From positions 1-45,359 of the forward strand of contig JACDED010000021.1 of NCBI GenBank assembly GCA_013816615.1: a stretch of 45,359 nucleotides of DNA, in the 5' to 3' direction. The DNA is from Bacteroidota bacterium. Lineage in GTDB: Bacteria; Bacteroidota; Bacteroidia; B-17B0; Aurantibacillaceae. A program made the translations under genes and the position numbers. Under the pieces are notes generated by a model. The model worked only from the letters and a program-made list of their open reading frames with translations. It ran no database searches and was not told the DNA's origin. Shown piece by piece: positions 1-45,359 of the stretch (the stretch's first letter is position 1; each line of letters starts with the position of its first letter).

Positions 1-1221
1 TTGCAAACCACACCTTATATAGAAACAACTAATAAAACTTATACTTACAGGTCAAGCATTGAACCGCACGGAAGTTTAAAAATAGAATTAAATGGAAATT
101 ACACTAAAGCTAGTAGTACAAGCGAGTATATGTTATATGATAAACCTAAAGATAAGTTTGATTTCCATATAAGCAAAAATGAAACCGGTAATTTTAATAT
201 TTCTACATTCACTTTCTTCCGTTCATTTAAGGATAAAGGCACTGGTGTTAATTCAAGTTTATTTGATGAATTCTTATTAGTAAGAAGAGATGTTGCAAAA
301 GAATTAGGCGATGCCAATAATACAAATTTACCCGATCAGATACAGTATGTTGAACCTTGTGGAACATGCCCTAACGGTACAACTACTGTAAGTTATGTAG
401 ATGGGTACCAGGATAATCAGCAAGACGTTTTAGTAGGCGCATTTTACAGAACATATACAGGACGTAATATTAAAAACTACGATACTAAACATGTTTTTCC
501 AACTGTACCATTACCAAACTTTACAGTTAGCTGGGATGGTTTAGGTAAGCTTTCTGTATTTAAGAAAACATTCAGAACCATTACAGTTCGCCATGGTTAC
601 AGAAGCTCATATAATATTGCCGGGTATACTAATAACCTTTTATTTACCGGCGATGAACAAACAGCCCGTGCGCCGGTTTCAGTATCAACCGGGAGTACCG
701 TTTTAAATTCAAACTTTGTGCCTTATTATAATATTAATGCCATAACAATTACCGAAGCATTTTCGCCATTGATCAAATTTGATTTTCAATTCCTGAAACA
801 AGGCTGGAGTGCTAACGTAGAAACCAAACGTGATAAATCAACCAGCTTAAATATTACAGGCCCACAAATTATCGAAACAAAAGGCCAGGAGTACATTGTA
901 GGTTTAGGCTATATGTATCCAAAGCTTAAATTTAAAAATCTAAGGATCCAGGGTAAAGTATTAGAGAGTAATTTATTGATCAAGTTGGATGTGAGTTACC
1001 GTAGAAATCTTTCAATTATCAGGAGAGTGTCAGATGAGATCAGTATCCCTACAGGTGGTACAGATATCCTTACTTTACGTTCATCTGCCGATTACCAGCT
1101 TACTCAAAATATTAATTTAAGGTTGTTTTATGATTGGATCCGCACCAAGCCCCAAACATCAGCTTCTTTCCCTACTGCCAACGCAACCGGCGGCTTTAGC
1201 TTAAGAATCAACTTCCAGTAA
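1..1221 (+). CDS. sprA: SprA/Sov-type T9SS translocon, C-terminal fragment
   Basis: The left window edge cuts this gene; the reading frame is open from base 1 and about 406 residues remain before the TAA at 1219-1221. SprA is the giant outer-membrane beta-barrel that forms the type IX secretion channel (full length usually over 2000 residues), so this is only the last part. The visible protein is rich in alternating aromatic/polar strands and ends in a short beta-strand (GGFSLRINFQ) as expected for a C-terminal barrel strand. Identification rests on the recognisable SprA-like C-terminal text (for example the SFKDKG and GYMYPKLKFKNL stretches) and on the downstream gcvH and VanZ-like genes, an order I recall from other Bacteroidota. 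A T9SS cargo protein is encoded at 7689-9251, consistent with a working system. The first codon in the window is not the true start. Confidence 0.85.
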   Translation: MQTTPYIETTNKTYTYRSSIEPHGSLKIELNGNYTKASSTSEYMLYDKPKDKFDFHISKNETGNFNISTFTFFRSFKDKGTGVNSSLFDEFLLVRRDVAKELGDANNTNLPDQIQYVEPCGTCPNGTTTVSYVDGYQDNQQDVLVGAFYRTYTGRNIKNYDTKHVFPTVPLPNFTVSWDGLGKLSVFKKTFRTITVRHGYRSSYNIAGYTNNLLFTGDEQTARAPVSVSTGSTVLNSNFVPYYNINAITITEAFSPLIKFDFQFLKQGWSANVETKRDKSTSLNITGPQIIETKGQEYIVGLGYMYPKLKFKNLRIQGKVLESNLLIKLDVSYRRNLSIIRRVSDEISIPTGGTDILTLRSSADYQLTQNINLRLFYDWIRTKPQTSASFPTANATGGFSLRINFQ

Positions 1222-1261
1222 ATTTTGTGAATATCAGAACCTAATTTCCTGCAAAAAATAG

Positions 1262-1291
1262 TTTGATAATTCAAACAAACAATTACATTTG
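1262..1291 (+). promoter_or_regulatory. Bacteroidota-type promoter of gcvH
   Basis: TTTG at 1262-1265, an 18-bp spacer, then TACATTTG at 1284-1291. This matches the known Bacteroidetes housekeeping sigma consensus (TTTG, about 19 bp, TAnnTTTG). It leaves a leader of roughly 15-18 nt before the gcvH ATG at 1314 and makes gcvH independently transcribed from sprA. Confidence 0.7.
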
Positions 1292-1313
1292 TAATTCAAA
1301 AAATTAAAGAGAT

Positions 1314-1694
1314 ATGAATTTTCCTGCAGACTTAAAATACACAAAAGATCACGAATGGATTAAAATTAACGGTAGCGAAGCTACAATTGGAATTACAGAT
1401 TTTGCTCAACGCGAATTAGGTGACATCGTTTACGTAGATGTAAATACTGTAGGAGAAACTGTTGAAAAAGAAGCTGTTTTTGGAACAGTGGAAGCTGTGA
1501 AAACGGTAAGCGATCTTTTTATGCCATTAACCGGAGAGGTTTTGGAAGTAAATAAAGATATTGATTCAGCACCTGAAAGCGTAAACAACGATCCTTACGG
1601 AAAAGGCTGGATGATAAAAATTAAATTTACAAACGCAGCAGAATTAAATGAGTTGCTTAGCGTTGAAGATTATAAAAAATTAATTGGCGCTTAA
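1314..1694 (+). CDS. gcvH: Glycine cleavage system H protein
   Basis: 126 residues, the normal length for GcvH, the lipoyl carrier that shuttles the aminomethyl group between the P, T and L proteins of the glycine cleavage complex in the cytoplasm. The lipoylation site lies in the hairpin [13 protein letters not shown], with Lys63 as the modified residue. The N-terminal KYTKDHEWI and the [16 protein letters not shown] stretch are family hallmarks. The ATG at 1314 starts the protein directly at the conserved MNFP(A/E)[10 protein letters not shown] beginning. It lies 92 bp after sprA with its own promoter and is followed by a strong terminator. No P, T or L protein gene is in the window. Confidence 0.97.
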
Positions 1695-1713
1695 TAATTT
1701 TGCCACACATTTT

Positions 1714-1748
1714 AAACCCTTTCTTGTATTACTCGAAAGGGTTTTTTA
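1714..1748 (+). terminator. Rho-independent terminator after gcvH
   Basis: Perfect 10-bp stem, AAACCCTTTC (1714-1723) against GAAAGGGTTT (1735-1744), with an 11-nt loop and a T-run (1742-1747). It ends the gcvH transcript. Confidence 0.85.
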
Positions 1749-1763
1749 TTTATAGATCATGAA

Positions 1764-1798
1764 ATGTCTCGTTCCTCGACATGACAATATTCTGTCAT
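1764..1798. repeat. REP-like palindrome between gcvH and VanZ-like gene
   Basis: Two nested inverted repeats: ATGTC (1764-1768) with GACAT (1778-1782), and ATGACA (1781-1786) with TGTCAT (1793-1798). The loop TCGTTCCTCG and the following ATGACA resemble the widely dispersed intergenic palindrome whose core reads GTCATTGCGAGGAACGAAGC on the other strand. It is probably a degenerate copy. Only one copy is in the window, so repetition cannot be shown here. Confidence 0.4.
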
Positions 1799-1835
1799 CC
1801 AGGCAAAAGGGGTGATCTGGAAAACAAAAACACGA

Positions 1836-2219
1836 ATGAAAAAAATTCTTTATAAAAAGAGCGGTCTTTTTGCTTTTATCTGGGCTGCTATTATTTTTGG
1901 ATTGTGCGCCACTCCGGGACATTTAATACCAAGCGCCAATTGGCTCGAACTATTAAGTTTTGATAAATGGGTACACGCGGGTATGTTTTTTGTTTTGTGC
2001 AGCTTTTTATTTTTGGTAGCTATAAAATACGATCAATCAAAAACATGGATGATCGTTTATTTTTTAATATGTGTTACATACGGTGGTTTGCTTGAAGTAA
2101 TGCAAGCAAAATGTTTTAGCAATCGTAGCGCCGATTGGCAGGACTTTGTGGCAAATACTTTTGGTTGTGTTGTTGCAGCAATTTTAATGAGAAGGGTGCA
2201 AAGATTTTTACTTACCTGA
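1836..2219 (+). CDS. VanZ-like family membrane protein
   Basis: 127 residues from the ATG at 1836 (an in-frame GTG at 1812 would add eight residues, MIWKTKTR, with no membrane or motif value). Four hydrophobic segments are visible. The family signature is present: the first helix with an ATPGH-like turn (FGLCATPGHLIPS), DKWVHAGMFFVL around the second helix, and GGLLEVMQ followed by RSADWQDFVANTFG near the end. VanZ-like proteins are small inner-membrane proteins named after the teicoplanin-resistance protein; their biochemical role is not established. The stop overlaps the 3' end of the convergent gene 2208-2822 by 12 bp. I recall the order sprA-gcvH-vanZ-like from other Bacteroidota. Confidence 0.85.
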   Translation: MKKILYKKSGLFAFIWAAIIFGLCATPGHLIPSANWLELLSFDKWVHAGMFFVLCSFLFLVAIKYDQSKTWMIVYFLICVTYGGLLEVMQAKCFSNRSADWQDFVANTFGCVVAAILMRRVQRFLLT

Positions 2220-2822
2220 TTTACAAGATTGATTATATTCCTGTATGATTTTATAAAGATCATCTTTTCCGTAAATTTTCTCCTGAATTTTAGTTACAAG
2301 CTCCGGGCAATCTGAAAGATATTCCGACATTGTTTTTTTAAAATTGAAATAATCTATTTTAAAAAGTTCGCCATTTTGCTTTTGAAGGATATTTACTTCG
2401 CCTGAAAACATTGCAGTACGCCCACCCGTTTGCATTGCTCCCTGGTTATGAAATGTGTAAGTAAATAGTTTAAGATTTCCGTCAATTAATTGCCTTAGTA
2501 AATATTTGTCTGAATAAAAGCAACTGCAAAGCCGAAGGTCTTGAGAGAAAGTGACAAATCTATAATGTTCATTTTCATAATCAAAATGAACTTCCTTCAT
2601 TTCTTCCGGTTTCAGATATACTTTTTTGTGCTTTTCATTGTACATGATCACGCCGCATTGCAGGCTTGAGTAATTAATTTCAGTAGACAAGGGTTCGGTT
2701 GTGATCTTAAAATTAATTTTAACAGTATCGTCTGTTAAATTGATGTAGTAACCTGTAATTTCTTTAGCAAATATTTTATCGACCGTTAAAGCCAATATTA
2801 AAATGATGAAAATTTTTTTCAT
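2208..2822 (-). CDS. Secreted protein of unknown function
   Basis: 204 residues from the ATG at 2820-2822. The frame stays open to 2864, but that upstream part runs into the sucD terminator hairpin, and the chosen start gives a clean signal peptide (MKKIFIILILALTVDKIFA followed by KEITG). The mature part of about 185 residues is likely periplasmic or surface-exposed. It has a beta-rich N-terminal half (TGYYINLTDDTVKINFKI), four scattered Cys including a CSC pair, and a charged helical C-terminus. I do not recognise the family. The opening resembles Bacteroidota proteins that describe a change of state stored by a GYYI.N..GD.v strand, but that is a weak impression. It overlaps the convergent VanZ-like gene by 12 bp. 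Confidence 0.6.
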   Translation of the reverse strand: MKKIFIILILALTVDKIFAKEITGYYINLTDDTVKINFKITTEPLSTEINYSSLQCGVIMYNEKHKKVYLKPEEMKEVHFDYENEHYRFVTFSQDLRLCSCFYSDKYLLRQLIDGNLKLFTYTFHNQGAMQTGGRTAMFSGEVNILQKQNGELFKIDYFNFKKTMSEYLSDCPELVTKIQEKIYGKDDLYKIIQEYNQSCKSGK

Positions 2823-2843
2823 AAAAAGTAGTATAAATGCCGG

Positions 2844-2880
2844 AGAATAAAAAAACCGTTTCAATTTTTGAAACGGTTTT
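2844..2880 (-). terminator. Rho-independent terminator after sucD
   Basis: Perfect 12-bp stem, AAAACCGTTTCA (2852-2863) against TGAAACGGTTTT (2869-2880), loop of 5. Read on the minus strand it is followed by a T-run (complement of 2846-2855), so it terminates sucD. It lies just upstream of the next minus-strand gene and argues for the internal start of that gene at 2822. Confidence 0.85.
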
Positions 2881-2901
2881 AATTTATATTAAAAGTAATT
2901 A

Positions 2902-3792
2902 TTAAGCTGTAATTTTTTCGCCTTTTAAAACAGCAGCCATTGTTTTACCAATTTCTGCCGGGCTTTCACAAACAAAAATCCCGCATTCGCGTAATATTTT
3001 CATTTTTGCCTGGGCCGTATCTTCAGCACCGCCAACAATTGCACCTGCATGACCCATTGTACGGCCTTTTGGAGCAGTTTGCCCGGCAATAAATCCAACA
3101 ACCGGTTTTTTATTTCCGTTTGCTTTGATCCAACGTGCAGCTTCCGCTTCGTAATTTCCACCAATCTCACCGATCATAACAATAGCTTCGGTTTCAGGAT
3201 CGTTCATTAATAATTCAACAGCATCTTTAGTTGGAGTTCCGATAATAGGATCGCCACCAATACCAATAGCAGTAGTAATTCCCATACCTGCTTTTACAAT
3301 TTGATCGGCAGCTTCATAAGTTAAAGTTCCGCTTTTTGAAACAATACCAATTTTACCTTTTTTAAATACAAAACCGGGCATTATACCAACCTTAGCTTCG
3401 CCGGCAGTAATAACACCAGGGCAGTTAGGACCAATTAAACGAACGGTTTTACCTTTTAAATATTCTTTTACGTAGATCATATCCTTAACAGGTATGCCTT
3501 CGGTAATACACACAATAACTTTAATGCCTGCATCAGCAGCTTCCATAATAGCATCAGCAGCAAAAGCAGCCGGTACAAATATGATCGATACATCAGCCGC
3601 AACTTTTTGCACTGCTTCAGCAACAGTATTAAAAACAGGGCGATCTAAATGTGTTGTTCCACCTTTACCGGGAGTAACACCACCAACTACATTGGTTCCA
3701 TATTCAATCATTTGACCCGCGTGAAAAGTTCCTTCGCCACCGGTAAAACCCTGTACGATAACTTTCGAATTTTTATTTACTAATACTGACAT
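2902..3792 (-). CDS. sucD: Succinyl-CoA synthetase, alpha subunit (ADP-forming)
   Basis: 296 residues from the ATG at 3790-3792 ([18 protein letters not shown]). The frame extends 14 codons upstream, but those residues are not part of the family. The enzyme interconverts succinyl-CoA and succinate with phosphorylation of ADP in the TCA cycle, as a heteromer with SucC. Visible: the CoA-binding Rossmann start ([23 protein letters not shown]), the GPNCPGVI loop, the KSGTLTYEA segment, and the phosphohistidine in [13 protein letters not shown] (His about 248). sucC is not adjacent, so the two subunits are encoded apart. It is transcribed alone, with a probable promoter at 3812-3843 and a strong terminator. 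Confidence 0.97.
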
Positions 3793-3811
3793 ATTTTTGA
3801 TTTTTGAGATA

Positions 3812-3843
3812 CGAATATACCTACTAATTTGCATTTTACCAAT
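3812..3843 (-). promoter_or_regulatory. Probable sucD promoter
   Basis: On the minus strand ATTG (complement of 3840-3843) lies 20 bp before TATATTCG (complement of 3812-3819), one mismatch from TAnnTTTG, about 19 nt before the sucD start. A weaker match than the gcvH promoter. Confidence 0.45.
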
Positions 3844-3915
3844 AAATTATAAGGCTATATTATTTAAATAATTTAGACTTAATATTGCATAAAAAGCCTA
3901 ACTTGAAGCCTCATT

Positions 3916-4395
3916 TTGGAAACTTTTATTGAAATATATACGGATGGCGCTGCCAGTGGAAACCCCGGACCGGGCGGGTTTGGAGTAGTTTTAAAATTTA
4001 AACAACACCGTAAGGAAATTAGTGGTGGCTTTAAGCGCACAACCAATAACCGTATGGAATTATTGGCCGTAATTGTAGGTTTAGAGAGCGTTACCAGCAA
4101 CGAACTGCCGGTAAAAGTGTATTCCGACAGTAAATATGTAGTAGATTCTATTAATTTAAAATGGGTATTTGGTTGGAGAAAAACAGGCTTTAAAAATAAG
4201 GCAAACGTTGATCTTTGGCAACGTTTTTTAAGGATCCATGATTCAAAAAAACACCAGTTTATTTGGGTAAAAGGCCATGCGGATAATGTAGAAAATAACC
4301 GTTGCGATCAATTGGCAGTTGCTGCTTCAAAACTTCCAAATTTACCAATTGATGAAGGCTATGAAGCAATTAAAAACGGTGGTTTACTCGATTAA
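3916..4395 (+). CDS. rnhA: Ribonuclease HI
   Basis: 159 residues. Degrades the RNA strand of RNA-DNA hybrids in the cytoplasm. All catalytic residues are present at the expected spacing: Asp10 (IYTDGAASGNPGPGGFG), Glu48 (NNRMELLAV), Asp71 (VYSDSKYVVD), His121 (VKGHADN) and Asp131 (NRCDQLA). The start is TTG at 3916: a TGA lies at 3904-3906 in frame and no ATG or GTG lies between it and the first motif, so only TTG (3916) or ATT (3913) can be used. The C-terminus carries a short extension after the last helix. It is followed by the repeat element 4439-4598. Confidence 0.95.
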   Translation: METFIEIYTDGAASGNPGPGGFGVVLKFKQHRKEISGGFKRTTNNRMELLAVIVGLESVTSNELPVKVYSDSKYVVDSINLKWVFGWRKTGFKNKANVDLWQRFLRIHDSKKHQFIWVKGHADNVENNRCDQLAVAASKLPNLPIDEGYEAIKNGGLLD

Positions 4396-4438
4396 AAAAA
4401 TTAACCACAACAAAATAGAAGTATTTCGATTTGAAAAA

Positions 4439-4598
4439 GCCACTAATTGCACCAATTTCACAAAAATATTAATGATAGTGGATTGCTTTAATTGGTGTAA
4501 TTTATTTTTCAAGTGATAATTCACTTGAAAAAAATTATTTCACTAAACTGATGTTTTAAAAAGAAAAAAATGTTAGTGTTATTAGTGAAATTCGTGGC
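4439..4598 (+). repeat. CAC-iteron element, copy A (about 160 bp, non-coding)
   Basis: Bounded by GCCAC (4439-4443) and GTGGC (4594-4598). The left end carries CAC at 4441, 4450 and 4459; the right end carries GTG at 4576, 4585 and 4594, exactly 9 bp apart on both sides. It aligns with copy B (17149-17305, opposite orientation): the left 26 bases match with two differences, the right 22-24 bases with two, and two inner blocks (TGTAATTTAT at 4496-4505; AATTATTTCACTAA at 4533-4546) flank a central hairpin. The hairpin at 4505-4532 has a 12-bp perfect stem (TTTTTCAAGTGA) and the loop TAAT. The element fills most of the gap between the convergent genes rnhA and the GWxTD gene, ending 7 bp from the latter. 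No ORF in it looks genuine. Confidence 0.75.
4505..4532. terminator. Central hairpin of copy A, possible bidirectional terminator
   Basis: Perfect palindrome of 12-bp arms (4505-4516 and 4521-4532) around TAAT. It sits between two converging genes, so it could stop transcription from both sides, though no strong T-run follows the stem on either strand. Confidence 0.4.
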
Positions 4599-4605
4599 AA
4601 ATAAA

Positions 4606-5883
4606 TCACCTGCTATTATTGCTGTATACTCTGCCTTCGCGCCAATAATCAACTGCAGTATAATAGGGATCTTTAAAAAATTGTGAGCGTTCTAAAATAT
4701 AATCATTATCGCTAAACGGATTTGGTGCTTTATCAAACACAAAACGTAATGCATTTGCATTTGTTTCTACACCATAAACCCAAATCTCATTTTTCGAGCT
4801 TTTATAGATATTGGTTGGATGGCCAAATACAATAAAGATCATACCTCTGTCTGTTTTCCAGCCCTGGGCGTAACTTGTATAATATTTATTTGCTTCTTTA
4901 ACACGGCCGTAATAGCGTTTTAATAATTCTTTCGCGCGCTCTTTGCTTCCGGCAATATTTATCCAAAAATTATCAATGGCTGCTTTTTTATCTTCAGCAT
5001 TTTTGCAGGTTTCAAATTCATCCTTGCTCATTAAATAACGTGTGCAATTGATCATTTCTTCACTATTGCTAACACCAGGAAAAGTTTTATCGTAAGTATA
5101 AAGCGTAACGCCATCCACTGTATTTTCATTTGGCGTTACATATAAAAAACCTTGTTTTGGCATTGTGAGCTGAAACTGATTTGTAGAGAGATCCATCTTA
5201 AAAACACTGTCAGGTTTATATTTAAATTCATCCGGAGTCTTGATAGAAAACGGTGGCAGGGCAGGACCAAATTCTTTTAAAAAACAGTTTACCGTAACAT
5301 TTGTAATTGAAGGATTCGAAAATTTAACGATCACATTTTCATCTCTTAAAAAATGTGTTTTAAAAGAAATAGCGTCATTTAAAGTGATCAAAAAATTTTG
5401 CTCTGTAAAACTATTTTTTTTATAAATATTAAGCCCTTTAGCGTAGCGTATTTTTTTGTTGAGGTCAAACACCTGTATATCCAAATAGTAATCGGCATTA
5501 TTTTTTGCCTTTAAGCTAAATTTAGAAGTGAGTGATTTGATTTGTACTGTTTCGCTGGCCCTATCGTTAATTCTGTACGAACCGCTATCAATGATCCGGC
5601 GTGAATTTGGCTCGTTCAATAATTTATAGGTGATCCTAATATCAGCATAAAAGGCATTGGTTGTATCGGGACGTTTGTAGATTAAATTTTCATTTTTTAT
5701 CTCTAAAAAAGTGAGTGTAGTGCTATCGTTAGTATGGTAGGCAACGGCATTTACTTCAAGCAATTCACTATCAGGGTTTACAACACTTTTTGTTGGTTTT
5801 GAAACAAATTGTTTTTTTGATGCGCAATAAGCGGCTAAAAAAACAATGCAAAACACTACTATTTTTATGAATATTTTTTTCAC
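4606..5883 (-). CDS. GWxTD domain lipoprotein
   Basis: 425 residues from a GTG at 5881-5883 (MKKIFIKIVVFCIVFLAAYCASKK). A TTG at 5901 keeps the frame open but lies upstream of the probable promoter -7 box (5889-5896). The hydrophobic leader ends at Cys20 (numbering from the GTG) in a lipoprotein-like context (FLAAYC, with an unusual Tyr at -1). The C-terminal third holds the GWxTD domain: YTSYAQGWKTDRGMIFIVFG, then the NEIWVY strand and a DYW-containing end. GWxTD proteins are envelope proteins of unknown function found in Bacteroidota and Acidobacteriota. The central region looks beta-rich. The 3' end abuts repeat element copy A. Confidence 0.8.
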   Translation of the reverse strand: MKKIFIKIVVFCIVFLAAYCASKKQFVSKPTKSVVNPDSELLEVNAVAYHTNDSTTLTFLEIKNENLIYKRPDTTNAFYADIRITYKLLNEPNSRRIIDSGSYRINDRASETVQIKSLTSKFSLKAKNNADYYLDIQVFDLNKKIRYAKGLNIYKKNSFTEQNFLITLNDAISFKTHFLRDENVIVKFSNPSITNVTVNCFLKEFGPALPPFSIKTPDEFKYKPDSVFKMDLSTNQFQLTMPKQGFLYVTPNENTVDGVTLYTYDKTFPGVSNSEEMINCTRYLMSKDEFETCKNAEDKKAAIDNFWINIAGSKERAKELLKRYYGRVKEANKYYTSYAQGWKTDRGMIFIVFGHPTNIYKSSKNEIWVYGVETNANALRFVFDKAPNPFSDNDYILERSQFFKDPYYTAVDYWREGRVYSNNSR

Positions 5884-5888
5884 TCTTC

Positions 5889-5896
5889 CAAAGTTA
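5889..5896 (-). promoter_or_regulatory. -7 box of the GWxTD gene
   Basis: TAACTTTG on the minus strand is an exact match to TAnnTTTG, five bases before the GTG at 5883, implying a leaderless or nearly leaderless transcript. No clear -33 TTTG was found. Confidence 0.4.
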
Positions 5897-5908
5897 ACCA
5901 ATTAAAAC

Positions 5909-5916
5909 TATCTTTG
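5909..5916 (+). promoter_or_regulatory. -7 box of the AI-2E family gene
   Basis: TATCTTTG, an exact match to TAnnTTTG, ends five bases before the ATG at 5922, again implying an almost leaderless mRNA. It is back to back with the opposing -7 box at 5889-5896. No convincing -33 element. Confidence 0.4.
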
Positions 5917-5921
5917 TTTAC

Positions 5922-7010
5922 ATGCCTTTAAAAATAAATATTTGGCGCATTATTGGCCTTTTGGCCATCATTGCTTTTGGCATATTATTTTTTAAAATTG
6001 TTATTTACCTGGCTATTTCCTTAGTACTGTTTTTAGTTGGGTATCCAATAACCCATCGCTTAGAAAAAATTAAGATTGGTAAAAAACACATGCCCGATAG
6101 TATTGCGGCATTGATAACTATTTTACTTATCGTTTCTGTTATTTTTGGTTTGTTCTTTTTAATCATCCCGCCACTGGCTACTGAGATCAGATTTTTATCA
6201 GCACTAAATTTTTATGATGTTTTTCATAATATCCTCGATCAATTCCCCGGCATTAAAAGTTTGCTTTTAAAAGTTGGTAGCGAAGAAGATCTTAAGCAAA
6301 ATCTTTCGACGCAGGTGTCTGCCTATGTTAATACAAAAAACATAAGCATGATTTTAAATAATACCTTTCAATATTTTGGTACTATTTTTGGCGGTCTATT
6401 ATGTACTTTATTTATTACATTCTTCTTTTTAAAAGATGAAAAAATAGTAAGAAACAGTTTGTTAGCGATAGCACCATTAGGTGTAGAGAAAGAAACACGC
6501 GAAGTATTAAAGATCTCTAAAAAAATGCTTAGCAAATATTTTGTAAGCTTATTTATTGATATGTTCATAGTTGGTGGCTCTACCTTTTTATTTTTAACTA
6601 TTTTCGGAATAAAAAACGCATTGGTAATTGCCTTTTTTGCCGGTATTTTAAACGTTATTCCATATATTGGATCGGCTATAACAATGGTTATTGCTATTAT
6701 TTTGGGTGTAAGCGCTTGTATTGGCGCAGGTAATTATGCCTTAATAGGTTCAACTATTAATACCATCTTTTTTACTTTACTAACTATTAATTTAATCGAT
6801 GGATTTATTATTCAACCGTACATTTTCTCAAATTCAGTAAAGGCGCATCCTTTAGAAATATTTATTGTAACACTTATGGCGGGCACCTTAGGCGGCATTT
6901 TTGGAATGGTGATTGCCTTGCCGGTTTATACGATCATAAGAATTATTGCGTCAGAGTTTTTGAGCCATCTTAAATTCTTCAGAAAGATTTCGGAAAATAT
7001 AATAGATTAA
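5922..7010 (+). CDS. AI-2E family transporter
   Basis: 362 residues with about eight transmembrane segments, the usual size and layout of PF01594: two to three helices at the N-terminus, a soluble loop of about 90 residues (about 80-150), then a helical bundle. Family text is visible in PYIGSAITMVIAIILG and in the late segment AHPLEIFIVTLMAGTLGGIFGM followed by ALPVYTIIRI. Members export diverse small molecules; only some handle the AI-2 signal, so no substrate can be given. It is probably co-transcribed with the DUF2461 gene, 6 bp downstream. Confidence 0.9.
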   Translation: MPLKINIWRIIGLLAIIAFGILFFKIVIYLAISLVLFLVGYPITHRLEKIKIGKKHMPDSIAALITILLIVSVIFGLFFLIIPPLATEIRFLSALNFYDVFHNILDQFPGIKSLLLKVGSEEDLKQNLSTQVSAYVNTKNISMILNNTFQYFGTIFGGLLCTLFITFFFLKDEKIVRNSLLAIAPLGVEKETREVLKISKKMLSKYFVSLFIDMFIVGGSTFLFLTIFGIKNALVIAFFAGILNVIPYIGSAITMVIAIILGVSACIGAGNYALIGSTINTIFFTLLTINLIDGFIIQPYIFSNSVKAHPLEIFIVTLMAGTLGGIFGMVIALPVYTIIRIIASEFLSHLKFFRKISENIID

Positions 7011-7016
7011 AATAGC

Positions 7017-7676
7017 ATGGAAACAGTTTTTACATTCTTAAAAAAAATAGAAGCAAATAATAATCGCGATTGGTTTGAAAAAAACAAAGCTTCTTATATA
7101 AAAGCCAAAGAAGATTTTGAAGTGTTTGTGCAGCAAATAATAAACGGCATTGCTAAATTTGATAAAAAGATCTCGCCGGACATGAAGGCAAAAGATTGTA
7201 CATTCAGGATTTATAAAGATGTACGCTTTAGCAAAGATAAAACACCCTATAAAAATAACATGGGTGCCAGTATTAATCCCGGAGGAAAAAAATCACCCGT
7301 ACCGGGATATTATTTTCATGTGCAACCAAATAGTAATTTTATAGCCGGTGGTGTTTGGATGCCTGAGCCTGAAATATTGAATGCGATAAGACAAGAGATA
7401 GATTATAACTCAAAGCCTTTATTAAAAATTTTAAATTCCGCTTCATTTAAAAAGTATTATAAAAAGCTGGACGAGGATGGCGCGTTAAAAACTGCGCCAA
7501 AAGGTTATGATAAAGAGCATCCATTAATTGAGCTGTTGCGTAACCGTCATTTTATTGTAAGCCATGCTTTCACAAACAAACAAATTCTTGAAAAAAATGC
7601 TGCCAAAGAAATTGTTGCAGGTTTTAAAGCAATGCATCCTTTCTTAGAATATTTGAGAGAGGCGACGGAGAAATAA
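7017..7676 (+). CDS. DUF2461 domain-containing protein
   Basis: 219 residues covering the full DUF2461 (TIGR02453) family: N-terminal FLKKIEANNNRDWFEKNKASY, the middle FRIYKDVRFSKDKTPYKNNMG and GYYFHVQPNSNFIAGGVWMPEP, and the C-terminal HPLIELLRNRHFIVSH. It is a widespread cytoplasmic family of unknown function, with a fold some relate to phage Mu Gam or nucleases; I make no claim. It begins 6 bp after the AI-2E gene, so likely one operon. Its stop lies 12 bp from the convergent gene 7689-9251. Confidence 0.93.
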   Translation: METVFTFLKKIEANNNRDWFEKNKASYIKAKEDFEVFVQQIINGIAKFDKKISPDMKAKDCTFRIYKDVRFSKDKTPYKNNMGASINPGGKKSPVPGYYFHVQPNSNFIAGGVWMPEPEILNAIRQEIDYNSKPLLKILNSASFKKYYKKLDEDGALKTAPKGYDKEHPLIELLRNRHFIVSHAFTNKQILEKNAAKEIVAGFKAMHPFLEYLREATEK

Positions 7677-7688
7677 TAATTTTATTAA

Positions 7689-9251
7689 TTATTTAATTAT
7701 TTTTTTTATTATCACCGAGCCCTCTTCCGTACAAGCTTTTAAAAAAAATATTCCTTTATTAAAACGACTAATATCAACTTTTTCTATCTTCTCGTTGGTA
7801 AAATAAAGCTCTTTGCCGTATACGTCGTATATGCTGATGTATTTAAGTGCTAACGATGATCTTAAAAACACAAGATCGTATGCCGGGTTAGGGTAAATAG
7901 TAATTGTATTTTCTAAATAATTTTCATTTACACTTGCAAATGGATCGTAAGTATAAACTGTAATTTTATCTGTTGGCGCACCGCCATTATTAATTAAAAA
8001 TAATTTTGTGCCATCCGCAGAAACAGTTATATCCCTGAGCCGGCCATTTATATTTTGATCTGCAGTAAAGAATTTTTGGGGATTAGGACTAAGTGATGTT
8101 GATGGCGCAAATGAAAGCCCGTTTGGTGCTAATTTTAAAATATAAACTTCCTGATCAGTATTTGCGCCTTTTTTTAGTGTGGTAATAAGAATGCTATTAT
8201 TCCAGTTTGGTATTGCATTACTACTATAATAAAACCCGTCAGATGGCGCTACTGTGCACCAATCGGTATTGGTGCCTGTTGTTGGTTGCGGAACAGAGCA
8301 CCATGTAAACAATGGTTCTTTTAACCCATCATTTGTAATTGCAGGATTGATCGTATATGAAGAAATATATGCAGATTCACCCGGATAGTTGTTATCGGCG
8401 TGATAACCTCTTACATACTTCCACCCATAATTTTTACCCGATTCCAGAACATTTATTTCATCATCTGTTCTGTCACCGTGTTCAATATTATAAACTAGGT
8501 TTTGTGAAGCGTTAAAAACTAACCCCTGTGGATTTCTATGACCTCGTGTGAAAATCGAATTTCCGGTAACAGGATTGTCAAACGGAATTGTTCCATCCAT
8601 GTTGAATCTGTGTATCTTGCCATTTTTGTAATTAATATCTTGAGCAAAATTATTCGGATTTAATGTTTGGGGATTATAACATGTTGGAGAATTTGCTTCT
8701 GAAATACCATTGTCGCCGGTGGAAAAATATAAATAATTTACACTATTTTGTTTTACTCCCAATAGTCTTCCGCCAATGTGATCGTACCCATTTGGAAGGT
8801 TTGTTACAAGATCGGTATTAGCTGTTACAATTAGATTTGTTGGATCCCAGCTAAGTTTAACAATCTTAAATTTTGTTACCGGAGCGGGAACTGTGCCACT
8901 ATTGTATGAGTACACAAAATAGATGAAAGGAGAAATTAAAAAATCCGGGTGTAATGTCAGGCCAAGAGTACCGGATTGTATATTTGGTTGATTACACATT
9001 GCTGATTGTTCAGAAGGAGAGCCACCAAAATAATCACCCGCGGTAAATACAGTTGTTTTAGCACCTGTAGAAGGGTCAACTCTACAAACCTTACCGCCAC
9101 TTTCAGAGATCCATAAATAATTATCCGGACCATATGTAATTTCCCATGGGTTTGTTAAAGGCGTTGATAATTCTGTTCTTATGAATGATTGTGAAAAAAT
9201 CAAATTTGATGTCAGGCAAATAAAAAGTATCCAGGCTAATAGTTTTTTCAT
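7689..9251 (-). CDS. PQQ-dependent sugar dehydrogenase-like protein with T9SS sorting domain
   Basis: 520 residues. A signal peptide (MKKLLAWILFICLTSNLIFSQ) is followed by a six-bladed beta-propeller of the glucose/sorbosone dehydrogenase family (PF07995): TPLTNPWEITYGPDNYLWIS, GTLGLTLHPDF, YDHIGGRLLG, TRGHRNPQGLVFN and EHGDRTDDEINV are the usual landmarks, including the catalytic-type His in the GGR region and the Ca/PQQ-site motifs. Residues about 440-520 are a type A C-terminal sorting domain (ITIYPNPAYD, then DVYGKEL and ISRFNKGIFFLK), which directs export through the type IX system and surface attachment or release. SprA is encoded at the left edge. Substrate and PQQ use are inferred from family only. 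Confidence 0.9.
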   Translation of the reverse strand: MKKLLAWILFICLTSNLIFSQSFIRTELSTPLTNPWEITYGPDNYLWISESGGKVCRVDPSTGAKTTVFTAGDYFGGSPSEQSAMCNQPNIQSGTLGLTLHPDFLISPFIYFVYSYNSGTVPAPVTKFKIVKLSWDPTNLIVTANTDLVTNLPNGYDHIGGRLLGVKQNSVNYLYFSTGDNGISEANSPTCYNPQTLNPNNFAQDINYKNGKIHRFNMDGTIPFDNPVTGNSIFTRGHRNPQGLVFNASQNLVYNIEHGDRTDDEINVLESGKNYGWKYVRGYHADNNYPGESAYISSYTINPAITNDGLKEPLFTWCSVPQPTTGTNTDWCTVAPSDGFYYSSNAIPNWNNSILITTLKKGANTDQEVYILKLAPNGLSFAPSTSLSPNPQKFFTADQNINGRLRDITVSADGTKLFLINNGGAPTDKITVYTYDPFASVNENYLENTITIYPNPAYDLVFLRSSLALKYISIYDVYGKELYFTNEKIEKVDISRFNKGIFFLKACTEEGSVIIKKIIK

Positions 9252-9275
9252 ATAAATAAATATAGTTTATTTTTT

Positions 9276-9647
9276 TTACTTCTTAAAGAAAAAATAAATT
9301 GCGCCCAATAAAAAAATAAAACCAATTAAATGGTTCCAGCGTAACGTTTCGGTTTTAAAGAAGATCAATGTAAAGATCACAAAAATAGAGATCGAAACAA
9401 TTTCCTGTGTTAATTTTAATTGCCACATGTTAAACGGCCCGCCATTAATGCTGCTTCCTAATTTATTGGCTGGCACCATTAAACTGTATTCTAATAAAGC
9501 TATTCCCCAACTAATTAAAATAGTGGTAACCATGCCGGCATTCTTTAAAAAACTAATATCCTTAAAGCGTAAGTGCCCGTACCAGGCAATGGTCATAAAG
9601 GTATTTGATGCCATTAATAATAATATAGTGCTTAACGCTCTCGACAT
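9276..9647 (-). CDS. DUF486 / DMT-like membrane protein
   Basis: 123 residues with four hydrophobic helices, the full length of the DUF486 family (PF04342), distant relatives of small multidrug-resistance transporters. Landmarks: LLMASNTFMTIAWYGHLRF, ISWGIALLEYSLMVPANKLG, LKLTQEIVSISIFVIFTL and the C-terminal NHLIGFIFLLGAIYFFFKK. Inner membrane; substrate unknown. It lies 24 bp upstream of the sugar dehydrogenase gene on the same strand, and could be read together with it. Confidence 0.9.
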   Translation of the reverse strand: MSRALSTILLLMASNTFMTIAWYGHLRFKDISFLKNAGMVTTILISWGIALLEYSLMVPANKLGSSINGGPFNMWQLKLTQEIVSISIFVIFTLIFFKTETLRWNHLIGFIFLLGAIYFFFKK

Positions 9648-9717
9648 TTAAAATAATTTTTAGTTATTAGTATTTAGTTTTTAATGTTTGTTGTACTTAT
9701 TAAGCATTAATAACTAT

Positions 9718-10290
9718 TTAAAGTCCTGTATATTTTCTGAATAATTTAATAGCAAGGGCTAATAAAATAATTCCAAATACTTTTTTAAGAATGGCGATGC
9801 CGCCAACGCCTAATAATTTTTCTAATAAGCTTAAATACTTTAATACAAAATAAACAATTACAACATTAATAAATATGGCAATGATTATAGAAAGTAAATT
9901 ATATTCTGCTCTTATTGAAAGTAATGTTGTTAATGTGCCTGTGCCGGCAATTAATGGAAAAGCTAAGGGAACTACTGATGCGGTTGTAGGCATTTCATCG
10001 CGGTAAATTTTAATTCCCAATATCATTTCCAGCGCAATAAAAAATAAAACAAAAGAGCCGGCAATTGCAAAATCTTCTACTTTAATACCAATAATATCGA
10101 GAATGCTTTGGCCAATAAATAAAAAAACAAGCATTATTGCTAATGATACCCACGAAGCCTTGAATGAATCAATACTTCCTGCTTTTTGCTTTAGGTTGAT
10201 AATGATAGGAATAGAGCCAATAATGTCAATTACAGCAAATAAAACCGTAGTTACCTTTAATATTTCAACTATGTCAAAAACCAGGTTCAT
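9718..10290 (-). CDS. MarC family integral membrane protein
   Basis: 190 residues with six predicted helices, matching the MarC family (PF01914). Landmarks: FAVIDIIGSIPIIINL at the N-terminus, the middle FVLFFIALEMILGI, and VPLAFPLIAGTGTLTTLLSI. Function of the family is not settled; the antibiotic-resistance name is historical. The gene has a very good promoter with the transcription start expected almost on the ATG. Confidence 0.93.
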   Translation of the reverse strand: MNLVFDIVEILKVTTVLFAVIDIIGSIPIIINLKQKAGSIDSFKASWVSLAIMLVFLFIGQSILDIIGIKVEDFAIAGSFVLFFIALEMILGIKIYRDEMPTTASVVPLAFPLIAGTGTLTTLLSIRAEYNLLSIIIAIFINVVIVYFVLKYLSLLEKLLGVGGIAILKKVFGIILLALAIKLFRKYTGL

Positions 10291-10294
10291 GGCA

Positions 10295-10326
10295 CAAAAG
10301 TAAACCTTTCCCAGTTAAGCCCCAAA
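10295..10326 (-). promoter_or_regulatory. Promoter of the MarC family gene
   Basis: On the minus strand TTTG (complement of 10323-10326), 20 bp, then TACTTTTG (complement of 10295-10302): full match to the Bacteroidota consensus. Only four bases separate the -7 box from the ATG (10290), so the mRNA should be leaderless or nearly so. Confidence 0.7.
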
Positions 10327-10399
10327 CTCAAAAAAAAGGCAAATAATTTCCTTTTTTTAATAAGTTTCTTTATTTTTAATAGATTAAAATATTCTGATA

Positions 10400-13018
10400 A
10401 TGGAGAAAAGATTTAAGTTCAAGAGCCTGCAAACATTTTGCAACAATGAGTGGATGGTGAATAACCAAAAACGTTACCGCACAACTTTAGATAAAGCTGA
10501 GATAGATTATGTAAGGGTTGAATTAGCACTATTTAATAAACAGTTTGACGAAGAAGACTGGACAGCTAAAGTAAACCTTAAGTGCGTTGAAAATGTTGGC
10601 AAAAAAGAAATTTGTAATCGCGAATTAACGATCAACGTAAAAAAAGATGAAAATATTTTTTATTTACGCGATGGGTGGGGCGTTGAAGCAAAAGGCACAT
10701 TTTGGACAAAAGGAAGTTATTTATGGCAGGCCTATGTGGATGATGTTTTTATTGGAGAAAAATTATTTCATATTAACGATGTGGGTGAAGTTACAATTCA
10801 TTCAAATCCGTATTTAGAAGTTGAACATATTAAATTATACAACAGTCATCACGATGGCTGGCAGGAACGTAACCGCAAATATTTAAAAACATTTAGCAAA
10901 GGCGATACCAAATATGTTTGGGCTGAAGTGAAATTCAAGAACATTACACAACTAGATTATCATTATGAATTGTTCGTTAATTTTTACGACGACTCTGGTC
11001 AGCCAAAAGCATCTGTTGTGCAAACCGGTTTTGTGGATGCTAATAAACTGGATTATACTTATACCTTTGAAAAGGCCTGGGGTAGCGATACGCCGGGTAT
11101 ATGGACAGACGATAAATATTTAGTGGAACTTGTTTTTAATGATGTACTAATCGGCGCAACAACATTTAATTGTGCCAATGTAGAAGAAGAAGGCGAAACC
11201 CCTTTATTAAAAACAATAGAACAAACTTTATCTGCCGGCACTTCTAGTGCAAGCCAAACACCAAATAATAACGAAGGCACTACTGAAAAAACATTAGAAG
11301 AATTATTAGTCGAGTTAGATGCATTAATTGGTTTGGAAGGTGTGAAAAAATCTATTCGCGAAAATATTACTTATTTAAATTTTAATAAGCTTCGTAAAGA
11401 AAAAGGTTTTGACGATTCAGGTAAAATTGCACTTCATAGTATTTTTACCGGTAACCCGGGCACAGGTAAAACAACCATTGTAAAAATGTTAGGTAAGATC
11501 TACCATAAAATGGGCTTGTTAACCAAAGGCCATGTAGTTGAAGTAGATCGCGCTGCATTAGTTGGTGAATATATTGGACAAACTGCACCAAAAACCAAAA
11601 AAATGATAGACAGCGCACGTGGTGGTATTTTATTTATTGATGAAGCGTATTCATTAGCTCGCGCCGATGACGATAGCAAAGATTTTGGTAAAGAAGTTAT
11701 TGAGATTCTTTTGAAAGAAATGAGTGATGGTCCCGGAGATATTGCTATCATTGGCGCAGGTTACCCTAAGCAGATCAGAAGCTTTATTGAAAGTAATCCC
11801 GGATTAAAATCAAGATTTACTGAGTATTTCCATTTTGATGATTATTTACCGGAAGAATTGCACGCAATTGCAGTTTATTCTTCGGGTCAAAAACAAATTA
11901 CTTTCTCTGCCGATGCAGATGCTTTCTTAAAAGAACAATTGATAGAAGCTTATCGTAAGCGCGATGAGCATTTTGGTAACGCGCGTTTTGTAAACGCAGT
12001 TGTTGAAGAAGCAAAACAAAATATGGGCTTGCGTTTAATGAAATCTACCGATCTTGAAAATTTAACCAAGGAAGATCTGTCTACAATTGTACTTGCCGAT
12101 CTTGAAGAAGTATTTGTAACGGAGCATAAGAAAAAATTAAAATTAATTGTCAACGATAAACAATTAAATGAAGCGCTGGCGGAATTGAATGATCTTGTGG
12201 GGATGGATAAAATAAAACAAGATATCCAGGAGTTGGTAAAATTAATTCGATTTTATAACGAAACCGGTAAAGATGTTGTAAATAAATTTTCATTACATTC
12301 TGTATTCTCAGGTAATCCAGGCACAGGTAAAACAACCTTAGCGCGTATTATGGCTAAGATCTACAAAGCTCTTGGTGTTATTGAGCGTGGTCACGTTGTT
12401 GAAGTTGACCGTGAAGGTTTGGTGGCGGGTTATGTTGGACAAACAGCAACAAAAACCGCTGCTGTTATTGAAGACGCAATGGGTGGTATTTTATTTATTG
12501 ATGAAGCATACGGTTTAGCAGGCCATGGCGGAAATGATTTTGGTCAGGAAGCTATACAGGTAATTTTAAAACGTATGGAAGATCAGCGTGGTAAATTTGG
12601 TATCATCGTTGCGGGTTATCCTGAAAACATGCACATGTTTATTGAAAGTAATCCGGGTTTCAAATCACGTTTTGATAAAACATTTGTGTTTGAAGATTAC
12701 CAGGCAGAACAATTGTGGGTGATCACTAAAAACCTACTACAAAAAGAAACCCTAACGGCAAGCCCAGAGGCGGAATCGCATTTAAGAGCTTTCTTAAATA
12801 ATTTGTACGAAACACGGGATAAATTTTTCGGTAATGCAAGAACGGCAAGACAAATTGTTGGCGATGTTGTAATGAAGCAAAATTTACGTTTGGCCTCAAT
12901 GCCAAGTGAACAGCGTAAAAAAGAAGACCTTACACAATTAATCTTTGATGATGTTAAGCACTTACAAACAGAAGCTACGGATAAAAGAAAAACTTTAGGC
13001 TTTAAATTCGGAAGCTAA
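10400..13018 (+). CDS. Tandem CbxX/CfxQ-type AAA+ ATPase with duplicated N-terminal domain
   Basis: 872 residues. Residues about 1-130 and 135-262 look like two copies of one beta-rich domain: VRVELALFNKQF matches VWAEVKFKNITQ, and WGVEAKGTFWTKGSYLWQAYVDDVFIGEKLF matches WGSDTPGIWTDDKYLVELVFNDVLIGATTF. After a Ser/Thr/Asn linker (about 275-297) come two AAA+ modules of the CbxX/CfxQ type: Walker A GNPGTGKTT at 351-359 and 638-646, Walker B ILFIDEAY at about 410-417 and 697-704, each with GHVVEVDR pore-loop-like and FGNAR sensor-2-like stretches. CbxX proteins are hexameric remodelling ATPases (the Rubisco activase CbbX is the best known), but no Rubisco gene is present. The next gene starts 2 bp later and encodes a small membrane protein, so the ATPase may act on or with it. 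Confidence 0.9.
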   Translation: MEKRFKFKSLQTFCNNEWMVNNQKRYRTTLDKAEIDYVRVELALFNKQFDEEDWTAKVNLKCVENVGKKEICNRELTINVKKDENIFYLRDGWGVEAKGTFWTKGSYLWQAYVDDVFIGEKLFHINDVGEVTIHSNPYLEVEHIKLYNSHHDGWQERNRKYLKTFSKGDTKYVWAEVKFKNITQLDYHYELFVNFYDDSGQPKASVVQTGFVDANKLDYTYTFEKAWGSDTPGIWTDDKYLVELVFNDVLIGATTFNCANVEEEGETPLLKTIEQTLSAGTSSASQTPNNNEGTTEKTLEELLVELDALIGLEGVKKSIRENITYLNFNKLRKEKGFDDSGKIALHSIFTGNPGTGKTTIVKMLGKIYHKMGLLTKGHVVEVDRAALVGEYIGQTAPKTKKMIDSARGGILFIDEAYSLARADDDSKDFGKEVIEILLKEMSDGPGDIAIIGAGYPKQIRSFIESNPGLKSRFTEYFHFDDYLPEELHAIAVYSSGQKQITFSADADAFLKEQLIEAYRKRDEHFGNARFVNAVVEEAKQNMGLRLMKSTDLENLTKEDLSTIVLADLEEVFVTEHKKKLKLIVNDKQLNEALAELNDLVGMDKIKQDIQELVKLIRFYNETGKDVVNKFSLHSVFSGNPGTGKTTLARIMAKIYKALGVIERGHVVEVDREGLVAGYVGQTATKTAAVIEDAMGGILFIDEAYGLAGHGGNDFGQEAIQVILKRMEDQRGKFGIIVAGYPENMHMFIESNPGFKSRFDKTFVFEDYQAEQLWVITKNLLQKETLTASPEAESHLRAFLNNLYETRDKFFGNARTARQIVGDVVMKQNLRLASMPSEQRKKEDLTQLIFDDVKHLQTEATDKRKTLGFKFGS

Positions 13019-13020
13019 CA

Positions 13021-13365
13021 ATGGCCGAAAATCAACTAAAACCTTTACCTCCACCAAAGCACTTCGTTACTAAAATAGTACGAAGTGCTATTGCTGGCCT
13101 TTTTGTATTGGGAATTTCTTTATTGATTGGAATGGTTGGTTATCATTATTATTTTAATTTAGGATGGGTAGATAGTTTTTATAATGCCAGTATGATATTA
13201 ACAGGCATGGGTCCGGTAGATAAAGCCGTAAACAATAACGGTAAGATCTTTGCATCCTTTTATGCGATATATAGTGGTGTAACTTTTTTAACATCGGTTG
13301 CAATAATTATTTCGCCGGTAGTTCATCGTTTTTTGCACAGGTTTAGAATTGAAATAGAAGATTAA
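13021..13365 (+). CDS. Small membrane protein with K-channel-like pore segment
   Basis: 114 residues. It has a cytoplasmic Pro-rich N-terminus (KPLPPPKHF), a transmembrane helix at about 25-48, then a short amphipathic stretch and loop (WVDSFYNASMILTGMGPVD) in the position of a pore helix and filter, a second helix at about 78-103, and a basic C-terminus. The layout TM1-P-TM2 is that of two-helix potassium channels, with TGMGP in place of TVGYG. I recall similar uncharacterised proteins with SMILxGMGP in many bacteria. It is placed 2 bp after the AAA ATPase stop and 1 bp before the glycosyltransferase start, so it is almost certainly translated from the same mRNA. Channel activity is inference. 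Confidence 0.7.
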   Translation: MAENQLKPLPPPKHFVTKIVRSAIAGLFVLGISLLIGMVGYHYYFNLGWVDSFYNASMILTGMGPVDKAVNNNGKIFASFYAIYSGVTFLTSVAIIISPVVHRFLHRFRIEIED

Positions 13366-13366
13366 G

Positions 13367-14455
13367 ATGCAAAATGTTTTAATACTCTGCGCTCATCGGC
13401 CAAAACGCTCTCCCAGCCAACGTTACAGGTTCGAACAATATTTGCCTTTTTTAGAAGAGAACGGCTTTAAATTTAGATTTTCTTATTTGTTGAATGAAAA
13501 AGATGATGAGATATTTTATTCAAAAGGAAATTTGTTTAATAAAGCATTTATCTTACTTAAATCTTTCCTTATTCGTTTAAAAGATTCGTTTCAATTTAAA
13601 AAGTACGATATCATTTTTATTCAGCGCGAGGCTTCTTTTTTAGGAACTTCTTATTTTGAAAAACGCGCATTTAGGTCCGGCGCATATGTGATCTTTGATT
13701 TTGATGATAGCATTTGGCTGGCAGATACAAGTCCAGGAAATAAAAAATGGGAGTGGATAAAGAAACCGGAAAAATTTTACGATAACGTTTCACACGCACA
13801 TTGCGTAATTGCCGGCAATGCTTATTTGGCAGAGAAAGCAAAACCGTATAATAAAAATGTAATTATTATTCCAACCACCATCAATTCCGATTGGCATATT
13901 CCAAAAACAGAACACCGCAATAAAAAATTAATCACAATAGGGTGGAGTGGAAGTATCAGCACTATTAAACATTTTGAATTGTTAGTGCCCGTTCTTTTAA
14001 AATTGCAGCAAAAATATCCGGGCAAATTAAAGTTTAAGATCATTGGCGATAAATATTATAAACACCCACAATTAAATATTGAGGCAATTGAGTGGAAAGA
14101 AAATACAGAGGTAAGTGAATTAAACTCTTTAGATATTGGTTTAATGCCTTTACCAAATGACGAATGGGCGAATGGTAAATGCGGCTTGAAGGGCTTGTCA
14201 TATATGGCTTGCGGTGTGCCAACCGTAATGAGTACTGTTGGTGTAAATAATGATATTATTAAAAATGGTGAGAATGGGTTTTTAATAAATTCTGAAAATG
14301 AATGGCTGGAGGTTTTATCTAAATTAATTGAGAGTGCTGACCTGAGAATTGAAATAGGAAATAAAGGGAGAGAAACAGTAATGAAAAATTACTGCGTAAA
14401 AGCACATAAAAATTCTTACATCGACGTTTTTAAAAATGCAGGAGCAAATAGATAA
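13367..14455 (+). CDS. Glycosyltransferase family protein (GT4-like)
   Basis: 362 residues, GT-B type. The N-terminal Rossmann half begins NVLILCAHRPKRSPSQRYRF and includes DIIFIQREASFLGTSYFEK; the C-terminal half has the nucleotide-sugar region: KKLITIGWSGSISTIKHF, then the strand FKIIGD, and GLMPLPNDEWANGKCGLKGL with the downstream MACGVPTVMSTVGVN, the common acidic/Gly-rich donor-binding pattern. No signal peptide or membrane segment, so cytosolic or membrane-associated. It probably adds a sugar to a glycan or lipid; donor and acceptor unknown. Start 1 bp after the preceding stop; its 3' end overlaps the next ORF by 20 bp. Confidence 0.85.
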   Translation: MQNVLILCAHRPKRSPSQRYRFEQYLPFLEENGFKFRFSYLLNEKDDEIFYSKGNLFNKAFILLKSFLIRLKDSFQFKKYDIIFIQREASFLGTSYFEKRAFRSGAYVIFDFDDSIWLADTSPGNKKWEWIKKPEKFYDNVSHAHCVIAGNAYLAEKAKPYNKNVIIIPTTINSDWHIPKTEHRNKKLITIGWSGSISTIKHFELLVPVLLKLQQKYPGKLKFKIIGDKYYKHPQLNIEAIEWKENTEVSELNSLDIGLMPLPNDEWANGKCGLKGLSYMACGVPTVMSTVGVNNDIIKNGENGFLINSENEWLEVLSKLIESADLRIEIGNKGRETVMKNYCVKAHKNSYIDVFKNAGANR

Positions 14456-14782
14456 TTATTTTTTCTCACTACCTGAACCGTACCAAAGCTGCTTACTATT
14501 TTTACGTGATTTTATTTTAAATTATTCTGATAACATCACTGAGAGCCGGAAATTTAATACACCTTTTTATTATTACAATAAAAAATGGCTGAGTTATATT
14601 TCATATCATCCAAAAACAAAAGTTATTTACATTGCCATTGTAAAGGCCATTTAATAGTGCACCCTAAGCTAGTAAGCGAAGGAAGAAAAAAGCAAAAGAC
14701 TTTTTATATAGATCCGGCAAAGGATATTGATGTAAAAAGCCTGGAGGAAATTTTAAAGTTGGCCTGCGGGCTATACAAATAA
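14436..14782 (+). pseudogene. DUF1801 family gene, interrupted by one frameshift
   Basis: Two overlapping frames together make one DUF1801 protein of about 115 residues. The first part (14436-14654) begins MQEQIDNYFFSLPEPYQSCL and runs to YIAIVK; the second, in the -1 frame, continues GHLIVHPKLVSEGRKKQKTF and ends LACGLYK at 14782. The switch lies at the A-run 14642-14644: one missing A would explain it. Without it the first frame hits TAA at 14652-14654. This is a real mutation, a sequencing or assembly error, or (less likely, no canonical slippery heptamer) programmed frameshifting. Start overlaps the glycosyltransferase end by 20 bp. The last codons form one arm of a long terminator hairpin. 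Confidence 0.75.
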
Positions 14783-14810
14783 TAATTATTTGTATAGACC
14801 GCAGGCTTTG
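14762..14810. terminator. Bidirectional terminator, 21-bp stem
   Basis: The arm 14762-14782 pairs with 14786-14806 (8 bp, one mismatch, 12 bp), with the loop TAA. The left arm includes the last seven codons and stop of the DUF1801 gene; the right arm ends 9 bp before the stop of the convergent TssD gene. It serves both converging transcripts. Confidence 0.75.
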
Positions 14811-14815
14811 AAAAA

Positions 14816-15208
14816 TTAATCTTTCGTTGCTCCGGGCGTTGCGGCAGCTACTGAGCTCACCTGAATAGTAATTTTTGAAGCAGATAAAGTAATACTTGTA
14901 TCGTTGGTATCATTATTTTGATAAAAGTTCATATTATATGAGCTGCTATATCCGTTTTCAAAAATAATAGTTTTTAGTACCACGTTTTCATCTATATCAA
15001 TCAGTTTTATTTTGCCATTCTTTTTTGCAACATCCGGAGTACTGATCCAGTTCCATATGAATTGATCCATTTTAGTAGTTCTTATCTGGAAAACAAGACT
15101 TAGGTCGTTGGGACTTGGATCATAACCTGAGCCCCGGTTATATGTATTTATGTTTATACTTGATAAAGAATATACTTTCCCGTCTACTTCTAAAATGGCT
15201 TTGTACAT
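14816..15208 (-). CDS. tssD: Type VI secretion tube protein TssD (Hcp-like), orphan
   Basis: 130 residues, the length of the Bacteroidota TssD family (PF17642), which forms the inner tube of the subtype iii type VI system. The N-terminus YKAILEVDGKVYSLSSININTYN, the strand SLVFQIRTTKMDQFIWNWI and the later KIKLIDIDENVVLKTIIFENGY strand follow the family pattern of a small beta-barrel. The C-terminus (VSSVAAATPGATKD) is short and flexible. No other T6SS gene lies in the window, so it is either an orphan tube/effector carrier or belongs to a system elsewhere. The TssD call is by pattern; a general phage-tail-tube-like fold would be the alternative. Confidence 0.75.
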   Translation of the reverse strand: MYKAILEVDGKVYSLSSININTYNRGSGYDPSPNDLSLVFQIRTTKMDQFIWNWISTPDVAKKNGKIKLIDIDENVVLKTIIFENGYSSSYNMNFYQNNDTNDTSITLSASKITIQVSSVAAATPGATKD

Positions 15209-15305
15209 GTCGTTTAGATTTTGAAATAAAATTACGAATAAAAAAACATAATCTGTTTAGAGTTAGGATAAGTAAACAAATTAAATATTTTATTGTAACA
15301 GATAG

Positions 15306-16175
15306 TTATTTTATTGCTTTTAAGCTTAGATCTAAGCTTTTAATATGATGCGTTAACGCGCCAACAGAAATAAGATCAACACCGCATTTTGCATAAGAGG
15401 TTATATTACTTTCATTAATCCCACCCGAAGATTCTACTTCGTATTTTCCATTAATAAGCTTAACAGCTTCTAAAGTTTGTTGGGGTGTGTAGTTATCAAG
15501 CATAATGCGTTTAACGCCTCCATGCTTTAATACTTTTTGTACATCTTCGAGCGTGCGTGTTTCCACTTCAATGGCCAATTTTTTTTTCTTCTTTTTAAGA
15601 TACGCATTCGCCGCATCAATAGCTTCAATAATTCCACCGGCAAAATCAATGTGATTATCTTTTATTAAGATCATATCATGCAAGCCATAACGATGATTGG
15701 CCCCTCCACCAATAACTACAGCCCATTTTTCAAAAAAACGAAAACCCGGGGTTGTTTTGCGCGTATCAATTACAATGGCTTTGGTGCCTTTGCATAAAGT
15801 TTGCAAATAATTTGTTTTAGTTGCAATGCCGCTCATGCGCTGCATGATATTTAAAACAAGACGTTCGGCTGTTAATAGTTTTTGTGTATTGCCTTCAACA
15901 ATAAAAGCAATGTCACCTTTTTTTACTTTGGCGCCATCTTTAATAAAGATCTTTAGTTTAAAATTCTTATCAATTTGTTTAAAGATCTTTTGAGCTACTT
16001 CAATTCCCGCAAGTATGCCATCTTCTTTTACAAGCAAATGCATTTTACCTTTGTGATCTTTTGGAATAGTTGAAAGTGAAGTATGGTCACCATCTCCAAC
16101 ATCTTCAATAAAAGAATCCAGAATAAATTGTTTGAAGTTAAAGTGCTTTTGATGAAGTTTAATAAAATCAGTCAT
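15306..16175 (-). CDS. nadC: Nicotinate-nucleotide pyrophosphorylase (quinolinate phosphoribosyltransferase)
   Basis: 289 residues, standard length. It converts quinolinate and PRPP to nicotinate mononucleotide with release of CO2 and PPi in de novo NAD synthesis. Landmarks: EDVGDGDHTSLSTIP, LTAERLVLNIMQRMSGIAT, DTRKTTPGFRFFEKWAVVIGGGANHRYGL (substrate-binding Arg/His/Lys cluster), DMILIKDNHI, EVETRTLEDV, MLDN and ESSGGINESNI, ending SVGALTHH. A run of six lysines at about 194-199 comes from an A-rich stretch. Its start overlaps the DUF4783 stop by 8 bp, so translation is coupled. Confidence 0.97.
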   Translation of the reverse strand: MTDFIKLHQKHFNFKQFILDSFIEDVGDGDHTSLSTIPKDHKGKMHLLVKEDGILAGIEVAQKIFKQIDKNFKLKIFIKDGAKVKKGDIAFIVEGNTQKLLTAERLVLNIMQRMSGIATKTNYLQTLCKGTKAIVIDTRKTTPGFRFFEKWAVVIGGGANHRYGLHDMILIKDNHIDFAGGIIEAIDAANAYLKKKKKKLAIEVETRTLEDVQKVLKHGGVKRIMLDNYTPQQTLEAVKLINGKYEVESSGGINESNITSYAKCGVDLISVGALTHHIKSLDLSLKAIK

Positions 16176-16542
16176 TATCGTTTTCTATACGAAATTGTGC
16201 GATCAGGTTCCTTCTTAATAAGATCGATATCCTGAATTTTCCATTAGTAGTTTCTAAAGTTCCGGTAATATATTGTGAACCATTATTTACTGAACTCACA
16301 TGGCTGTTTGAAAATGTTTTAACTGTATGTTTTTCTAAAAAGAATTTCAAATTTGCTTCGGCTTGCGCTTTGCTTAAAACATCTTCCTGGTTAATGATCT
16401 TAATAGAAACTTTCTCGTCAAAATATTTTACAAGCTCGCTTGATTTACCTTGCTTTAATCCAGCAACAATTTCATCGCTTGGTTCAACACCGGCAAAGAA
16501 AAGACTGAATAAAAAGTAAAAGATAGTTATCGCTATTTTCAT
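16168..16542 (-). CDS. DUF4783 domain-containing exported protein
   Basis: 124 residues. A signal peptide (MKIAITIFYFLFSLFFAGVEP) is followed by an NTF2-like alpha+beta domain of the DUF4783 family: EIVAGLKQGKSSELVKYFDEKVSIKI, then AQAEANLKFFLEKH and the strands YITGTLETTNGKFRISILLR. It is periplasmic and of unknown function. The association with nadC on one mRNA (8-bp overlap) is a common Bacteroidota arrangement to my knowledge; no mechanistic link is established. Confidence 0.85.
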   Translation of the reverse strand: MKIAITIFYFLFSLFFAGVEPSDEIVAGLKQGKSSELVKYFDEKVSIKIINQEDVLSKAQAEANLKFFLEKHTVKTFSNSHVSSVNNGSQYITGTLETTNGKFRISILLRRNLIAQFRIENDND

Positions 16543-16552
16543 GGTTATACTA

Positions 16553-16585
16553 CAAATTTAATAATTTTTTCGCAATTTTAACAAA
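16553..16585 (-). promoter_or_regulatory. Promoter of the DUF4783-nadC operon
   Basis: On the minus strand TTTG (complement of 16582-16585), 21 bp, TAAATTTG (complement of 16553-16560), ten bases before the DUF4783 ATG. The -33 element overlaps the first base of the rlmH start codon on the other strand, so the two divergent genes share this space. Confidence 0.65.
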
Positions 16586-17058
16586 TGAAGATCTTATTGC
16601 TTCAAATAGATAAAACTCAGGATAGTTATTTGACCGAAGGCATTGAAATATATGCAAAACGGTTAAAGAACTACACTACATTTGAGATAAGTACAATTAA
16701 TGTGCCAAAAGCAGTAAGGCAGCGCAGCCACAACGAGCAAAAGCAGGAGGAGGCTAAGCTTATTTTAGGCGCTATTTTACCTGAAGACCAGCTTATTTTA
16801 TTAGATGAAAAAGGAAAAGAATACTCTTCGGTTGAGTTTTCTAACCTTATTGCACAAAAACAGAATGCATCTGTAAAACGCCTGGTATTCTTAATTGGCG
16901 GGCCTTTTGGCTTTAGTGAAACAATTTATAAACGCGCTAATTCAAAAATTTCTTTATCGCAAATGACTTTTTCTCATCAAATGGTACGGCTTTTTTTTAC
17001 AGAACAATTGTACCGTGCTTACACCATTTTAAAAGGTGAAAAATACCATCACGAGTAA
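16585..17058 (+). CDS. rlmH: 23S rRNA (pseudouridine1915-N3)-methyltransferase
   Basis: 157 residues, exactly the RlmH size. A SPOUT-class methyltransferase that modifies pseudouridine 1915 in helix 69 of 23S rRNA in the assembled ribosome. Landmarks: MKILLLQIDKTQDSYLTEGI, YAKRLKNYTTFEI, the middle LILLDEKGKEYSS, the knotted SAM site FLIGGPFGFSETIYKRAN, and the C-terminal SLSQMTFSHQMVRLFFTEQL with ending GEKYHHE. All key motifs are intact. It is divergent from the DUF4783-nadC operon and followed by repeat element copy B. Confidence 0.97.
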   Translation: MKILLLQIDKTQDSYLTEGIEIYAKRLKNYTTFEISTINVPKAVRQRSHNEQKQEEAKLILGAILPEDQLILLDEKGKEYSSVEFSNLIAQKQNASVKRLVFLIGGPFGFSETIYKRANSKISLSQMTFSHQMVRLFFTEQLYRAYTILKGEKYHHE

Positions 17059-17148
17059 GCGTTAAAAAAGTATAAATCCTCGTTTTGCAGGTAAAATAAT
17101 GAATTAAGATTTTTCCTCTTCATTAAAGAGATAATTATCAATAAAGTC

Positions 17149-17305
17149 GCCACTAATTTCACTAATAACACCAAACAATTCTTACCTGGGATGGATAGAT
17201 TAGTGGAAATAATTATTCTAGCGATACCGCTAGAATATAAATTACACAAATAAAAATTTTATAATAAATCAAATAATAATTTGTGAAATTCGTGCAATTG
17301 GTGGC
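17149..17305 (-). repeat. CAC-iteron element, copy B (inverted relative to copy A)
   Basis: Bounded by GCCAC (17149-17153) and GTGGC (17301-17305). CAC at 17151, 17160, 17169 and GTG at 17283, 17292, 17301: three triplets per end at exact 9-bp spacing. In reverse complement it aligns with copy A at both ends and in the blocks TGTAATTTAT (complement of 17237-17246) and AATTATTTCCACTAA (complement of 17200-17214). The central hairpin, 17214-17223 with 17228-17237 around ATAC, sits at the same offset as in copy A but has an unrelated stem sequence. The element occupies most of the 302-bp gap between the convergent genes rlmH and the porin; nothing else recognisable lies in that gap. Confidence 0.75.
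17214..17237. terminator. Central hairpin of copy B, possible terminator
   Basis: Perfect 10-bp stem TATTCTAGCG / CGCTAGAATA around ATAC, between two converging genes. No T-run follows, so termination is only a possibility. Confidence 0.4.
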
Positions 17306-17360
17306 TTCTTTTCAAGAATAACCTATCAGTTTTTGTTCTCTCTATCTTTGCGGCAAAACA

Positions 17361-19250
17361 TCAGTCAAAAAACGTCCAGCTAATACCTAATCTAAAGGCC
17401 CTATCGGTTTGATAATAACCTTGTGCAAAAGAATAATTGGTGCCGGCAAAACCAAATAAAGCATTTTCTACCTTAAGGAAAAAATTCACAGGGCGGATCC
17501 GTGCATTAAGATAAACATCTAAAAAAGGGTAGGGTGTTGTTTTAAAACTTTCCTGTAAATAGAATGCTTGTGTTGATGGCATATAACCATAAGCATAAAA
17601 CGAATCATAGATCTGTAATTGGCTGCCAATTTGTAATTGGAGATTATTCTTAAAGAAAATGCCTGTATAAAATAATTTGGCAGTTGCCTGGTGTTTTGGC
17701 AAACGAATGTAAGTGGTGTTAGTTGTGTTTTGTAAACGGTAATCGATAGAAGTACCTAAATGTTTAAAGAACACTTTTGTAAAGCTAAGGTTAAGGCCCA
17801 AATTTGTTAATGTTGTTCCGTATTGTCGTGGCAAAGCAACATTATCAAAATACAAATAGTTGTTTATGTTTTGAATGAATAGGGATGATGAGAAATGTTT
17901 GTTCAGATTAAATCCTAAAACGGCCTGTGTTTGTTGTTGTGAATGGTAACCATTATTAAACCATGTAAAGTGATTACTGACCCAATAATTATAAATATAA
18001 TCGGCCGAGCGATCTTCTGCCAATAAGTTTAAATATAAATAACGCTGTTTGGCACGGTTCAATAATAGCACAGTTTTATTTTCTGCTTTATAATTGCCTT
18101 TACTGGCGCCATCAAAAATGTATTGGAAATTAAAATGCGTTTGAATTTCTTTTTGATGATCTTTTGCAACCTGGTTCTCTTCCCGGGTTAAAACTTTTTT
18201 AAATAACAGGTCGGCAGTGGCAATATGATTTAAAAACACACTGTCTGCTTTTTGCCAGACCTGGTTTATTTCGTTCTTGTAACCAACTGAAAATGCAAAA
18301 TTAGAATTGGTTGTTACAGCAGCGTAATTAATTTCATTGTTAAATTTTCTAACGTGTGTGCTATCGTTTGTTCTTACTGTATCTAAATAAGTAATGATAT
18401 AATAATTGTCTGTTGCAATATTTTCATCCTTGTATTGATATGAATTGAATGAAAAAGCCGATTTAAACTGAATGAAGTGATTTATTTTGGTTGAGGAGTC
18501 TTTTCGGTTTAACCTGAAGTCCGGATTGAACATCGCTTTTAATTCCCTATTATCACGCGCTGCATTATTTAATTTTACTGGCAATAGTTCTTTGTTGTCC
18601 AATAATGTGTTTTCATTTAAGCTATCTGCTAAAATACCGCCATTTTCTTTATTCCTATTTCCATTATTAAGAATGTAGAAATAGTAACCAAAGCGTTCTT
18701 TTTTATTTGTGTAATTACTTGAGAGATAAAAATTGTTGGTATAGCTTTGTTGTTTTAAATAAAAACCCTGTGATGTGTAACGACTAAATTTAATAGCAAC
18801 ATTTACTCTTTTGTAAGTGTGTGTAAAAAGCATTTTAAATGTTTGAAATTTCTTACTTCCGGCTATACCGGTTAAGTTGGCATAAGGGCCTTTTGTGCGA
18901 TAATAATTTACCTGACTCTCTGAGTACACATCGTTTTTATAAGGAGTAGAATGAAAATTAAAACCAAGATCATTTGTGCCATAATTAAGTTGATAGTTTG
19001 GAGATGGCAAACCAATATTCCCCAAAAAATTGCGGGGAAAATAATTGTGAATATTAATGATACTTGAATCGGGATAAGTAAAGTGATACTTTGTGATCAG
19101 GTTATTTTTTTCGGTTTTAAACGAAAGATAAGTGGGATCTGTAGAATAAAATACCTGGGCTTTAAAAATAAAACCAATGCAGATAAACAAAAAAAACCAG
19201 GTCTTTTTAAGGAGAGAAAATGATCTTTTTTGTTGGGAAATAAAATGCAT
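17361..19250 (-). CDS. Putative outer-membrane porin (Bacteroidota type)
   Basis: 629 residues. After a cationic stretch (MHFISQQKRSFSLLKK) comes one hydrophobic signal segment (TWFFLFICIGFIFKAQ), and the rest is dense in alternating aromatic/polar beta-strands. It ends with ...AFRLGISWTFFD, the aromatic C-terminus typical of outer-membrane barrels. The opening TYLSFKTEKNNLITKYHFTYPDSSIINIHNYFPRNFLG and the PSPNYQLNYGTNDLGFNF stretch match what I know of the Bacteroidota putative porin family (PF14121-like). Transport substrate unknown. It is transcribed alone. Confidence 0.8.
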   Translation of the reverse strand: MHFISQQKRSFSLLKKTWFFLFICIGFIFKAQVFYSTDPTYLSFKTEKNNLITKYHFTYPDSSIINIHNYFPRNFLGNIGLPSPNYQLNYGTNDLGFNFHSTPYKNDVYSESQVNYYRTKGPYANLTGIAGSKKFQTFKMLFTHTYKRVNVAIKFSRYTSQGFYLKQQSYTNNFYLSSNYTNKKERFGYYFYILNNGNRNKENGGILADSLNENTLLDNKELLPVKLNNAARDNRELKAMFNPDFRLNRKDSSTKINHFIQFKSAFSFNSYQYKDENIATDNYYIITYLDTVRTNDSTHVRKFNNEINYAAVTTNSNFAFSVGYKNEINQVWQKADSVFLNHIATADLLFKKVLTREENQVAKDHQKEIQTHFNFQYIFDGASKGNYKAENKTVLLLNRAKQRYLYLNLLAEDRSADYIYNYWVSNHFTWFNNGYHSQQQTQAVLGFNLNKHFSSSLFIQNINNYLYFDNVALPRQYGTTLTNLGLNLSFTKVFFKHLGTSIDYRLQNTTNTTYIRLPKHQATAKLFYTGIFFKNNLQLQIGSQLQIYDSFYAYGYMPSTQAFYLQESFKTTPYPFLDVYLNARIRPVNFFLKVENALFGFAGTNYSFAQGYYQTDRAFRLGISWTFFD

Positions 19251-19370
19251 CTGGTTGTTTAAACGTAAATCCTAAAGTAAAACTAATAAAATTTTACGTA
19301 CTACGATTTAAAGAAAGTTAAATGATATTTTAAGTTTTGAGTAGCCCGTTGTTAGAGGCTTTCAGCTATA

Positions 19371-20402
19371 TTAAAATTTATCAAAGAAATGCTCTTCTAT
19401 ATCAAAGGTTGACTTTAATCCTACTTCTTTGTAATCTTTAGCCAGCCATTTTTCGGCAATTTCGCGGCCTTTATTTTTAAGGTTAGATAAAAACTCCCAC
19501 GATGTATTCATTTTACTACTATAACTTAATTGACTTAAGGCATCATAACCGCTAATGGTATGAACAAATATTTCACGATTTATTTTATCGTCTGATTTTA
19601 AAATACCATTTCGTATTAATTCATTTCTATAGTGAATTAATTTCATTTCGTTTATTAAACTGCTATTAAACGAGATCTCATTTACACGATCTGCAATATC
19701 TCTTGCCGTTGTTGGTACCGAATTAATATTGATAGAATTAATTTTTACCAGTACAATATCTCTTAAGTTTGTATTTGTGATAATAGGGAAAATAGGAGGA
19801 TTACCCATGTAGCCGCCATCCCAATAAAACTGACCTTCAATTTCAACTGCCTGGAATAAAAACGGTAAGCAGGCTGAAGCCATAACCGCATCAACAGTAA
19901 TTTCTTTATTCGAAAATATTTTTGCTTTGTTTGTTTTTACATTTGTTGCGCAAATGAAAAGTTTCTTTTTATTGTAACGCTGTAATTCTTCAAAATCAAT
20001 AGTGTCTTTTAAAATATCACGAAGTGGATTATAATTAAAAGGATTGAAATTGTAGGGAGAAAGGACCTGTGTAATAGCATTGAACATCATGTAACCAGTG
20101 CTATTATAAATATCACCCTGTCCATAAGTTTTATCCATAACCCCTGGCTTAAATAAAAAGCTACCACTAAGTGCAATTTTGCGCCAAAGTTCTTCCAATA
20201 ATTCTTTTGCTTTTGCTGGCCCACCAATATGTAAACCGTAAGCGCAGGTTACCGCGTTTACAGCACCGGCACTTGTTCCGCACATAGCTTCTGCAACAAG
20301 ATTTTCTTCCTCTAGCAATCTATCTAATACACCCCAGGTAAAAGCACCATGTGCGCCACCACCTTGCAGAGCAATACCTACGTTTTTCTTGTCTTGTTTC
20401 AT
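19371..20402 (-). CDS. Patatin-like phospholipase
   Basis: 343 residues. Ser-Asp dyad lipid hydrolase: oxyanion-hole motif GGGAHG at 14-19, nucleophile Ser44 in GTSAGAVNA, and the catalytic Asp in FYWDGGYMGNPP at about 200. VMASACLPFLFQAVEIEG precedes the Asp as usual. There is no signal peptide or C-terminal beta-barrel, so it is a cytoplasmic or peripheral-membrane enzyme of the RssA/YlbK type rather than an autotransporter. The C-terminal 120 residues are helical and less conserved. It likely acts on phospholipid acyl esters; substrate not known. Confidence 0.93.
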   Translation of the reverse strand: MKQDKKNVGIALQGGGAHGAFTWGVLDRLLEEENLVAEAMCGTSAGAVNAVTCAYGLHIGGPAKAKELLEELWRKIALSGSFLFKPGVMDKTYGQGDIYNSTGYMMFNAITQVLSPYNFNPFNYNPLRDILKDTIDFEELQRYNKKKLFICATNVKTNKAKIFSNKEITVDAVMASACLPFLFQAVEIEGQFYWDGGYMGNPPIFPIITNTNLRDIVLVKINSININSVPTTARDIADRVNEISFNSSLINEMKLIHYRNELIRNGILKSDDKINREIFVHTISGYDALSQLSYSSKMNTSWEFLSNLKNKGREIAEKWLAKDYKEVGLKSTFDIEEHFFDKF

Positions 20403-20507
20403 TTAAGATTTTTGAATATCCTATAAATATAAAATTTTAATAGCGAAGCCAAAATTTTTTTGTCAACAAATAAGGGGCTTTAATCTAAAATACTAATGGA
20501 AAATGAC

Positions 20508-21548
20508 CTAAAGGGCGTTCAGGGCCTGTATTGCAGCCTCAAAATCAGGTTGTATCTTTAAGCACATAGTATAATCGGCCTTTGCACTTTGTTTGTCTTT
20601 TAGCTGTGAGTAGGTATAGCCGCGTGCAAAATACGCCTGAGCAGAGTTAGGATTAAGAGCAATGGCATTGGTAAAATTCTCTAATGCAGATTTATTATCT
20701 TTTTTAATTTCTAAATAAATGGCACCAAGATTATAATAACAATTTTCGCAATTTTTATTTTTTTGAAGAATGGATTTGTACTCTGTTATTGCTTCATCGG
20801 TCTTTCCAAGATCCTGTAATAATTTTGCACGAGCGTATATTGTGTTTTCGTTAGTTGGATTGATCTTTAAAGCATTATTGTAATACTCTAGTCCTAACGG
20901 ATTTTTTTGCGCAGCAAACATAACACCAAGATCAATAAAAGCGTTTTCGAATTTACCATCCTGTTCAATAGCAGTTTCTAAACTTGAAACCGCTCTTGTT
21001 GTATCGCCGCTCTCACGATAGATACTTCCTTTTAAATAATAGGCTTTTGCTGACCTGTCATTTATTTTAAGCGCTTTATTTACATAATCAATTCCTTGTT
21101 GGTATTGTTTTACGATAAAATATAATTCAGATAGTTTTAAAAGTGCATCGGCATTATCAGGGAATTTTTTTTCTACGATCTCTAACGCTTCTTTTGCTAA
21201 ACGTGTATTATTTTGTGTGTAATACGCATCTATTAAAGCCATATAATGTTCTGCTTTGGTACTGTCTATTTTAATGGCGCGTTTAGCATCATTAATAGCT
21301 TCGGGTAATTTATTCAATGAAATATAAATGCCCGATCGTTTTGCATAGAGACCCGCATTGCCCGGATCTTTTAATAATTCAGCATTTACAGCTTTTAGTT
21401 CGGGTGAGTTTAATTTAATGCTTAAGCTATCGGAAGTTTTATTTTCTGCTTCAGTTTGTTCGAGTGAATTATTTTTACATGAATTAAATGCAATTAAAAT
21501 AATTGCAGAAAATAAAATAAAATATTTTTTATGAAAATTAAAGGTCAT
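20508..21548 (-). CDS. TPR-repeat lipoprotein
   Basis: 347 residues from the ATG at 21546-21548 (a further ATG at 21560 adds MQTP). Type II signal peptide FHKKYFILFSAIILIAFNSCKNNS with lipidated Cys, then about eight tetratricopeptide repeats (for example AEHYMALIDAYYTQNNTRLA, AKAYYLKGSIYRESGDTTRA, CENCYYNLGAIYLEIKKDNK). It is anchored in the envelope and serves as a protein-interaction scaffold; partner unknown. The start codon overlaps the 3' end of the CCG-domain gene, so the two are translationally coupled and it is the last gene of the mlaD-Fe-S operon. Confidence 0.88.
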   Translation of the reverse strand: MTFNFHKKYFILFSAIILIAFNSCKNNSLEQTEAENKTSDSLSIKLNSPELKAVNAELLKDPGNAGLYAKRSGIYISLNKLPEAINDAKRAIKIDSTKAEHYMALIDAYYTQNNTRLAKEALEIVEKKFPDNADALLKLSELYFIVKQYQQGIDYVNKALKINDRSAKAYYLKGSIYRESGDTTRAVSSLETAIEQDGKFENAFIDLGVMFAAQKNPLGLEYYNNALKINPTNENTIYARAKLLQDLGKTDEAITEYKSILQKNKNCENCYYNLGAIYLEIKKDNKSALENFTNAIALNPNSAQAYFARGYTYSQLKDKQSAKADYTMCLKIQPDFEAAIQALNAL

Positions 21549-22326
21549 TGGCGTTTGCAATTAGTTCTGCAATATCTAATACTTTGGTTTTATCTTCTTT
21601 ATTATAATGTTTTACGCCATCTGTCATCATCGTATTGCAAAACGGACAACCAACTGCTATCACATCCGGATTTAATGCTAAAGCTTCTTCTGCACGTTCT
21701 ACATTCACTTCTTTGGTTCCTTTTTCGGCCTCTTTAAACATTTGGGCTCCACCGGCTCCACAACATAATCCTTTTGCTTTGCTGCGTTTCATTTCCGCTA
21801 ACTCCACATCCAGTTTTTGAATAATATCTCGCGGGGCTTCGTAAACATCGTTCCCTCTTCCTAAATAGCAGGGGTCGTGAAAGACAATTTTCTTGCCTTT
21901 GAATTCGCCGCCTTGTACTTTTAATTTGCCCTGGTTAATTAATTCCTGAACTAATTGGGTATGGTGAACTACTTCATAGTTTCCACCCAAAGCAGGATAT
22001 TCATTTTTAATAGTATTAAAGCAATGCGGGCAACCCGTAACAATTTTTTTTATGCTATAACCATTCATAACGGTTATGTTTTGCATGGCCTGCATTTGAA
22101 ATAAGAATTCATTACCGGCACGTTTTGCAGGATCGCCTGTGCAACCTTCTTCAGAGCCAAGTATTGCGAACTTAATATTTACATGGTTTAAAATACGGAC
22201 AATAGCTTTGGTTATTTTTTTTGCACGATCATCAAAGCTACCGCTGCAACCAACCCAAAATAAAATTTCGGGAGTTTCGCCGTTAGCCACCATCTCGGCC
22301 ATTGTTGGTACCTTTATTATGTTCAT
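21538..22326 (-). CDS. CCG-domain (Fe-S)-binding protein, heterodisulfide reductase/GlpC-like
   Basis: 262 residues with two cysteine-rich CCG domains (PF02754): first CPHCFNTIKNEYPALGG with the earlier GCSGSFDDR, second CYLGRGNDVYEAP, then LCCGAGGAQMF and CPFCNTMMTDG. These domains bind a non-cubane or 4Fe-4S cluster and pass electrons in complexes related to HdrB, LutA or GlpC. The partner is very likely the membrane 4Fe-4S protein encoded at 22885-24210 on the same strand; together they resemble a two-subunit quinone-linked oxidoreductase of unknown substrate. The pair is separated here by the GxxExxY element. Confidence 0.92.
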   Translation of the reverse strand: MNIIKVPTMAEMVANGETPEILFWVGCSGSFDDRAKKITKAIVRILNHVNIKFAILGSEEGCTGDPAKRAGNEFLFQMQAMQNITVMNGYSIKKIVTGCPHCFNTIKNEYPALGGNYEVVHHTQLVQELINQGKLKVQGGEFKGKKIVFHDPCYLGRGNDVYEAPRDIIQKLDVELAEMKRSKAKGLCCGAGGAQMFKEAEKGTKEVNVERAEEALALNPDVIAVGCPFCNTMMTDGVKHYNKEDKTKVLDIAELIANANDL

Positions 22327-22338
22327 ATTCTTTTTTTT

Positions 22339-22375
22339 ACCACTAAGGCACTTAGATCACTAAGTAGCACTAAGC
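22339..22375. repeat. Left CAC-iteron array
   Basis: Four near-identical heptamers: CACTAAG (22341), CACTTAG (22349), CACTAAG (22358), CACTAAG (22368). Downstream end of the nuclease gene. Confidence 0.8.
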
Positions 22376-22385
22376 TTTTATTTAA

Positions 22386-22838
22386 TTATTCTTTTGGCAG
22401 TTTAGAAAACTCTTCTGTTACCATTGGCACTAATTGTTGAACAATATTTTCACTATGAAAATTAATTAATAATCCTTTGGGAATATTAGCCAACTTAAGA
22501 TACGATAATAATTGGGCATTATAAAGAGGTATCATGACGTCAACCGCTTTTAACTCAACAATAATTAAATTGTTTACCAAAATATCAAGTTTCAGGATTC
22601 CTCCCAAATCTTTTCCTTTATAATTAACGGGAATATGTATCTGAGATCTAACATCAAGATTGTTATTTTTTAACTCTTCAATTAAACAAGAATGATAAAC
22701 CGATTCTAACAAACCCGGACCAACTTGTTTATGCACTTCAATTGCACATCCAACTATTTTGCATGAAATATCATTGATGTATTTTTGAGTAATCAATGTT
22801 TTTGTTTCATCTATATATTTGGCTATGCTGCTTTGCAT
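22386..22838 (-). CDS. GxxExxY family protein, PD-(D/E)XK nuclease fold
   Basis: 150 residues. The name-giving motif is Gly42-Leu-Leu-Glu45-Ser-Val-Tyr48 (QVGPGLLESVYHSCL). The nuclease core is intact: Asp85 (ILKLDILV), Glu95 and Lys97 (IIVELKAVD), and Gln109 with Tyr113 (AQLLSYLK). It is therefore likely a functional metal-dependent DNA- or RNA-cleaving enzyme of the family TIGR04256/PF13366, whose biological role is unknown. The N-terminal 25 residues extend beyond the core. Start ATG at 22836-22838, five bases after the right iteron array, so no separate promoter fits unless the array itself is one. It is otherwise transcribed from the Fe-S operon. Confidence 0.92.
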   Translation of the reverse strand: MQSSIAKYIDETKTLITQKYINDISCKIVGCAIEVHKQVGPGLLESVYHSCLIEELKNNNLDVRSQIHIPVNYKGKDLGGILKLDILVNNLIIVELKAVDVMIPLYNAQLLSYLKLANIPKGLLINFHSENIVQQLVPMVTEEFSKLPKE

Positions 22839-22843
22839 TTTGT

Positions 22844-22878
22844 CTTAGTGTGTCTTGTGTTCTTAGTGTCTTAGTGGT
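22844..22878. repeat. Right CAC-iteron array (inverted)
   Basis: CTTAGTG (22844), CTTGTGT-type degenerate unit (22854), CTTAGTG (22862), CTTAGTG (22870): inverted relative to the left array. Confidence 0.8.
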
Positions 22879-22884
22879 TCTTCA

Positions 22885-24210
22885 TCAGGCTTCATTTATC
22901 CAGTTAGCACGGTCAGCCTGGCTAAATTGCCAAGGTGCACCGTTGTTTTCAATATTACTAAACATGTTATTTAATTCCGGGCGCGTATTACTCTCCTCCA
23001 TTACTAAATACCTTCTTATCTCTACAATTATCGCTAATGGATCAATATTTACGGGACATTCCTGGACGCATGCATTACATGTATTACAAGCCCAGATCTC
23101 TTCATGTTTAATGTAATCACCTATTAATGATTTGCCATCATCTACAAATGTGCCTTTATTTTTATCAATGTTCTTTCCAACTTCTTCTAATCTGTCACGC
23201 GTATCCATCATAATTTTACGAGGAGACAATGCTTTGCCGGTAATGTTTTGTGGGCAAGCAGAGGTACATCTTCCACACTCAGTGCAGCTATATGCATCCA
23301 TTAAATTTTTCCAGGTAAGATCTTGTACATCTTTAACACCAAATCTTACAGGATTGTCAGGATCTGTTTTTGCAACATATGCAGGATCAAAATTTGGAGC
23401 TACAACATCCGTCACAGCGTCAAGCGTTGTAAATTGGCCTTTTGGTTTTAAGTTTGAGAAATATGTATTCGGAAATCCTAAAACAATGTGTAAATGTTTT
23501 GAGAACGGTAAATAATTTAAAAAACCAAACACAATTAAAATATGCCCCCACCAGCCAATGCGTTCAACAACGTGTAAACCGTTATCAGATATGCCGCCAA
23601 ATAATAAAGGACCAACGTGTTTACTAATTGATAAACCTAAAGAGCCATTATTTAAATTTGTTGCGTGTGATAAACCACGTGAGTATAAAACTTCATCTGC
23701 GCCATTCATCATAAAAATAAAACAGATCAACGTTAGCTCGCCAAATAAAATAAAGTTAGCGTCTAATTTTGGCCAACCGTTTAATTCATTCATTACAAGG
23801 CGCGGTACTTTTAATAAATTTCTTCTGGCTAAAAAAGCAATGGTACCAATGAACGCCAACACAGAAAGGATCTCGATAAAGCTTACAGCAAAAGTGTATA
23901 AGCCTCCTAAAGACTCTCTGAAAATACGGTGACTGCCACTAATGCCATCTACAATAATTTCAATTAATTCAATTTGTGTAATGATGAATGCAGTATATAA
24001 AAATAAATGCAGTATTGCAGGAATAGGACGCGCGAACATTTTTTGCTGGCCTAAGGCAACAAGCACCATTGTTTTTAAACGTTCGCCTTTATTATCTGTG
24101 AGAGGAATGTCTTTACCCAAAAGGATATTTCTACGGATCTTTTTTACATTGATAGAAAAAAAAGCAGAAGCGCCAATTAATAGTAAAGCGAAGATGATCG
24201 AGCTTATCAT
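22885..24210 (-). CDS. Membrane-bound 4Fe-4S dicluster oxidoreductase subunit
   Basis: 441 residues. The N-terminal half has about five hydrophobic helices (first at 4-18, then around 65, 110, 155, 220) resembling a NarI/HdrE-like cytochrome or quinone module. The C-terminal half carries two ferredoxin clusters: CTECGRCTSACP at about 305 and CNTCNACVQECP at about 374. The end NNGAPWQFSQADRANWINE is typical of these Bacteroidota proteins, to my knowledge. It likely forms a membrane complex with the CCG protein (21538-22326), passing electrons to or from quinone. It starts 9 bp after the mlaD stop. Its 3' neighbour has been displaced by the GxxExxY element. Confidence 0.92.
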   Translation of the reverse strand: MISSIIFALLLIGASAFFSINVKKIRRNILLGKDIPLTDNKGERLKTMVLVALGQQKMFARPIPAILHLFLYTAFIITQIELIEIIVDGISGSHRIFRESLGGLYTFAVSFIEILSVLAFIGTIAFLARRNLLKVPRLVMNELNGWPKLDANFILFGELTLICFIFMMNGADEVLYSRGLSHATNLNNGSLGLSISKHVGPLLFGGISDNGLHVVERIGWWGHILIVFGFLNYLPFSKHLHIVLGFPNTYFSNLKPKGQFTTLDAVTDVVAPNFDPAYVAKTDPDNPVRFGVKDVQDLTWKNLMDAYSCTECGRCTSACPQNITGKALSPRKIMMDTRDRLEEVGKNIDKNKGTFVDDGKSLIGDYIKHEEIWACNTCNACVQECPVNIDPLAIIVEIRRYLVMEESNTRPELNNMFSNIENNGAPWQFSQADRANWINEA

Positions 24211-24219
24211 ATCTGTTCT

Positions 24220-25200
24220 TTATGGGTTAACAGGTTTGCGGGACTTTCTTCCAAAAACTGAAAAGTGAATATAACGCTCAGGGTTCAAACGTAGATCTTT
24301 TAATAATTTATCTAAGTCTTCAGAAGATTTATTTAAGTTATTATATAACGAATCGTTCTTTAATAATTTACCTGCAGTTCCTTGTCCTTCGTTGATCTTG
24401 GCAAGCATTATATTTAATTCTTTCATTGATTTATCAGCATTTGCAATAGCATCTTTTAATTGCGCTTTTGCCAAACTATCTGTCATGCTGCTTACATTAT
24501 TTATAATAGCATCTATCTTTTGGCCGTTCTTACTTAAGTTAGATGTAATTTGATTTAAGTTGGTAAGCACGTTTGAGATCTTTGTTTTTTCAGATCCAAT
24601 CAGGTCATCTAATTTGTAAGCGGTTTGCTCTAAAGTTAAAATTGCTTTTCTAACACTTTCAAAAGATTTTTCTAAGTTGTCTCGCGTTTTTGTATTTAAG
24701 ATCAAACTAACAACGGTCATAACACTATCCATGCTGCTGATCAAATTCTCAGCTTTTGCCTGGATAGGAGCAATACGTTTATCAAGTGATTCTTTAAAAC
24801 CCTCTTCAGACGCTGCTATCAAGGTATCGCCGCTTTTTACAAGCTCTGTTTCCTCACTGTAAATTATTTCAACCGCTTTTGATCCTAAAAGATCGGAGCT
24901 AATGGCTTTGGCAGTAGAATTTTTCGGGATCTTAACGTCTTCTGTCAATAAAAATTTTACAAGCACTTGCATTTTTCCATTTTTTTGGATCAATGAAATT
25001 TCATTAACCTGGCCAATTTTATAACCATTAATTAATAATGGATTTGCAGGAATTAAATTGTCAATTTTTGGATAAACTGCGTAGAGATAATATTTGTGCG
25101 AAAAAAGGTTAGAGCCTTTTAAAAAATTAATGCCCCAAATGAAAGCGGCAATGGCACAAATTACTACTACTCCTATTTTAAATTCTTTACTTACCTTCAC
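24220..25200 (-). CDS. mlaD: MlaD/MCE family protein
   Basis: 326 residues from the GTG at 25198-25200 (MKVSKEFKIGVVVICAIAAF). The open frame reaches 25272 but would overlap the divergent methyltransferase gene, and its extra residues are not family-like. One N-terminal transmembrane helix (about 9-25), then the MCE domain (KYYLYAVYPKIDNLIPANPLLINGYKIGQVNEI..., residues about 37-115), then a long helical, coiled-coil-rich tail with heptad-like Leu/Ile. MCE proteins form hexameric rings or tubes that carry phospholipids between inner and outer membrane. No MlaE or MlaF gene follows; in other Bacteroidota they lie elsewhere. First gene of the operon. Confidence 0.88.
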   Translation of the reverse strand: MKVSKEFKIGVVVICAIAAFIWGINFLKGSNLFSHKYYLYAVYPKIDNLIPANPLLINGYKIGQVNEISLIQKNGKMQVLVKFLLTEDVKIPKNSTAKAISSDLLGSKAVEIIYSEETELVKSGDTLIAASEEGFKESLDKRIAPIQAKAENLISSMDSVMTVVSLILNTKTRDNLEKSFESVRKAILTLEQTAYKLDDLIGSEKTKISNVLTNLNQITSNLSKNGQKIDAIINNVSSMTDSLAKAQLKDAIANADKSMKELNIMLAKINEGQGTAGKLLKNDSLYNNLNKSSEDLDKLLKDLRLNPERYIHFSVFGRKSRKPVNP

Positions 25201-25263
25201 AAAAAAGTATCTATTTTTAAAGCATAAATATAGGTATTTTTTATTGATTAAAACAGTGCTAAA

Positions 25264-25785
25264 ATGAGCCAAAAATTAAAGAATGAAGAGTTGAACCGCC
25301 TGAGCGTCAATGAATTTAAAAATGCTCAAAAACAACCTGTTATTATTGTGCTTGATAATGTAAGAAGTCTTAATAATGTGGGTTCGGCCTTTAGAACTTC
25401 AGATGCCTTTCTTATTGAAGAAATTCTTTTATGCGGTGTTACCGGAACTCCTCCCAACAAAGAAATAGAAAAAACGGCCTTGGGCGCAACTTCAACAGTA
25501 AAATGGGCGCATTTTAAAACAACTTTAGAAGCTATTGATCATTTAAAACAAAAAAATTATAGTTGTTATGCGGTTGAACAAGCCACAAAAAGCATTGCTT
25601 TAAACACATTCAAACATAATAATGAAAAATTAGCCCTGGTATTTGGTAACGAAGTGTATGGTGTAGAACAAGAAGTGATTGATGCCTGTAATGGCGTTAT
25701 TGAAATACCGCAGTTAGGCACAAAACATTCTTTAAATATTTCGGTAAGTATTGGTATTGTGTTATGGGAGATCTTAAAGCCATAA
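25264..25785 (+). CDS. TrmH/SpoU family RNA 2'-O-methyltransferase
   Basis: 173 residues, a minimal SPOUT methyltransferase without extra RNA-binding domain. All three motifs are present: motif 1 NVRSLNNVGSAFRTSDAF (catalytic Arg), motif 2 LALVFGNEVYGVEQEV, motif 3 IEIPQLGTKHSLNISVSIGI. It adds a 2'-O-methyl group to an RNA ribose; whether tRNA or rRNA is not decidable from sequence. It lies divergent from mlaD with 63 bp between starts. Confidence 0.92.
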   Translation: MSQKLKNEELNRLSVNEFKNAQKQPVIIVLDNVRSLNNVGSAFRTSDAFLIEEILLCGVTGTPPNKEIEKTALGATSTVKWAHFKTTLEAIDHLKQKNYSCYAVEQATKSIALNTFKHNNEKLALVFGNEVYGVEQEVIDACNGVIEIPQLGTKHSLNISVSIGIVLWEILKP

Positions 25786-25942
25786 ACTAAGTTAAAACTT
25801 ATTAAACCTGTTTTGCTTTTAAAGCATAATTTTCAGATTATTTTATTTTTAATTGAACCCTGGTCTTTTATGGGTGTACAGATTATTAGAAGCTTTATAA
25901 ATAAGTTCTAAAATTGATCTCAAATAAAACTTGTAAAGGTTT

Positions 25943-26533
25943 ATGCCGCAACAAACTGGTAAGTATGCTTTGCTGAGTGATGAAGAATTAATGTTCTGTG
26001 TGAGCACTGGCGAAGTATTGGCTTTTGATGAGATCTATTTTAGATATAGTAAGCGCCTGCTTGGATATTATATCCGCATGTTGAATTTTGATAGAGAACT
26101 GGCACAGGATGCCTTGCAGGATCTGTTCTTAAAAATAGCCGAAGCGCCTGAAAAATTTGATAAAACGCGTTCTTTTAAAACCTGGATTTTTTCTGTAGCA
26201 TCCAATAGCTGCAAAAATTTTTACCGTCATAAAAAAATTGTAAGTGAAAGTCACGAGGAGATAAAATACAGCGCTGAGAGTATAAACGATTCTGCTTTTT
26301 TAAATGCAGCTTCAAAAATGGATGCCTTGATGTTTAGAAAAATGCTGGAAGAAGCTTTGAATGAATTGCCGGCAGAAAAAAAAGAAGCATTTATTTTAAA
26401 ATACCAGGAAGAAAAAACAATTGCAGAGATTGCTTTTATACAAGATTGCCCTGAAGGCAGCGTAAAATCAAGATTACATTATACTATAAAAGTTCTTGAA
26501 GAAAAATTAAAAATATTTAAACCGTTAAATTAA
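25943..26533 (+). CDS. ECF-type RNA polymerase sigma factor
   Basis: 196 residues. Region 2: FDEIYFRYSKRLLGYYIRML, then ELAQDALQDLFLKI and SFKTWIFSVASNSCKNFYRHKK (-10 recognition and core binding). Region 4: LNELPAEKKEAFILKYQEEKTIAEIAFIQDCPEGSVKSRLHYTI (helix-turn-helix for -35). Directs RNA polymerase to a dedicated regulon. It is followed 1 bp later by a membrane protein gene in anti-sigma position and then the TMTC-like glycosyltransferase with a 20-bp overlap, so the three form one operon. Confidence 0.93.
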   Translation: MPQQTGKYALLSDEELMFCVSTGEVLAFDEIYFRYSKRLLGYYIRMLNFDRELAQDALQDLFLKIAEAPEKFDKTRSFKTWIFSVASNSCKNFYRHKKIVSESHEEIKYSAESINDSAFLNAASKMDALMFRKMLEEALNELPAEKKEAFILKYQEEKTIAEIAFIQDCPEGSVKSRLHYTIKVLEEKLKIFKPLN

Positions 26534-26534
26534 A

Positions 26535-26927
26535 ATGGAAAATAATAAAGAAATAAATAAATTATTAAGCGATGGTATGTCGCTTAATAATTTAAAGATA
26601 CAACAACCCTCTATCTTGTTAGCAGAAGAAGCGCGAAAAAAAATCATTGCCCGCCAAAAGCCCCAACAGGGTGAGATTGAAGATTTCTTCTCATTGCTGG
26701 CCACATTTCTTAATTTAAAAATTAAGTTATATCACGCTGTTATTGCCACTGTAATTATTGGTAGTAGCGTGTTGTATTTTAATAAAGAAGAAAAACCGGT
26801 TACTGCTAAAACACATTCGGACGATTATGTTTCTAACATCGCATCGGTAAAAAGCTCAACCGTGCTTTCAAGTATTTATACATTCGGATTAAACAAGGAA
26901 CAATCTTATGCAAACAGAACAAATTAA
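26535..26927 (+). CDS. Small single-pass membrane protein, possible anti-sigma factor
   Basis: 130 residues, not assigned to a family. A charged cytoplasmic N-terminal part of about 68 residues (helical, KKIIARQKPQQGEIEDFF), one transmembrane helix at about 71-87 (YHAVIATVIIGSSVLYF), and a Ser/Thr-rich outer tail of about 40 residues. Position 1 bp after the sigma gene and topology fit an anti-sigma factor, but no zinc-finger or FecR motif is visible, so this is inference. Its end overlaps the next gene by 20 bp. Confidence 0.6.
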   Translation: MENNKEINKLLSDGMSLNNLKIQQPSILLAEEARKKIIARQKPQQGEIEDFFSLLATFLNLKIKLYHAVIATVIIGSSVLYFNKEEKPVTAKTHSDDYVSNIASVKSSTVLSSIYTFGLNKEQSYANRTN

Positions 26928-29181
26928 TAACGAAGAGCAATTGCCTGCAGAGCAAATGGAAAGTAAATTCAAATATTTTCCTTTCTTCAATCAAAAACAA
27001 CCCGTTTTTGTATTAGTGCTTTTGGGAATTATCTTCTATTGCACCTCCTTATATAATGAATATGCTTTAGATGATGGCATTATCATTCATCAAAATAATT
27101 ATGTATTAAAAGGTGTTTCGGGTATTAGTGATATTTTATCAAAGGATGCTTATGATAGTTTTTACCGTCGTATGAATGCAAAAGATCAACTACAAGGTGG
27201 CAGGTATCGTCCATTACCAGTAATAAGTTTTGCTATTGAACAGGAAATAATTGGCGCTTACCGTACAGGCAATTATATGTTTGTTGAGGATCTGAATCAT
27301 AACGGAGTTCTTGATAATGAAAAACTAGAATCCCAACACTCGGCTTCTAAAAAAAAGCTCACCGGGCCACCAACTGAAACAGCGATCGTAAATTATGAAT
27401 TTAATGAATTTGTTGATCTTAATAAGGATGGGGTTGCACAACAAAATGAATGTAATACCTGTTGGGATACCAATAAAAATTTTAAGAATGATGCTCCCGA
27501 GGATCTTAATCATGATGGCGTTTTCAACGAAGTAGATTGCCAGGTAAAAGGTGCTGGTCTAAGACATTTTAATAATATATGGACCTATATTTTAGCCTGT
27601 GTTTTATTATATCTTGTTTTTAGAAATTACATTTTTAAGCAACAGCCGGATATGGCTTTTTTAGCGGCGCTTATTTTTTTGATCCACCCGGTGCATAGCG
27701 AAATTGTTGCTAACGTTAAAGGCCGTGAAGATATTTTTTCGGTAATATTTATAGCGCTTACCTTTTTATTTTCATTTAAATACAATGAAACAAAAAAAAT
27801 AAGTTTGCTCATATTTGCAGGCCTCGCTTTTTTCCTTGCTTTATTATCCAAGGAATATGCAATAGTATTATTATTCCTTGTCCCACTTTCTTTATACGTT
27901 TTTGAGAAAGAAAAGATTAAAGCTGTTAACCTGGGTTTACTAAGTGTATGCTTGTTCTTTTTTGGGGCGGTGTATACGCTCATGCGCTTAAATGCAGTTA
28001 ACATGGCGCCTGGCGTGCCCGATACTGAGATCCTGAATAACCCTTTTTTATTAGCAACAGGTGAAGAAAAGTTTGCATCTAAAATTTTCATATTGCTTAA
28101 GTATCTCAAACTTTCCTTTTTACCAAACAAGTTAACTTGTGATTATTCGTATGCGCAAATTCCATATAGCCATTTTGCAGATGGTGGTTTTATATCTTCT
28201 TTAATAATAAACCTTGCACTTTTAGTTTTTGGAATTGTATTGTGTGTTAAGCGTCATGTTTTGGGCTTTGCAATTATAGTTTATTTCGCATTTTTAGTAT
28301 TGGTTATAAATTTTATTTTTCCGGTTGGCGCCCTTTTGCGTGAAGGATTTTTATTTCATGCGTCTATTGGCGTTGCAATTGCAATAGCATGGGTAGTATT
28401 TACTGTTTTGGAAAAAATGAGCTCCGTTTCATTTATCACAAAACGTACACTCATGATAAGTTCTTTACTTATAGTTTTAGTTTTATGTGGTTCTAAAACC
28501 TGGGAGCGTAATTGGGACTGGAAAAACGATATCACTTTATTTTTAAAAGATGTAAAAACTTCACCTAATTCTGTTTTGATTTTAGGAAATGCAGGTGCCC
28601 GCTGGATAGATCTGGCTGACACAAAAGAGGTCACAGGTATTGCTTTAGAAGGAGAAGATCCTGAAAAATTTAACGACTATAACGGACAATTAAAAATCAC
28701 TGACGAAGAAGTACGTGTAGGAAATTTTATTGATAAAAGAGATGCTGCAATACATAAAGGCATGCGTTACTTAAAACATGCAGTTGAACTACATCCGCGT
28801 TATGTGAATGGGTATTTAAATTTAGGATTAGCAAGTTTTAAATTGAATAACGATCGTGACGCAATTTTTTATTGGAAGTTAGCAGAGCGTTTATATCCGA
28901 ATAATCCTTACCTCGAAAATTATTACAGGGTGTATTCAAACATATTAAAAAATCGTGGGGCTAATGCCTTTAATGCCGGACGGAATTATGATGCGGCTGT
29001 TGCATATAAAATGTGTACACTAATTTTACCGAATGATGCAGAAGGTTGGTATGGTTTGGGCGGAGCATTTTATCATTTAAAATTGTATCACAAAGCAAAA
29101 AGTTCATGGGAAAAAACATTAAAGCTTGATCCTGATCATCAATATGTAGGACGAGATCTGAAAACCATTCCTACGAAATAA
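26908..29181 (+). CDS. TMTC-like GT-C glycosyltransferase with TPR tail and EF-hand-like insertion
   Basis: 757 residues. First helix at 32-46, then NEYALDD (Asp55-Asp56), the dual-acidic motif of GT-C enzymes at the start of the first outer loop, and GGRYRPLPVISFAIEQ, as in TMTC-type O-mannosyltransferases. Residues 128-210 of this loop carry four calcium-loop-like stretches: DLNHNGVLDNE (128), DLNKDGVAQQNE (170), DTNKNFKNDAPE (187), DLNHDGVFNEVD (199). About ten more transmembrane helices follow (including IHPVHSEIVANVKGREDIF, a loop typical of the family). The tail from about 580 has TPR repeats. Probable role: transfer of a sugar from a polyprenyl carrier to proteins at the periplasmic face. 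The insertion is unusual. Same operon as a sigma factor. Confidence 0.82.
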   Translation: MQTEQINNEEQLPAEQMESKFKYFPFFNQKQPVFVLVLLGIIFYCTSLYNEYALDDGIIIHQNNYVLKGVSGISDILSKDAYDSFYRRMNAKDQLQGGRYRPLPVISFAIEQEIIGAYRTGNYMFVEDLNHNGVLDNEKLESQHSASKKKLTGPPTETAIVNYEFNEFVDLNKDGVAQQNECNTCWDTNKNFKNDAPEDLNHDGVFNEVDCQVKGAGLRHFNNIWTYILACVLLYLVFRNYIFKQQPDMAFLAALIFLIHPVHSEIVANVKGREDIFSVIFIALTFLFSFKYNETKKISLLIFAGLAFFLALLSKEYAIVLLFLVPLSLYVFEKEKIKAVNLGLLSVCLFFFGAVYTLMRLNAVNMAPGVPDTEILNNPFLLATGEEKFASKIFILLKYLKLSFLPNKLTCDYSYAQIPYSHFADGGFISSLIINLALLVFGIVLCVKRHVLGFAIIVYFAFLVLVINFIFPVGALLREGFLFHASIGVAIAIAWVVFTVLEKMSSVSFITKRTLMISSLLIVLVLCGSKTWERNWDWKNDITLFLKDVKTSPNSVLILGNAGARWIDLADTKEVTGIALEGEDPEKFNDYNGQLKITDEEVRVGNFIDKRDAAIHKGMRYLKHAVELHPRYVNGYLNLGLASFKLNNDRDAIFYWKLAERLYPNNPYLENYYRVYSNILKNRGANAFNAGRNYDAAVAYKMCTLILPNDAEGWYGLGGAFYHLKLYHKAKSSWEKTLKLDPDHQYVGRDLKTIPTK

Positions 29182-29186
29182 AAAAA

Positions 29187-30263
29187 TTATTTATTCATTA
29201 CACCGTTTTGGATGCGAATACTTTCTTCATGTAGCAATTGACAAATTTTTTCGACGTGATTGCGTGAGATCCCTAATTTTTCGGCAAGCTGCGCACGCGT
29301 GCGTAAAATTTCCTGCCAACGCTCTAATTGAAAAATAGTAATGTGATGTTCTTTTTTATAATTACCAATCTCTTCAATTATTTGTGTGCGTTTTTTTAAA
29401 ACGTTAATTAATTCTTCATCTACTTCATCAATAATATTTCGCAGCTCGGCCAATTTATCAATTACTGCATTGTCGCTCGCCCGTTGTTTACGCACAATTA
29501 ATTTTGAAATTAATTCGCCTAATTGTGTTGGTGTTAATTGTTGTTCAGCATCGCTTAAAGCAATTGAAGGGTTGTAATGCGATTCTATCATTAAACCATT
29601 CATACCAAGATCTAATGCTTTTTGTGCAACCGATGGAATTAATTCACGGTTACCACTTATATGACTTGGATCGCAAATGATAGGCAGTTCAGGAAATAAA
29701 GTTCTTAATTCAATTGGCAATTGCCACATAGGTTTGTTGCGGTATTTTGTTTTACCGTATACATAAAAACCACGATGAATAGCTGCTAATTTTGTAATGC
29801 CGCTGTTACTAATGCGTTCAATAGCGCCAACCCATAATTGCAGATCGGCGTGAATTGGATTTTTTACCATTACCGGCACATCTACGCCTTTTAGAACATC
29901 AGCAATTTCCTGCACACTAAACGGATTAACCGTTGTGCGGGCGCCGATCCATAATACATCTATGCCATATTTTAAGGCAAGCTCCGTATGTTGCGCGTTG
30001 GCCACTTCAACCGTGATCTTAAATCCAAATTCTTTTTTTATTTCTGCCAGCCATTTTAAGGCTTCTTCGCCTTTTCCTTCAAAAGCGTTAGGGCGGGTGC
30101 GGGGTTTCCAAACGCCAGCCCTGAAAAGGCTCACTTTATTGAGGTATTTTAAGTCTTTGGCGGTTTGCTGCAGTTGTTCCAGGGATTCGGCACCGCACGG
30201 GCCCGCAATTAGCAAGGGCTCTGAGGCAGAGGTTAACCAGGTATTTAGGGGCGAAATAGTCAT
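29187..30263 (-). CDS. aroG: 3-Deoxy-7-phosphoheptulonate synthase / chorismate mutase, bifunctional
   Basis: 359 residues from the ATG at 30261-30263 (MTISPLNTWLTS). The frame stays open to 30362, but that part has no family similarity. Residues 1-265 are the DAHP synthase of the type fused to or related to KdsA: LLIAGPCGAESLEQL, KVSLFRAGVWKPRTRPNAFEG, ARTTVNPFSVQEI, VKNPIHADLQLWVGAI, IHRGFYVYGKTKYRNKPMW, ICDPSHISGNRELI, GLMIESHYNP. Residues about 270-359 are an AroQ-type chorismate mutase helix bundle (IDKLAELRNIIDEVDEELIN, then QIIEEIGNYKK). Catalyses the first step of aromatic biosynthesis and, by the mutase, the step to prephenate. Convergent with the TMTC gene (5-bp gap). Confidence 0.95.
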   Translation of the reverse strand: MTISPLNTWLTSASEPLLIAGPCGAESLEQLQQTAKDLKYLNKVSLFRAGVWKPRTRPNAFEGKGEEALKWLAEIKKEFGFKITVEVANAQHTELALKYGIDVLWIGARTTVNPFSVQEIADVLKGVDVPVMVKNPIHADLQLWVGAIERISNSGITKLAAIHRGFYVYGKTKYRNKPMWQLPIELRTLFPELPIICDPSHISGNRELIPSVAQKALDLGMNGLMIESHYNPSIALSDAEQQLTPTQLGELISKLIVRKQRASDNAVIDKLAELRNIIDEVDEELINVLKKRTQIIEEIGNYKKEHHITIFQLERWQEILRTRAQLAEKLGISRNHVEKICQLLHEESIRIQNGVMNK

Positions 30264-30362
30264 TGTAAAAAGCAAACAGTTAAAAGAAAGGAATGTTTTA
30301 GACCCGAAAATTACCCTTTTTATGGTATTTAAAAAATTAAATCCTTCAACTAGCTTTATCAC

Positions 30363-30518
30363 ATGAATTTAGAGAATTTAGAAAAACCAAAAACACCTGT
30401 GTTTTTTCAAAATAATTGCCCTTTAACTGTTTTTGCAGATTGTTGCAAAAAGAAAAAAGATTGCTGTAAAAATTTTAAAAAGGGCGATCGTTGTAAAAAA
30501 TGTCCCGGTAGAAAATAG
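30363..30518 (+). CDS. Cys/Lys-rich micropeptide
   Basis: 51 residues, below the size limit of the supplied ORF list. The ATG at 30363 opens a frame MNLENLEKPKTPVFFQNNCP that ends DRCKKCPGRK. Seven cysteines, in pairs and a CKKC pattern (FADCC, KKDCCKNFKKGDRCKKCP), with 17 Lys or Arg. I recall Bacteroidota small proteins with a CCKxxKKGxRCKxCP-like tail, which suggests a real conserved gene of unknown function, possibly metal- or nucleic-acid-binding. It stands alone ahead of a good terminator (30548-30579), divergent from the DAHP synthase gene. Confidence 0.65.
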   Translation: MNLENLEKPKTPVFFQNNCPLTVFADCCKKKKDCCKNFKKGDRCKKCPGRK

Positions 30519-30547
30519 TTTTTGAGATATATTGTTTGAGTAAAAGT

Positions 30548-30579
30548 AAAAAGCCATCGAAATTTTCGGTGGCTTTTTT
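30548..30579 (+). terminator. Rho-independent terminator after the micropeptide gene
   Basis: AAAAAGCCATCGA (30548-30560) pairs with TCGGTGGCTTTTT (30566-30578) with one G-T pair, loop of 5, followed by Ts. Its presence supports the reality of the preceding small gene. Confidence 0.8.
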
Positions 30580-30601
30580 GTTGGGTGTTGTGATCGTAAT
30601 A

Positions 30602-31012
30602 TTAAGTATTTTTTTGACCGAATGAATTATTAAAACGCTGATCCATAAATGCTTTTGTTAAGCCATCTTTTTCTAAAGTAAAATGAAGATGGAACATCAT
30701 ATCCTTAAATCTTTCTTCATCTTCTTTTTGGCAATGAATGCGGAGTTTGAATTTTACATGTGATAACGCTTCTAAAGACTTAAACACAAAATTGCTTTGA
30801 AATCTGTCTAAATGGAAAGTGGAAAAACTAGAGCGGTTATCTTTAACGAACCTGAATGGTAAATCGTTAATGCAAATAGTACAGCTATTAATTTCTAATG
30901 CCCTTGCATCGCGGCACACAAGTTGTTGCGGAATTATTTTTTTGCAATCAAAGTTTGTAATATAAAACTCGTTTGAAATATTATTTTTCAAAAAAACAGG
31001 AAGAAGTTTCAT
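30602..31012 (-). CDS. Hypothetical protein (unknown family)
   Basis: 136 residues, cytoplasmic, no signal or membrane segment. Six cysteines (for example FDCKKIIPQQLVCRDA, INSCTICIND). The second half has SNFVFKSLEALSHVKFKLRIHCQKEDEERFKDMMFHLHFTLEKD. Not recognised. A PilZ-like beta-barrel is one vague possibility: the opening VCRDA and LPFRFV spacing recalls R-x-x-x-R.. D-x-S-x-x-G only loosely, so I do not claim it. Stands alone between the micropeptide terminator and the response-regulator gene. Confidence 0.55.
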   Translation of the reverse strand: MKLLPVFLKNNISNEFYITNFDCKKIIPQQLVCRDARALEINSCTICINDLPFRFVKDNRSSFSTFHLDRFQSNFVFKSLEALSHVKFKLRIHCQKEDEERFKDMMFHLHFTLEKDGLTKAFMDQRFNNSFGQKNT

Positions 31013-31115
31013 GATCTAAGATTTGTGAAGTACAATAGTATTTAAAACTAAAACAAAGCACAATACGTTAAAACACGTAATTTAATTGAAATAGCAAGGT
31101 TTAAGAGGCTTTGAA

Positions 31116-31763
31116 CTAGAGCAGGGTCAGTTCTGTAGCTTTTTTAATAAGTGCGGCGGTGTTGTGAACCTCAAGTTTTAATAATAGATTTTGCCTGTGC
31201 GTATCTACAGTTCTTTTTGAAAGGCTTAGTTTTTTTGCGATAGCCTCATTTGTCATACCGGTTGCAACTAGTTTAAGTATTTCGGTTTGACGTCTTGTAA
31301 TATGGATCTTTAAATTTTTCCTTTCGTTCTCTCTTTTTTCTTCCGAATCAATAATTTTTCCTGAAACATCGCTGGCATAATATTTTTTACCAAGTAAAAT
31401 AGTTTCAATTGCTTTTATGAGCTCGTTTGGCGAAATGTTTTTAAGTACATAACCTTTTACGCCCATCTTTATCATATTGGTGATATAGGTGTACTCATCG
31501 TAATTAGATAATGCAAGGATCTTTGATTTTGGTTTGTAAAATAGTATTTGTTCAACAGTTTGCGCGCCGTTCATTCCGGGCAATTGATAATCCACCAGTA
31601 TGATATCAAAATCTTTATTCTTAATTATCGCAACTGCATCTTCGCCACTTTCAGCCTCAGAAATATCAAAATCATAGTTGGCGCTTTGGGTTTCCAACAT
31701 GGTTTTAATACCGTCTCTTACCAAACGGTGATCGTCTATTATTAATATTTTTAGATTTTTCAT
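31116..31763 (-). CDS. NarL/LuxR-type response regulator
   Basis: 215 residues. Receiver domain with Asp58 as phosphoacceptor (DIILVDYQLPGMNGAQ), acidic pair Asp10-Asp11, Thr/Ser and Lys (ALSNYDEY, GVKGYVLKNISPNEL). The LuxR-type helix-turn-helix is at about 150-215 (ITRRQTEILKLVATGMTNEAIAKKLSLSKRTVDTHRQNLLLKL). It is a DNA-binding output partner of the histidine kinase encoded 17 bp upstream on the same strand. Target genes unknown; the upstream region of its own operon is a natural candidate. Confidence 0.95.
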   Translation of the reverse strand: MKNLKILIIDDHRLVRDGIKTMLETQSANYDFDISEAESGEDAVAIIKNKDFDIILVDYQLPGMNGAQTVEQILFYKPKSKILALSNYDEYTYITNMIKMGVKGYVLKNISPNELIKAIETILLGKKYYASDVSGKIIDSEEKRENERKNLKIHITRRQTEILKLVATGMTNEAIAKKLSLSKRTVDTHRQNLLLKLEVHNTAALIKKATELTLL

Positions 31764-31780
31764 TTTGTAATAATATTAAT

Positions 31781-33307
31781 TTATAACGGAATAATTATCA
31801 AATAAGATGTTCCTTTTTTTGGCGCGCTGGTTATTGTTATTGATCCGTTATAAGATTTAACCCTCGATCTTACATTCAACAGCCCCATTCCTTCTTTTCT
31901 TGCCTTAGTTATGTCAAACCCCATACCGTTATCTTTTAAACTAATGATGAGATCTTTCTTATCTGCTGTAATTTTAATACTTATTTTGCTTGATTTACCA
32001 TGAGTGATAGAATTATTTATGAACTCTTGTATGACCCTAAAGATAGTAAATTCTAAATTTTTACTGATCGAAAACTGATCCTCGTTAATAATTATTTTAA
32101 ATTCCAGCTCATCGGCGATCACAATTTTACGACATAATTCACTTATAGCAGCTTTTAAACCAACGTTTTGTAAGGTTTGCGGCATTAAGTTAAAACAAAT
32201 ATTTCTGAGGTCGGATAATACATCTAAAATAGCATCATTCGATTTTTCAACCACCTCGTTTTTCTTTTCATCAGATAGATTATATGTGTTACGAAGTGTG
32301 CCAATGTAAAATTTTACTGCAGATAATTGCTGGCCCAGGCTATCATGTATGTCTTTAGAGAACCTGATCCTTTCTTTCTCTTGTGTATCATTGATAGTAC
32401 GAACAATTAAATTATCAACCTCTTCCTGCTTGGTAATATTTTTTATAAATCCCTGGTAGCCTTTAAAATGTTTTCGGTCATCTGTTATTTTATTTAACGA
32501 AATAATGCAGTCAATAATTTCGCCTGTGGCATTAATAAGTTTGGTTTTAAAATCAACAATATCGTTTTTTGCTTTTATTTTTTCAAAAAAAAGCTTTTTA
32601 TCATTCGGATTGTAAAGGAAATCCGATATTTTGTGATTTTTAATTTCGTGAGGTTTTATTTTTAAAAGATCAATACCTGCACTGTTAAGGTCCGACAGAT
32701 AATCAGTATCATCCGAAATAAAAATAGAATCGCTTGAGTTTTGAAAAATATTCCTGTATTTTTCTTCAGATGCTATTAACCGCTCCTCAAAAGTTTTTAT
32801 TTGTGTAACATCCCTCACCGTTAGTATATAACCTGTTCTTTGTTTTTTAGAATTGGTTAGGAACGACATGCTGCAGGATACTATAAAATTAGTTTTAGAC
32901 CTTACTAAACCAAGAATAGGATCGTTCTGAAAATTATTATCTGCGTGAAGTTGTTTTTTTAGTTTATTAAATAAAGATGTTTTATTAAAGCAGGTAAAAT
33001 AGTCATCTATTTTTTTGTTTGAAACAGATTCGTCAGTAAACCCAAGATGGTCTGAAACACTTTTGTTGGCCAGTTCAATAATACCTTTTTTGTTTAATAC
33101 GAATACGGTATCTGAAACGGAATCAAAAATGTTATTAAAGTGATTGCGGGAAATGGCGGTAGATTTTAATTCTTCGCCAAGCATATTCACGTTCGAGATA
33201 AAAGCGTCAACAGCGTCTTTTTGTTTGGATAATTTGATCTTAGCGTCATAATTACCTAAAGAATATTCAATAAGTAGGTTGCTTAATTTTATGAACCTGG
33301 GATCCAA
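31781..33307 (-). CDS. Cytoplasmic PAS sensor histidine kinase (HisKA_3 type)
   Basis: 508 residues, beginning with TTG at 33305-33307 (MDPRFIKLSNLLIEY); no ATG is near. Short N-terminal HAMP-like helix pair (about 8-55), two PAS domains (about 58-175 and 183-295), His321 in the HisKA_3 motif KERIRFSKDIHDSLGQQL, and an HATPase_c domain (about 400-508) with NNSITHGKSSKI, DNGMGFD and GMGLLNVRSRV. No transmembrane segment, so it senses an internal or diffusible signal. Cognate regulator is the next gene. Upstream 15 bp lies the DUF7793-like gene; all three are one operon. Confidence 0.92.
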   Translation of the reverse strand: MDPRFIKLSNLLIEYSLGNYDAKIKLSKQKDAVDAFISNVNMLGEELKSTAISRNHFNNIFDSVSDTVFVLNKKGIIELANKSVSDHLGFTDESVSNKKIDDYFTCFNKTSLFNKLKKQLHADNNFQNDPILGLVRSKTNFIVSCSMSFLTNSKKQRTGYILTVRDVTQIKTFEERLIASEEKYRNIFQNSSDSIFISDDTDYLSDLNSAGIDLLKIKPHEIKNHKISDFLYNPNDKKLFFEKIKAKNDIVDFKTKLINATGEIIDCIISLNKITDDRKHFKGYQGFIKNITKQEEVDNLIVRTINDTQEKERIRFSKDIHDSLGQQLSAVKFYIGTLRNTYNLSDEKKNEVVEKSNDAILDVLSDLRNICFNLMPQTLQNVGLKAAISELCRKIVIADELEFKIIINEDQFSISKNLEFTIFRVIQEFINNSITHGKSSKISIKITADKKDLIISLKDNGMGFDITKARKEGMGLLNVRSRVKSYNGSITITSAPKKGTSYLIIIPL

Positions 33308-33322
33308 TGTTATTAATGAAAA

Positions 33323-33703
33323 TTAGTGTGATTTAAATTGCGCGAGCCACTTCAGCGCTTTTTGTTTATCAGTAAACATTTTTGAGGGCATTTTTTGTTT
33401 GGTGACCTTTAAAAAAAAGTTCACCAAAAAAGTACTAAAAACAGATTCAACAAGCATGGCACCGGCTAAAACCCCGTTTTGAGATTCTTCCATTTCAAAA
33501 AAAGCACGGGCCTCTTTTGTTGCGCTTTTCACAAAACGAACATCGCCCAATCCCGGATATGCTTTGCCTTCCGAAATTGTTTTTCTGTCGGCTACAATTT
33601 TCTTTGCAACATCAAGTGTTATCTCAAGATCGGGTTTAAAATTGATCATTAAAATATCATTTTCAAGTTCAAATTTTGCATAAGGAGTATCAAGCGTTTT
33701 CAT
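33323..33703 (-). CDS. DUF7793-like (STAS/SpoIIAA-related) protein
   Basis: 126 residues, one small alpha/beta domain: strands YAKFELENDILMINFKPDLEITLDVAKKIVADR, PGLGDVRFVKSATKEARAFF, then AMLVESVFSTFLVNFFLKVTKQKMPSKMFTDKQKALKWLAQFK. This is the pattern of the Bacteroidota DUF7793 family, formerly called STAS/SEC14-like. Cytoplasmic, likely a regulatory protein. First gene in an operon with the PAS kinase and regulator, so probably a modulator of that pathway (inference). Confidence 0.75.
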   Translation of the reverse strand: MKTLDTPYAKFELENDILMINFKPDLEITLDVAKKIVADRKTISEGKAYPGLGDVRFVKSATKEARAFFEMEESQNGVLAGAMLVESVFSTFLVNFFLKVTKQKMPSKMFTDKQKALKWLAQFKSH

Positions 33704-33716
33704 GTTTTCGCGTGTT

Positions 33717-33724
33717 CAAATTTA
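33717..33724 (-). promoter_or_regulatory. -7 box of the DUF7793/kinase/regulator operon
   Basis: TAAATTTG on the minus strand, exact match to TAnnTTTG, 13 bases before the ATG at 33703. The region upstream (33742-33771) contains ACGTA repeated twice (GTACGT and AACGTAGG), possible binding sites, but no clear -33 TTTG. Confidence 0.4.
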
Positions 33725-33890
33725 GTGTACAAATATTAAATAAACGTACGTCTTTAAACGTAGGTAATATTTCAAAAATACGCTTTTTATACGTTGTTGT
33801 CCAACTTTTAAATGAGCAATTTTGTTATAGTACAAAGGCATTTCCCTCTTTTTAACGAATAACTATTATTTAATTTTTTAAATACACTAC

Positions 33891-36365
33891 GTGGCAAAAA
33901 ACAGCTCATTTATCGACACAATTGACCAGATTATAACGGACGGGGTAAAAAAAGGAATCCTTCATTTAAATAATGAGGACGAATTTTTAGAAGGAAATCT
34001 CATAAAATTGAAAGGTAAAGATGTGGTTAATTTTGGTTCATGTAGTTATCTTGGGCTGGAATTTGACAGAAGATTAAAAGACGGTGCTATTGATGCTATC
34101 GAAAAATACGGTACCCAGTTTTCAGAATCACGCGCTTATGTTTCAATAAAATTATACAAAGATCTTGAAGAACACTTTGAAAAGATATTTAAAGCGCATG
34201 TTCTTATTTCTCCAACTACAACTTTAGGTCATATTGCCGCAATACCGGTTTTGGTTTCGCAAAATGATGCAGTAATAATCGATCACCAGGCACACAATTC
34301 TATTCAAACGGCTTGCAATTTATTAAAACCAAAAGGCATTCATGTAGAGTTAGTGAGACATAACCGCCTCGATCTTTTAGAAGAAAAAATAAAAGAATTA
34401 AAAAATAAGCATGAAAAGATCTGGTACATGGCAGATGGCATTTATTCAATGTATGGCGATGCCTGCCCTGTAAAAGAAATTTATGCTTTAATGGATAAAT
34501 ACAAAGAATTAAATCTTTATGTTGATGATGCCCATGGAATGAGCTGTTTTGGAATTAATGGAAGCGGCTATGTAATGTCTTTTGGTGCTTTACATCCAAG
34601 AGCGGTATTGGCCGTTTCCTTAGCCAAGGCGTTTGCAACAGGCGGTGCAGTTTTGGTTTTTCCGGATAAAGAACTGGCGCGTAAGGTAAGAACCTGCGGC
34701 GGGCCTTTAATTACTTCCGGCCCCATGCAGCCTTCTGCATTAGGCGCTGCACTGGCTTCTGCCAAAATACATTTAAGCGATGAGATCTATGAATTACAAA
34801 ACACGTTGCAGGATAATATTCAGTTTGCAAGGTTAATGATCAAAAAATATGGTCTGCCAATTATTTCTGCATCTGCCGCACCTGTTTTTTTTATTGGCGT
34901 TAGTCTTCCCAAATTAGGATACAACATGGTGCACCGTATGCTAAACGAAGGATATTATTTAAACCTTGGTATTTTTCCGGCAGTGCCAATGAAAAATACC
35001 GGTATTCGTTTTACAATTACCTGTTTACATACTTTTTCGCAAATAGAAAAAATGATAGAGCGAATGGCTCATCATTTAACTATTGCTTTGAACGAAGAAG
35101 AAATAAGCATGAATCAGATCTATTCTGCATTTAAATTACCCATTCCATCTGACGTACAAATTGAAGAGCAGGTTGTTTCTATTTTAAATGCCGGTAGTCT
35201 TGTTATTGAAAAACATAAAACCATTCATGCGATCGAACAAAATGAATGGGATAATTTATTGGGCGCTAACGGTTCGTTTGATTGGAATGGATTACAGTTT
35301 TTAGAAAGATCATTCACAAATAATAAAATTGCAGAAGAAAATTGGGAATTTGATTATTTAATGGTGCGGGATGAAAACAATAAGATTATTCTAGCTACTT
35401 TTTTGACTACAGCTATATGGAAAGATGATATGCTTTCACATTCATCTATTTCCGCACAGGTAGAAGAACAACGTATAAACGATCCTTATTTTTTAACATC
35501 GAAGGTTGTTTCAATAGGATCTTTGTTGACGGAAGGCGAACATTTATTTTTAGATAAAAACTCGGCGCATTGGAAAAGCGCTTTACAGATCTTGTTTAAA
35601 TACATATCGCAATTACAGGAAAAATACGAGGCAAATAATATTATGATAAGGGATTTTATTTCTGAAGATCCTGAAATTGATTCTTACTTTATTGATAATG
35701 GTTATTTCAAAATAAACATGCCAAACAGCTATGTTGTTGATGATATGAATTGGAAAAGTACAGATGAATATTTACAACGCTTGTCATCCAATGGCAGGTA
35801 TGATGTAAAACGTTATGTGTTGCGCGATGAAGATAAGTTTGAGGTAAAAATCATTACAGATCCATCTGAAAAAGATCTGGAAATGTATTATAACATGTAT
35901 TTAAATGTAAAGAATAATAGTCTCACATTAAATACTTTCAATTTACCGTTTAAAGCTTTTAAGAACATGATCTCACTTAAACAATGGGATATTACAACGC
36001 TTAGTTTAAAAACCGAATTTGATATTAAAAATTTAAACAAGCCCCTGGCAGTTATGTTTTGTTATGTAGCCTGCAACAACTACGTGCCAATGATATTAGG
36101 CCTTGATTATAGTTACCATAAGGAATACAGGGTTTATAAGCAAGCTATGTATAGCGCTATAAAAAGAGCGAAAAATTTAAATTGCACAAAAATGTATATG
36201 GGCTTTGCTGCCGATAGCGAAAAAAAAATGTTCGGGGCAAAACCAAGAGCAACATATGGTTATATGCAAACCAAAGAAAATTATAATCTCGAGGTGTTAG
36301 GAAGTTATAATGCATTTCAAAATAAGCAATCAACTAAAACAAAAAATGATATCATATCTATTTAA
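33891..36365 (+). CDS. Alpha-oxoamine-synthase-like aminotransferase fused to GNAT/BioF2-like acyltransferase
   Basis: 824 residues from GTG at 33891. Residues 1-405: PLP enzyme of the AOS family (BioF, Kbl, SPT, CqsA): His135 stacking on PLP (IDHQAHNSI), ADGIYSMYGD, Asp212 and His215 in VDDAHGMSCFG, PLP Lys246 in AVSLAKAFATGGA. Residues about 440-810: a large acyltransferase-like region, with YRVYKQAMYSAIKRAKNLNC and the AVMFCYVACNNYVPMILGLDYSYH core of GNAT/FemAB-like folds. AOS enzymes condense an amino acid with an acyl-CoA or -ACP; the second domain could N-acylate the product. Candidates are sulfonolipid or sphingolipid-like synthesis, or a CqsA-like signal; neither can be chosen. NCBI annotates such a bifunctional fusion in Bacteroidota, as I recall. 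Divergent from the kinase operon. Confidence 0.88.
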   Translation: MAKNSSFIDTIDQIITDGVKKGILHLNNEDEFLEGNLIKLKGKDVVNFGSCSYLGLEFDRRLKDGAIDAIEKYGTQFSESRAYVSIKLYKDLEEHFEKIFKAHVLISPTTTLGHIAAIPVLVSQNDAVIIDHQAHNSIQTACNLLKPKGIHVELVRHNRLDLLEEKIKELKNKHEKIWYMADGIYSMYGDACPVKEIYALMDKYKELNLYVDDAHGMSCFGINGSGYVMSFGALHPRAVLAVSLAKAFATGGAVLVFPDKELARKVRTCGGPLITSGPMQPSALGAALASAKIHLSDEIYELQNTLQDNIQFARLMIKKYGLPIISASAAPVFFIGVSLPKLGYNMVHRMLNEGYYLNLGIFPAVPMKNTGIRFTITCLHTFSQIEKMIERMAHHLTIALNEEEISMNQIYSAFKLPIPSDVQIEEQVVSILNAGSLVIEKHKTIHAIEQNEWDNLLGANGSFDWNGLQFLERSFTNNKIAEENWEFDYLMVRDENNKIILATFLTTAIWKDDMLSHSSISAQVEEQRINDPYFLTSKVVSIGSLLTEGEHLFLDKNSAHWKSALQILFKYISQLQEKYEANNIMIRDFISEDPEIDSYFIDNGYFKINMPNSYVVDDMNWKSTDEYLQRLSSNGRYDVKRYVLRDEDKFEVKIITDPSEKDLEMYYNMYLNVKNNSLTLNTFNLPFKAFKNMISLKQWDITTLSLKTEFDIKNLNKPLAVMFCYVACNNYVPMILGLDYSYHKEYRVYKQAMYSAIKRAKNLNCTKMYMGFAADSEKKMFGAKPRATYGYMQTKENYNLEVLGSYNAFQNKQSTKTKNDIISI

Positions 36366-36473
36366 ATGCTTGAACTTTAAAACAGCATTAAAAATAAGTT
36401 TATGGTAAATGAAATAATGTAAAGAGTAGGGATTTAACTTTATTGATCTTACTCAGTTAAAAGATTAATAAAC

Positions 36474-36716
36474 ATGATTCTTTCAAAGTCTGAATTCTGT
36501 CAGTTCAGTTTAAAAGCCAAAAAACGATTGGTAATGGAATACGGAGAGCTATTGCTGGATAGGTGTTTCGTTGAAGAAAAAGTATGCATCTATAAGATCT
36601 ATGAATTTCATGTGGAGGCAATTTATAATGCTCAAAATAATGAGCTCATAAAGATGGAACCCATTTACAGTATTCCTTTATTAAAATACTACGTTACATC
36701 CAGCAGAAGAAAATAG
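36474..36716 (+). CDS. Small hypothetical protein
   Basis: 80 residues. Starts MILSKSEFCQFSLKAKKRLV; basic, no signal peptide. The text EYGELLLDRCFVEEKVCIYKIYEFHVEAIYNAQNNELIKMEPI looks like one compact alpha/beta domain, and I have the impression of similar small proteins in other Bacteroidota. Function unknown. It ends 4 bp from the convergent sirtuin gene. The 108-bp gap before it holds TAACTTTA-like promoter text and nothing else. Confidence 0.6.
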   Translation: MILSKSEFCQFSLKAKKRLVMEYGELLLDRCFVEEKVCIYKIYEFHVEAIYNAQNNELIKMEPIYSIPLLKYYVTSSRRK

Positions 36717-36720
36717 AAGT

Positions 36721-37416
36721 TTACAAATTTTTAAAAAGATCGGCTTTTAGGAGTTTAACACCATTTACGGCTGTTTCTTTTATATGTTTCAGATTCTTAA
36801 CATAATCAAGATTAAAATCGCCCGGATCTAATAACCATTTTGGAGTGGTTACTTTTACAAAATTTAAAATACCGGCGGCCGGATAAACATTTAATGATGT
36901 GCCTACAACAACAAAAAAGTCTGCTTGCTCAGCAGAATTATTGGCCAGCTCCATATGAGGTACATCTTCTCCGAACCAAACAATGTGTGGACGAAGTTGA
37001 GAGCCTTTTTCGCACTTATCTCCAACAATAATTTCGGCTCTTTTTAATGGATATATTAAAGTCGGGTCTACGGTGCTTCTGGCTTTCATAATTTCGCCAT
37101 GCAAATGCATTACGTTTTTACTACCAGCACGTTCATGAAGATCATCTACATTTTGGGTAACAACCTGTACTTCGAATTTATTTTGTAATTCGGCAATAAA
37201 ATCATGCGCAGCATTGGGCTTTGCATCAATTACTTGTTTACGGCGTTGATTATAGAATTCTAAAACAAGATCGCGGTTTTTAACCCACGCTTCGGGGGTT
37301 GCCACATCTTCAATACGGTGTTCTTCCCAAAGGCCGCCTGAGTCGCGGAATGTTTTAATTCCGCTTTCAGCGCTTATTCCAGCGCCAGTAAAAACTATCA
37401 GGCGTTTTTTGCCCAT
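36721..37416 (-). CDS. cobB: Sir2-family NAD-dependent deacylase, zinc-cysteine-less
   Basis: 231 residues. Removes acyl groups from lysine using NAD. NAD-binding GAGISAESGIKTFR (11-24), TQNVDDLHERAG (87-98), catalytic His106 (MHLHGE) and GTSLNVYPAAG are intact. Tyr55 and Arg58 (EFYNQRR) are the pair that defines SIRT5/CobB class III enzymes, which prefer succinyl- or malonyl-lysine. The four zinc Cys of typical sirtuins are absent: only one Cys in the whole protein (135, in DKCEKGSQLRPHIVWFGE). I recall this as a Bacteroidota feature. Follows the DPP IV gene by 2 bp on the same strand, so the two are co-transcribed. Confidence 0.93.
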   Translation of the reverse strand: MGKKRLIVFTGAGISAESGIKTFRDSGGLWEEHRIEDVATPEAWVKNRDLVLEFYNQRRKQVIDAKPNAAHDFIAELQNKFEVQVVTQNVDDLHERAGSKNVMHLHGEIMKARSTVDPTLIYPLKRAEIIVGDKCEKGSQLRPHIVWFGEDVPHMELANNSAEQADFFVVVGTSLNVYPAAGILNFVKVTTPKWLLDPGDFNLDYVKNLKHIKETAVNGVKLLKADLFKNL

Positions 37417-37418
37417 AT

Positions 37419-39587
37419 TTATAAATTTTCTTTTGTAAATTTTAAAATTTTTGTGAATATATGCAAACGTGTATATCCACCACTTATCCCATGACTTTTA
37501 TTAGGGTAGAGCATAAAATCAAACGGAATATTATGTGTAACCATAGCATTTGCTAATTCCATGCTGTTTTGTAAATGTACGTTATCATCAGCGCTACCAT
37601 GTATCAATAAGAATTTTCCTTTAATACCTTTTACAAAATTAGTTGGCGAATTATCCTCATAACCACTTTTATTATCCTGCGGTTTGCGTAAAAAGCGCTC
37701 AGTATAAATATTATCGTAATATTTCCAATTGGTTACCGGTGCAACTGCAATAGCCGCTTTAAAAGTATCGCCACCTTTTGAAATTAATAACGAAGCCATG
37801 TAACCGCCATAGCTCCATCCCTGGAAACCAATACGCTTGCTATCAACATAAGATAATTTGCCTAAATATTTTGCTACTTCAATTTGATCTATTGTTTCTA
37901 ATTTACCCAATTGCATATAAGTACTGTGCTTGAATTGACGGCCACGACCTTGTGTTCCGCGATTATCAACACATACAACCATATAGCCTTCCTGGTTCAA
38001 TAAATTGTGCCAGAAATAATCAACGCCATCCCACGCATTATTTACTTCGTTAGCACCGGGGCCTCCATAAGCATACATGTATACAGGGTATTTTTTTGTT
38101 GAATCAAAATTTTGTGGTTTTAATGTCCAACCATTTAATTCAACACCTTCAGAAGTTTTAAACGTAAAAAATTGTTTAGCAGACAAGCTGTAATCCTTCA
38201 TTGTTTTTTTTAATTCCGAATTGTCTTCTAATACTTTTATAGTTTTACCATCAATGCTGTTTAATTCATATACAGGTGGTGTATTAGCGTTGCTGTAGCT
38301 TGAGATGTAATATTTGTAACCGGGTGTAAATTCAAAGCTTGTAAAACCTGCTTTTGTAGACAAACGCTTTTTATCTTTTCCGGTTAATTTAATACTGTAT
38401 ACATCACGGTTAATAGCACCGTTTTCAGTAGATTCATAATAAAGTGTTTTTGAGTCTTCATCAAAGCCTGTAAATTCTGTTATTTCCCAAGGGCCTTTAG
38501 TGATCTGTTTAATTAATTTACCACTGATATCGTAATAATATAAATGTTTAAACTCATCGCGTTCACTCGAAATAATAAATCCTTTATCACCAACAAATCT
38601 AAGATCATCTGTTATATCAACATACGTTTTACTTTCATCTGTATATGCTACTGAACCTTTACCTGTAGCAACATCTGTAAAGATTAACTCCAATTTATTT
38701 TGCAAGCGGTTTAAACGCGTAATAGAAAGGATCATTGCATTATTTGTAAATTGAATACGTGGAATATATATATCTTTCTCAGTTCCAATATCAGCAGTTG
38801 TTGTTTTTTTAGTTATCTCATCAAAAATATGAACCGAAACAATAGAATTATCTTCTCCCGCCTTAGGATATTTAAAAGTATATTTTGTTGGATATAATTC
38901 ACCATTATAATAATCCATTGTGTAATCTCTTACACGCGTCTCATCAAATTTTACATATGCTAAATACTGGCTGTTACTGCTCCAGTCAAAATAATCAGCA
39001 CGTGAAAATTCTTCTTCGTAAACCCAATCTGCCCAACCGTTCTTAATTTTATTTTGTTCACCATCGCGGGTTACAATTACTTCTACTCCTGTATCAAGAT
39101 GTTTAATGTATAAATTATTTTCACGTACAAATGCGATCTTTTTTCCATCAGGTGAAAATAACGGGAAGAATTGTTGCCCTTTATCTGTTAACTGAACAGT
39201 TTTTTTTGAAGCAATATCATATACATAATAATTTGCTTTTGGCGAACGGCGATAAACATGTTCCATGTTCTCATAGAGCAATAATTTATCTTCGTTCGGA
39301 CTAAATTGATAAGTTTTAATATTAAGCTGTTTACCATTGAATTTTATATCGCCGGCACTTACAAGATCTTTTACTTTATTTCCTGTTTTAAGATCGAACT
39401 GGCTTAATGTAAGCTGTCCGTTTGAATTTACAATATCAACGTAATTTACGCCATCGTTCATTACATTAAAACCTGCTGCATGTTGAGCTGAAAATTTTCC
39501 GTTTACCCAAATATCTTCCAGGGTTATTTTCTTTTGAGAAAAACCAAAAACCGGAAACAACAGTAGAACAAATACTAATTTTTTCAT
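37419..39587 (-). CDS. Dipeptidyl peptidase IV (S9B)
   Basis: 722 residues. Signal peptide MKKLVFVLLLFPVFGFSQ, then an eight-bladed-propeller domain (about 40-470) and a C-terminal alpha/beta-hydrolase. Catalytic triad Ser592 (GWSYGGYMAS), Asp667 (SADDNVHLQ) and His699 (NKSHGISGG). The double Glu motif of DPP IV, which holds the free N-terminus of the substrate, is in WADWVYEEEFSR. Removes X-Pro or X-Ala dipeptides from peptide N-termini, probably periplasmic. No T9SS sorting domain. First gene of a pair with the sirtuin. Confidence 0.95.
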   Translation of the reverse strand: MKKLVFVLLLFPVFGFSQKKITLEDIWVNGKFSAQHAAGFNVMNDGVNYVDIVNSNGQLTLSQFDLKTGNKVKDLVSAGDIKFNGKQLNIKTYQFSPNEDKLLLYENMEHVYRRSPKANYYVYDIASKKTVQLTDKGQQFFPLFSPDGKKIAFVRENNLYIKHLDTGVEVIVTRDGEQNKIKNGWADWVYEEEFSRADYFDWSSNSQYLAYVKFDETRVRDYTMDYYNGELYPTKYTFKYPKAGEDNSIVSVHIFDEITKKTTTADIGTEKDIYIPRIQFTNNAMILSITRLNRLQNKLELIFTDVATGKGSVAYTDESKTYVDITDDLRFVGDKGFIISSERDEFKHLYYYDISGKLIKQITKGPWEITEFTGFDEDSKTLYYESTENGAINRDVYSIKLTGKDKKRLSTKAGFTSFEFTPGYKYYISSYSNANTPPVYELNSIDGKTIKVLEDNSELKKTMKDYSLSAKQFFTFKTSEGVELNGWTLKPQNFDSTKKYPVYMYAYGGPGANEVNNAWDGVDYFWHNLLNQEGYMVVCVDNRGTQGRGRQFKHSTYMQLGKLETIDQIEVAKYLGKLSYVDSKRIGFQGWSYGGYMASLLISKGGDTFKAAIAVAPVTNWKYYDNIYTERFLRKPQDNKSGYEDNSPTNFVKGIKGKFLLIHGSADDNVHLQNSMELANAMVTHNIPFDFMLYPNKSHGISGGYTRLHIFTKILKFTKENL

Positions 39588-39667
39588 TTTAATTTAGTGT
39601 TGGTGAATGTATGAAATTAATCCAAATAAACGGCTCATAATTCCCCCTAAAAGGGTGAAAATTTGGC

Positions 39668-40030
39668 CTAACCGTGGTATACCCTCGAAAAAACGATGAT
39701 ACCTTCCTTTATTTGTAAAACTTCACCAACTCTAAGGTCTTCTTCGTTTTGCACGTGTCTTATATACTCCATAAAAACCTGCTCCTCATCAGCAGTTAAC
39801 TTAATCACTTCATATTTTAAAGTTGGCAATCTATCGAAAGCATCCTGCCACCAATCACGCAAAGCAGCCTTGCCCTTTATTAAACCATCGGTTTCAGGCT
39901 TCCGTATTTTTAATTTCGGACTAAAATGTTCGGCACTATCATTATAAAGCAATAATAATTTTTCAAGATCGTGTTCGTTAAAAGCTTCAAACCATTTAAG
40001 GGCTATTTTTTTGTTATTCTCAGCGCTCAT
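39668..40030 (-). CDS. NTF2-like/SnoaL-type protein
   Basis: 120 residues, single NTF2-like fold: AEN..KIALKWFEAFNEHDLEKLLLLYNDSAEHFSPKL opening helices, KGKAALRDWWQDAFDRLPTLKYEVIKL and the final strands RVGEVLQIKEGIIVFSRVYHG. Cytoplasmic. The family includes polyketide cyclases, isomerases and ligand-binding proteins; no active-site pattern decides among them. It is divergent from the amidohydrolase gene, with 17 bp between the two starts. Confidence 0.85.
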   Translation of the reverse strand: MSAENNKKIALKWFEAFNEHDLEKLLLLYNDSAEHFSPKLKIRKPETDGLIKGKAALRDWWQDAFDRLPTLKYEVIKLTADEEQVFMEYIRHVQNEEDLRVGEVLQIKEGIIVFSRVYHG

Positions 40031-40047
40031 TATTCTTATATTTAATC

Positions 40048-41724
40048 ATGCTAAAAAACGCTTTTATTCTAATAGTTACAATTTCTTTTTTGATCTCTTG
40101 TTCAACAAAAAAAGAAAAAGTGGATCTTATTGTTCATAATGGTATTATTTATTCGGTAGACTCTGCTTTTACAGTGTATGAAGCAATGGCGATTAAAGGC
40201 GGGAAAATAATGGAGCTGAATTCAAACAAAGAAATTCTTGAAAAATTTGAAGCAAATGAAATAAATGATCTTAAAGGGAAAAGTGTTTTTCCTGGATTTA
40301 TAGATGCGCATTGCCATTTTTTAGGATATGGTTTGGGTTTGCAACAGGTTAATTTGGTTGGCACAAGATCATTCAATGAAGTAGTTGAAAGAACAGTGGC
40401 ATTTAGTAACAATTTACCAGCCGATGGCCCGGAAATTACTGCCGCCAATGGTAAAACAGGTTGGTTAATTGGCCGTGGCTGGGATCAAAATGACTGGGAA
40501 AGCAAACAGTATCCAACAAAAAAAGTACTTGATAGTTTATTTCCTAACCGCCCTGTTTTTCTTACAAGGATCGATGGGCACGCTGCTCTTGCAAATGAAG
40601 TTGCTTTAAAATTAGCGGGAATAAGTAATGCTACTAAAATTTCGGGCGGAGAAATTTTAAAAAATGGAAATAAATTAACCGGTGTTTTAATTGATAATGC
40701 AGTTGACCTTGTAAAAACTTTTATTCCCAAAAACAATAAAGAAAAAATTGAACATGCTTTATTAAGCGCGCAGGATAATTGTTTGGCCATGGGTTTAACA
40801 ACTGTTGACGATGCGGGTTTAATGAAACAGGACATTGATGTGATAGATGAACTTCAAAAACTTAAGAAATTAAAAATGCGTGTATATGCCATGTTAAGTG
40901 ATAGTACCCCAAACTATAATTATTATTTAAAAAACGGCCCATATAAAACAGAATGTTTAAATGTTTGCGCGTTTAAATTTTATGCTGATGGGGCTTTGGG
41001 ATCGCGCGGCGCTTGTTTACTGCATGATTATGACGATAAACAAAACTGGAAAGGATTTTTATTAAGCGAGCAAAAACATTTTGAAGAAAAAGCTAAAGAA
41101 GTTCTTGCAAAAGGTTTTCAAATGAATACACATTGCATTGGCGATTCAGCTTACAAAATAATTTTAGGAGCGTATAAAAAAGCCGGCGCCAAAAAAGAGG
41201 ACCGGTGGAGAATAGAACACGCGCAGGTTGTAGATCCTGTAGAAATGAAAAATTCAGATGGAATAATTCCTTCGGTGCAACCCACGCATGCAACCAGCGA
41301 TATGTATTGGGCAGAGGAAAGATTGGGAAATAAAAGAGTAAAATATGCTTATGCCTACAAGGAATTACTAACGGTTTGCGGGTTGGTGGCTTTGGGAACG
41401 GATTTTCCGGTAGAAGATATCTCGCCTTTTAAAACTTTTTTTGCTGCTGTGGCAAGACAGGATAATAAAGGTTTTCCTAAAGACGGATTTCAAAAAGAAA
41501 ACGCTTTATCGCGTGAAGAAACTTTAAAAGGAATGACCATTTGGGCCGCTTATTCTAATTTTGAAGAAAAAGAAAAAGGCAGTTTGGAAAAAGGAAAATT
41601 CGCCGATTTTGTTATTCTGGATACGGATATCATGAAGTGTAAGATAACGGATGTACTAAAAACTGAAGTTTTGTTTACCTATATTAATGGAGAAAAGGTT
41701 TTTGAATACAAAAGGTCAAAATAA
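40048..41724 (+). CDS. YtcJ-like amidohydrolase, lipoprotein
   Basis: 558 residues. Type II signal MLKNAFILIVTISFLISCSTKKEK with lipidated Cys18. Amidohydrolase TIM-barrel (PF07969): metal ligands HCHFLGYG (about 91), KFYADGALGSRGAC, the later MNTHCIGDSAY (His), HAQVVDP and the closing Asp in ALGTDFPVE. The flanking beta-sandwich includes IVHNGIIYSVDSAFT and EKGSLEKGKFADFVILD. Hydrolyses amide or imide bonds of an unknown substrate in the periplasm. Its 3' end overlaps the HAD gene by 9 bp (convergent). A TATATTTA promoter-like box lies just before the ATG. Confidence 0.93.
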   Translation: MLKNAFILIVTISFLISCSTKKEKVDLIVHNGIIYSVDSAFTVYEAMAIKGGKIMELNSNKEILEKFEANEINDLKGKSVFPGFIDAHCHFLGYGLGLQQVNLVGTRSFNEVVERTVAFSNNLPADGPEITAANGKTGWLIGRGWDQNDWESKQYPTKKVLDSLFPNRPVFLTRIDGHAALANEVALKLAGISNATKISGGEILKNGNKLTGVLIDNAVDLVKTFIPKNNKEKIEHALLSAQDNCLAMGLTTVDDAGLMKQDIDVIDELQKLKKLKMRVYAMLSDSTPNYNYYLKNGPYKTECLNVCAFKFYADGALGSRGACLLHDYDDKQNWKGFLLSEQKHFEEKAKEVLAKGFQMNTHCIGDSAYKIILGAYKKAGAKKEDRWRIEHAQVVDPVEMKNSDGIIPSVQPTHATSDMYWAEERLGNKRVKYAYAYKELLTVCGLVALGTDFPVEDISPFKTFFAAVARQDNKGFPKDGFQKENALSREETLKGMTIWAAYSNFEEKEKGSLEKGKFADFVILDTDIMKCKITDVLKTEVLFTYINGEKVFEYKRSK

Positions 41725-42405
41725 CGATCTTAATTCTCCGAGGTTACTAATTGATCTGCCTGTATATGTTTTATCCAGCTCAAGCGAGAAATAAATGGCT
41801 TCCCAGCCTGCATTTAGCGCGCCTTCCACATCACTTGTAAAACTATCGCCTATCATAATACATTCTTCTTTTTTAGCGCCGCTTAATGTTTCGGCTAACC
41901 TAAAGATCTGTTCATCAGGCTTGGTTAAATTATGTTCTTCGCTAATAATGATATTTGAAAAATAATTTCTCAATCCGCTACCATCAATTTTTATATGTTG
42001 AATTTCTTTAAAGCCATTAGTAATAATGTGTAATTGGTAATTCTGCTTTAAATATTCTAAAATATCAATACAACCCTCTTTAAGGTGTTTACCATTTGGT
42101 GCGCGATTCAAATAATGATCGGTAATAATTAAATTCTCATCGTAATTATCATAATCAAATTGGTTGAACACTAAATTAAAACGGTGGTTGCGCAAATATT
42201 TTTTATCAATTTCCTTTTTTGCGTATTGCAACCAAAGCAGCGAGTTTGTTTTTTTATACGTTGTATGAAAATTATTAAAATCGGTTTTTAATTTCCCGGT
42301 AAGATCAAATTCTAAAAATAATTGTTGTAATATGAGACCTGAATTCTTTTCAAAATCCCAAAGCGTGTCATCAAGGTCAAAGAAAATATGTTTGATGTGT
42401 TTCAA
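41716..42405 (-). CDS. HAD hydrolase, YjjG-type 5'-nucleotidase
   Basis: 229 residues. HAD motif 1 FFDLDDTLWDF (nucleophile Asp and general acid Asp), motif 2 HIITNGF, motif 3 Lys in NLTKPDEQIF and motif 4 MIGDSFTSDVEGALNAGW. YjjG-like proteins dephosphorylate pyrimidine (deoxy)nucleotides, thought to clear non-canonical ones. The helical cap lies at about residues 15-90. The CDS overlaps the amidohydrolase stop by 9 bp and lies 33 bp downstream of a membrane protein on the same strand. Confidence 0.9.
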   Translation of the reverse strand: MKHIKHIFFDLDDTLWDFEKNSGLILQQLFLEFDLTGKLKTDFNNFHTTYKKTNSLLWLQYAKKEIDKKYLRNHRFNLVFNQFDYDNYDENLIITDHYLNRAPNGKHLKEGCIDILEYLKQNYQLHIITNGFKEIQHIKIDGSGLRNYFSNIIISEEHNLTKPDEQIFRLAETLSGAKKEECIMIGDSFTSDVEGALNAGWEAIYFSLELDKTYTGRSISNLGELRSLF

Positions 42406-42438
42406 AAGTGATCTTTAATTTTGAATTTTAATCTTGAA

Positions 42439-42903
42439 TTATATCACTCCCCAGGCCTTTAACTGGTCATGAAAAAGATATAAAACAAAATAAAGTCCAA
42501 CAGCCCAAATAATTACCGACACGCTTAAATATAAGATCACTTTCTTCTTATCCTTAAAAAACTTCTCGGCAAAAAAAGCGCCAATAGGTTGAGATATAAG
42601 AGGGGTTATTGCTGCTATACCCGCTAAACCAAAACGCTGTTTAATGCGTATCATACGACGGGTAGTTTTTGTAAAAACTTTTTTATGAATATTTCTTTTC
42701 TCCCTGTATTTGTCCATCCCTCTTAAAATGGCAGCGCTTAAATTGGTAAAAATAATATTACCCATTATACCACCCGAACAAGCTACAAGAATTACTTTTA
42801 CAAAATTATATTTAAATACAACCACGGCAGTTGGCATTCCCAGTTTTACAAAAAAGAAGGTGCAGGTTAAAAAAACCGAAAATATTTTAAGGAATTCAGT
42901 CAA
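42439..42903 (-). CDS. Small membrane protein, COG2426/multidrug-export-like
   Basis: 154 residues with about four hydrophobic helices. First helix pair at 7-60, a basic cytoplasmic loop (RGMDKYREKRNIHKKVFTKTTRRM), then FGLAGIAAITPLISQPIGAFFAEKFF, which is the pattern of a re-entrant or broken helix in the COG2426 family, and a final helix LYLSVSVIIWAVGLYFVLY. Inner membrane; function unknown. Likely same operon as the HAD gene. Assignment to COG2426 is by pattern only. Confidence 0.65.
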   Translation of the reverse strand: MTEFLKIFSVFLTCTFFFVKLGMPTAVVVFKYNFVKVILVACSGGIMGNIIFTNLSAAILRGMDKYREKRNIHKKVFTKTTRRMIRIKQRFGLAGIAAITPLISQPIGAFFAEKFFKDKKKVILYLSVSVIIWAVGLYFVLYLFHDQLKAWGVI

Positions 42904-43019
42904 GTTTTCGTCAAATTAACGCATAGCGGCGCTGTAAAGCAAATTTATTCTTACTAAATTTTGTTATTTAAAAGGGTCAAGTATTACGCATTTTAACGTA
43001 GTAGTGTTAAATAAATTCG

Positions 43020-43027
43020 TAAATTTG
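43020..43027 (+). promoter_or_regulatory. -7 box of the glutamate dehydrogenase gene
   Basis: TAAATTTG, exact match to TAnnTTTG, 30 bases before the ATG at 43058. The upstream text has no clear TTTG at the right distance. Confidence 0.4.
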
Positions 43028-43057
43028 CCCCCCAGCAAACAACACTAAAATTTACTT

Positions 43058-44335
43058 ATGTCAACACACACAGTAAATGCAACTCAAGCAAACCACGAAA
43101 GTATGTTTGATGCTGTATTGGCCCGTTTAGATGTGGCCGCAAAATTAATGAACCTGAGCGATGAAGTTTTACAGGTGCTTAGAAATCCCAGCAAACAAGT
43201 TAAAGTAAGTTTACCTGTTATGATGGACAACGGTAAGATCCAGGTTTTTGAAGGATACCGTACTATTCACAGCACGCATTTAGGCCCGAGCAAAGGCGGT
43301 ATTCGCTATGCTATGGATGTTAATGCCGACGAAGTTATGGCTTTGGCTGCATGGATGAGCTTTAAATGTGCCGTTGCAAATCTACCGTATGGTGGTGCAA
43401 AAGGTGGTATTAAATGCGATCCGCGCGAAATGAGCGTTGGAGAGTTAGAGCGTTTAAGTCGTGCATATGCCGTATCTATGAAAGATGTATTTGGCGTTAA
43501 CAGGGATATTCCTGCGCCGGATATGGGAACAAGTGGAAGAGAAATGGCTTGGATATTAGATGAATTTAATAAAATCAATGGCGAAGATAGCCCTGGTGTA
43601 ATTACCGGAAAACCAATTGCAATTGGCGGTTCACTAGGCCGTGACGCTGCAACAGGACGTGGTGTTATGGTTAATGCTTTAGCCGCACTTAAAAAAATGG
43701 GCTTATTACCAACCGAAGTTACTGCTGTAGTGCAGGGTTTTGGTAATGTGGGCTCGCATGCAGCACGTTTATTATCTGAAAAAGGTATTAAAATTGTTGG
43801 TATCGGTGATCATACAGCTTCTTTTTATAACGAAAAAGGTATTGATATTAAAGAAGCTTTAGAATATGCGGCCAAAAACAACCGTGTGTTAAAAGGTTTT
43901 ACAGGAGCAACCGAAATTAAACACGATGATCTTTTGATCAGTAAGTGTGATGTTTTAGTGCCCGCAGCTTTACAAAATGTAATTACTGAAGAAAATGCCG
44001 GAAAGATCCAGGCTAAGTTGATAGTAGAAGGTGCAAACGGACCAACTACACCAGAGGCTGATCCGATCTTAGACGAGAAAAAAATAATTTGTGTACCCGA
44101 TATTTTAGCCAATAGCGGCGGTGTAACCGTAAGTTATTTTGAGTGGGTTCAAAATAAAGCAGGTTATTACTGGACAGAAGAAGAAGTAAATACAAAGCAC
44201 GATCTTAAAATGGAGATCGCTTTTGAAGCAGTTTGGCATAATGCATCTAGTTTTAAAACAGGTATGAGAATTGCAGCTTATATTACAGCATTACAAAAAA
44301 TTGAGCAAGGCGTTAAGCTTAAAGGGGCTTATTAA
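43058..44335 (+). CDS. gdhA: Glu/Leu/Phe/Val dehydrogenase
   Basis: 425 residues. Oxidative deamination or reductive amination of glutamate (or a branched-chain amino acid) with NAD(P). Substrate-side residues: GPSKGGIRY (Lys79), SFKCAVANLPYGGAKGGI (catalytic Lys115), DIPAPDMGT. Nucleotide-binding Rossmann GFGNVGSHAA at about 228. The long active C-terminal helix region has NSGGVTVSYFEWVQN, strongly characteristic of the GDH clade. Transcribed alone, with a strong terminator after it. Confidence 0.95.
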   Translation: MSTHTVNATQANHESMFDAVLARLDVAAKLMNLSDEVLQVLRNPSKQVKVSLPVMMDNGKIQVFEGYRTIHSTHLGPSKGGIRYAMDVNADEVMALAAWMSFKCAVANLPYGGAKGGIKCDPREMSVGELERLSRAYAVSMKDVFGVNRDIPAPDMGTSGREMAWILDEFNKINGEDSPGVITGKPIAIGGSLGRDAATGRGVMVNALAALKKMGLLPTEVTAVVQGFGNVGSHAARLLSEKGIKIVGIGDHTASFYNEKGIDIKEALEYAAKNNRVLKGFTGATEIKHDDLLISKCDVLVPAALQNVITEENAGKIQAKLIVEGANGPTTPEADPILDEKKIICVPDILANSGGVTVSYFEWVQNKAGYYWTEEEVNTKHDLKMEIAFEAVWHNASSFKTGMRIAAYITALQKIEQGVKLKGAY

Positions 44336-44353
44336 TATTAATTAACTGATAAT

Positions 44354-44398
44354 AAAACACTTAGGCCTTGATAAAAAATCAACCTAAGTGTTTTTTTT
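44354..44398 (+). terminator. Rho-independent terminator after gdhA
   Basis: AAAACACTTAGG (44354-44365) pairs perfectly with CCTAAGTGTTTT (44383-44394); loop of 17 nt, then a run of eight Ts (44391-44398). Confidence 0.9.
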
Positions 44399-44413
44399 AT
44401 TTAAAATAATTTA

Positions 44414-44421
44414 TAGATTTG
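44414..44421 (+). promoter_or_regulatory. -7 box of plsY
   Basis: TAGATTTG, exact match to TAnnTTTG, 28 bases upstream of the TTG start at 44450. No clear -33; the preceding T-run of the gdhA terminator occupies that place. Confidence 0.35.
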
Positions 44422-44449
44422 TTATAATAGAATTAACAGTCAAAACAAC

Positions 44450-45076
44450 TTGGTAGCAGTATTTATCATATTAGCGTATTTGATCGGCTCCATTCCTACA
44501 GCGGTTTGGATAGGGAAGACCTTTTATAATATTGACGTGCGTGAATTCGGCAGCGGTAACGCCGGGGCCACAAATACCTTCAGAGTTTTAGGCCAAAAAG
44601 CGGGTATTCCTGTATTAATTATAGATATTTTAAAAGGCGGAGTTGCGGTTTCACTGGCATTTTTAAGTTCTTACGTTTTTGAAAGCGATCAATTTGTTAA
44701 CCTTCAGTTAGCGCTTGGTATTGCTGCATTGGTTGGACATATCTTCCCCGTTTTTGCAGGGTTTAGAGGTGGAAAAGGGGTAGCCACAATTTTAGGCATC
44801 GTTATGTGCATTTTACCTTTATCCTGCTGTATTGCATTAGGGGTATTTTTAGTTGTACTTTTTTCTTCAAGAATGGTTTCTTTATCATCTATGCTTGCAG
44901 GTTTTACTTTCCCATTCATTCTTCATTTTATTTTTCATAACGAGAATCCTATTCTTACAACTTTCTCAATTGTGGTTGCAATATTATTAATTATAACGCA
45001 CCGCAAAAATATTATCCGTATTGCAAATAAACAGGAATCGAAAATAAATTTTGTTCGCAAAAAAGTTTCTGCTTAA
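44450..45076 (+). CDS. plsY: Glycerol-3-phosphate acyltransferase PlsY
   Basis: 208 residues starting with TTG at 44450 (VAVFIILAYLIGSIPTAVWIGK); no ATG is available near the conserved GSIPTA motif. Integral membrane enzyme that uses acyl-phosphate to acylate glycerol-3-phosphate, the first step of phospholipid synthesis. The three family motifs are present: GSGNAGATNTFRVLG, GHIFPVFAGFRGGKGVAT, and SLSSM, plus the hydrophobic helices in between. Its C-terminus (ITHRKNIIRI...) is basic. Confidence 0.95.
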   Translation: MVAVFIILAYLIGSIPTAVWIGKTFYNIDVREFGSGNAGATNTFRVLGQKAGIPVLIIDILKGGVAVSLAFLSSYVFESDQFVNLQLALGIAALVGHIFPVFAGFRGGKGVATILGIVMCILPLSCCIALGVFLVVLFSSRMVSLSSMLAGFTFPFILHFIFHNENPILTTFSIVVAILLIITHRKNIIRIANKQESKINFVRKKVSA

Positions 45077-45110
45077 GTTAAACTTCAATCAAATCAAAAT
45101 CATTTAATTT

Positions 45111-45243
45111 CTTTTGGGCGTATCCGCGAGGTTCGGCTTTGAGATATTTGTTTGCCTCACTCGCGGTCGGGCTGCTACAGGCTCCACTTCGTTCCGGCTG
45201 GTCGAGGTTACGCTATCGCTTCACTCGCCCGAGCTAAACCTTT
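45111..45243. repeat. GC-rich dispersed-repeat-like block
   Basis: A GC-rich island in AT-rich surroundings, starting TTTGGGCGTATCCGCGAGGT near 45114 and ending CGCCCGAGCTAAACC at 45240. GGGCG near 45117 and CGCCC at 45226-45230 form inverted ends, and GGTCGGGCTGCTACAGGCTC lies in the middle. It strongly resembles a repeat I have seen scattered in Bacteroidota genomes (GGGCGT...CGGGCTxxACGCT...). Only one copy is in this window. No gene is seen in the whole 45077-45359 stretch, which the window edge cuts. Confidence 0.5.
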
Positions 45244-45359
45244 CATACTAATTAGTGTTCTAAATTATACAATAAGTGATTGCGATTAGTTAATGATGTT
45301 AAATATGCTTTATTTTTATTTAAACGTTTAATTCCTATAACTGCGCTATCCATTGCTTG

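Follow-up and report, generated by a model that had tools for sequence, protein, structure and literature searches.

Units that consist of one GxxExxY nuclease gene between two inverted arrays of CAC-type repeats were found to be present in some congeners and absent from others, to be dispersed, and to have arms that co-vary with the gene. On balance, the example described here, a 540-bp unit at positions 22339-22878, appears to be a one-gene, array-bounded element, with the GxxExxY protein as the dedicated enzyme of its own arm family. The broader proposal, which may well hold but is advanced more tentatively, is that such units make up a separate class of minimal mobile elements that spans phyla, in which a lone PD-(D/E)XK nuclease is coupled to folded iterated-unit arms that serve as a co-evolving recognition code and that also spread as gene-less copies.

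The window, that is, the whole 45,359-nucleotide stretch analysed, comprises positions 1-45,359 of JACDED010000021.1 (contig C13) in the 4.68-Mb draft genome GCA_013816615.1 of Bacteroidota bacterium (GTDB B-17B0; Aurantibacillaceae). The unit, arm, gene and arm, lies there between two host genes.

21538..22326, minus strand: CCG (cysteine-rich) domain partner, host gene; in empty-site genomes the 4Fe-4S gene is 12-75 bp away
22339..22374, plus strand: low-coordinate arm, 3' of the nuclease gene; four CAC-type units with spacers of 1, 2 and 3 nt; ACCACTAAGGCACTTAGATCACTAAGTAGCACTAAG
22386..22838, minus strand: GxxExxY / PDDEXK_3 nuclease gene; 150 aa; E45, D85, E95 and K97 intact
22844..22878, minus strand: high-coordinate arm, 5' of the nuclease gene and in inverted orientation to the low-coordinate arm; ACCACTAAGACACTAAGAACACAAGACACACTAAG
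22885..24210, minus strand: membrane 4Fe-4S protein, host gene; its stop codon precedes the element

The arm units are 7-mers, CACTAAG and its variants. The low-coordinate arm reads ACCACTAAG G CACTTAG AT CACTAAG TAG CACTAAG; the high-coordinate arm, read on the minus strand, is ACCACTAAG A CACTAAG AA CACAAG ACA CACTAAG. The original prediction, made from the window alone, had described facing arrays of CACTAAG-like units on both sides of the gene, a perfect inverted repeat of the outermost 9 bp (ACCACTAAG/CTTAGTGGT), gene-to-arm distances of 5 and 11 bp, and a position between the membrane 4Fe-4S and CCG-domain genes, both on the same strand, and in each of these respects it was accurate. Its 9-bp unit spacing was wrong; a regular 9-bp periodicity was rejected, as the spacers are 1, 2 and 3 nt here and 3-4-3, 2-4-2, 2-2 or others elsewhere.

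The window protein matched the GxxExxY profile TIGR04256 at 132 bits (cut-off 35) and the PDDEXK_3 profile PF13366 at 129 bits (cut-off 22), and it carries the GxxExxY motif and PD-(D/E)XK catalytic residues (G42, E45, Y48, D85, E95 and K97). Among 59 homologues E45, D85, E95 and K97 were invariant and Q109 was nearly so; the catalytic residues predicted to be intact (Asp85, Glu95, Lys97 and Gln109) are all in the window protein. An AF2 model (pLDDT 92) had SSO0001 (4ic1) as its best structural match (Z 8.9, rmsd 4.6 over 102 residues). Hjc and restriction enzymes matched at Z 6 to 7 (for Hjc 1gef, Z 6.4, rmsd 3.2 over 86 residues), and the best E-value obtained with Foldseek was 4.8e-3. These matches of the model point to a shared PD-(D/E)XK nuclease core and to nothing beyond it. 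Cas4/Hjc-like PD-(D/E)XK nucleases share this predicted core fold, but a sequence search of the PDB up to an E-value of 1 matched neither these nor any other solved structure.

GxxExxY is a common yet uncharacterised nuclease family, which was present in 50/60 relatives searched. The genes are chromosomal and rare on plasmids (8/72,556), and no GxxExxY match was obtained in the phage records and viral contigs searched; carriage by phages or plasmids was rejected on these grounds. PADLOC gave no confident match to a known anti-phage defence system, only weak ones (E 0.006-0.01), which makes membership of such a system less likely, and PHROGs returned none for GxxExxY.

Seven GxxExxY genes were identified in the source genome, with the unit types CACTAAG, CACATAG, CACAGATTT, GAACGCTGATGACGCTGAT, TACGAAT, ACAGATTT-like and CACTAATTACACGAATT. 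When all arms were scored against each other in a 7x7 matrix, every 5' arm matched best the inverted 3' arm of its own gene (7/7). A wide survey covered 80 loci, which were the best matches to one profile rather than a random sample of the family, from about ten phyla (Bacteroidota, Ignavibacteria, Chloroflexota, Planctomycetota, Acidobacteria and Verrucomicrobia among them) and included an archaeal Methanophagales contig. Arrays, defined as CRCNNAG runs of at least two units in the expected orientation, were found upstream of 62% and downstream of 63% of these loci, compared with 2-3% of shifted control positions. Convergent array pairs were present at 32/76 GxxExxY genes in about ten phyla compared with 2/1068 shifted control positions; the original prediction had called for such a search, and the outcome it feared, other GxxExxY genes without arrays, did not occur. 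For the source genome, genus and class, CRCNNAG-type arrays were found in 16/37 compared with 0/105, and in more if any unit was allowed. The window arrays are thus beyond chance, given the frequency of convergent pairs and the 21 hits of the CACTAAG arm pattern in the 4.68 Mb of the genome, against none for the reversed pattern.

Spacer-length vectors were identical in 77% of cases within elements and 12% between elements. Over 84 loci, arm similarity was predicted by protein identity (Mantel r 0.61; maximum under the null, 0.08); part of this signal reflects co-inheritance at a shared site. The repeat unit is specific to the GxxExxY subfamily, and the two arms are built from it in opposite orientations with matching spacer lengths. 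At some loci (L084, L128, L180) a full palindrome, not a single arm, was observed on each side of the GxxExxY gene.

The gap between the 4Fe-4S and CCG genes was compared in 30 congeneric genomes, among them the source genome. It was empty (12-75 bp) in 12 genomes and contained GxxExxY with CACTAAG arms in six. The remaining genomes carried four-helix-bundle ORFs with other inverted arrays (five genomes; L032, L038, L050, L051, L056), a HAD-like ORF (three; L034, L039, L049, assigned by eye), a RelE/ParE-like toxin-antitoxin pair (two; L045, L047, assigned by eye), a gene-less CACAGAG/CACAAAG array pair (one) or another ORF (one). The gap is an insertion hot spot. The proposed comparison of this operon in relatives yielded empty sites, and not the vertical inheritance, with the gene at this place in all relatives, that would have spoken against an insertion. 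Close relatives with a 95% identical CCG protein were without the element. The window insertion is nevertheless old rather than fresh, since six genomes share the insert, which is common to several congeners with dS of at least 0.44. It was also observed that four-helix-bundle (TIGR02436, IVP-type) genes share this architecture, though their units (GGTGTTAGGTATTAGGACTTAG or GGCAGTTGGCAGT, for instance) are unrelated; 62% of 39 such loci (L090-L094, L290-L318 and the gap loci) scored above the 95th percentile of mismatched flanks.

Protein pairs of more than 80% identity shared both flanks in 19/20 cases, and those of 60-80% identity shared neither flank in 250/344, which indicates that the units persist and now and then relocate. 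That they have moved also follows from clade-mates that are often at unrelated sites. The units are therefore long-lived in place and occasionally found at new sites, and movement is rare. In aligned intergenic regions of two congeners, elements were present in one and absent from the other, and one was kept in both; of four CACATAG sites, three were occupied in the second species by an element of another unit family, as read from the alignment. Orthologous intergenic sites of G019 (L105-L111) and G007 (L095-L104) were occupied by different palindrome families, as if these were interchangeable.

Gene-less copies were dispersed in the same genomes. Several CACTAAG sites were convergent pairs without a gene, roughly 80-130 bp in length and often at the 3' ends of genes, and many gene-less copies were located between convergent genes. 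The CACATAG arm was found at 46 places in the source genome (reversed control, none). Fifteen short CACATAG elements of 120-170 bp share their ends with a 466-bp gene-bearing unit (L004) and have a central hairpin in which the stem sequences vary and complementarity is kept (mean stem 9.1 bp compared with 5.1 in shuffles). AAATTT is present on both sides of these short elements and could reflect duplication of the target or a preference for it, or could belong to the element itself. Single CACATAG arms were also seen in tandem, repeated roughly every 214 and 104 bp (G030:C1, approximately 2513696-2514552 and 3095386-3095906).

Among 37 genomes of the genus, more than two CACATAG arms were found in 17/18 genomes with a CACATAG-clade gene and in 5/19 without one (Fisher 3e-5, a test that ignores host phylogeny and a count to which the gene-bearing element itself adds up to two arms). 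Five genomes in which no CACATAG-clade gene was detected still carry arms. No link between gene and gene-less palindromes was found for CACTAAG with the strict pattern, the palindromes being present in 2/6 site-carriers and in five other genomes; dependence of the CACTAAG gene-less palindromes on the gene was therefore not borne out.

These observations could also be read in terms of a resident nuclease that benefits the host in repair, defence or genome maintenance. The arms would then be its operators or the sites it recognises, and the dispersed copies would form a regulon or be structures exapted for gene 3' ends, for instance as bidirectional terminators. The gene is under strong purifying selection (omega 0.04-0.23) and has remained at one site for a long time, and this reading would account for both. 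Copies kept at one site in different species have an omega of about 0.06-0.2, which is unusual for a purely selfish resident; constraint this strong exceeds what a selfish resident would need. A chromosomal gene that is not phage-borne and is rare on plasmids, short CACATAG elements whose stems and flanking AAATTT resemble a terminator stem with its T-run, and unit families that replace each other at orthologous intergenic sites are likewise consistent with a resident role. In contrast, the arms at short distance on both sides of the gene, the 3' side too, the patchy presence among close relatives, the seven paralogues with different units in one genome and the clade-mates at unrelated sites all argue against this reading. 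We consider a resident nuclease unlikely, although a serious alternative. The earlier description of the unit as a minimal one-gene mobile or parasitic element stood in part: empty sites, arrays elsewhere, purifying selection and copies at unrelated sites agree with it, but the parasitic label sits ill with the low omega at a fixed site.

Comparison of the two arms revealed a signature of fold-back. In 16 CACTAAG elements the arms were identical in only 11/96 cells of the six spacer columns, compared with 35.8 ± 4.8 expected from shuffled arms; none of 20000 shuffles was as low. The mismatched spacers were noted among the palindromes L015, L016, L018, L019, L021 and L192-L204. No mismatch effect was seen in the variable columns inside the units of these 16 elements. 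Watson-Crick opposition was depleted at the spacer columns (A-T, 10 compared with 30; C-G, 1 compared with 6) and G-T opposition was not. These mismatches fit a folded DNA strand that needs 1x1, 2x2 and 3x3 internal loops; selection against perfect palindromes, with the units fixed by binding, fits them as well. A universal rule of arm mismatch was rejected, since gene-less CACAGAG palindromes in G381 (L205, L208) have perfectly identical arms, spacers included, and mixed-family gene-bearing elements lean towards identical spacers (70/147 compared with 56.7).

The absence of G-T depletion bears on a second alternative, in which base-pairing of the arms within the operon mRNA would lead to removal of the insert by processing, in the manner of 23S rRNA intervening sequences, with spread through RNA or incidental. 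Against it, G-T opposition was not depleted at the mismatched spacer columns although G-U pairs form in RNA; many gene-less copies lie between convergent genes, and the modelled fold of the protein is that of a DNA nuclease. Orientation is more compatible with this alternative, the gene being co-directional with both neighbours at 43/64 and 78/101 loci and opposed to both at 7 and 4. Four-helix-bundle (IVP-type) genes, which are known from rRNA intervening sequences, moreover share the architecture and even the Fe-S/CCG site. Taken together, an RNA-level unit appears improbable.

For the one-gene element that we favour, the following mechanism is proposed. The nuclease would recognise its own arms, probably while these are folded back as a hairpin or cruciform, and would then nick or cut at the arms. 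Host replication or repair may copy the unit, with or without its gene, into AT-rich DNA, where new copies would often land beside the 3' ends of genes; the gene-less copies would be the non-autonomous, MITE/REPIN-like form. The gene is probably expressed by operon read-through, given its usual sense orientation inside the operon and a median array-to-start-codon distance of 23 bp at the surveyed loci. To our knowledge, PD-(D/E)XK nucleases do not join DNA ends, and a partner activity would therefore be required.

This lack of joining activity in a PD-(D/E)XK nuclease acting alone, together with the gene-less copies in genomes that lack the cognate gene, would be accommodated if the arms were mobilised in trans by another enzyme, such as a RAYT/Y1 transposase, or by repair, with GxxExxY as a passenger. 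A passenger would not be expected to have arm units that co-vary with its protein, nor a CACATAG gene that is linked to arm number, and we regard mobilisation in trans as doubtful. RAYT was rejected as the mover, since the Y1_Tnp loci of the source genome were checked and had no such arrays. Chance or a low-complexity artefact, for which short units and AT-rich flanks might be blamed, was not reproduced by shifted, mismatched, shuffled or reversed controls and has a negligible probability.

Of the known systems, REP/REPIN sequences with their RAYT are similar in having a one-gene autonomous partner with flanking palindromic repeats, fold-back, long persistence, and dispersed gene-less palindromes that are intergenic, at gene ends and in the same genome. 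They differ in the enzyme, which is a PD-(D/E)XK (PDDEXK_3) protein here and an HUH Y1 transposase in RAYTs. The foot of a REP palindrome carries a GTAG or CGTC tag (PMC3733652); the ends here are ACCACTAAG or AACCACATAG, with A/T-rich flanks and 7-mer arrays and without such a tag. MITEs and their parent IS also combine short non-coding elements with terminal inverted repeats common to a gene-bearing element, as seen for the 120-170 bp CACATAG elements, but here there is no DDE transposase, the terminal repeats are degenerate unit arrays and there is no clear target duplication. More generally, PDDEXK_3 is the sole gene between the arms, in contrast to insertion sequences, with no DDE, HUH or recombinase-type transposase. 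Intervening sequences of 23S rRNA (S23/four-helix ORF) likewise have one small ORF between inverted repeats inside a transcription unit; the protein family here is another, and the units lie between protein genes in mRNA operons. Free-standing homing endonucleases are likewise solitary nuclease genes that occur as optional inserts in conserved operons, but the element described here has inverted arrays of its own, and its gene-less copies lie at unrelated sites.

We hold the mobile-element reading with moderate confidence. The closest functional parallels are REP-RAYT and MITE-IS pairs, but the enzyme class and the end structure depart from what defines either, and it is on account of the enzyme and the co-evolving arms that the system is rated new. 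Searches of the open-access literature with the family name, the Pfam name and the arm sequences found no description of GxxExxY repeats, although an earlier one is possible.

The layout is far more general than was first seen in the window. The cognate-array rule is testable, since it predicts for each protein a binding site in the arrays to either side of the gene that encodes it. If confirmed, the proposal would add a nuclease type so far not known as the sole driver of a mobile element, and would provide a natural collection of co-evolved protein and DNA-unit pairs. It would also explain the dispersed CAC-type palindromes in several phyla; if it is true, those found in many bacterial genomes would be the traces of GxxExxY elements.
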